Assembly (NCBI GenBank): GCA_019359715.1
Contig: JAHHGS010000117.1
Coordinates: 1-36,463, forward strand
Direction of reading: 5' to 3'
DNA length: 36,463 nucleotides
DNA from: Aphanocapsa sp. GSE-SYN-MK-11-07L
GTDB lineage: Bacteria; Cyanobacteriota; Cyanobacteriia; Thermosynechococcales; Thermosynechococcaceae
Shown: piece by piece, positions 1 to 36,463 of the stretch
How positions within the stretch are numbered: the first letter of the stretch is position 1
Layout of the letters: each line of letters starts with the position of its first letter
Translations under genes and position numbers: made by a program
The notes under the pieces: generated by a model
Told to the model about the DNA's origin: nothing
Database searches by the model: none
Seen by the model: the letters and a program-made list of their open reading frames with translations, nothing else

Positions 1-2
1 TG

Positions 3-200
3 ATTACTAAAAATAGCAATGGTGTCACCCTTCAAATCTACATGGTGCTGATTGCATATTTAATTTTAGAGTTAATGGAAATTCCAGCATTTTATGGAAG
101 TCGATTATTAGATAAGTTTCGCTATTTACAATTGGAATTGAGTCGTCGCTGTTCGATTATCCACTGGAGCTACGATTTACTCCCAGGGACGCTGGTCTGA
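3..200 (+). CDS. IS4-like transposase, C-terminal fragment (cut by window edge)
   Basis: The frame is open from the window edge and ends with TGA at 198-200, giving about 65 residues. The peptide begins ITKNSNGVTLQIYMVLIAYL and ends HWSYDLLPGTLV. I recognise this as the tail of cyanobacterial IS4-type DDE transposases, including the hydrophobic LQIYMVLIAYL helix and the ELSRRCSIIHWSYD block. The catalytic part would lie upstream of the window, so I cannot tell whether the copy is intact. Its last 36 bases belong to a 67-bp unit that is immediately repeated downstream, so the 3' end of this element has been rearranged. Confidence 0.7.
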   Translation: MTKNSNGVTLQIYMVLIAYLILELMEIPAFYGSRLLDKFRYLQLELSRRCSIIHWSYDLLPGTLV

Positions 201-298
201 TTTAGTATGAAGTTTTATGTCTGGATTCAACTGGAGCTACGATTTACTCCCAGGGACGCTGGTCTGATTTAGTATGAAGTTTTATGTCTGGATTCAAC
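163..298. repeat. 67-bp tandem duplication
   Basis: The unit beginning ctggagctacgattt at 164-230 is repeated without visible mismatch at 231-297, with one matching base on each side. The first copy covers the last 12 codons and stop of the transposase and about 30 bp beyond it. The second copy lies in non-coding DNA. A perfect repeat suggests a recent event, such as slippage or an aberrant transposition product; that reading is inference. Confidence 0.95.
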
Positions 299-523
299 AC
301 TTCTGCCGCCGCCAGTAACCTTTCGGACTTAACGAATAGGCTCAAACGGTCGAGTGCAACGGGATTGTTAGCTGGCTTCATTTTTAGGTTGGGGCGTACC
401 AGAAAGTTATCTGTGAGGTTCTTGAGTTTGAAGGATGAGCGATCGCAAAATAGTTACAGACGTTGAGTGACGATTTATATTTGACAGAGCAGTATTTTTG
501 TAAATCGACTTAACAGTTTTGAC
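299..523. other. gene-free spacer between transposase tail and mrr
   Basis: The spacer holds one short open frame (284-466) without family resemblance or a good ribosome site, which I treat as chance. A HIP1 site (gcgatcgc) is at 439. A TTGACA hexamer at 481-486 could be a -35 element for the nuclease gene, but I see no convincing -10 at the right distance. Confidence 0.5.
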
Positions 524-1384
524 ATGAAGCGATCTGCTTCCTCAGTTCCAACTTTTGACTCAATGCTTCTGCCCACAATTCAAGCTCTACAAATTTTGGG
601 TGGGTCTGGGACAACTGAGGAGATTTATGAAAAAGTAGTGCAGATTCTCAGTGTTCCTGATAAGGTGCTTGAAATTCTGCATGGCAGTACATCACAAAGC
701 GAGGTTGAATACCGACTTGCATGGAGTCGAACTTATCTGAAGAAGTATGGGCTTTTGCAGAATTCAGCACGCGGTGTATGGTCTTTAGTTTCAACATCCA
801 TCAATCTTGACGATCTTGATCCCAAAGAGATTGTTAAGACCGTTCGAGATGCGGATAAGAATAAGGCTGTATCTTCAGATGTATCAGATGAGGCTGTTGG
901 AGCCATAGAAGCTTTAGAAGAGCTTGCATGGCATCAACAGCTTCATAAAACGTTGCTATCGTTAGATCCGTCTGCATTTGAGCGTCTGGCACAGCGTTTA
1001 CTGCGCGAGTCTGGGTTTATTCAGGTACAGGTTACGGGTAAAGCTGGTGACGGTGGAATTGATGGTGTTGGGATTGCCCGTATCAACGGCTTTTTGAGTT
1101 TTCACGTTCTCTTTCAATGCAAGCGTTATCAGGGTTCAGTAACAGCAGGTCAAATTCGGGACTTTCGTGGCGCAATGCAAGGGCGTACTGACAAAGGCTT
1201 ATTTATCACCACTGGTACATTTACCAGGGACGCAATCAAAGAAGCCACGCGAGATGGAGCACCACCCATCGATCTGATAGATGGTGAACAGTTGGTTCAA
1301 CGATTGAAAGAGTTGGGGCTTGGTGTCAAAATAACAATGATCGAGTCAGTTGAGATCGATACCGATTGGTTCACAAAGATTTAA
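524..1384 (+). CDS. mrr: Mrr-type restriction endonuclease
   Basis: This 286-residue protein has the two-part Mrr layout. Residues ~10-90 form a winged-helix-like DNA-binding region (Mrr_N). Residues ~148-265 form the Mrr catalytic domain of the PD-(D/E)xK fold. Visible catalytic features are FERLAQRLLRESGF (E153), GKAGDGGIDG (D176, D180) and FQCKRY (Q198, K200), the D-QxK form typical of Mrr. The family cleaves DNA carrying modified bases (type IV-like restriction); the specificity of this member is unknown. No methyltransferase or specificity gene is adjacent, so it looks like a solitary defence nuclease. It lies between an IS fragment and a small HNH module, which suggests horizontal acquisition. 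Confidence 0.88.
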   Translation: MKRSASSVPTFDSMLLPTIQALQILGGSGTTEEIYEKVVQILSVPDKVLEILHGSTSQSEVEYRLAWSRTYLKKYGLLQNSARGVWSLVSTSINLDDLDPKEIVKTVRDADKNKAVSSDVSDEAVGAIEALEELAWHQQLHKTLLSLDPSAFERLAQRLLRESGFIQVQVTGKAGDGGIDGVGIARINGFLSFHVLFQCKRYQGSVTAGQIRDFRGAMQGRTDKGLFITTGTFTRDAIKEATRDGAPPIDLIDGEQLVQRLKELGLGVKITMIESVEIDTDWFTKI

Positions 1385-1399
1385 TACGATAGGGGCTAA

Positions 1400-1642
1400 A
1401 TGTTTACAACTCTTAATAAACCATCTTCTCTGATTCATGAAATCCGACTTGAAAAAGTTGGCAATTGGACTTTGTTTAAATTTAGTGAGGCTCTCCAACT
1501 GCGGATGGAGAGCTTTTTAGAAAAGAAAAAAGCCGAGCAAATCACTCCCGACGAAATTGCTGAATTGGATGCGATTGGAGAGTTAGATCGTATTTTTACT
1601 CATATCAACGCAATGCTCGCTGCTCAAAATGTCAATCAATGA
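1400..1642 (+). CDS. small conserved hypothetical protein paired with HNH nuclease
   Basis: This 80-residue, charged, mostly helical protein has no signal peptide or membrane segment. I do not recognise a named domain. It starts 15 bp after the mrr stop, and its last 14 bp overlap the start of the HNH gene in another frame, so the two are very probably translationally coupled. I have an impression of similar small proteins in front of cyanobacterial HNH genes but cannot confirm it here. It could be an accessory or immunity factor for the nuclease, or an unrelated partner; no function is assigned. Confidence 0.7.
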   Translation: MFTTLNKPSSLIHEIRLEKVGNWTLFKFSEALQLRMESFLEKKKAEQITPDEIAELDAIGELDRIFTHINAMLAAQNVNQ

Positions 1643-2081
1643 TGAACTCAAGCAAGCTATTCGAGAGCGTTCTAAATATATCTGCGAGTATTGCCATTCT
1701 CCAGAGCGGTTAAGTGCTAATCGGTTTACCGTTGATCATGTCATTCCAAAATCTTTGGGTGGTTCCAATCAACTGACTAATCTTGCACTTGCCTGCCGTC
1801 GTTGCAATGAGAGGCGCTATAACTTTGTGGCTGGTATTGATCCAGAGACTCAGGAAATTGTTCCTATTTTTAATCCCCGCCAACAGATGTGGGCTGATCA
1901 CTTTGTCTGGCTAAATCAAGGTGTTGTGATAAAAGGAACCAAACCAATTGGTCGTGCAACTTGCCTTCGGCTTGATTTAAATGATACTCGTTATCCAGAG
2001 GAAGATTCTATTCGAGAAACAAGACGGTTTTGGATACAAACCGGATTGCATCCTCCCACAGATGATCCGTGCCAAGATTGA
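1629..2081 (+). CDS. HNH endonuclease family protein
   Basis: This 150-residue protein carries a complete HNH/zinc module near its N-terminus. The zinc pairs are C19-x2-C22 and C56-x2-C59. The catalytic DH pair is D36-H37 in the VDHVIPKSLGG segment, and N51 sits in TNLALACRRCN. Residues 70-150 have no recognised domain but contain an FNPR-x-WADHF segment that I have the impression of seeing in cyanobacterial HNH proteins. The family nicks or cuts DNA in restriction, homing or repair contexts. The gene overlaps the preceding small ORF by 14 bp and follows mrr, so three co-oriented genes form a nuclease cluster. An attC-like palindrome starts 20 bp after its stop. Confidence 0.9.
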   Translation: MSINDELKQAIRERSKYICEYCHSPERLSANRFTVDHVIPKSLGGSNQLTNLALACRRCNERRYNFVAGIDPETQEIVPIFNPRQQMWADHFVWLNQGVVIKGTKPIGRATCLRLDLNDTRYPEEDSIRETRRFWIQTGLHPPTDDPCQD

Positions 2082-2101
2082 AGTAGTGTCGTTGCCAGCC
2101 A

Positions 2102-2187
2102 GCTAACACTGCGTTGGTGCGGACGGGCGAGAGATCTTGATGCTGAGTTTAAGGTTATCTGCCGCCGCTCAATTTTTCCGTTATAGC
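2102..2187 (+). repeat. attC-like imperfect palindrome
   Basis: The arms are gctaac (2102-2107) and gttatagc (2180-2187). Inside them, ttggtgcggacgg (2114-2126) is nearly complementary to ctgccgccgctcaa (2159-2172). A spacer of about 32 bp separates the arms. The R''-L''-L'-R' arrangement, the AAC/GTT ends and the 86-bp length resemble integron attC sites. The fit to RYYYAAC/GTTRRRY is imperfect, and no integrase is in the window. An alternative is an ordinary dispersed palindromic repeat. Confidence 0.5.
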
Positions 2188-2271
2188 GGTACATTGCTTA
2201 TAAGAGGGCAATCCAAGATTTATTTGGGTTCAATGTCTCCGTTGTGAGCAAACCAATCCTGCTTGTAATTA

Positions 2272-2790
2272 GTGAATGTTATCATCTGTCCTGGTGCTCA
2301 TGAGCCGCAATTGACAACAGAGTTTGTCTCTGCCCTAAACTTGACGAGCGCCCCCCAGATTGTCCCGGCGTCCTTGCCAGTTTACTCGCCGCTGCATGTG
2401 TTTGAGTTTTTACAAAGCCACTATCAGTTAACAGAGCCGCTGGTGATAATTGGGTTTAGCGCTGGTGTGGTTGGCAGTATTGGGGCGGCCCAGCGTTGGC
2501 AACAGCACGGGGGTCAGATTCAAGCCTTAATTGCGATCGATGGTTGGGGAGTGCCGTTGTCGGGTCAGTTTCCAATTTATCGGCTCAGCCACGATTGGTT
2601 TACGGATTGGAGTTGCCAATGGTTGGGGGCAACCGAGCAGCGCTTCTACGCTGAGCCGGGCGTTGGACATTTAGACCTCTGGCGATCGCCGACTCAAACC
2701 CCAGGTTGGCAGATCCACGGTCAAGTCCGAACCAAAACCACGGCCAGCCAATTTTTACGTCAGGTATTGCAGCTTGCTCATTCCCTTTGA
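2272..2790 (+). CDS. alpha/beta-hydrolase-like protein
   Basis: This 172-residue protein starts at a GTG; no ATG is available further upstream. The nucleophile-elbow motif GFSAG places the candidate serine at residue 63, followed by IAIDGWG (D90) and GVGHLDLW (H133). The order Ser-Asp-His with this spacing is compatible with a compact alpha/beta hydrolase. The first strand (NVIICPGAH) has the oxyanion-hole position usual in the fold. Substrate is unknown. It is soluble, with no signal peptide. It is convergent with the M16 peptidase gene, with 48 bp between stops. Confidence 0.8.
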   Translation: MNVIICPGAHEPQLTTEFVSALNLTSAPQIVPASLPVYSPLHVFEFLQSHYQLTEPLVIIGFSAGVVGSIGAAQRWQQHGGQIQALIAIDGWGVPLSGQFPIYRLSHDWFTDWSCQWLGATEQRFYAEPGVGHLDLWRSPTQTPGWQIHGQVRTKTTASQFLRQVLQLAHSL

Positions 2791-2838
2791 ATGTCGAGTT
2801 TGGCAAGGGGCTGAAGGTAAGTTCCGGCAAGTAGCCCG

Positions 2839-5490
2839 TTAGCGGGGCGAACCAGCCGTGACGACCATCATTTGATCGGGGTGGATCAGATCCGCGATCG
2901 CCTGATTCACCTGCGCCAGGGTGACTGCGGCCAGTCGGTCTGGGAATTGACGAATTTCTGCCAGCGGCAAACCATAAACTGCATTCGACAAGATCATCCG
3001 GGCGAGGTTGTCTAAGTTCGCCAACTCGACTGGATAGCTGTCGATCAGGGTGCGCTGAGCGGTTGCCAGTTCAGCGGCGCTAATCCCATCCTGGCGCAGT
3101 TGCTCTAGCAGCTTAAGCGTGCTGGCGATCGCCGCTTCTGTATCGGCCGGGTCAGTTTGGATTTGAACCAAAAATGGCCCCGGCTGCTGTCCGGCCGCAA
3201 AATAGCTGTAAATGCCGTAGGTCAAGCCCTGGCGATCGCGAATTTCTGCCCCCAGCCGACTCGACAGCGTATCGCCACCCAAGACTTGGTTCAGCAGTAA
3301 GGCCGCATAAAAGCGAGGGTCATGGCGAGTAATGCCAGGGTAGCCCAAATAGGCCACATCCTGAGATTTGCCCGGCAGGGGGGAATGCAAATAGGTGGTC
3401 GCGGCGGGTAAAGCCACGGCTGGAAACGTTAAGGCAGGGATTTGACGGGGGGATTGCCATTGCCCAAACTGATCTTTGAGCAGCGATCGGGCAGCAGCAG
3501 GGTCAAAATTACCGACCAGGGCCAGCAGGACGGCTGGTGGTCGGTAGAATTGCTGATAAAAGTTGAGCACCTCGGCCCGGCTAATCGCCTGTAGGCTCTC
3601 TAGGGTAGGAAAGCTGGCAAATGGATGGTCTGGTAGGTAAATTGCCTGCTGAAACACCCGCCGCCCCAAGCGCTGCGGGTCATCTAGTTCAATTTGGAGG
3701 TCAGAGAGGGCTTGCTGGCGAGTTAACTCTAGTTGATCGGCTGGAAAAACCGACGCCTGTAGGACTTCAGCCAGGGTCGTCAGTAAAATCGGCAGGTCGG
3801 CGGCCAGGGCGTAGCCATCGATATCTACCCCTTCCCGGTAGGCATTAAAGTCTAGCCCAGCCCCGCAATTTTCCAGCCGCTCAGCCAGAGCGAGGGCATC
3901 GGATTGCCTCGTCCCATTCAGTAAATTTTCAGCCGTGAGGCTAGCCTCACCGGGGCGAGTCAGCGCGTCAAAGCAGTTACCGGCTTGGATGTGCCCAGCC
4001 AGCGTGATCGTGGCCGTACTGGTATCCGGTAACAGCAGCACCCTTAGCCCATTTTCTAAAACAAATAGGTCGGGCAGAGTTTGAGAGGCCGAACTCACCT
4101 GAGCCGGAAATGCTGGTAAATAGCGTCCTACCTCGGCTGGGTCAACGGGTTCACCGGGGCTAAAGTCTTCGCTGGTTTGCAGCCCACCCCCAGGCAAAGC
4201 AGGCTGATCGGCCAGTTCTGTGGGTTCAAACCAGCCAACGGTGCGTTTGGCTGCATCCAAATAGACTTGCGCCACCCGCTGCACGTCTGCGGCACTCACC
4301 GGCTGGATCGCGGCCAAATGGCGATCGCTGTGCTGATAGTCACCCGTAATCAACTGGTCATAGGCGAGCTGGCTGGCCTGGTTATCAAGATCACGGTTTC
4401 TGAGGATGAAGTGGGCTTGCAGTTGGGTTTTGGCTCGCTCTAACTCAGCCAGGCTGACCGGCTGCTGCTGAAGGTCGGTGATCGCGGCTAAAATTGCCTG
4501 TTCAATCTCAGCCAAGGATTGCTCCGGGGCAGCGATCGCCGCAATATCATACCAACCGTGTTCTAGCAGCGTGGCAGCATAGGCCGTCATGCCGCTGGCC
4601 AAGCCAGATTCAACCACGGCTTGGTAAAGCCGCGAACTGCGCCCGCCGCTGAGGATGGTATCCATCACCTCGATCGCGGCATTGTCAGGATGCAAGGCAT
4701 CGGGAAGGGGATAAACTATCTCTAGTAAAAAGGCACTGCCGGGTTCGCGCAGCACAATTGGAGCTGCCGCTGCAAAAACAGGTGGCTGAGTTGCAGTTGT
4801 CAGCGAGAGGGAAATCGGTGGAATTTGACCAAAGGTTTGTTGGACTTGGGCGAGGGCTAGCTCAGTGTCAAAGTCGCCGGTAATCACTAAGACAGCATTA
4901 TTGGGAGCATAATACTGGCGGTAGTAGGTTTGGAGATTATCGAGCCGAAACGCGGCCACATCGGCTCGGCTGCCGCCAACGGGCAACCCGTAGGGGCTAG
5001 CAGGGAAGGCTGCCTGCATCACGGCTCGGCTGAGCCGATATTCAGGGCTGTTTTCGTAGCCCTGGAGTTCGGAAATTACCACCCGTTTTTCGGAGGTCAA
5101 GTGTTCTTCAGTGATCAGGGTATTCACCATCCGATCGGCTTCCAAAGTCAATAGCGCTTCTAGCTTGTTTTGACTGACGGTGCCGAAGTAGGCCGTCATG
5201 TCGTAGCTGGTAAAGGCATTAAAAGCGCTGCCCAAGGCGCTAAACAGCCGCCCAAATTGCAGCGGTCGCTCTTGAGTGCCTTTGAACATTAAATGCTCTA
5301 ACTGGTGGGAGATGCCATTTAAACCCGCCGACTCATTCCGAGAACCGACTCGATACCAAACCTGGACGCTGACGACTGGGGCAGTCCGAATTTCTTTGGT
5401 CAGTACGGTTAAGCCATTCGCTAAGCTGGTTTTCTTGACTCCCGCTGTCAAGGAAGCGTGGCCTGGGTGGGAAGCTGTTTTGAGGTTCAT
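2839..5490 (-). CDS. double-domain M16 zinc metallopeptidase
   Basis: At 883 residues this is two M16 (pitrilysin/insulinase) halves in one chain. The N-terminal half (about 20-440) has the inverted zinc motif H62-QLE-H66 and the third ligand E141 in VISELQGYEN, 75 residues later, so it should be catalytic. The C-terminal half (about 470-883) lacks HxxEH but keeps the paired-domain signature at residues 738-764 (GG..SSRL..EIRDRQGLTY), the R/Y substrate-clamp region of inactive M16B partners. In many bacteria the two halves are adjacent genes; here they are fused. I see no signal peptide. The likely role is processing or degradation of oligopeptides. Confidence 0.93.
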   Translation of the reverse strand: MNLKTASHPGHASLTAGVKKTSLANGLTVLTKEIRTAPVVSVQVWYRVGSRNESAGLNGISHQLEHLMFKGTQERPLQFGRLFSALGSAFNAFTSYDMTAYFGTVSQNKLEALLTLEADRMVNTLITEEHLTSEKRVVISELQGYENSPEYRLSRAVMQAAFPASPYGLPVGGSRADVAAFRLDNLQTYYRQYYAPNNAVLVITGDFDTELALAQVQQTFGQIPPISLSLTTATQPPVFAAAAPIVLREPGSAFLLEIVYPLPDALHPDNAAIEVMDTILSGGRSSRLYQAVVESGLASGMTAYAATLLEHGWYDIAAIAAPEQSLAEIEQAILAAITDLQQQPVSLAELERAKTQLQAHFILRNRDLDNQASQLAYDQLITGDYQHSDRHLAAIQPVSAADVQRVAQVYLDAAKRTVGWFEPTELADQPALPGGGLQTSEDFSPGEPVDPAEVGRYLPAFPAQVSSASQTLPDLFVLENGLRVLLLPDTSTATITLAGHIQAGNCFDALTRPGEASLTAENLLNGTRQSDALALAERLENCGAGLDFNAYREGVDIDGYALAADLPILLTTLAEVLQASVFPADQLELTRQQALSDLQIELDDPQRLGRRVFQQAIYLPDHPFASFPTLESLQAISRAEVLNFYQQFYRPPAVLLALVGNFDPAAARSLLKDQFGQWQSPRQIPALTFPAVALPAATTYLHSPLPGKSQDVAYLGYPGITRHDPRFYAALLLNQVLGGDTLSSRLGAEIRDRQGLTYGIYSYFAAGQQPGPFLVQIQTDPADTEAAIASTLKLLEQLRQDGISAAELATAQRTLIDSYPVELANLDNLARMILSNAVYGLPLAEIRQFPDRLAAVTLAQVNQAIADLIHPDQMMVVTAGSPR

Positions 5491-5751
5491 TCAACTTGCA
5501 AGAATTACAAAAATGAGCGGTTCGATAGCTCTAATCTAGCCTAGACAAGTGATCTAACCGATCGATAGCAATACCCCCTAACCTGAGTCTCTGGCTAGGG
5601 CGATGGTTGGGGTTTAGCGATCGCTAACCGTCAAGAATTGCTAGCCGATCAAGCCCAGCCATTGCCAGCAGAATCCGAAACCACTTCTTTTCCAATCAGT
5701 CGTTATCAAAGGTGCGCTTTTTTGCCCAAACGTGAAACCTCTGTATCCTGT

Positions 5752-6310
5752 GGTTGACATCCTCTCCACCCAACCCTACAGGTATGGGATGGAGATTCCT
5801 TGAGTCACCTCAAAGATTTCCTGCTTCCTGAGCTCTTAACTAGAACACGTTGGTACAAACGATATGCATCTCCCACCGTTGGTTCCCCGTCAAACCGCCT
5901 CCACAGGCAATTTGTTTAACGTCCACTTGGTGCCCCCAAGCCGGACGGATCTGAATGTTTTTTGTCTTGAGAGTTTGCCATGCTTCATGCTTTCTTACGC
6001 AAGCCGCGTCACCTTGAGAATTGCAAGGGCGATATTTCTTCCGCCGGACTAGAAGGGGGAGTGGCATTCCCTGTAATGATTTCAGCGTTTTACCGCTGTG
6101 TTAATTATGCCATCTGATTGCTCGTCTCGTCACTCTACTCTTCCCGTCGCTGTCTTGGACACTTTGCTTAAGCGGGAGAACCCCGACCACCCAAGTGTCC
6201 GCTGTTCCACGCTCCGCTCGGAACTCGACTCTGAGGAGGTTTCAAGGGCTCACGCGCCCTACACCCCCAACCAAGCTTTCAGTTATGGTTGGAGTACTTG
6301 TCGGTTTTAG
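5752..6310 (-). mobile_element. decayed IS200/IS605-type element with terminal hairpin
   Basis: This fills most of an 840-bp gene-free gap. At 5752-5762 the sequence reads ggttgacatcc, followed by a hairpin (tctcca 5763-5768 with tggaga 5790-5795, plus ccc/ggg inside) and attcctt. This matches the end structure I know from cyanobacterial IS200/IS605 elements. On the minus strand, broken frames between about 6067 and 5840 resemble a TnpB-type tail: one frame gives RNIALAILKVTRLA, another DVKQIACGGGLTG. Upstream (6083-6260) are four hairpins: cagcg/cgctg, ggacactt/aagtgtcc enclosing cggg/cccg, gttcc/ggaac and agggc/gccct. No intact ORF remains. Family assignment rests on remembered patterns. 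Confidence 0.5.
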
Positions 6311-6333
6311 ATAGATGATGAATGCGGTAGGCA

Positions 6334-7143
6334 ATGAAACTTTTACTCAGTAACGATGATGGTATTTTCGCGCCGGGGATTCGCGCTCTGGCCAATCGGC
6401 TGGCCGAAGCAGGACATCAGGTGACGGTGGTTTGTCCAGATCGAGAGCGATCGGCAACGGGGCATGGGCTGACACTGTTTGACCCGATTCGGGCCGAAAG
6501 GGTCGAGTCGCTGTTTGAACCAACCGTCCAAGCTTGGGCCTGCTCCGGTACGCCTTCCGACTGCATTAAGTTGGCCTTAGGGGCCCTGCTAGACCAACCA
6601 CCAGATTTTGTCCTGTCTGGGATTAATCAGGGGTCAAACCTGGGCACAGATATTCTTTATTCCGGCACAGTGTCCGCCGCCATGGAAGGAGTGATTGAAG
6701 GCATTCCTAGCCTGGCCTTTAGCTTGGCTAGTTTTACAGTCCAAGAATTTACGCCAGCCGCCCAATTTGCTGAGGATTTGTTGGCGCAGCTCGCGAAGTC
6801 TCCGTTGCCGGAAGCTATGTTGCTCAATGTTAATGTGCCTGCCCTGCCAGCGGCTGAACTGGCTGGGGTCGCGATTACCCGCCAAGGCATTCGGCGCTAC
6901 CACGACGTGTTTCAAAAGCGGATTGACCCCAGAGGCAAAACTTACTACTGGCTAGCTGGCGAAGTCCTTGAAGATGTCGAAGATCTGAGCAATGAACCCT
7001 ATCAAAATTTCTTGACCGATGTTGAGGCGATTCGCAAAAACCTGATAACTGTCACACCGCTTAAGTACAACCTCACCTATGCTGCTGGCTTGGAGGCTTT
7101 AGACAGTTGGCCAACTGTCTCGATTTCCCTACAGCAGTCCTGA
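6334..7143 (+). CDS. surE: 5'/3'-nucleotidase SurE
   Basis: This 269-residue protein starts with the diagnostic [10 protein letters not shown]. The divalent-metal ligands D8, D9, S40 (in [10 protein letters not shown]) and N98 (in [10 protein letters not shown]) are all present. SurE dephosphorylates nucleoside 5'- and 3'-monophosphates and short polyphosphate in the cytoplasm, and is linked to nucleotide pool control under stress. Length is normal for the family. It is followed on the same strand by an MBL-fold gene and ribF. A short TCTTAGA/TCTAAGA palindrome lies in the 160-bp gap after it. Confidence 0.96.
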
Positions 7144-7306
7144 GCTGATGCAACTCTGATCTGGAATCTGGGGCTGAAATATGGCTAATTTTTGGGTTTA
7201 TTGGCTGATCTTGATGCTTAGCGTCACAATTCTTAGATGATCTCTATCACTTCATTTCTAAGAAGAGCGTGCAAGAATTCAGCTATGCATAACCTGAGTA
7301 GATGCC

Positions 7307-8233
7307 ATGCAAAATCCGTTAACCGTTCGCTTCTGGGGTGTCAGAGGCAGCATTGCTTGTCCGGGATCACACACTGTTCGCTACGGTGGCAATACTCCCT
7401 GTGTTGAGATTCAGGCCGGAGAAGAGCGGCTGATTTTTGATGGCGGTACGGGTTTGCGAGTGCTGGGGCAACATCTGCTGCCGTTGATGCCTCTGGAAGC
7501 GCATTTGTTTTTTAGCCATACCCATTGGGATCATATCCAGGGTTTTCCGTTTTTTACGCCAGCCTTTACGCAGGGCAATCAGTTCAATATTTACAGTATG
7601 CTCAGCACAGATGGTCGCGGCATTCAGAGTCGCTTGCGCGATCAAATGCTGCATCCTAATTTTCCAGTGCCGCTGCAAGTGATGCAGGGCGACTTAAAAT
7701 TTCACGATTTGCCGCTTGGTGAGACGCTGCAAATCAACGATGTGCACGTTGAGTATGCGCCGCTCAATCATCCGGGCGGTGCAACGGGCTATCGCGTTAA
7801 TTGGCAAGGGCTAGCGGTTAGCTATATTACCGATACCGAGCATTTTGCCGATCGCCTGGATGAAAACGTCCTCCAACTCTGCCGCCAAGCTGATCTAATG
7901 ATCATTGATGCGACTTACACTGATGCCGAATACTACGCCGCCGGTAGCAGCAAAGTCGGCTGGGGGCACTCGACATGGCAAGAAGCAGTCAAAGTTGCTG
8001 AGGTGGCTGGGGTAAAGCAATTAGTTCTCTTTCATCATGACCCCCTACACGACGATGATTTCTTAGATCAAGTTGGGCAAGAAGCCAGGCAAGCCTTTCC
8101 GAATACTGTCATGGCCAGGGAAGAAATGTCGCTGCAACTGCGTCCCTTGATCGGTGGGCAATTGCTCTCTCCGCTCAGATCAGAGGGGGTTGCGGCTGGG
8201 CTAGGTATGTCAGAATGGAGGCTGTGTGGATAA
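7307..8233 (+). CDS. MBL-fold metal-dependent hydrolase
   Basis: This 308-residue protein is of the metallo-beta-lactamase fold. The metal motif H71-T-H73-W-D75-H76 is intact. Further ligands are likely in APLNHPGG, SYITDTEH and VLFHHDP. The start VRFWGVRGSIACPG and the pattern FSHTHWDHIQGFPFF are typical of PhnP/phosphodiesterase-like MBL proteins that cyanobacteria and many other bacteria carry; the substrate is unknown. Two residues past the last core motif the sequence becomes low in conservation and runs over the start of ribF by 10 or 19 bp, depending on the ribF start, so the two genes are coupled. Confidence 0.88.
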   Translation: MQNPLTVRFWGVRGSIACPGSHTVRYGGNTPCVEIQAGEERLIFDGGTGLRVLGQHLLPLMPLEAHLFFSHTHWDHIQGFPFFTPAFTQGNQFNIYSMLSTDGRGIQSRLRDQMLHPNFPVPLQVMQGDLKFHDLPLGETLQINDVHVEYAPLNHPGGATGYRVNWQGLAVSYITDTEHFADRLDENVLQLCRQADLMIIDATYTDAEYYAAGSSKVGWGHSTWQEAVKVAEVAGVKQLVLFHHDPLHDDDFLDQVGQEARQAFPNTVMAREEMSLQLRPLIGGQLLSPLRSEGVAAGLGMSEWRLCG

Positions 8234-9150
8234 TTTCTGACTTGACAACGGCTCTCAGACCCACGGCGATCGCCCTGGGCAACTTTGATGGTGTGCATCG
8301 GGGGCATCAACAGGTAATTCAAGCCTTGGCTGAAGCTGCTGAAAGTTATTTGACCGTTGTTGCTTTTGATCCGCATCCGCAGGAGTTTTTTACGGGTCAA
8401 GCTCGCACGTTACTCACGCCTTTGGCTGAAAAAAGTCAGCAGCTAGAGCGGCTAGGGGTGAGCCAATTAGTTTTACTCTCGTTTGATCAAACCTTGGCTG
8501 CCTTAAGTCCAGCCGAGTTTGTAGACCAGATTTTGGTGCAGCAGCTTGCGGCCAAAGCAATTAGCGTTGGGTTTAATTTTCGATTTGGGCATCAACGCGC
8601 AGGCAATGTTGAAGATTTGAGGGCGATCGCGGCCAATTACGGGATTCAAGTCAATGTCGCTCTGCCGCAACTGTTTGAAGGAGAGCGGATCAGCAGTTCC
8701 GCCATTCGAGCCGCCCTGGAGCAGGGAGATTTACAGCGGGCAAATTGTCTATTGGGACGCGCTTACACTTTAGTCGGCGAAGTTGGAGCAGGCGATCGCC
8801 TGGGGCGCACCCTCGGCTTCCCGACCGCAAACCTGCGGCTGCCGGAGCAAAAGTTTTTGCCTCGAACAGGCGTTTATGCCGTCCGCGTCACCAGTGATGG
8901 CTTGGAACAGCCGCAACTGGGCGTCATGAACATTGGCTATCGCCCAACAGTGGATGGCAAAAAACTGGTTGTGGAAGCGCACCTATTGGATTGGGCTGGA
9001 GATTTGTACGGGCGAACCTTGACTGTTGCTTTAGAGCAGTTTTTGCGACCGGAACAGAAGTTTGCTGATTTAACCGCCCTGAAAGCCCAGATTCAGCAAG
9101 ATTGCGATCGGGCACGGATGCTGCCAGCAGCGGTTGGCGGTGGTGATTAA
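8224..9150 (+). CDS. ribF: bifunctional riboflavin kinase / FAD synthetase
   Basis: The N-terminal FAD-synthetase (nucleotidyl transferase) domain carries GNFDGVHRGH and the later ISSSAIR motif. The C-terminal riboflavin-kinase domain begins near GDRLGRTLGFPTAN and includes YAVRV and NIGYRPT. The enzyme converts riboflavin to FMN and then FAD. I choose GTG at 8224 because cyanobacterial homologues usually begin (M/V)WI; an ATG three codons upstream (8215) is also possible. It overlaps the end of the MBL gene and is convergent with msrA, with only 6 bp between the stops. Confidence 0.95.
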   Translation: MWIISDLTTALRPTAIALGNFDGVHRGHQQVIQALAEAAESYLTVVAFDPHPQEFFTGQARTLLTPLAEKSQQLERLGVSQLVLLSFDQTLAALSPAEFVDQILVQQLAAKAISVGFNFRFGHQRAGNVEDLRAIAANYGIQVNVALPQLFEGERISSSAIRAALEQGDLQRANCLLGRAYTLVGEVGAGDRLGRTLGFPTANLRLPEQKFLPRTGVYAVRVTSDGLEQPQLGVMNIGYRPTVDGKKLVVEAHLLDWAGDLYGRTLTVALEQFLRPEQKFADLTALKAQIQQDCDRARMLPAAVGGGD

Positions 9151-9156
9151 AAATCA

Positions 9157-9837
9157 CTATTGCCGATACAGAGAGGCAAATTGAACCTTCAGTTGGGCCA
9201 GTTTGGGCAAATCGTGGATAACGACGTAGGGATAGCTGGGGTTGCGGGCAATGAAGTTTTGATGATAGGACTCAGCCGCAAAAAAGCTCTTTAAGGGCAC
9301 GACTTGCGTTGCGATCGGTTTTGGAAAAACGTGAGCTTGATTGAGCTGTGCGATATAGGTTTGAGCAATTTGCTGCTGTTCACTGTTGGCAAAAAATATG
9401 GCTGAACGGTACTGAGTGCCATGATCAGGCCCCTGCCGATTTAATTGGGTCGGGTCATGGGCAACTGAAAAGTAGATTTTTAGCAGTTGTCCGTAGGAAA
9501 TTTTAGTCGGATCGTAGGTGATTTTGACTGCCTCCGCATGACCCGTGTCCCCTGATGTGACCCTTTCGTAATCAGCCGTAGCGGCAGTGCCGCCTGAAAA
9601 CCCCGAAACAACCTCGGAAACTCCTTTCACGTGCTCAAAAACAGCCTCTACACCCCAAAAGCATCCACCGGCTAGCACGGCTGTCTGTTTGCCTTTAGCA
9701 GTAGTGGCTGCAATGTCAGTGGCTGGGTCAGGCAATTTCGTTTGGGATCTAGCCAGCACAAGCGCAGCCGTCCCCAGTGAACCAATCAAAATGCTGCCGA
9801 TCAGCCAACGGAAGCGAACGAGACTGCGAATTGACAT
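9157..9837 (-). CDS. msrA: peptide methionine sulfoxide reductase A, membrane-anchored or exported
   Basis: The MsrA core starts near residue 52 with AVLAGGCFWG; C59 is the catalytic cysteine. The following FSGGT..ADYERV segment, the GHAEAVKI block and the YRSAIF motif are all typical of MsrA. It reduces methionine-S-sulfoxide in oxidised proteins. Residues 11-30 (WLIGSILIGSLGTAALVLAR) form a hydrophobic N-terminal segment after basic residues, so the enzyme is probably inserted in or exported across a membrane; the cytosolic form lacks this. Length 226 agrees with core plus leader. The gene stands alone, convergent with ribF. Confidence 0.95.
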   Translation of the reverse strand: MSIRSLVRFRWLIGSILIGSLGTAALVLARSQTKLPDPATDIAATTAKGKQTAVLAGGCFWGVEAVFEHVKGVSEVVSGFSGGTAATADYERVTSGDTGHAEAVKITYDPTKISYGQLLKIYFSVAHDPTQLNRQGPDHGTQYRSAIFFANSEQQQIAQTYIAQLNQAHVFPKPIATQVVPLKSFFAAESYHQNFIARNPSYPYVVIHDLPKLAQLKVQFASLYRQ

Positions 9838-9888
9838 GATTGAATTGATTCCTGTATTGAATTAATGATGCTTGACCAGAGCCTAAGG

Positions 9889-10013
9889 AGATTTCTTAGA
9901 AAGATTTTACCCTTCGAGTTGTGCCCTTCGACTGCGCTCAGGGCACGGCTGGCTGAGCGCACGGCTGGCTGAGCGCAGTCGAAGCCAGCGGGTAACTTTT
10001 TTGCTAGAAATCT
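9889..10013. repeat. MITE-like long palindrome with internal 16-bp tandem repeat
   Basis: A perfect 15-bp inverted repeat, cttcgactgcgctca (9926-9940) and its complement (9970-9984), surrounds two tandem copies of cacggctggctgagcg (9944-9959, 9960-9975). The outer ends agatttct (9889-9896) and agaaatct (10006-10013), with ttaccc/gggtaa inside them, extend the symmetry imperfectly to 125 bp. There is no ORF. Structure and position in an intergenic gap suggest a small non-autonomous element; this is inference. It occupies the middle of the 337-bp gap between msrA and the nuclease gene. Confidence 0.75.
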
Positions 10014-10174
10014 TCTAAAGCTGGCGGCCCGCCAATTCAATATTGGGAGTCCAAACTGATTCTTTTCAAAGCTATCAATAAGTTTCAGGTGAGTTTTAGA
10101 TGAGTGCTATCTCAGAATTGAAAGCTGCCCCTAAAACTGTTAACTTCTGCTTTTTATTATTCCTATGAAATAAT

Positions 10175-10732
10175 TTACGAATGGTTTTTACGCCAGTCCC
10201 AGGGGCGGACTGATTTAGCGTTTTTCCACACTCCTCGTTTTTGGCGCTTGGCTTCGGTTTCAGCCGTTGCGATCGCCGTTTTTTGCAGGCAATGATTGGC
10301 ATATTGAGCATAGTAGTAAGCCCAACCAGCCTCAGTCATTTCGGCATTCACGTTTAGCAGCTTGCCTTGCTGGCGTCGGAACACCTCCGCTACAGTCCGC
10401 CCATATCGATCGGTATCAACGGGGTTAATTTGCACCTGATTGCCAGACTGATTGAGCAGCGATCGCAAATAGTTTCTCGCTTGCTCTCCCTGGGGTTGTT
10501 TTAGCTCTGGGGCATCAATGCCGCAAAAGCGAATTTTGAGGGTCTGACCCTGGCGCTCGACCTTGATCGTATCGCCATCGTGGACGGACTGAGGCACCAC
10601 AGACCAGACGAGGCTGGGGGTTTGATTTGGGGTTTGATTTATCCCAACCGTTGGTTGAGCGGACGAACTGGCAGGAGAACGAAAACAACTGGTCAGCAGT
10701 AAAGTCAAGATCAGTAGAAAAACTTGCTTCAT
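10175..10732 (-). CDS. lipoprotein thermonuclease (SNase-like)
   Basis: This 185-residue protein has a lipoprotein signal: the hydrophobic stretch after MKQ ends in LLTSC with C16 as the lipidated cysteine. A linker rich in Ser, Gln and Pro runs to residue ~42. The staphylococcal-nuclease domain (about 43-175) shows DGDT (D54), RFCGIDAPE (R68, D73, E76) and DRYGR (R112), so the catalytic Arg-Glu-Arg set and Asp ligands are complete. The family cuts DNA and RNA with Ca2+, so this should act on nucleic acid in the periplasm or at the outer membrane, for nutrient use or degrading foreign DNA. It is monocistronic. Confidence 0.93.
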   Translation of the reverse strand: MKQVFLLILTLLLTSCFRSPASSSAQPTVGINQTPNQTPSLVWSVVPQSVHDGDTIKVERQGQTLKIRFCGIDAPELKQPQGEQARNYLRSLLNQSGNQVQINPVDTDRYGRTVAEVFRRQQGKLLNVNAEMTEAGWAYYYAQYANHCLQKTAIATAETEAKRQKRGVWKNAKSVRPWDWRKNHS

Positions 10733-10764
10733 ATCGCAAAATCATCGAGGCTTCAGATCCACTT

Positions 10765-10797
10765 CACAACAAAGGGGGCCATGCCCCCTTTGTTGTG
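10765..10797 (-). terminator. strong hairpin terminator after tsf
   Basis: A perfect stem of at least 14 bp (cacaacaaaggggg with ccccctttgttgtg) closes a tiny loop. It lies between the end of tsf and the start of the thermonuclease, both on the minus strand. The stem bases provide a T-rich stretch after the G/C core, so it may work as an intrinsic terminator and insulate the two genes; it is symmetric and could act in both directions. Confidence 0.75.
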
Positions 10798-10839
10798 ATT
10801 CAGAGTTAGGATGCAGACCGCTTGCCTCAGCCAGCCATC

Positions 10840-11499
10840 CTATTTGCCGCCAATTTGGGCTGCCACTTCGTCAGCCAAATTAGACTCAGCTTTTTCGATT
10901 CCTTCACCGAGCACGAAGCGCTGAAAGCGGCGAATTTGGATGTTTTCGCCTAAGTTGGCGATCGCCTGCTTGACCAGTTCTTCCACCGTGATGCTTTGGT
11001 CACGAATAAAGGGCTGATCCATCAGACACATTTCGCGCAGGGTTTTATCGAGTTTGCCCTGGACAATCTTGGTCTTAACGGCTTCTGGCTTACCTTTGAG
11101 GGCATCAGAGCCGAGGGCGATCGACCGCTCTTTCTCAATAAAGTCGGCCGGAATGTCTTCTACCTTGACGTATTCAACATTCGGGCAAGCGGCAATTTGC
11201 TTGGCAATGTCTTGGACTAGAGACTTAAATGCCTGATTGCGACCGACAAAATCAGTTTCGCAGTTGACTTCAACCAGGACGCCAATCCGCCCACCCGTGT
11301 GGATGTAGCTGTCAACCAGCCCTTCGCTGGCGACGCGCCCAGCCTTTTTGCCAGCCGAAGCCAGTCCCTTCTGACGCAGCCACTCAATTGCCTTCGTGAT
11401 GTCACCCTCAGATTCTTTGAGGGCTTTTTTGCAGTCCATCATGCCTGCGCCGGTCTTGTCACGCAGTTGTTTTACTAGTTGTGCCGAGATTTCAGCCAT
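10840..11499 (-). CDS. tsf: translation elongation factor Ts
   Basis: This 219-residue protein begins [20 protein letters not shown], the UBA-like N-terminal domain. The core motif ETDFVGRN, which inserts into EF-Tu, is present, and the C-terminal region carries QPFIRD. EF-Ts exchanges GDP for GTP on EF-Tu. The short length is normal for cyanobacteria. It lies downstream of rpsB on the same strand, the common rpsB-tsf order, with a 120-bp spacer that can fold. Confidence 0.97.
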
Positions 11500-11525
11500 A
11501 GTGGTGCCTCAGTCTTTTCTTTGTC

Positions 11526-11578
11526 AATCTGGTGTGTGGAGGTGATCACTCCTAGTCTAGGGTTTGCTCCCCCAGATT
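11526..11578 (-). promoter_or_regulatory. foldable spacer between rpsB and tsf
   Basis: The spacer contains aatctgg (11526-11532) paired with ccagatt (11572-11578), and a smaller agg/cct palindrome around tgatca inside. Read on the minus strand, the hairpin sits just ahead of the tsf start region. It could be an attenuator, an mRNA-processing site or a protein-binding leader; only the base pairing is seen. Confidence 0.35.
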
Positions 11579-11621
11579 AAGAGCGATCGCCAGTTTCGGA
11601 ACTGCCCTCAATCTGGCCGGG

Positions 11622-12419
11622 TTACGGTTGTGCTTCTGGCTCTGCCTCACCCTCGGATGCAGCAGCCTCTACATCCTCTGGTTCATCCTCAAATTCAGCC
11701 CCATTGTACTCTTCGTACTCTTCTTCATTCTCTAGCTGACCGTGACGCCCTTCATAGATCGCATCCGCCAACTTGCCGACAATCAGCTTGATCGAGCGAA
11801 TGGCATCATCGTTAGCCGGGATTGGAATATCAACATCATCTGGGTCGCAGTTGGTATCGAGTAAAGAGACAATCGGAATCCCTAATTTGTGGCACTCTTG
11901 AACTGCGTTGTACTCCCGCTTCACGTCCACAACCACAACCACATCTGGGATTTTTCGCATTTGTTTAATCCCACCCAGATACTTTTGCAGCTTTTCCATT
12001 TCTCGCCGCAGCTTAGACGCTTCCTGCTTGGGCAGCAGATCCAAAGCGCCGGTTTCTTGCCGCCGCTCAATGTCTTTCAGGCGATCGACGCGAGTCTTGA
12101 TCGTTGTCCAGTTGGTCAGCATGCCGCCTAGCCAGCGCTGGTTAATAAAGTAGCTGCCGCAGCGAGCTGCTTCTTGGGCAACAATCCCAGCCGCCTGACG
12201 CTTGGTGCCAATAAATAAAAACTTTTTGCCAGACTCCGAAGACGATCGCACGTAATCGTAGGCTTCATCCACCAACTGAGCGGTCTGCACTAAATCAATA
12301 ATATGAACCCCATTCCGCTCTGTGAAAATATAGGGCGACATTTTCGGATTCCATCGACGAGCCTGATGCCCAAAGTGAACTCCGGCTTCCAGCATTTGCG
12401 CCAAACTAAGAACTGGCAT
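11622..12419 (-). CDS. rpsB: 30S ribosomal protein S2
   Basis: S2 is a small-subunit protein needed for assembly and S1 binding. The protein begins [19 protein letters not shown], the standard cyanobacterial S2 start, so I place the start at 12419; the frame is open 21 codons further upstream. [12 protein letters not shown] and [10 protein letters not shown] are conserved S2 blocks. About 40 residues at the C-terminus are strongly acidic ([17 protein letters not shown]), an extension beyond the bacterial core; acidic tails are seen in some cyanobacterial S2 proteins. It is the first gene of the rpsB-tsf pair. Confidence 0.97.
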
Positions 12420-12714
12420 ATTCGTTTTTACTCCTATTCGGGTTAAGCCTCCACCCAGGTGCATTTCTAGATTAAGAAACACCCGAATTCCTGGATGTGT
12501 GGTTTTTAAGACAGCTTATCTAGGCTAACACAGAAAGAGTTTTGATCACCATCACTGAGTTAACTAGCGAAAAAAAGGTGTACAAACATTTCTGGAAAAA
12601 CTAGAGGCTCTGCCCTCGATCTTCCCTACTCCATCTTAAAAATAGGTATTTCTAATATTGCTAGTTAGAGTTTAAATATGCGAAAATTCTTAAGCCTAGT
12701 TGGGGTAAGGGATT

Positions 12715-13563
12715 ATGAGCGCATCGAAAAAGAGTTTAGCGATTACGATGAGTAGCGTACTTTCTGGATTGATGCTGTCGGTAATTGCCCAGCCTGCTCA
12801 AGCCTTTACCTTTTACAGTGGCGGTCAGGCGACTGGTACATCCGCTCCTGCCCCCCCTCCCGGTGGAGCGGCTTTAGCTACCCAAACTAGTTTTAATAAT
12901 GCGGCTGGGCTGTTGGGGCCAGTTATAACAGATGGCTTTGAGTCACCGGCAACTAACAGCACTTTTTACAATTCTGGCACGGGTACATTGACTCGTACTG
13001 ACTTTAGCCTGACAGTCACCAACGGAGAAACTGGTCAAAGCGATAATGGGCTTAACAATACTAACGGAACTTTCGCCATTGGCTACAATACAACCGTTGG
13101 TGGAAGTCGATTAGTCAGAATTGGTCACCCTACTGGTTCAAACCCGCTTCAAACGAGCGCTACATTTAACTTTGGGGTTCCAATGACAGCTTTCGGCCTA
13201 TACATTACTGATTATGGCAATACTGCTTCTGCTGCTACAGAACTGAGGGTGACGATCAATGGTGCTACAGTAACCGGGTTTCCACGAACAATTCCTAAAC
13301 TCAACTCTGGTGGTTTTTCCAATCGCAGTGTTCAGTTTTTTGGTTTTACGCAACAACCTGGCGATCCTTTAATTACCTCAATCACTTTTCAGTTTTCGGG
13401 GGTGACAACTGCGATCGATCGCCTAGCAATGGATGACGTTCGCTTTGTGAGGGTGCCTGTTCCACCGCAGTTTGTCGGTACAGCCTTAGCAGCAATCCTG
13501 GCGGCTTGGAAGGTGCGTCGCAGTAAACGCAAGTCTAAACAAGCTGATGCTCCAGTCGGTTAG
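12715..13563 (+). CDS. secreted protein with PEP-CTERM-like tail (copy 1)
   Basis: This 282-residue exported protein has a signal peptide (basic MSASKKS, hydrophobic core, cleavage likely after AQPAQA at residue 30). The body (31-245) is Gly/Asn/Thr-rich, beta-like, and contains the segments GLYITDYG, ITFQFSGVTT and AIDRLAMDDVRF. The tail has a short motif PVPPQ, a ~15-residue hydrophobic stretch and a basic cluster (RRSKRKSK). This is the layout of PEP-CTERM sorting signals, but with PVPPQ in place of PEP. The protein is therefore probably processed and sorted to the cell surface or matrix. A purine-rich ggggtaaggg lies just before the ATG. A paralogue follows directly. Confidence 0.85.
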   Translation: MSASKKSLAITMSSVLSGLMLSVIAQPAQAFTFYSGGQATGTSAPAPPPGGAALATQTSFNNAAGLLGPVITDGFESPATNSTFYNSGTGTLTRTDFSLTVTNGETGQSDNGLNNTNGTFAIGYNTTVGGSRLVRIGHPTGSNPLQTSATFNFGVPMTAFGLYITDYGNTASAATELRVTINGATVTGFPRTIPKLNSGGFSNRSVQFFGFTQQPGDPLITSITFQFSGVTTAIDRLAMDDVRFVRVPVPPQFVGTALAAILAAWKVRRSKRKSKQADAPVG

Positions 13564-13731
13564 AAGTTGATTAGTCTGATCACTATGCTGAATCATCATC
13601 AAATGAAGCGATCGCGATCAGAATCATTGCCAGCTAGAGGGTGGGCGTGCCATAGTTTTCGCGTCATTGACAACAGGGACGATCTAAACATGCTTGGGAC
13701 TGAAGAGCCTGAAAGATGCAGTCTATCCACA

Positions 13732-14589
13732 ATGGTCAAACCGATTGGTCAATTAGTGGCAGCGGCTGGTCTAGCATTTTTTGGGCTAGCTGGCCTGAGT
13801 GCGAGCCAGCCAGCGCAAGCCTTTACTTTTTACACCGGCGTTCAGACTGTTTTTCTGCCATCCGCCCCCCCTCCGTCAGGAGCGGCTTTAACTGCCCGCA
13901 ATAATTTTGTGACTGCGGCGACTCCTTTGGGGACAGTCGGGACTGAAAACTTTGAAACACCAGCGGTTAATAACCCTTTCTATACTAACGCTACGGGCAA
14001 TGGCAGTCTAAATTATGCTACCAGCGGGATTACAGTGCAGGTCACTAACGGGCAGATTGGCGGTTCTAATAATGGCATTAGTAACACTAACGGCTTCTTT
14101 GCTATTGGCCACAACACGACCAGTGGTGGCAGTCGTTTACTGCGGATTGCTCAACAAACGGGTATGGATTTAGTTCCTCCCCAAACTTCGGTTACTTTTA
14201 GCTTCGGCACTCCACTGCAGGCTTTTGGCCTGTACATCACTGACTACGGTGATTCCGAGAGTGATGCCGTTTTGGAGGCGAGTATTAATGGTACTGCAGT
14301 GACTGGGTTTCCGCAGACAATCCCCCAATCACCGGGTAACTTTTTTAGCGGTCGTAGTGTCCAATTCTTAGGCTTTACCGCTGCTAGTACTGACCCTGCA
14401 ATCGCCTCCATTACGTTTCAATTCTCAGGGGTGACAACTGAGATCGATCGCTTGGGAATGGATGACATTCGGTTTGTGCAGGTGCCAGTCCCACCGCAGT
14501 TTGTCGGTACAGCCCTCATGGCAATGTTCGCGGCGTGGAAAGCTCGTCGCAGCCGCAAATCTAAACCATCAAGCTCTCCGGTGGGTTAG
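13732..14589 (+). CDS. secreted protein with PEP-CTERM-like tail (copy 2)
   Basis: This is the paralogue of the preceding gene, sharing the signal-peptide end (QPAQAFTFY), the GLYITDYG, ITFQFSGVTT and IDRLGMDD blocks, and the tail PVPPQFVGTAL with a basic cluster. I choose ATG at 13732 because it places the AQA cleavage at residue 30, exactly as in copy 1, and gives 285 residues. The frame is open further upstream to 13567, and an ATG at 13690 is another candidate. No strong Shine-Dalgarno is visible. The ~170-bp gap from copy 1 has no other gene. Tandem duplication followed by divergence is the simple explanation. Confidence 0.85.
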   Translation: MVKPIGQLVAAAGLAFFGLAGLSASQPAQAFTFYTGVQTVFLPSAPPPSGAALTARNNFVTAATPLGTVGTENFETPAVNNPFYTNATGNGSLNYATSGITVQVTNGQIGGSNNGISNTNGFFAIGHNTTSGGSRLLRIAQQTGMDLVPPQTSVTFSFGTPLQAFGLYITDYGDSESDAVLEASINGTAVTGFPQTIPQSPGNFFSGRSVQFLGFTAASTDPAIASITFQFSGVTTEIDRLGMDDIRFVQVPVPPQFVGTALMAMFAAWKARRSRKSKPSSSPVG

Positions 14590-14603
14590 AGACTTTTAGC
14601 AAC

Positions 14604-17348
14604 TTACTGATCCGGGCGGACGACGCGAATAATGTTTTCAGTCATGCTCTCAAACGTGTCGTCGTGGCTGATCACAAACAATTGCTGAAAACTTTTCAGA
14701 TTGCCGAGCGCTTCGGCCAGTTGGCGACGGCGAAGCTGATCCATGTTGGTTGTTGGTTCATCAAAAAAGGCAACGTCAATATCGGAGAGGACTTTGAGCA
14801 GAGCCAGCCTGACCGCTAAGGCTGCACACATTTGTTCTCCCCCCGAAAGGCTAGGGAAGCTGCGCCAATGTCCGCCGGTTTGGACTTTAATTTCGTAGTC
14901 ATCTGTCCACTCTAGGGCGACATCTGGGCGATTCAATAGCTCTCGAAACAGCCGATCGCCCTCCTGAGAAATGTTGCTGAGATAAAACTGGGTAATCCGT
15001 GGGCCACTTTTATTGAAAATCATCCGCGCATCGCCAATAAACTGCTGGGCCTGTTGCCGGGTTGCTAGTTCCGCTTCAGCCTGCTTGCAATCTTGAGCGA
15101 TCGCTTCTAGCGCTAAAAGCTGCTGCTCCAAGGTCGCCAACTGAGCCAGCTTGGGCGGCAGGCCACCCGCCAGTTGATCGCGCTCGGTTTTGCGTTGATC
15201 AAGGATGGCAACCAAGCTGGGCAAGGCTTGCGGATCATAGTTTTGCTGTTCGACTTGCCAGCAATCTTTGAGGTCTGTTTGCTGCTGTTCAAACGCCGTC
15301 AGCTCTGCGATCGCCTGTTGGAATTGGGCCTGTAGCCCAGGGCACTGTTCGGCTTGCTGCTGCTGTTGCAGATAAATCTGATAGCCAGCCAGGTGAGCCT
15401 GCTGAATTTTCTTCTGACTGGTCATGCTGCTGGCAAGCTGCTGATAGGGAGTAAGCTGTTGCTCTAAAGCGGCGATCGCGGCTAATATTTCAGCTTGCTG
15501 AGCCTGAAGTTGCTCCGCTTTCGTTTGCAAATCAGACTGCTGAGCCATTTGCTCCTGTCTGAGGCGAATTTGACCCCTCGGATCATTGAGAGCCGAGAGT
15601 TGGGCCTGCAAATTTGCCAATTGCGCTTTCAGCTTAGGTTCAGGGGCAAGCTGAGCTTGCAGTTGGGCTAGTTCGGCTTGCCAGCGCTGGCAGTCTTGCT
15701 GCAAAGTCTGGGATTGAGACTGTTTGGCGCTCAGGCTGGCAAAATCTGCCCGCAGTTGGTAAGCAGCATTGAGTTGAGTCTGAAGTTGCTGCAAGCTTTC
15801 GGTCAGATCGGCCTGTGAAATCTGCTGGCTTAGATCAGCTAAAATTTGCTCCAGTCCTGCCATGACATTGCTGTGGATGGCTTGGCTGTCTTGAAAAGCA
15901 TCAATCACAGCGGCCAGGCTGGGCAAGTCATTTTTTAGCTTGAGCAGCGTCTTTAGGGCCGCCTGCACTTGCTGCTCCGCCCGATCGCCCTCGGTTTGAG
16001 CTTGGTTGACAATCTGCTCTAATTCAGCCGCAAACTGCTGGGCAGCTTCAATCCGGCTCAGTTGAAGCTGCCTGCGATCGCGCTGCTGTTCCCAGTCTGG
16101 AATCGCCTCCACCTGGGCCGCTAAACTCTGCAAGCGGTTGATTTCTGCTGATAGTGCTTCTAGGGCGCTCTGAGCAACTTGAAAGTGCTGCTGGGTGGCT
16201 TGGAGTTGGAGCTTAACCGGACTGAGCTGCTGGAGTTGCTCAGTCAAAACCAAAATTTGCTGCTCTAGAGCCTGCTGCTGCGCTTGGGCTGGCTGGAGGT
16301 GATGAATTTGAACCTTGGCCTGTTGGATCGTCGCCAACTGGGCTTGCAGTTGCGTAGCTTGCAGTTGCAGGTGATGGTGCTGCTGCTGCTGGCTTGTCAG
16401 TTGCTGTTGTAGGTGCTGCTGCTGCTGCTGTTGTTGATCAAGCGCTTGCAGGCGATCGCTGGCCTGCTGATAAGCCAGATAGCCAGATTGATGCTGCTGA
16501 CAGAGGGTGACGGCTTGCTCAGCCTGGCGCAAAGATTGCTGAATGATCACCTGCGTCGCTTGTTTGGCAGCAATTTGAGTTTGAATCTGCTGCAATTGCT
16601 GGCAGAGAGCCTGAGCAACCTGGGCTTGAGCCAGCAGTTGCGATCGCTGATGTTCGAGCTGCTCTAGATTTTGCTGGAGCTGCTGCAACTGAGCTTGATC
16701 GCGGGCAATCTCCTGCTGTTGGGTTGCTTGCAACTGTTGCAGAGCTGGCCAGTCAGCTAGCTGAAGTTCATACTGAGCGATCGCCTGCTCCAGTTGAGCG
16801 ACCTGCTGATCAGCGTAGGTCTTTAAACTGCTGGACTTGGTAAATGCCTGTCTGTATTCTTCGACTTTTAGAATCGGGTCAAAGATTTGCTTCCGCCCTT
16901 CTGCTTTCTTGAAAAAATCGCTCGTGAACGTCCCTTGCGGAATCCCGATCGTGTTGGCGAACAGCTTGGCTAAGTCTGTATCAATTGGCACGCCCAAGTG
17001 CTGCCTCAGCCAGAGCGCCACATCAACAACTTTGCGTAGACCCAGGCTAGCCTTTAGCTCCGGGTCATACACGTCGTAGCCTTTGCTCGTGCAGCGCCTG
17101 ACCTGATAGCAGCGTCCATCGTAGCTAGAAATCAGACTAACGCTGGCTTGGGCACTGCTGCACCCAGCTTTAATCAGATCAGCTTGCGGATAGTCGCTGT
17201 GGTTGAACAGCACCCAAGCGATCGCCTCTAAAATGCTAGTCTTACCCGCCCCATTTTCCCCGCAAATCGCATTGGTGCCGGGTTGGAAGACAAAATGGCG
17301 ATCGTCATGAGCTTTGAAGTTGGCAAGCGTAACGGTCAGAATTTGCAT
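14604..17348 (-). CDS. sbcC: SbcC/Rad50-like ATPase
   Basis: This SMC-like repair ATPase has Walker A GENGAGKTS near the N-terminus, the signature LSGGEQ and Walker B VAFFDEPTTNMD near the C-terminus, separated by ~600 residues of heptad coiled coil. It would partner SbcD/Mre11 to process DNA ends and hairpins; no sbcD is in the window. I see no CxxC zinc hook at the coil apex; an LNDPRG turn sits in the middle. The coil is extremely Gln-rich, with runs such as QQQQQQ around residue 310. Start chosen at MQILTVTL (17348); an in-frame ATG four codons upstream (17360) is possible. It is convergent with the copy 2 surface-protein gene. Confidence 0.9.
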   Translation of the reverse strand: MQILTVTLANFKAHDDRHFVFQPGTNAICGENGAGKTSILEAIAWVLFNHSDYPQADLIKAGCSSAQASVSLISSYDGRCYQVRRCTSKGYDVYDPELKASLGLRKVVDVALWLRQHLGVPIDTDLAKLFANTIGIPQGTFTSDFFKKAEGRKQIFDPILKVEEYRQAFTKSSSLKTYADQQVAQLEQAIAQYELQLADWPALQQLQATQQQEIARDQAQLQQLQQNLEQLEHQRSQLLAQAQVAQALCQQLQQIQTQIAAKQATQVIIQQSLRQAEQAVTLCQQHQSGYLAYQQASDRLQALDQQQQQQQHLQQQLTSQQQQHHHLQLQATQLQAQLATIQQAKVQIHHLQPAQAQQQALEQQILVLTEQLQQLSPVKLQLQATQQHFQVAQSALEALSAEINRLQSLAAQVEAIPDWEQQRDRRQLQLSRIEAAQQFAAELEQIVNQAQTEGDRAEQQVQAALKTLLKLKNDLPSLAAVIDAFQDSQAIHSNVMAGLEQILADLSQQISQADLTESLQQLQTQLNAAYQLRADFASLSAKQSQSQTLQQDCQRWQAELAQLQAQLAPEPKLKAQLANLQAQLSALNDPRGQIRLRQEQMAQQSDLQTKAEQLQAQQAEILAAIAALEQQLTPYQQLASSMTSQKKIQQAHLAGYQIYLQQQQQAEQCPGLQAQFQQAIAELTAFEQQQTDLKDCWQVEQQNYDPQALPSLVAILDQRKTERDQLAGGLPPKLAQLATLEQQLLALEAIAQDCKQAEAELATRQQAQQFIGDARMIFNKSGPRITQFYLSNISQEGDRLFRELLNRPDVALEWTDDYEIKVQTGGHWRSFPSLSGGEQMCAALAVRLALLKVLSDIDVAFFDEPTTNMDQLRRRQLAEALGNLKSFQQLFVISHDDTFESMTENIIRVVRPDQ

Positions 17349-17501
17349 CAACTGAGCCAAAAAATAGGGCTGAACTAGATTCCCCTTTAATTTTGCCAGA
17401 GGATCATCTGCGGTCTCTCTAGCAAGCCTAAATTCGGGAAAGGTTCAGTTTTATCGAGAGCAGTCCTAAGTGATTTGATTGATAACTTGAGGATTGCAAC
17501 A

Positions 17502-17760
17502 GGGAATAAGAAAAGTCCTACGGCATTAGCAGCATCCATACCCCTATTCGTGCTTTAGGTCTGCTAATTTGCGCCTTGCCCTTTCGGAACAAGTTGCCCT
17601 TTCGAGGACTTGGTATTGGCTACATGGGGGGATGTAGCCCTATTTATAATTTAGATTTTCCTATCTCTAGCCACCAGCGTAACCTTACGGAGATTATTGA
17701 AGGTAATACGTTCTTCTACCGAGGAACACCGTATTTCTACGGAAGTTTTTCCTGCCAAAC
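17502..17760 (+). repeat. structured dispersed element, copy A
   Basis: This non-coding unit opens with aataagaaaagtcct and includes attagcag/ctgctaat (stem 2), cttg/caag, two ttgccctttcg repeats and an aggact that pairs with the opening agtcct (stem 1). It is followed by ggctacat/atgtagcc (a stable hairpin with a T-rich tail), an accagcgtaa..tta hairpin, and cgta/tacg near 17735. A second copy lies about 520 bp downstream. Stems are preserved while loops differ, which suggests RNA or ssDNA structure is under selection. I do not recognise the family. The drawn strand is the one on which the T-rich tail follows the hairpin. Confidence 0.7.
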
Positions 17761-18022
17761 TGGAACTCTAGACCAATCTTGATTGACCTTGTAAAAAGAT
17801 TTTTCTGGAAACCTGTTGTGAATTCATCGTAGCTGTTCTTGAGGTGAGAACGGATTATTTGTTTAAAGGTTTTGTTCCACAACGTCTTTAAACAATAATT
17901 CTATTCATCTCAGCAGCAGATTCTACCAATCAGATCTCGCGACTGATTTAGAAACAGATTTAGAGTTCTACAGGACTTTGTGAAACCAAACGGATGATTG
18001 GATTTGTATATATTGAGTTTTC

Positions 18023-18285
18023 CTGAATAAGAAAAGTCCTTCGGCATTAGCAGCATCCATACCCCTGAAATGTGCGTTTTAGGTCTGCTAATTTGCGTCT
18101 TGCCCTTTCGGAACAAGTTGCCCTTTCGAGGACTTAGGTTAGGCTACATGGGGGTTTGTAGCCCTTATTTATAACTGTAAGCCTTCTCTGGCTTCAGCTA
18201 CCAGCGTAGTTTTACTGAAGTTAATCGAAAAACATCTAAATTTTCTAATCACCATCGTATTTCTACGGAAATCGCTGGCTTGACT
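18023..18285 (+). repeat. structured dispersed element, copy B
   Basis: This copy aligns with copy A over about 120 nearly identical bases (aataagaaaagtcct to the gtagccc hairpin) and more loosely after that. Stem 1 is agtcct/aggact, stem 2 attagcag/ctgctaat, and the third hairpin ggctaca/tgtagcc. In the next hairpin the sequence is cttcag..ctgaag where copy A has another pairing at that place. The unit ends near atttctacggaaat. The gap between copies (17761-18022) holds a perfect ttgtttaaag/ctttaaacaa hairpin and no gene. After copy B, gactgcc and ggtagtc can pair. No gene is visible from 17361 to 18401. Confidence 0.7.
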
Positions 18286-18401
18286 GCCTAATCTGAACAT
18301 TTATATCACGTGATTCGTAAGCAAAAATGATAGCGTAAGGTAGTCACTTTGGAAACCGCTCTCCACCACCAATTTAAGATTACTGGACTGAGTTCAAGCT
18401 T

Positions 18402-18902
18402 TTAGCGCAAGGCAATCTGCAAATAGATAAACAAAACAAAACCAATCAGCACGACTAGCTTCATGACACCAACAGTGTCTTCTAAGCTGTGGCAGCGCCG
18501 CTCTAATTTTTCTAGATTGGCACTGTAAGCATGGAGAGAATTAAGTAAATACTCATGCGAATCTTTTAAAGGTTGAATTCCGTCGCTCTCATGACTTTGC
18601 TCTCTATTCCTCTGTTGCGAATAATTGATCTGTTCGCGGAGTTGCTTGATAACGGCATCAAACTCCAAGTGTAAGTTGGTAATTTGCGACTGAAGCTGTT
18701 GAGCTGAAGTTTCAAGTTGAGATTCTAGCTGCAACGCCCGTTCTTCAAGCCCGGCGGACTGGGCAGGAAGGTCTTGATGCGCTTGAGACAGTTGCGTAAA
18801 TTGCGATCGCACCTGAGAAAGGTCATCTAACACCTGTGCAGACTGGGCAAATCTTTGTCTTAACTTGAACAATTCCTGTTCAATTTGGTCAATCTCAGCC
18901 AC
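18402..18902 (-). CDS. coiled-coil protein with C-terminal membrane anchor
   Basis: This 166-residue protein is heptad-rich, Gln/Leu/Glu-rich helix from residue ~4 to ~145. It is followed by one hydrophobic segment at the extreme C-terminus (VVLIGFVLFIYLQIAL) and a final Arg. This is a tail-anchored, cytoplasm-facing coiled coil. I do not recognise a family. It lies 77 bp downstream of the response-regulator gene on the same strand and may be co-transcribed with it, so it could be an effector or partner of that regulator, but nothing shows it directly. Confidence 0.72.
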   Translation of the reverse strand: MAEIDQIEQELFKLRQRFAQSAQVLDDLSQVRSQFTQLSQAHQDLPAQSAGLEERALQLESQLETSAQQLQSQITNLHLEFDAVIKQLREQINYSQQRNREQSHESDGIQPLKDSHEYLLNSLHAYSANLEKLERRCHSLEDTVGVMKLVVLIGFVLFIYLQIALR

Positions 18903-18979
18903 TCTATAAAATTCCTGATTTTTATGTAAACAAATGTAAAAAAATTAAAAAACTATACTTTGGTTTGGATTTTTACTAA

Positions 18980-19978
18980 TCAAACAAGTTTAGAACTAAT
19001 CAGCAGAGGATGCAGCTTCGACTCCAAACCATCAGCCTGTTCACAAAGTTTATTTAGGGACTGAATTTGCCAGTAGGCTTGCAGGAGCCGATAAACCTCC
19101 GTAGATGGCTCAAAGACTTGTACTAAGGCATTGAAGAAAATTTTACAAGATTGTTCCTCTGGCCACTGCTGTAAGATTTCGCTCAGCCAAGTGAAAGCTT
19201 CTGAAGGGTTCACAGACCAAGCTGCGCGCGAGATATGCAGACGGACGAGGAGGTCAAAGCCCTGAGTTTGAGCGCTCTCAAAAGCCACTTTGAAGTACTT
19301 CATGGCTAGGGGCGCTTGTTGCTTGAATTTGTAAATGAGCTGTCCGGTTAGATAAAGCGCACAGACATGTTTGGGAGTTCGCTGTAACTGTTTTTCAAGC
19401 TGATTGATGACTTCAACTGCAACAAGCCGATCGTTGATAGATGCTAATAGGCCAAGAATTGCGTCGATCTCAAACTGAGCTGGATCGCCAATTAATTGCT
19501 GTACCTGCTTTCTGGTATCAGGCTGATCTGAGGGAATCGGCAGAGTATCGGCAGGATCGGCTGCGTTTTCCTGAGCTAAAAGTTTTTCAAGCAGTCCTGG
19601 CCCGAGTTGGCTATAGCCCCGATTCAGCGATCGAATCGAGTTAGCTAAATCTTCAGCGGAGGTGTCTTTAAGCAGATATCCCTTGGCACCAGCTTTGAGG
19701 GCTTTAGCAACTAAATCGTTTTGATCAGAGCCACTCAGCAGCAAAATTGAAACTTGGGGAAAGCTGTTGCTAATCAGTTTGGTCGCTTCAACGCCATCCA
19801 TCACAGGCATGTACTGATCAATCAGTAATACATCAGGTAAGAGGTCTTTCACTAATTTAATCGCATCCTGTCCATTGAAGCCTGTCCCCACAATCTTAAT
19901 GTCTGGCTCTGACTCTAGGAGGATACTCAGCCCCTGAGTAAATATTTTTTGATCATCAACAATTACAACTCGAATCAT
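18980..19978 (-). CDS. response regulator with helical output domain
   Basis: Residues 1-120 are a CheY-like receiver close to the NarL type: D8-D9 acidic pocket, phosphoacceptor D54 in LLIDQYMPVMDG, S82 and K104 in GYLLKDTS. The usual NarL HTH is absent. Instead, residues ~145-332 are helical, with a pattern (ALYLTGQLIYKF...AMKYFKVAFE) that suggests TPR-like repeats. The output is therefore probably protein binding and not DNA binding. No kinase is adjacent in the window. It starts at ATG 19978 and is divergent from the small-protein gene at 20352. Domain naming beyond the receiver is inference. Confidence 0.88.
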   Translation of the reverse strand: MIRVVIVDDQKIFTQGLSILLESEPDIKIVGTGFNGQDAIKLVKDLLPDVLLIDQYMPVMDGVEATKLISNSFPQVSILLLSGSDQNDLVAKALKAGAKGYLLKDTSAEDLANSIRSLNRGYSQLGPGLLEKLLAQENAADPADTLPIPSDQPDTRKQVQQLIGDPAQFEIDAILGLLASINDRLVAVEVINQLEKQLQRTPKHVCALYLTGQLIYKFKQQAPLAMKYFKVAFESAQTQGFDLLVRLHISRAAWSVNPSEAFTWLSEILQQWPEEQSCKIFFNALVQVFEPSTEVYRLLQAYWQIQSLNKLCEQADGLESKLHPLLISSKLV

Positions 19979-20351
19979 TGGACTATATTGATGACGAAAA
20001 TTACGATTTCAGTATTTTACAGGAGTTGTTCAAGGCTTGGTTGTTAATTTCTGACCAAACGACACAGTTCCCCCTAGCATGGCATTTCTTGGGGATACAC
20101 GACAAGGGTGCCCCTTTATCGGGAAAAAATTACCCTTCCAGCCTCGTCTGCAATCATTTTGAGGTGAGAGCGGCTCTCTGAGGAAGACGTTGCTGATTCT
20201 ACCTGTCGCGATCGCCGCCCAGGTTAGGACAGGTCAGGTTTTGAAAGCGTTTATCCGCAAGGCTTTCAAAATATGCTCTGAATTGATCTGATATTTTGGG
20301 CGGAAGAGTACACTGGAGATAGTTCCATTGGGTTCATTGAGGAATTAAAAC
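19979..20351. other. divergent intergenic region with hairpins
   Basis: This 373-bp region lies between the regulator and the 59-residue gene. A frame starting at 19978 on the plus strand is probably spurious. It contains aagggt..accctt (about 20103-20136) with gcccc/ggg inside, and a perfect ttttgaaagc/gctttcaaaa hairpin (20239-20271) that belongs to the left inverted repeat described separately. Promoters for both genes should lie here; I see no clear -35/-10 pair. Confidence 0.45.
20210..20271 (+). repeat. left inverted repeat of flanking pair
   Basis: The segment 20210-20248 (gatcgccgccc, aggttaggac, aggtcaggttttgaaagc) is about 90 percent complementary to 21313-21354 on the other side of the two genes. 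It continues into a hairpin ending ggctttcaaaa at 20271. Both copies end in the same ttttgaa...ttcaaaa stem. Confidence 0.75.
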
Positions 20352-20531
20352 ATGGGCAGCTTGCTAACTTTAGTTCTGATTGTGGTCTATGCCGGGGGTG
20401 GTTGGAAGTTTTGGCAGGGATTTAACCGCACCAACTTTAGCCAAAATAAGCTGATGCTGACCCTGTTTTGGCCGCTGCTGCTGGTGAACAAATCCTACCG
20501 CCAGAATTTTAATCGTGCCCTCAAGGGTTGA
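20352..20531 (+). CDS. 59-residue conserved membrane protein
   Basis: This short gene is supported by an ATG preceded by gaggaatt and by a peptide (MGSLLTLVLIVVYAGGGWKF, then WQGFNRTNFSQNKL and WPLLLVNKSYRQNF) that I recognise as a widespread, well-conserved cyanobacterial small protein. It has an N-terminal hydrophobic helix and a second WPLLL segment before a basic, RQNFNRALKG tail. Function is unknown. It precedes the methyltransferase gene by 20 bp on the same strand and lies inside the flanking inverted repeats. Confidence 0.8.
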   Translation: MGSLLTLVLIVVYAGGGWKFWQGFNRTNFSQNKLMLTLFWPLLLVNKSYRQNFNRALKG

Positions 20532-20551
20532 CCTGTAGACCTGTAGATAAG

Positions 20552-21295
20552 ATGGCCAAAAAAACAGATCACTCTGCTCAGACGGCGGCTACTTTTAGTC
20601 AAAAGTTACCAGGGTCACAGGTTGAAGACTGGCAAACCCAAATTGGCAAGGTGGGCGATCGCTACAATCGCGAATATCGACGCGAAGCCTTTACGCTGCC
20701 CCCAGAAATTGAGGCGATGCCAATTTTTCATGACTGGGCGGCTGGCTCGCTGCAAGCAAAAATTGCCTCACCCTTCTGGCAGTTAATCAAGCCCCAGAAA
20801 AATCAGCACTGTTTAGACATTGGCTGTGGGCTGAGTTTTCTGATTTATCCTTGCTGGCGGGAGTGGAACGTCTATTTTCATGGCCAAGAAATTAGTTCGG
20901 TAGCGCAAGAAGCTCTGAACAGTCGAGGATCGCAGCTTAACTCGAAACTGTTCAAGCGGGTGGAACTAGCGCCTGCTCACCAACTCCGCTCCGAAGACAA
21001 TCAGTTTGACTGGGCGATCGCCACCGGGTTTAGCTGCTATTACCCCCCAGACTATTGGGCAGCCGTCATCACAGAAGCAAAGCGGGTCTTGAAGGCCAGC
21101 GGGCAGCTCATTTTTGATGTGGTTGATCCTGACCTTCCCTTAGCGGAGAATTGGGCAATTTTAGAAACCTACTTAGGGGCAGAGGTGTTTTTGGAACCTT
21201 TATCAACCTGGCAAAAACTGATTCAGACTGCTGGCGGCAAGATCAGCGGTACGGTCTCTGGCGAATTGTTTCAGGTTTACAAGGTCAGCTTTTGA
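20552..21295 (+). CDS. class I SAM-dependent methyltransferase
   Basis: This 247-residue protein has a class I Rossmann methyltransferase core. Motif I is LDIGCGLSF (residues about 88-96), followed by a motif II-like FHGQEIS, then FDWAIATGF and LKASGQLIFDVV. The N-terminal ~70 residues are helical. The substrate is unknown; I take it as a member of the Methyltransf_11-type small-molecule family. The start at ATG 20552 is preferred over the TTG eight codons upstream. It is directly downstream of the 59-residue gene. The gene ends inside the right inverted-repeat hairpin (its TGA lies in ttttgaagg). Confidence 0.82.
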   Translation: MAKKTDHSAQTAATFSQKLPGSQVEDWQTQIGKVGDRYNREYRREAFTLPPEIEAMPIFHDWAAGSLQAKIASPFWQLIKPQKNQHCLDIGCGLSFLIYPCWREWNVYFHGQEISSVAQEALNSRGSQLNSKLFKRVELAPAHQLRSEDNQFDWAIATGFSCYYPPDYWAAVITEAKRVLKASGQLIFDVVDPDLPLAENWAILETYLGAEVFLEPLSTWQKLIQTAGGKISGTVSGELFQVYKVSF

Positions 21296-21354
21296 AGGAC
21301 TCGCTTTGCAGGGCTTTCAAAACCTGATCTGCCCTAACCCTGGGTGGCGGATCG
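21290..21354 (-). repeat. right inverted repeat and hairpin after methyltransferase
   Basis: The segment cttttgaagg...gggctttcaaaa folds into a stem, and 21313-21354 is the near-complement of 20210-20248. It lies just after the methyltransferase stop and may double as its terminator. Confidence 0.7.
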
Positions 21355-21436
21355 TCACAGCTAGGATTTGAGTTCTGCCGATTAAAGCCGATAAACTTTC
21401 TCCCTTCCTTCGCCCTGCACTTGCTTGAGTCGCTCA

Positions 21437-22558
21437 ATGATTATTCGGGTATATACCCAACCCCAATCGGGACAAGCCTGGCTAGAGGGTTATCGCCACA
21501 GTCAGCCTGGACTGGTCTGCGTTCTGGGCTTCACTCAGACGGGCTTAATTGCTGGCATTTCAGCGGCAGGGGCTACCCCGAAAGACCGTTGCTACACCGC
21601 GATCGCCGATGGTGAGTTTTTGCTGAACGGGCCAACCCCTAACCCTAGCTATCCGCTGCCGCCTTTGGAGGTGGGGGCTTCACCAGTGCTGATTTCGCGG
21701 GCAGTGACGGCCGGACTAGAGTGGCCAACTTACTTATTTAACGCGGGTTTACCTCAGCCACCGGCGGTGCCTGCGATTGATTTAGGCGGAGTGGCTGCCA
21801 ACTGTGTCTCCACCGGGCAGGCAATGACGATGGCAATCGTTGAACATTTATTTCAGCAAGGCATCAACTGGGGAGAAAAGTTGGCTCAAATTCACCCCTA
21901 CTTGATTTTGGGAGAGTGTGTCGTCGGCGGCACAACCACTGCCTTGGCTGTGCTGACTGGGCTGGGCTACAGGGCAGACAAAAGGGTCAATAGCAGCCAC
22001 CCGATTTGCAATCATGCCCAAAAATGGCAGATTGTTCAGCAAGGATTGCAGGCTGCCGCTGCTTTAGACTTGACTGAACCTTTGCAATTAGCAGCCGCAA
22101 TTGGCGATCCAATGCAAGTTGTCGTAGCGGGGATGGCGATCGCAGCCAGTCGGCGAGCCGGAGTCTTGCTGGCAGGGGGGACGCAGATGCTAGCGGTCTA
22201 TGCTCTGGCGAGGGCGATCGCGCTGGCACGTGACTTGTTTTGGCAGCCCGCAGCGATTGTGGTGGGCACAACCCGCTGGGTGGCAGAAGACCCGACTGCC
22301 GATGCTGTTGGCTTAGCTGCAATGATTGGCGATGTGCCGCTGCTAGCAACACAGCTTAGTTTCGCCACTGCTCGCTATTCACAACTGCAAGCCTACGAGC
22401 AGGGCTACGTCAAAGAAGGGGTAGCGGCGGGCGGCTGCGCGATCTCGGCGACTCTGCATCAAAACTGGGGACAGACAGAGTTGCTGGCAGCGATTGAGGA
22501 AATCTGCGATCGCCAAATCTCAGTCAGTCATTTTTGTCCCTCTGCCCTTGGCTCTTGA
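21437..22558 (+). CDS. CobT-like UPF0284/TIGR00303 family protein
   Basis: This 373-residue protein matches the UPF0284 (TIGR00303) family, distantly related to nicotinate-nucleotide-dimethylbenzimidazole phosphoribosyltransferase (CobT). Recognised features are the ILGECVVGGTTTALA, AIGDPMQVVVAGMA and LAGGTQMLAVYAL blocks. A role in the lower-ligand step of pseudocobalamin synthesis is a family-based proposal. I prefer ATG 21437 (MIIRVYTQPQSG) to the TTG four codons earlier. A 630-bp gene-free region follows it. Confidence 0.85.
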   Translation: MIIRVYTQPQSGQAWLEGYRHSQPGLVCVLGFTQTGLIAGISAAGATPKDRCYTAIADGEFLLNGPTPNPSYPLPPLEVGASPVLISRAVTAGLEWPTYLFNAGLPQPPAVPAIDLGGVAANCVSTGQAMTMAIVEHLFQQGINWGEKLAQIHPYLILGECVVGGTTTALAVLTGLGYRADKRVNSSHPICNHAQKWQIVQQGLQAAAALDLTEPLQLAAAIGDPMQVVVAGMAIAASRRAGVLLAGGTQMLAVYALARAIALARDLFWQPAAIVVGTTRWVAEDPTADAVGLAAMIGDVPLLATQLSFATARYSQLQAYEQGYVKEGVAAGGCAISATLHQNWGQTELLAAIEEICDRQISVSHFCPSALGS

Positions 22559-23190
22559 GTCAAAGCTCCTTCATTTACGCTCTGACACGAAGCATCCAAA
22601 TTCTGAATATAGTAAGGTTTTGGATGACTCGCTTTCATGTCAGTCCGGTTCAAATAGAAGCAGGATTGATTGATATTTAAATTCAGCAAATATACTTATC
22701 TCAAAACCAAAGAAAAAATGATTCTATTGCAATCATTGCGCCTTCAGAGGACTATAGCGATCCGAAAGTGGTTGGCTTTGACTGATTGATTAATTGATTC
22801 GCAAACATCACTGCTGTTTTGGCCCATAAATTTTACCCATAAACCATCGAGTCTGCTGAGATGATTTGAAAACAAGCAGAACATGTTTAGAAAACAGCAA
22901 CAACCATGATTCTAGTCAATTGAGAATAGAAGCAATTTACTGCTTCTATTCGCCTCTAAACCTTGGCAAAAACCCGGAAGGGTTTGCAAAAATTAACTTC
23001 AAAATCCAGTAAAAGTTGTGATTATTATAGTTAATGTTATTTTTCTCTGCCCTGGGATAGACCTGTCAGTTTAGCCGATCCCGTAAAATCGAAGGCTATG
23101 TAGGAGCTTGATTTGTATTACTCCAACTTGCTCCTGCACTATCGTTTAAGTTTTAACTAAGTCGTTTAGGCAGTTTGCCCATCTAGAAAT
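22559..23190. promoter_or_regulatory. long gene-free region upstream of padR-type gene
   Basis: This 632-bp stretch has no credible ORF. It is AT-rich in the middle. It holds a perfect hairpin gaatagaagca/tgcttctattc (22924-22951) and an adjacent aaaaccc/gggttt palindrome (about 22973-22992). The first resembles a terminator but lacks a clear T run. The end nearest the regulator has none of these. It may carry a long 5' leader or a small RNA; I see no match to a known riboswitch. Confidence 0.4.
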
Positions 23191-23574
23191 ATGAAATTTG
23201 AAGATATTTATCAGTTTTTTCGCCAGCCCCCGCCCATCTACTTGAGCAAAGAAGTGGCCGTTTGCTACGTTCTCAACGTTCTGGTTGAAAGTGGCGATTC
23301 CTACGGCACTGCCTTGATTCAATCTATAGAGACGGAGCATCCTCTGTATCGGCTGTCTGATACGGTTCTCTACAATGCCCTTAAATTCCTTGAAGATGAG
23401 CATATGATCACTGGCTACTGGAAGAAAGTAGAAGGTCGGGGCAGACCTCGTCGCATGTATCAAGTCAGAGCAGAAAAAATGACTCAGGCTAAGGAACTGG
23501 CTAGCTTGTGGATTCAGTACGTCAACGACGAAAGCACATTTGAAAAGTCAGCTAAGTCTAGGGCTTCCGTTTAG
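23191..23574 (+). CDS. PadR-family winged-helix regulator
   Basis: This 127-residue protein has the PadR layout. It begins MKFEDIYQFFRQPPPIYLSK; the winged helix spans about 24-100, with the recognition-helix region RLSDTVLYNALKFLEDEHMI and the wing VEGRGRPRRMYQV. The C-terminal helices are shorter than in PadR subfamily 1, so dimerisation may differ. I recognise the MKFEDIYQFF start as a common cyanobacterial PadR-type protein. I do not assign it to a specific regulator such as Pex. It sits alone downstream of a long leader and is convergent with the UDG gene. Confidence 0.9.
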   Translation: MKFEDIYQFFRQPPPIYLSKEVAVCYVLNVLVESGDSYGTALIQSIETEHPLYRLSDTVLYNALKFLEDEHMITGYWKKVEGRGRPRRMYQVRAEKMTQAKELASLWIQYVNDESTFEKSAKSRASV

Positions 23575-23612
23575 ATCGGCTTAAACTTGCTTAAACTTAA
23601 ATAAGTCACTTG

Positions 23613-23640
23613 TTGCCCTCCAGGATTTTATCTGGAGCAA
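23613..23640. terminator. short hairpin between convergent genes
   Basis: ttgccctccag and ctggagcaa pair over 9-10 bases around an 8-base loop (gattttat), in the 89-bp space between the padR-type and UDG stops. It is plausible as a shared terminator; no long T run follows. Confidence 0.45.
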
Positions 23641-23663
23641 TACACTGTGATGCTCAGAAAGCC

Positions 23664-24374
23664 TCAATCAGCCAGCAGTTGCTCAAGCTTTGTCTTCACC
23701 GCTTGAATGTCCTGCCACATCAACCATTTTGGACTGCCTACATCCTTTGAGGGGTTTCGCAGCAGGTAGGCAGGATGCAAGATTGGCATGCACTGTCGCC
23801 CTTGCCATTCCATCCATTCACCCCGGATTTTGGTGATGCCCCGCTTGTCTCCGATCAGACCTTTAACGGCAGTTGCTCCAGTCAACAGAATAATCTTGGG
23901 GTCAACGATCCGAATTTGCTCTAGCAGGTAAGGCAAGCAGGCGGCAATTTCGTCAGGAGTCGGAACCCGATTTTCAGGCGGGCGACACTTAACGATATTG
24001 CAGATGTAAACGTCTTGCTGGGAGTCGAGTTTGACCGAAGCCAAGATTTTTTCGAGCAGTTGACCGGCTTTGCCCACGAAGGGCAGCCCGGTTTCATCTT
24101 CGGTTTGGCCGGGGCCTTCACCAATAATCATTATTTTGGCCTGAGGATTGCCTCGACCGACCACCGCATGGGTGCGCTGCTTGGCTAAATCACAGCGCTG
24201 GCAGCGATCGCAGTGCTTTCCCAAATCAGCAACACTTTGATAAGTGCCACTGGGAATCGGCACTTGAGCACCAGTTGGAATCAGCTCAGGATCAAAATTG
24301 ACCGGGATTGGAGAGACTGGCTCTGAAGGAGGTGCATCCCAATTAAACAGGTTAATTTGTTGTTCACCGGACAT
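23664..24374 (-). CDS. uracil-DNA glycosylase, family 4 (4Fe-4S)
   Basis: This protein removes uracil from DNA. The family 4 marks are GEGPGQTEDETG, FVGKAG and the late HPAYLLRNP motif. The iron-sulfur ligands are visible as CDRCQRC, VKCRPPENR and AACLPYL. I start at ATG 24374 (MSGEQQINLFNW), giving 236 residues; the frame is open 25 codons further upstream. It precedes padR on the opposite strand and follows the IMPase gene, at most 80 bp away. The three genes from here to the GIY-YIG gene run in the same direction and may share transcription. Confidence 0.93.
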   Translation of the reverse strand: MSGEQQINLFNWDAPPSEPVSPIPVNFDPELIPTGAQVPIPSGTYQSVADLGKHCDRCQRCDLAKQRTHAVVGRGNPQAKIMIIGEGPGQTEDETGLPFVGKAGQLLEKILASVKLDSQQDVYICNIVKCRPPENRVPTPDEIAACLPYLLEQIRIVDPKIILLTGATAVKGLIGDKRGITKIRGEWMEWQGRQCMPILHPAYLLRNPSKDVGSPKWLMWQDIQAVKTKLEQLLAD

Positions 24375-24451
24375 GTCGTGATCTGCAAGCGGGGATCGGG
24401 TGCTTTGATTGTAACTAAAAGCCTTGCTCTCGCGACCAGCAAGAGTCACAT

Positions 24452-25318
24452 TTACGCCTGATTGGCATGGGTGAGAGAAATCACTTCCTGTAAACGAGGG
24501 CGGAGCAGTTCAACGTAGCTCGGCCAGCCGACCACAATAGTCTGCCGATGAGCCAAACTGTCGGTTTCAACGGCATCGGGGCTAAAACGGAGAGGTTGGC
24601 CGCTAATGTCGCAGCAAACTAGGCCAGCCGCTTTGGCCAGCGCTAACGGGCCAGTTGTATCCCATAGCTTGACGCGCCTGTTCAAGTAAAAATAAAGTCC
24701 TACCCGCCCGTAAATCACTTCTAGCACCTTTAAGCCAAAGCTGCCTAAACAGTGAAACTGAGCTTCTGGGATGACTTGAGACAGGGCTGGCCCATAGATC
24801 CGCTTGTCTTTATAGCCAATCATGATGGGGCAAAAGTCAACCGATGGGGCGGCTGGAGGATGGGTGTGTAAGGCTTGCGGTTCAGCGTTGCCCGTTGCTT
24901 CAAACAATCCCCAGTTGGGGCCGCCAAAATAGGTGCGATCGCGGCTGGGGCTATAAATCCAACCGGCTAAAGGCTGATAATTTTCCAGCAGCCCAGCCAT
25001 AACGGCATAGCCAGAGCGCCCTTGAATCAGGTCATCGGTGCCATCCAGGGGGTCAATCAGCCAAAAGCGCGACCAGTGTTGCTGAAACAGTTGCACCGAG
25101 GCCTGATTTTCTTCAGTAATCAGCCCATCTTCGGGAAACCAGGCGGTGAAGTTGCTAGTGAGCTGCTGATCTAGACTCCGGTCAATGCTAGTCACAAAAT
25201 CATCCGGGCCTTTGAGATTAATCTCAAACTGCTTCTGAGCCATCTGCTGGGCCTGTTGCCCTGCCTGTCGCAAACTGTGACGAATCTGTTGGTCGTGCCA
25301 GGGTGAGCAGGGCGGCAT
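24452..25318 (-). CDS. inositol monophosphatase family protein
   Basis: This 288-residue protein has the Mg2+-phosphatase motifs of the family: EE (69-70), DPLDGTDDLI (D89, D92, D95) and LWDTTGPLALAKAAG near residue 219. Families with this set include inositol-1-phosphatase, 3'(2'),5'-bisphosphate nucleotidase (CysQ) and fructose-1,6-bisphosphatase-like proteins. The GTDDLI form (in place of GTxNF) is nearer to CysQ-type enzymes, but I leave the substrate open. It is soluble. Ten bases separate its start from the GIY-YIG stop. Confidence 0.88.
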   Translation of the reverse strand: MPPCSPWHDQQIRHSLRQAGQQAQQMAQKQFEINLKGPDDFVTSIDRSLDQQLTSNFTAWFPEDGLITEENQASVQLFQQHWSRFWLIDPLDGTDDLIQGRSGYAVMAGLLENYQPLAGWIYSPSRDRTYFGGPNWGLFEATGNAEPQALHTHPPAAPSVDFCPIMIGYKDKRIYGPALSQVIPEAQFHCLGSFGLKVLEVIYGRVGLYFYLNRRVKLWDTTGPLALAKAAGLVCCDISGQPLRFSPDAVETDSLAHRQTIVVGWPSYVELLRPRLQEVISLTHANQA

Positions 25319-25328
25319 GATAAATCCT

Positions 25329-25874
25329 TTATTTCAGGTCAAGGACACCATTGTCTTTTAGCTTCGGGTTGAAGCGCAGCGGTTCTTGCAGATGGCGGGC
25401 CTGCAAGACAGCCAAAATTTCAGCTTCAATCCGACGAGCAGCGTTTTTAAGAATTTTTTGCTGGGCAATTTCTTCTAGCTGTGGATCGGTATAACCAGCC
25501 CGTTCTGCTGGGGTCATGTTGGCTTTGACGTCGATTGGTTGCTCCCAGGTGTGGCGATCGCCTGCATTGCCGGGGGGGACAGTTTCATTTTCACTGATCC
25601 AAGCCGCTTGAATTTGCTCTAAGGCGGTTCGACTGGGGCGATCAATCATCTGGAGCTTGATCCAGTGGCAGAGTTGCGGTTGGCGAACCAGATGCTGCTT
25701 GAGACTCAGGTAAATATCCCGCGAGTAGCCAACGTATTGTAGGGAATAGTCTGCTGCAAAAATAGCGTAGGCGCCAACCTGACCGGCAAACTGGCTCGGC
25801 AGCAAACCCTGCCCATCAACATAAGCAATATAGTCAAGTTGGCTCAGGGGAGTAACAGAGATTTCAGCAGGCAT
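25329..25874 (-). CDS. GIY-YIG domain protein
   Basis: This is a conserved cyanobacterial GIY-YIG protein. The GIY-like segment is VGAYAIF and the YIG-like segment is LQYVGYSRDIYLSLKQHL. A conserved C-terminal block reads LRFNPKLKDNGVLDLK. The domain normally forms a nuclease site; the key Arg and Glu positions appear retained (SRDI, EAEI), so activity is possible but unproven. I start at ATG 25874; the frame is open 13 codons further. It is upstream of the IMPase gene and likely co-transcribed with it. Confidence 0.82.
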   Translation of the reverse strand: MPAEISVTPLSQLDYIAYVDGQGLLPSQFAGQVGAYAIFAADYSLQYVGYSRDIYLSLKQHLVRQPQLCHWIKLQMIDRPSRTALEQIQAAWISENETVPPGNAGDRHTWEQPIDVKANMTPAERAGYTDPQLEEIAQQKILKNAARRIEAEILAVLQARHLQEPLRFNPKLKDNGVLDLK

Positions 25875-26009
25875 CGACAACGGGTAATTCCAGTAATCAC
25901 TCCTAGTATGCATTAGGTAACGATGAGAATTAGAAAATTTCCCTGATTCTGACTGGAATTATTTAATTATTACAACCATCTACTGGTTGCCGCGATCGCC
26001 CAACCTGAC

Positions 26010-27494
26010 TTAAATTCCACCGTCATTCCCCAAAGGCAGAAAAATAGTCAAAGTTTCGCCTCGATCCGCCGCTTTGCGGACAATTAATTTTCCTCCCAAA
26101 GCGTGAAAAAGCGTTTTCGTGACCGGCAGGCTAAGACTGAGGTTGCCCGTTTCGGGCTGGAGCATCAGCACCTGTCCAACCGATTTCAGGGGTGAACAGT
26201 TGAGCAAAGAATTTGCTCGTGCAGGTCTAACTGAACGATTAGCTGGCGAGGAGGGCTTGCTAGTTCCACCACAGGAGTAGGAGCCTGTTTGCGATCGCAG
26301 CTCCAGCTTGAGTTGATCGCCAGCCAGCATCACCTCAACTTGGATGTCGCTGCCCGTGGGTAAACTGTGGCTGAAATGGGTAATCAGCCCCGTCAACACC
26401 TGATCGAGCAACACCGGGTCACTCACGACCGCTGGCAGTTGAGGCGGCAGCAAGACCTCTAATGAGAGACTGCGGCGAGCGGCTTGCTGCTGCCAGCGCG
26501 GAATCCCCTCTTGCAGCATTTCGGCCAGTGAAACAGCAGTCAAGCCAGTGCTTGGATTCAAAGAGGGCGATGTCACCAGTTCGGCGGCCCGAAAAATCAA
26601 GTTAAAGTGATCGATTTGCTCTGTACATTCTCGATGCACCAGCCCTAAGCGCTTTGTCACCTCAGCCGGCAAATCAGCCCGTTTTAAGACCAAACTAACC
26701 AAGGTGCGAATCGTAGACAGGGGCGTGCGAACCTCGTGGGCGATCGCCTGTAACAGCTCAATATCAATCCCTTGCCGCGCTTTTTCGTCCCCGCTTACAG
26801 GCGGCTGAGGAGTCAGGCTGCGGCTGGAAGTTTCTTCAACCGGCTTGGCGGCGGGAACAGAGCCGGCCAACAGCAGCCGACTAAAGCGAGCCACCGTCTG
26901 GTAACTCGGTGCTTGCATGGACAGAGATGCTCCCCAGTGATCAAATAGCTCTAAGTTGGCAGAGCGGGTGAGCAGCAAGCGCGATCGCAGCACCTGCCAA
27001 GCTTGCCGAAGGGTTGTTGGCGCAAACGAAAATTGAAAGCTAGCCTGACCTGTGACGGTGGTGCCCAGCACCATTAAGAGGCCAAATTCGCGGGTTAAAA
27101 CTAAACAAAATTGCTCCGTTGCCAACGGATCGTCCGCTAATAAAGCAACCGTCTGAAGTAACTGATCTGTCTCAGGTTGGGTATCAGTGGCAGGTAAAAG
27201 TGGATAGGTGGGAGCAGCCGTAAACAGCCAGGTCGCGAACTGCTCAGGAGCCTGACTAAACACAGGCGTTGGCCCGGCCAGCACTAATCCATCGACAAGA
27301 GAGTGAGTTGAAGATTGCAGTAGGCCAGTCAGGGCCGCGATCGCAGTTTGCCATTGTGCCTCAGCAGCAATTCCCTCTGGCAAGGAAATCTCTTCTGGCT
27401 CTAGGACTGCCAGCACCTGGCTCAGGGTGGGGAGTTGCCAAGTCAGAGCCTGATCGTCAGGCGGAGAAATCGCTGATCGAGAAATGGAAACCAT
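26010..27494 (-). CDS. sensor histidine kinase with degenerate ATP-binding domain
   Basis: This 494-residue soluble protein has a cyanobacterial N-terminal sensory region (about 20-200), then HisKA with H253 in IAHEVRTPLSTIRT (EVRTP matching the H-box). The C-terminal HATPase-like region (about 340-490) is unusual: the N-box Asn position reads in VLTGLITHFSH, and the expected DTGxG glycine box is replaced by a Ser/Pro-rich stretch. LGGKLIV and LTIFLPL near the end are kept. It may be a pseudokinase or a subfamily that has diverged; a similar degenerate form seems usual in its cyanobacterial relatives (memory, not checked). No regulator is adjacent. Confidence 0.82.
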   Translation of the reverse strand: MVSISRSAISPPDDQALTWQLPTLSQVLAVLEPEEISLPEGIAAEAQWQTAIAALTGLLQSSTHSLVDGLVLAGPTPVFSQAPEQFATWLFTAAPTYPLLPATDTQPETDQLLQTVALLADDPLATEQFCLVLTREFGLLMVLGTTVTGQASFQFSFAPTTLRQAWQVLRSRLLLTRSANLELFDHWGASLSMQAPSYQTVARFSRLLLAGSVPAAKPVEETSSRSLTPQPPVSGDEKARQGIDIELLQAIAHEVRTPLSTIRTLVSLVLKRADLPAEVTKRLGLVHRECTEQIDHFNLIFRAAELVTSPSLNPSTGLTAVSLAEMLQEGIPRWQQQAARRSLSLEVLLPPQLPAVVSDPVLLDQVLTGLITHFSHSLPTGSDIQVEVMLAGDQLKLELRSQTGSYSCGGTSKPSSPANRSVRPARANSLLNCSPLKSVGQVLMLQPETGNLSLSLPVTKTLFHALGGKLIVRKAADRGETLTIFLPLGNDGGI

Positions 27495-27637
27495 GACCGA
27501 AATTATTGCAACACCTGCGTTGACCTTATCCGGTTTGGGGGTCTGACTACCAGGGTTGCAACCGTACTCCTTTGGGGTGATTTCCCCTAAAGTGAGTTAT
27601 GCTGCCTGAAGTTTTTGGCGAGAGAGCGGCTTCGAGA

Positions 27638-28054
27638 TCAACCGTGATTGTACAGAGAAAATGCACGGTCAATCCAGATAACGTGAAAGATGTTCTGATC
27701 CCGATAGCCGACCATCGGGGCTTTCCCAAAAAATCGGAATGCAATAAAGTTAACGTCTTCTTTCATGTGAGTGGGAATACCCGAACGAACCGCATCCCTG
27801 CTAATTCGTTCATAACCTACACCATGTCTAGAGGATGAACTGATTTCATTCCAGGTTATTTGGCTTAACTTATGCAGAGTGTCAGCAAAGGCTGCTTTTT
27901 CATCTTTGTTGCAAGCAGATAAACAATAATCTTTTCTCAAAAAATACAGGGAGAAAATAGGTTTTTGTTGCTCTGGAGAAGTGTCTCGCGTTTGAACAGG
28001 AGTAGCAATTTTTTTGCCTTTCTCCTTTTTGGCAATAATTCGCCTTGAAGCCAC
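27638..28054 (-). CDS. putative toxin partner of Panacea-domain protein
   Basis: This 138-residue gene starts at GTG 28054, whose first base is the last base of the TAG stop of the Panacea gene (TAGTG overlap), so the two are translationally coupled. The N-terminus is basic (about 1-25). The body has a conserved-looking FSLYFLRKDYCLSACNKDEK part and an end block with FRFFGKAPMVGYRD and FHVIWIDR that recalls RelE-like fold toxins. I do not recognise a named family with certainty. Context (small, overlapping, with an antitoxin-like neighbour) suggests a toxin. Confidence 0.7.
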   Translation of the reverse strand: MASRRIIAKKEKGKKIATPVQTRDTSPEQQKPIFSLYFLRKDYCLSACNKDEKAAFADTLHKLSQITWNEISSSSRHGVGYERISRDAVRSGIPTHMKEDVNFIAFRFFGKAPMVGYRDQNIFHVIWIDRAFSLYNHG

Positions 28055-28503
28055 TAGACTGCTTCGCTATTAACTAACTGAGTCTTGAAAAATTCTTTCA
28101 TTGAACTCGCTGTAATCACCCCTCCATTAGCAATGGCATTTTTCCAAGGTGGTTCATCATGGGTCATATTACAGAGTTTCCAGGCAGAAAATTGGCCATG
28201 AACTTGGTAAACTTCGTCCAGAAGTTCTCGCGTCCGCTCATCGTAGACACTGAAGTCTAGATCAGTAGGGCGCGGAATAGCATTGAGTCCAAGATGCTTG
28301 TAGGCGGAATATAGGTCAGGTACAACAGGACCATGCGTCCAGGCTTCGATTCTCTCCTCAAATAGAGGTTCATCGTATAGAGCCAGATGAAATCCTTGAG
28401 CGTAGTAAACTAGTTTTTGAAGTTTTAGATTTGAAATTAGATCACCTGAATCTTCATCTGTCAAAGATAAAAAATATTTTGCTACATCCTGGCAGCCAAG
28501 CAT
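28054..28503 (-). CDS. Panacea-domain (DUF4065/SocA-like) protein, putative antitoxin
   Basis: This 149-residue protein shows the Panacea core: NLKLQKLVYYAQGFHLALYD, then EAWTHGPVVPDLYSAYK. The domain occurs in SocA and in a wide class of antitoxins (PanA) paired with different toxins. A good ribosome site, GGAGGT, lies 4 bp before the ATG at 28503. The promoter and palindrome upstream are described separately. Gene order here is antitoxin first, then toxin-like gene with a one-base overlap. An alternative is that it is a stand-alone phage or defence-associated protein. Confidence 0.88.
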   Translation of the reverse strand: MLGCQDVAKYFLSLTDEDSGDLISNLKLQKLVYYAQGFHLALYDEPLFEERIEAWTHGPVVPDLYSAYKHLGLNAIPRPTDLDFSVYDERTRELLDEVYQVHGQFSAWKLCNMTHDEPPWKNAIANGGVITASSMKEFFKTQLVNSEAV

Positions 28504-28532
28504 AACTACCTCCGTTTATGACACCAAAACAA

Positions 28533-28584
28533 GTGAGCGTGCTAGCTTTGCTCACATTAACTCTATTGTAAGGTAGTGCGTCAA
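28533..28584 (-). promoter_or_regulatory. promoter and operator-like palindrome of the TA-like pair
   Basis: On the minus strand TTGACG (28584-28579) is followed, after 17 bp, by GTTAAT (28561-28556), an acceptable sigma-70-type pair. Just downstream is gtgagc..gctcac (28533-28538 with 28550-28555), a palindrome with an 11-bp spacer near the expected transcription start. Autoregulation by the encoded pair is plausible but not shown. Confidence 0.6.
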
Positions 28585-28724
28585 ATCGGCTTCTTAGGCA
28601 TCTAGGCCTCAACGTCAGATAAAGACTTGAATGCTTAAGTACCTGCAAATATGGGCTTGTCAGCCTTGCGGATCGAGTTTGACAAAAAAATGCTGAAGCT
28701 ACTGACTGCTGTCAGGCTGGTTAA

Positions 28725-30080
28725 ATGTCTGCGATCGCCCAACCCGTTGATATTTTGATTCTCTCGAATGGCCCCGGCGAATTGGCAACCTGGGTGCGCC
28801 CGGTCGTTAAAGCCCTTCGATCGCGGTTGGGTAATGATCCTGATCAGGTGAGAATTTCGCTGGTGCTGTCACCCTGCGTCAATGCGAGTGGCCAGGAAGC
28901 AGCGATCGCCAGTCGCTACCCAGAGATCAATCGGGTGCAAGCGGCGGCTGATTTTAATCGCTTTTTGCTCTGGGGGCAGGCCCGCGATCGCTGGGACTGG
29001 CGCAGGCGGGGCGTCGTCTTGTTTTTAGGCGGGGATCAGTTTTTTACGGTTGTAATTGGCAAGCGTCTGGGCTACCGCACCGTCACCTATGCCGAGTGGC
29101 AGGCTCGCTGGCCGAGATGGGTAGATCGGTTTGGTTTGGCTCAGCCCCATTTGCAAGCTGAAATTCCATCCCGCTATGCCCACAAGCTGAAGGTGGTTGG
29201 AGACTTGATGGCGGAAGCTGCTCAAATTGACCCCGCCCAGCAGCAAGCGATCGCCAATCAATTAAACTTGACTGCTGACCAAGAGCTAATTGGGCTGCTG
29301 CCAGGTTCCAAGCCGCTCAAACTGGGGCTGGGGGTGCCGCTGTCGGTGACGATCGCAGAGCAGATTCACCAAAGCCGTCCCCAAACTCAGTTTGTGATTC
29401 CGGTGGCTCCCACCTTAGATCTGGTTAGCTTAGCCCGCTACGCCGACCCAAAACAAAACCGCTTAATTTCGGTGATTCAGGCTGGAGCGGCCAACTTGGT
29501 TGAGCCAAGGTCAGCAATTCCCTACTTAGAAACTGAGCGCGGTCTGCGGATCTACCTCTGGACAGCAACCCCAGCCCACGACCTGCTGGCTCAGTGTCAG
29601 CTTTGCTTGACGACGATTGGCGCTAACACGGCTGAACTAACGGCGTTAGCCGTCCCAATGCTGGTGCTCTTACCAACCCAACAGCAAGACGTGATGCGGG
29701 CCTGGGATGGTCTACCCGGTCTACTCGCCAACTTGCCGATTATTGGTCGATTTTGGGCAGTGATCATTCTGTGGATTGTGATTGGTCAGGGGCTAGGCTG
29801 GCGAACCTGGTGGCAAATTTGGGCCGGAAAAACCATCAATTGGGACTTAGTTAAAACAGGACTGGGATTACGAGCCTGGCCAAATATCTGGGCCGGCCGA
29901 GAGATTGTCCCGGAACTGGTTGGCCCACTCACGGCTCAAACGGTCGCTGACCAAGCAATAGCCTTACTCGCAGACCCTGAACGGCGATCGCAAATGCAAA
30001 TGGAGCTAAAGAAAATTCGCGGCGAAACCGGCGCAGCCCTCAAACTAGCCCAACTTGTAGTTGATGCCTTAGAGTTGTGA
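28725..30080 (+). CDS. lipid-A-disaccharide synthase-related protein
   Basis: This 451-residue protein matches the cyanobacterial family annotated as lipid-A-disaccharide synthase-related (TIGR03492). It is a GT-B-fold-like protein with IGLLPGSKPLKLGLG and TTIGANTAELTALAVPML in the donor-binding half. An unusual hydrophobic segment (about 345-360, WAVIILWIVIGQGLG) may contact the membrane. Its reaction is unproven and it should not be equated with LpxB. The start is ATG 28725. It is divergent from the TA-like pair and convergent with the ferredoxin gene, 30 bp between stops. Confidence 0.88.
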   Translation: MSAIAQPVDILILSNGPGELATWVRPVVKALRSRLGNDPDQVRISLVLSPCVNASGQEAAIASRYPEINRVQAAADFNRFLLWGQARDRWDWRRRGVVLFLGGDQFFTVVIGKRLGYRTVTYAEWQARWPRWVDRFGLAQPHLQAEIPSRYAHKLKVVGDLMAEAAQIDPAQQQAIANQLNLTADQELIGLLPGSKPLKLGLGVPLSVTIAEQIHQSRPQTQFVIPVAPTLDLVSLARYADPKQNRLISVIQAGAANLVEPRSAIPYLETERGLRIYLWTATPAHDLLAQCQLCLTTIGANTAELTALAVPMLVLLPTQQQDVMRAWDGLPGLLANLPIIGRFWAVIILWIVIGQGLGWRTWWQIWAGKTINWDLVKTGLGLRAWPNIWAGREIVPELVGPLTAQTVADQAIALLADPERRSQMQMELKKIRGETGAALKLAQLVVDALEL

Positions 30081-30110
30081 ACCTGATTAGTTCACTTTCC
30101 TCTGTATTTC

Positions 30111-30338
30111 TCAACCTGGCGTTTTTTGCAGTTCTGGTCGTTCTTCCGGCACGATCGCCCCTTCTACAGGGCAAACCTGCAAACAAATGCCACAATCAAT
30201 GCAGGTTGAAAAATCAATCCAATACCAATCCGTCCCAACAGTGTTTTTACCAGGGCCAGGATGAATGCAGGCGACTGGACAAGCATCAACGCAATCCGCT
30301 ACACCTTCGCAAACATTGGTCACAATTGTATGAGCCAC
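30111..30338 (-). CDS. two-cluster bacterial-type ferredoxin
   Basis: This 75-residue protein carries two Fe-S clusters. Cys 10, 16, 20 (C-x5-C-x3-CP) and 24 belong to the first motif, and Cys 46, 49, 52 and 56 (CIDCGICLQVCP) to the second, so the binding sets can share a cysteine as in 8Fe-8S/7Fe ferredoxins. It is a soluble electron carrier of unknown partner. I chose GTG 30338 because AGGGAG lies eight bases upstream and homologues start M(A/S)HTIVT; an ATG 14 codons upstream (30380) is an alternative. It is convergent with the glycosyltransferase-like gene. Confidence 0.9.
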   Translation of the reverse strand: MAHTIVTNVCEGVADCVDACPVACIHPGPGKNTVGTDWYWIDFSTCIDCGICLQVCPVEGAIVPEERPELQKTPG

Positions 30339-30461
30339 ACCCGATTCTCCCTGGATTGAGTCTATTAAGTCTAAGGTCATCCGTTCTCATTTTGCCATCA
30401 AACCTAGACCGCATGCGAAAATAGAAGCATCTGCTGGCTGCTCACCTATTAACCCAAAGCT

Positions 30462-31244
30462 ATGCCTGTCACTATTCCTCAACTCCGTCAGTGGAAGCAG
30501 CAAAGTCGCCCGATCACCGTCCTGACGGCTTGGGATTGGGCGATCGCCGCCCTGCTTGACCAAGCTGGCGTCGATGTAATTTTAGTTGGGGATTCTCTGG
30601 CAATGGTGGCGTTGGGCTATTCCACCACATTGCCCATTACTCTAGACGAGATGCTGCATCATACCAAAGCGGTCAGACGCGGTGTCAGTCGGGCCCTAGT
30701 GGTTTGTGATTTACCCTTTATGACCTATCAAGAAAGCGCCCAGCAGGCGTTGCATTCTGCGGGTCGGGTGCTGAAAGAAACCGGAGCCCAGGCTGTCAAA
30801 GTGGAAGGCGGCTATCCGGCCATGATTGACACTATTGAGCATTTAGTCCAGGCTGGAATTCCGGTCATGGGGCATGTGGGCTTAAGACCGCAGTCCGTTC
30901 ATCAGTTGGGCGGCTATTGGCAACAGGGTAAAACCCCAGCCGCTGCGGCCGAAATTTTGCAACAGGCGATCGCCCTCCAAGCAGCAGGGGCGTTTGCAAT
31001 TATCTTGGAGCACATTCCGGCTGACTTGGGTCACAAAATTAGTCAACAGTTGAGCATACCCACGATCGGGATTGGGGCTGGCCCCCACTGCGATGGCCAG
31101 GTGCTAGTGACAGCAGATGTGCTGGGTCTGTCAGAACGACAGCCCCCCTTTGCCAAGCCCTACGCCAATCTCCGTCAAACGATTACTCAGGCGGTGCAAG
31201 ATTATTGTGCGGAAGTCAAAAATCATCAGTTTCCGCCAACTTAA
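30462..31244 (+). CDS. panB: 3-methyl-2-oxobutanoate hydroxymethyltransferase
   Basis: PanB makes ketopantoate from alpha-ketoisovalerate and 5,10-methylene-tetrahydrofolate, the first step to pantothenate and CoA. This 260-residue protein has LTAWDWA near the N-terminus, [12 protein letters not shown] with D43 and S44 in the Mg2+ site, the KVEGG block, [16 protein letters not shown] and the [14 protein letters not shown] block; these are diagnostic. It stands alone, with pyrE convergent 17 bp away. Confidence 0.97.
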
Positions 31245-31261
31245 TGACTCGGCAGGAAGGA

Positions 31262-31864
31262 TTAAGTTTGGTTGTTTAATTCCGACCAGCGCTTTTGCAG
31301 CTCAGGAATCGTAAACAAAGCCCCAAAGTTTAGCCCCTGAGATTGATATAGCTCTGCCCCACCCTGCTGGCGATCGACAATTGCCAGCACTGTATCGACT
31401 TGGTACCCAGCTTGTCGCAGGCGATCAACCGCTTTCATTGCTGACTGCCCTGTGGTGACAACATCTTCAACCACAACAATTTGCGTGCCTGGGGGTAAAG
31501 TCGGGCCTTCAATGTACGCCTGGGTACCGTGACCTTTGGCTTCTTTGCGAATAATCAGCGCTGGGTAGCCAGGCGGAGATTCGTAGGCAGAAACCACGCT
31601 CACCGCCGTCACAATTGGGTCGGCGCCCAATGTCAACCCGGCAACTGCTTCGGCATTGGTTGGCAGATGAGCCAAAAACAGTTTGCCCACTAACAGAGCG
31701 CCTCTGGGGTTAAGCGTCACCTGCTTACAGTTGATGTAGTAGCTGCTTTTTTGACCCGAAGAAAGGATAAAATCTCCCGATTGATAAGCGCGCTGACAAA
31801 CCAAATCGAGCAACTCAGCCGATAAAATCTGGGTTGGTTCAATCGGAGATGGCATTAAAGGCAT
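31262..31864 (-). CDS. pyrE: orotate phosphoribosyltransferase
   Basis: PyrE joins orotate to PRPP to give OMP in pyrimidine synthesis. The PRPP motif VVVEDVVTTGQSAM is complete, with an upstream SSGQKSSYYINCK block and GLTLGADPI. I start at ATG 31864 (MPLMPSPIEPTQ), about 200 residues; another ATG at 31855 is equally possible. The open frame begins 18 codons earlier, with a leader that looks non-homologous (Cys/Phe-rich). It is convergent with panB. Confidence 0.95.
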   Translation of the reverse strand: MPLMPSPIEPTQILSAELLDLVCQRAYQSGDFILSSGQKSSYYINCKQVTLNPRGALLVGKLFLAHLPTNAEAVAGLTLGADPIVTAVSVVSAYESPPGYPALIIRKEAKGHGTQAYIEGPTLPPGTQIVVVEDVVTTGQSAMKAVDRLRQAGYQVDTVLAIVDRQQGGAELYQSQGLNFGALFTIPELQKRWSELNNQT

Positions 31865-32035
31865 AAAACAAGGCGACCCAAAGCAATGGTAATCAGCACA
31901 GAAACTTAAGAATGACAAACATCTGTTAACAGGTCAACTCTAAATCTTTGCCTTTGCAAGATTCAAGGTGATCGCAAGTTAAGTCAATTCTGCTCATATC
32001 GTGCCATCTAGGGGAGAATAAAAGGGCATACTAAA

Positions 32036-32059
32036 CTTTAGTAATTGCTTTAGTAATTG
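32036..32059 (+). promoter_or_regulatory. 12-bp tandem repeat upstream of secreted-protein gene
   Basis: Two perfect copies of ctttagtaattg (32036-32047, 32048-32059) lie about 45 bp before the ATG of the next gene, in an A/T-rich promoter zone. They could be binding sites for a regulator or chance; only the repeat is seen. Confidence 0.5.
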
Positions 32060-32104
32060 AGATCCTTAGGCTAAAATTTAGCAAAACGTGTGGGAGGTAA
32101 GGCG

Positions 32105-32563
32105 ATGGGTATCAAGGTCAAAGCTGCAATCTGCGCTGGGGTAATGCTGGCCTGTTTCAGCGGCATTTCAGAAGCAATGGCCAACCCTAGAAGGGTTGAT
32201 CCCGATAGCTTGCCCTTAAAAAGTGTGAGTTTTCCTCAGCAGATCGACAGCGTGAGCGATTTTAACCGTTATTGGGTAGATGACACCATTGGCGGCGGCG
32301 CCATGTTTATATTTGGGGCGCCTACCTTTAACGATATTCGATTGACTCGCGCTGGTCAGAGAATCGAGCGGTTTTACCAGGATGTTCTGCGGCAGCAGGG
32401 TGACTCGCCAATTGTGCGCACCCGCGATCTAGAAAGTCCCTTCTGTGAATCTTTGCAGGGCACTCCGGCTTGCAGTGTGGTGGTTCAAGCTCCGCCGCCG
32501 CCAGCCCCTCAGCCTTTTATCCCCGCACCACCGCCCCCAGCGCCGGTGCCTGCTCTCTACTGA
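32105..32563 (+). CDS. secreted protein with proline-rich C-terminus
   Basis: This 152-residue protein starts at ATG 32105 behind a strong GGGAGGT ribosome site. The first ~26 residues form a signal peptide (MGIKVKAAICAGVMLACFSG, cleavage likely near SEAMA). The mature part has paired Cys residues (ESPFCESLQ and TPACSVVV) that may form a disulfide, and ends with a tail of alternating Pro/Ala (QAPPPPAPQPFIP, then PAPVPALY). I recognise no named domain. It is likely periplasmic or wall-associated. Confidence 0.8.
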   Translation: MGIKVKAAICAGVMLACFSGISEAMANPRRVDPDSLPLKSVSFPQQIDSVSDFNRYWVDDTIGGGAMFIFGAPTFNDIRLTRAGQRIERFYQDVLRQQGDSPIVRTRDLESPFCESLQGTPACSVVVQAPPPPAPQPFIPAPPPPAPVPALY

Positions 32564-32603
32564 GACATTCACTAACTGAAAATTTTGAGATTGGAATCGT
32601 TAA

Positions 32604-32676
32604 TCCAGGGTGCAGGAGTTGAACCTGCCTGGGGCGAATTATGAGCTCGCTGCCTAAACCGCTCGGCCAACCCTGG
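32604..32676 (-). tRNA. tRNA with CAU anticodon (probably tRNA-Ile2, else elongator Met)
   Basis: Read on the minus strand it is a complete cloverleaf: acceptor CCAGGGT/ACCCTGG, D arm GCCGAGCGGTTTAGGC, anticodon stem GCGAG/TTCGC with loop CTCATAA (anticodon CAT at 32643-32641), T arm GCAGG TTCAACT CCTGC. The discriminator is A and CCA is not encoded. The C1-G72 pair and D arm differ from the initiator, and the D arm and CTCATAA loop resemble chloroplast trnI-CAU, where C34 is changed to lysidine and reads AUA. Met remains possible. Confidence 0.9.
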
Positions 32677-32748
32677 TGGTTACTTCAAAGGTTTCTTTAC
32701 TAATATACTCTCTCTGGTTACGGGCTATGGCATTGGCAATTATCCTAG

Positions 32749-33245
32749 CAAACTAGACGGGAGTCCCCGCGCTCTACCCAAAGGGTGAGCGTCGGGGAGA
32801 AAGGCGCGGCGGTGAGGAGTCCAACTCCCGAACGATTTTGACCATCGCTCAAAGAATTGAGCGGCGTTGGCAAGGCAGTCTTGTTGGCGGGTTCCCCGAC
32901 ATAAAAGAACTGCCGCGATGAATCGCCAAATGACCCAGAAACGTAGCCAAATCCGCTGTAAAATACAAGAAATACGTGCAGGGTTGATATTCCCCTGATC
33001 CGGTTCGCTTTTAACCGACAACTGGAGTTGACCGACCCGTAGGCAATGCCGCAAGTCCCCCGTTTCTAACGTTGCAATAGAAAGCAAAATCAAATCAGCA
33101 AGCCTCCAACGCGAGAGAAATAATTCAAAGTGGTCGTGGACGTCCTGATCACTGTAAAACGCTCGAATCGGCTAACCAGAGGTAGAACTCGCGCCGTGGG
33201 AGAAGCCCGCGCTGTCTGCTTGCAGCAGCGTCGGGAGTACGTCAC
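32749..33245. mobile_element. IS200/IS605-like remnant with end hairpins
   Basis: This gene-free stretch has at its left edge tagacgggagtcccc followed by a hairpin (tccccg 32764-32769 with cgggga 32793-32798, gctc/gagc and accc/gggt inside). At its right edge is a second, similar hairpin (cccg 33206-33209, gctg/cagc, cggg 33232-33235). The same start and hairpin recur at 36350. A minus-strand frame (32740-33093) carries a peptide (ETGDLRHCLRVGQL) that I only loosely associate with TnpB-type tails. No intact transposase remains, so I read it as an eroded element. The rest of the gap to 33327 shows nothing more. Confidence 0.45.
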
Positions 33246-33327
33246 TTTTCAGGCAGCCTCTCAATTTCACAAATCCACCAAGATTGCTATATGCTAGATG
33301 GCTGTAGCTGCTCTGGGGTTGTATTTT

Positions 33328-34011
33328 ATGAAGCTAAGCTCCAGTCTTTCCACCACGCTTACCCTTCTAGGATTTATGCTGGCGCTGGGGATTATTAGCG
33401 CTGCCGCAGGCTATATGTTCGGTCGCAGCTCCCTGATGGGAGTGACTCAACCTTCAATTAATCCAATTCTGGGTGGCAGTGCTGACCTCGCCCCCAAGCA
33501 GGGTGATGGGTTTCTAAAAGAAAAAGAGATTATTGCCAATGTAGAAGCTGAGATTAAGGGAGCAAAGAAGCCCAACTCAGACCAGAAATCCGATCAAAAG
33601 CCCAGCAGCGAAACTGATCAATCCTCTCCCAGTCCAAGCCCCAGCCCTGAAGCGAAGCAGAATGTAAAGTTCCCAGTCACGAGCCAAGATAAGGGGGTTA
33701 GCTTAGAGGTGCGATCGGTAGAGCAGCAGGGAGAAAACGTGGTTCTGAACGTTGCAATTAAAAACAGCAGCGATCGCGATGTTCAGTTTCTGTACACTTT
33801 CCTGGATGTCACCGATCAAGAAGGACAGGCGCTGACGGCAACAACCAGCGGTTTAGCCACAGAGTTAGTAGCCAAGAGCGATCCTTCTCTAGGGACAATT
33901 TCGATTCCCAAAGCCGTCCTGGGGGAAAGTAAGCAGATTTCTTTGAACCTGTCTGACTACCCCGCTCAGGAGCTAAAGCTGCAAATTTCTAACCTGCCAA
34001 TCCCAAATTAA
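33328..34011 (+). CDS. membrane-anchored protein with C-terminal beta domain
   Basis: This protein has an N-terminal hydrophobic helix ([19 protein letters not shown]), a charged, Ser/Pro/Lys-rich linker (about 70-125, including [10 protein letters not shown]), and a C-terminal ~110-residue region with a DUF4352/FixG-like pattern ([22 protein letters not shown]). The layout suggests one membrane span with the beta domain outside the cytoplasm, or the reverse. I start at the ATG 33328 ([16 protein letters not shown]); an ATG 10 codons upstream is in frame. Its stop overlaps the convergent PSRP-3 gene by four bases. Confidence 0.8.
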
Positions 34012-34319
34012 GCCGTTCCCCCAAACACAATGTCGGGGAAGCGGGCTTGCGCTTCTGCGAGCGGCCGGTTTTTGCCTTCTTCTTGCCAATAGTTAATGAT
34101 TTCGGTGGCTCGGTTAAGGAGGGCAATTCGGTCTGCTTCTGAAATCCAGTGCTTACCCTCTAGCTCATTTTTGAGCTGTTCCCAAGCATCAGCGCGCGGC
34201 CAGAAGAAATAAGATGTTAGAGGACTGGTTCCTTTACCAACCACCTGATCGACTGCCAAGGCAACGTTGCCATCGAGCCAAAAAACTTTGAGAATAAACT
34301 GTGACAACCTGACCTCCAT
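34008..34319 (-). CDS. 30S ribosomal protein PSRP-3 (Ycf65)
   Basis: The 103 residues match the plastid-specific ribosomal protein 3 family found in cyanobacteria and chloroplasts: [20 protein letters not shown], then [20 protein letters not shown] and [12 protein letters not shown]. It sits on the small ribosomal subunit. This is a strong cyanobacterial marker. The start at 34319 gives the usual length. It is convergent with the membrane-protein gene, the two stops overlapping by four bases. Confidence 0.94.
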
Positions 34320-34458
34320 AAGACGCTGAGCTTAAATCTGTAGTACACGACCTTCAATCTTAACTCAATAATCAGAAGACTTAAGGACACTGCATCCTTA
34401 GGCAATGAATCATTGCTTACCCCCTACCTTTTCAAAATCAACGGAGAAACGGCTTAAC

Positions 34459-35208
34459 ATGCAGAGGGCGATCGCGGTTTTTGATATTGATGGGGTGGTC
34501 AGAGATGTGGCGGGGTCTTATTTGCGGGCCTTAGCTGACACCGTTGAGCATTTCACAGACGGCGCATTCCGCCCCAGCCTAGAACAGGTGGATGACCTGA
34601 AAGCCGAAGGGCAGTGGAATAACGATTGGGAAGCTTCCCAAGAATTGGTTTACCGATTTTTTGAGCAGCAGGGACAAGAGCGAGCGGGTCTAAATCTGGA
34701 CTATCAAGCCCTGGTTGATTTTTTTCAGCACCGTTACCGAGGGACTGACTGGACGGGCTATATCCGCGATGAGCCTCTGCTGCTCTCGGCGGACTATCTG
34801 GAGAGTTTAACCGCAGCCGGAGTAGGCTGGGGCTTTTTTAGTGGAGCCACTCGCGCCTCCGCCACGTATGTTTTAGAGGGTCGGTTGGGGCTGCGAGCGC
34901 CGCTTTTAGTCGCGATGGAAGATGCCCCCGGCAAACCCGATCCAACCGGCTTGCTGATGGCAGTGAGCAAGCTTGCTCCTGAACCGCCTGTAACTGTGTT
35001 TTATGTTGGCGATACGGTGGCTGACATGCAAACCGTCGAACGAGCCAGGACGATCGGGCCTGAATTTACCTGGCGCGGCGTTGGCATCATTCCACCCCAT
35101 GTCAAAACCCGCAGCGATTACGCCCGGAAGCTTTCTGATGCCGGAGCGGCGATCGTCCTGGAAGCCGTAGATCAACTGAATGCCTCTTTGATGTTGGATT
35201 TGAGCTAG
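34459..35208 (+). CDS. HAD-IA family hydrolase (TIGR01548-like)
   Basis: This 249-residue protein has HAD motif I IAVFDIDGVVRD (D9 nucleophile, D11), motif II GFFSGATR, K at GKPDPTG and motif IV VFYVGDTVADM. It matches a cyanobacterial HAD-IA group (TIGR01548-like); substrate unknown. I prefer ATG 34459 (MQRAIAVFD), preceded by GGAG 12 bp upstream, over the ATG 18 codons earlier because the added residues lack homology-like character. It is divergent from PSRP-3 and convergent with nadK. Confidence 0.88.
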   Translation: MQRAIAVFDIDGVVRDVAGSYLRALADTVEHFTDGAFRPSLEQVDDLKAEGQWNNDWEASQELVYRFFEQQGQERAGLNLDYQALVDFFQHRYRGTDWTGYIRDEPLLLSADYLESLTAAGVGWGFFSGATRASATYVLEGRLGLRAPLLVAMEDAPGKPDPTGLLMAVSKLAPEPPVTVFYVGDTVADMQTVERARTIGPEFTWRGVGIIPPHVKTRSDYARKLSDAGAAIVLEAVDQLNASLMLDLS

Positions 35209-35351
35209 CCTTCAACAAGCGCGATCGTCTGATTTGGCATGGTGCTAGATTGTGTATCTGGGCTGAACACTTGCACCCCTAAAGGTCTTCAGTCAGCGTC
35301 GGAAGAAGTCACAGCTTTCATGATCGTATTCTTATCAGCAATTACCCAGGC

Positions 35352-36272
35352 TTAATTGCGGTGATTGTTGCTGCTGTAGTGAATGCGCGCTCCTGCCCAA
35401 TGCAGCTTTTCACGCAGGGTATCGTAAAAAGAATGATTCTCTCTTAGCAAAATAAAATTTGCCTGACACTCGGCCATCGAGACATCGACTCGTTGTCCGG
35501 GCCAAATTGAGGTTGCCAGTACGCCATCCATCCATAGCTTGGTGCTGAGATCGCGATCGGCCAGAGGCCAAATACTGACGACTGAGCCAGAGGGCAGCAC
35601 GATCGGGCGGCTGGACAAACTGAGCGGACACAGCGGCGTCACCGCGATCGCCTGCATGCCCGGATGCATTATTGGCCCATTCGCAGCTACGGTGTAGCAG
35701 GTGGAGCCAGTTGGAGTCGCCACAATCAGCCCATCGCCCTGATACTGATCGACCACGTTGCCATCAATTTCCATTTCTAAAATTGACGTGATCATTCGAT
35801 CAGCGGAACCGGGTTTGATACACATTTCGTTCAACGCCAAAAAGCGATCGCCAATCGGCTCGGTTTCGCGCTGGCTGCCTTCAAACACCTCCGCTTGCAG
35901 CATCATCCGCTGCTGCATCGCATAGCGATCGCTGAGCAGTCGCGCCCAAACTTGTTCAGTCTCGCTAAACAGGTCGAAGGGTTCGGTCAGAAAACCCAAA
36001 TGCCCCCCCACATTCACCGCCAAGATCGGAATGTTGGCTGGGGCTAAATGTCGGGCGGCGGCTAGGGCCGTGCCATCTCCGCCTAAGACAATCGCAATGT
36101 CGATTTTGTCCACCGAGGCCATAAAGACGGGATAGGGATTATCGTGCGGGCCGCTGGGGCCAACTAAGATCCGGCACTGGCGTTCTTCTAACTGACGCGC
36201 CACTTTTTCAGCCCACTGCTGGCTCAGCGACTCTCCCGCCTTATAAACGATAATTGCTTGTTTGAGTTGCAC
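35352..36272 (-). CDS. nadK: NAD(+) kinase
   Basis: NadK phosphorylates NAD+ to NADP+ using ATP. The 307-residue protein carries VLGGDGT (residues 62-68), GGHLGFLTEP, the FLALNEMCI motif and the ATPTGSTCYTVAANGP loop, all hallmarks. I choose the GTG at 36272 (reading VQLKQAIIVYKAG, translated Met), as homologues begin there; an ATG 21 codons earlier (36335) would add a basic leader. It is monocistronic, with an IS605-like hairpin ~75 bp upstream. Confidence 0.95.
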   Translation of the reverse strand: MQLKQAIIVYKAGESLSQQWAEKVARQLEERQCRILVGPSGPHDNPYPVFMASVDKIDIAIVLGGDGTALAAARHLAPANIPILAVNVGGHLGFLTEPFDLFSETEQVWARLLSDRYAMQQRMMLQAEVFEGSQRETEPIGDRFLALNEMCIKPGSADRMITSILEMEIDGNVVDQYQGDGLIVATPTGSTCYTVAANGPIMHPGMQAIAVTPLCPLSLSSRPIVLPSGSVVSIWPLADRDLSTKLWMDGVLATSIWPGQRVDVSMAECQANFILLRENHSFYDTLREKLHWAGARIHYSSNNHRN

Positions 36273-36343
36273 CTTAAGTTCGCCTTTGAGCCTTGCTTGA
36301 TATTGTGGGCGATCGCCCGGTTGAAGTTTTTTCACAGGTTAAC

Positions 36344-36430
36344 TGAATAGACGGGAAGTCCCCGCGCTTCTACAAGCCGGGGATGAGATGTCGCGTTGAT
36401 CGAGGGGTAGCGCCTACCCCGAAAATCGAC
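36344..36430. mobile_element. IS200/IS605-like end with two hairpins, at the window edge
   Basis: The block tagacgggaagtcccc recurs here, followed by hairpin 1 (tccccg 36359-36364, gctt/aagc, cgggga 36378-36383) and hairpin 2 (ggggtag 36404-36410 with ctacccc 36414-36420). The first hairpin is closely related to that at 32764. Whether an intact element continues beyond the window cannot be seen. Confidence 0.5.
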
Positions 36431-36463
36431 AAACTATCTATCGGTTCTAACGGAAAACATAAA

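Follow-up and report, generated by a model that had tools for sequence, protein, structure and literature searches.

The two copies at the locus

The window (the whole stretch of 36,463 nt analysed here) has no ORF of 80 aa or longer between 17360 and 18402. Within this region, at 17502-18285, two diverged copies of a repeat, A and B, are present, as the first-pass annotation of this DNA had described: a block of 42 nt (17504-17545 vs 18025-18066) is 98% identical, a block of 88 nt (17554-17641 vs 18078-18165) is 92% identical, and the copies are spaced by 521-524 nt. On the minus strand both copies matched the c-di-GMP-I aptamer family of Rfam (RF01051, GEMM-I) above its gathering score of 35, copy A with 46.5 bits (E 3.5e-06) and copy B with 46.3 bits (E 3.8e-06); the letters quoted in the annotation were those of the plus strand. 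The element had been thought to match no known RNA family; an unknown Rfam family is ruled out by the RF01051 matches in both copies, and a match to a known family, which the annotation itself had named as speaking against an undescribed element, was found as regards the aptamer part. What stood of the annotation's reading is a conserved structured RNA, with covarying pairs, two copies, a geneless location and matches in many genomes. Other Rfam families gave only sub-threshold matches in the stretch.

Read on the minus strand, each copy has the same order of elements: operator-like palindromes, a -10-like box, a hairpin with a loop of 5-6 C, the 5' strand of P1, the aptamer, the 3' strand of P1 and a U-rich stretch; the unit is ~140 nt long up to the end of P1. 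The features of the locus are as follows.

14604-17360, minus strand: Rad50/SbcC-like ATPase gene downstream of copy A (matches below the curated NCBIfam cut-offs)
17511-17643, minus strand: copy A, whole unit (C-loop hairpin, P1 and c-di-GMP-I aptamer); 116.1 bits with model R1, a score that is not independent, as copies A and B are both among the sequences from which R1 was built
17513-17519, minus strand: copy A, P1 3' strand AGGACUU, then U-rich stretch (sequence, fold)
17519-17608, minus strand: copy A, c-di-GMP-I aptamer (RF01051)
17605-17611, minus strand: copy A, P1 5' strand AAGUCCU (fold; P1 covaries in 77 copies)
17618-17640, minus strand: copy A, 5' hairpin with loop CCCCCC (sequence, fold, covariation in 77 copies)
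17648-17653, minus strand: copy A, -10-like box TAAATT (position -13 from the hairpin; weak alone)
17675-17692, minus strand: copy A, imperfect operator-like palindrome near -50 (repeat family D2; fixed-position palindrome in relatives)
17727-17744, no strand: second palindrome CCGTAGAAATACGG upstream of copy A (repeat family D4)
18032-18167, minus strand: copy B, whole unit (C-loop hairpin, P1 and c-di-GMP-I aptamer); 121.8 bits with model R1, likewise not independent
18034-18040, minus strand: copy B, P1 3' strand AGGACUU, then U-rich stretch (sequence, fold)
18040-18132, minus strand: copy B, c-di-GMP-I aptamer (RF01051)
18129-18135, minus strand: copy B, P1 5' strand AAGUCCU (fold)
18142-18164, minus strand: copy B, 5' hairpin with a loop containing CCCCC (sequence, fold, covariation in 77 copies)
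18202-18219, minus strand: copy B, imperfect operator-like palindrome near -50 (repeat families D2/D4; relatives)
18253-18270, no strand: second palindrome upstream of copy B (repeat family D4)

Between the two copies there is also an AT-rich inverted repeat with 28-nt arms (17848-17906).

Structure of the unit and its ligand pocket

Both window copies gave the expected fold, in which the C loop is open. Single-sequence folding was only mildly unusual (z of -1.1 and -2.2 for the two copies), and folding energy alone is weak evidence. Alignments of the copies carried more: with 49 copies aligned by MAFFT and not fitted to a model, 95.9% of cells were paired, 22 of 30 pairs had changed on both sides and none of 500 shuffles was as high on any pairing measure; with 77 copies aligned by fitting to the covariance model, 97.0% of cells of the whole structure were paired vs 28-51% when the structure was slid, and again none of 500 shuffles was as high. 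P1, of 7 bp, covaries over the 77 copies. The 5' arm of the P2 hairpin is lengthened by an insert of ~40 nt at five loci in two genomes (L095, L096, L097, L180 and L183; G001 and G004).

The window copies resemble RF01051 in having a GAAA tetraloop, CCUAA..UAUGG receptor-like segments and the ligand-pocket bases. Over the 77 copies the pocket bases, numbered after the Vc2 structure, were G20 in 77, G21 in 77, C46 in 77, A47 in 77 and the equivalent of C92 in 76. In this class of aptamers G at position 20 marks the c-di-GMP form and A the cGAMP form. With G rather than A at this position in all 77 copies, cGAMP (GEMM-Ib) specificity is ruled out, and the ligand form predicted from the pocket is c-di-GMP. 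A key pocket change between the GEMM-I ligand forms is mentioned in the accessible text of PMC9481103. The genome of the window has 20 GGDEF matches, so c-di-GMP can probably be made there.

A small ORF starting from the AUG of the tetraloop receptor was considered and rejected: the AUG is present in 65 of 77 copies, and the 64 frames with a stop have lengths from 2 to 79 codons. No conserved small ORF was found in the unit across the 77 copies.

Distribution in cyanobacteria

With RF01051 as the query, 19 of 58 genomes had matches, 18 belonging to the window's own family and one to family f21. Across the phylum the query matched 16 of 386 genomes, of which two are from the own family and 14 from outside the class of the window. 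A DNA pattern retrieved 43 stretches, three of them not cyanobacterial; the carriers of the other 40 were Acaryochloris, Thermosynechococcaceae/Thermosynechococcus, Acaryochloridaceae, Petrachloros mirabilis, Lyngbya confervoides BDU141951 and uncultured bins. The covariance search of cyanobacterial genomes that the first-pass annotation had proposed gave many matches, with covarying stems: model R1 matched 28 of 29 genomes of the window's family and, over the whole class, 59 of 388 genomes, which fall into three families (28 belong to the own family, 30 to f24, perhaps Microcystis and relatives, and a single one to f21). Model R2, built from 77 copies, again had matches in 59 of the 388 class genomes.

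The number of copies per genome varies. R1 located a third copy of the unit at G000:C87:3378-3515 in the window's own genome and 13 matches in genome G007; at one locus of the latter (L067) two copies lie 319 nt apart, one of which passes the terminator test. Each of the 31 genomes with a match outside the window's family has one match, and exactly one match was seen in 10 of 11 Thermosynechococcus-type genomes (genus g6).

Eight divergent loci were compared with RF01051. Five of them were above gathering (L163, L165, L167 and L170 of f24, and L181); up to E 0.5 no match was found in the other three, L162 (the third copy of the own genome), L175 (Thermosynechococcus-type) and L182 (divergent), so ligand binding is less sure there.

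Gene context

Considering the nearest downstream ORF (>=100 aa) of the first 49 copies, we saw that it was antisense in 27, sense in 18 and absent in four; for 27 further loci (ORFs of >=90 aa) the counts were 17, 8 and 2. Combined, among the 70 copies with a called downstream ORF the ORF was sense in 26 and antisense in 44. The control consisted of 22 canonical c-di-GMP-I loci elsewhere in the phylum, which have the same aptamer class; with RF01051, 20 of the 22 outscore the window copies and L043 and L044 score lower. In the control set the nearest ORF was sense in 14, antisense in two and absent in six; 11 of the 14 sense genes lie within ~65 nt. L044, which falls short of the Rfam cutoff, is possibly a spurious member of this set, and some of the genomes contribute more than one locus. 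Against the control fraction of 14/16 sense, the Fisher test gave p of 0.0012 for the first copies (18/45) and 0.0005 for all (26/70), the tested loci being partly non-independent (two window copies, two L067 copies, syntenic groups). Among the control loci (L031-L052) are c-di-GMP-I riboswitches directly before genes of apparent lipoproteins or secreted proteins, and three of the loci (L037, L039, L048) have long aptamer inserts.

Several syntenic groups were observed, with neighbours named from one representative per group by NCBIfam: thrC upstream (seven loci), a convergent exopolysaccharide sugar transferase (six), a divergent trpS (six) and a SigF-like sigma factor upstream (four). Judged by ORF start, all eight examined loci of genus g34 face moaA convergently. 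The neighbours are of unrelated kinds (thrC, trpS, the exopolysaccharide sugar transferase, sigF, moaA, mutL, fba), with no shared function apparent; the third copy of the own genome faces mutL convergently.

At the window itself, copy A is followed at ~150-158 nt by the Rad50/SbcC-like gene on the same strand, which is a possible cis target of this copy. Two same-strand proteins precede copy B, one with weak coiled-coil-type matches (18402-18902, minus) and one with a response-regulator receiver domain (18980-19978, minus). Over the family, the placement typical of a cis-riboswitch, with a same-strand gene directly downstream, is not the rule, copy A alone in the window having such a gene; the c-di-GMP-I aptamer of the family mostly belongs to an RNA that lacks an associated ORF.

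Promoter-like, operator-like and terminator signals

The first-pass annotation had taken further stems (cttcag/ctgaag, cgta..tacg) for parts of the RNA or ssDNA fold. All of these stems are located before the point at which the RNA is predicted to start. With the cgta..tacg palindromes near 17669-17696, 17727-17744, 18196-18223 and 18247-18274, they are more likely to be DNA operators than RNA structure. A palindrome of the CCGTA-N4-TACGG type is present at -52, -53 or -57 in 19 of 75 copies vs 0-3 per 20-nt bin elsewhere; with their imperfect versions the window copies are uncounted under this strict pattern.

Sequence conservation climbs sharply starting at the base before the hairpin. A -10-like hexamer was found at -20 to -9 in 28 of 77 copies, as compared with 0-6 of 77 in 20 other search windows; the -10 box of copies A and B is weak. 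On the other side of the unit, a strong intrinsic terminator within 150 nt was found in 22 of 76 copies vs 11 of 380 shuffles and 10 of 345 random places, and these terminators begin 20-70 nt past the end of the aptamer match. No strong terminator was seen within 150 nt in the other 54 copies, A and B included; in the window copies UUUUCUUAUUC after P1 might serve as terminator.

We also observed a motif near ACAACUGAAUA some 10-25 nt 3' of P1 (e.g. L071, L163, L184). A loose pattern of this kind, drawn from these very sequences, occurs in 23 of 76 copies vs 53 of 5000 random places; one could speculate that the motif is a second contact site.

The C-loop hairpin and the search for pairing targets

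The 'ggctaca' hairpin, which the annotation had seen persisting in both copies, is indeed kept at 17618-17640 and 18142-18164, and its conservation across relatives is well above chance; it is predicted to be the 5' end of the RNA. In the 77 copies all five tested pairs had changes on both sides and 97.4% of cells were paired; for example, GGGCUA/UAGCCC is replaced by AGACCCA/UGGGUCU in some f24 copies. The run of C in the loop is 5-8 nt long in 76 of 77 copies and 4 nt long in one, with a mean unpaired probability of 0.93 over the 77 copies.

Maintenance of the C loop by pairing with P1 or with an internal G run was rejected as an explanation: in the window copies P1 offers no G run longer than GG, and a G4 run elsewhere in the RNA is absent in 44 of 77 copies, so internal pairing is not a general explanation for the C run. 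In the 22 control c-di-GMP-I loci the 50 nt preceding the aptamer never contained a C5 run. A conserved unpaired loop that is absent from the controls is, to judge by these sequences, probably kept for something outside the RNA. Unpaired C-rich loops classically pair with G-rich ribosome-binding sites.

Targets were sought as extended complements of the loop, for two loop types and with ORFs called by length only. In 13 genomes of genus g34 the 12-mer had 17 sites, 12 of them in the RNA gene itself; no two of the five others share a place, four being inside called ORFs and the fifth, seen in a single genome, 49 nt before an ORF. In 11 Thermosynechococcus-type genomes the 11-mer had 61 sites (the RNA gene's own sites included) vs four for the reversed control. 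There was no conserved start-proximal site among the 40 of these 61 that were examined, 36 of which are inside called ORFs. Three sites outside called ORFs (L234, L250 and L253, from two Thermosynechococcus-type genomes) share sequence around the 11-mer; by eye, this shared sequence resembles a remnant of transposase coding sequence.

Interpretation

The aptamer of the element is a known one; its setting is unusual, conserved and mostly free-standing. Membership in the aptamer family, conservation of the ligand bases and of the hairpin, enrichment of promoter and terminator signals and placement independent of genes were computed here. That the element is a free-standing RNA gene with a c-di-GMP-I aptamer we consider highly probable. 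For the explanation as a whole, a c-di-GMP-gated small RNA gene acting in trans via its C loop, we have a reasonable preference; the pairing in trans by the C loop, taken as a claim of its own, falls slightly on the doubtful side of an even chance. More tentative is the widest form of the proposal, namely that at least three cyanobacterial families possess dedicated RNA genes as c-di-GMP receptors, in which the aptamer lost its link to cis control and was joined to a C-rich seed hairpin, giving a family of ligand-gated trans-acting small RNAs with their own transcriptional control.

Under the preferred explanation each copy would be a small RNA gene transcribed from the minus strand. A putative promoter would lie directly upstream of the C-loop hairpin, with an activator-like palindrome around -50 that is clear in 19 of 75 copies. 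The RNA would begin at or near the hairpin with its exposed loop of 5-8 C, to be followed by the aptamer closed by the 7-bp P1 and then by the U-rich stretch, with a strong intrinsic terminator predicted in 22 of 76 copies. Binding of c-di-GMP to the aptamer would presumably stabilise P1, which may alter the amount or the shape of the RNA (e.g. by termination at P1 and the U tract, or by protection of the 3' end). The C-rich loop could then pair with G-rich sites of other transcripts and so relay the c-di-GMP signal in trans.

One could think instead of a sponge or reservoir, an abundant RNA that buffers c-di-GMP and in which the C hairpin merely stabilises the 5' end. The free-standing aptamer has the same design in merRNA, as far as the accessible text of PMC3627812 describes it, and the 13 matches in G007 would suit a sponge; however, a conserved unpaired C loop would be superfluous in it, yet at least five C are kept in 76 of 77 copies, and a single match is all that each of the 31 genomes outside the window's family has. 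This reading appears unlikely, though with an appreciable chance of being right.

The c-di-GMP-gated small RNA could also use its conserved hairpin as a protein-binding rather than a base-pairing site, which we regard as unlikely. The loop is conserved as C, the stem sequence too is kept within groups, and no conserved extended complementary target was found for the two loop types; on the other hand, we have no candidate protein, and it is with G-rich ribosome-binding sites that unpaired C-rich loops classically pair.

It is rather improbable that A and B are an ordinary pair of cis-acting c-di-GMP-I riboswitches controlling the Rad50/SbcC-like gene of this genome. Such a pair would fit the common strand of both copies and the gene, with copy A ending ~150 nt before the start codon, and tandem c-di-GMP-I riboswitches are common (347 doublets in the accessible text of PMC9481103). 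Against it are the antisense orientation of the nearest downstream ORF in 44 of 70 copies of the family and relatives and the unrelated kinds of these neighbours, the convergence of the third same-genome copy with mutL, and the promoter-like and operator-like region that each copy has of its own.

A dispersed repeat or mobile-element end with a fossil aptamer would account for genomes having several copies at sites that are not homologous and for the inverted pair (14 nt, 86%, 1.6 kb apart) that brackets both copies, but we give it very little chance: covariation is strong, the ligand bases and the promoter placement are conserved, one arm of the inverted pair is inside the response-regulator ORF and the pair is taken as chance, and a mobile-element or phage origin was rejected as there was no match in plasmid records and no viral contig with the exact pattern, an absence that is only partial since stricter versions of this pattern caught 18-35 of 49 known copies.

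Comparison with known systems

In cyanobacteria c-di-GMP reportedly controls behaviour such as phototaxis, and the c-di-GMP receptors known there are, to our knowledge, proteins. If the proposal is true, a conserved RNA receptor that is a gene of its own adds an RNA layer to the cyanobacterial c-di-GMP network, and the unit is a rare case of a natural riboswitch aptamer built into a free-standing RNA. The family also suggests that intergenic riboswitch matches with no sense gene behind them need not be errors and may instead represent RNA genes.

In our literature search, outside which subscription papers mostly fell, no report of a free-standing c-di-GMP-I RNA in cyanobacteria was recognised. 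Reviews on cyanobacterial second messengers and research papers, in their accessible text, bring up riboswitches in connection with c-di-AMP, as tools or in a general way, and not this RNA (PMC4284465, PMC10117731, PMC7063779, PMC8682488); in a cyanobacterial noncoding RNA screen of 2009, none of the clusters in the table of selected ones is evidently this RNA (PMC2662882). What we found no earlier description of is the free-standing unit (promoter, C-loop hairpin, aptamer, terminator) together with its distribution, which the first-pass annotation had likewise not noticed.

In comparison with ordinary RF01051 riboswitches, the family is mostly not a leader of sense genes, has the additional conserved C-loop hairpin at its 5' side and shows signs of a promoter of its own. 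The trans-acting riboswitches of Listeria and others, described as rare and as sometimes also regulating the adjacent gene, are aptamer-bearing RNAs acting on distant mRNAs or proteins, as is proposed here for the cyanobacterial unit; unlike the cyanobacterial unit, none of those mentioned in the accessible text of PMC7266159 carries a c-di-GMP aptamer. The nearest precedent is merRNA of Bdellovibrio bacteriovorus, a free-standing noncoding RNA with a c-di-GMP riboswitch that was proposed to be a reservoir; it is 445 nt long and very highly expressed, and beyond the Bdellovibrio lineage its authors saw no sign that it is conserved (accessible text of PMC3627812). Likened by description, the two have in common that they are free-standing, contain a c-di-GMP riboswitch and have no conserved downstream ORF; in contrast to merRNA, the cyanobacterial unit is ~140 nt long up to the end of P1, occurs in three families and carries a conserved C-loop hairpin.
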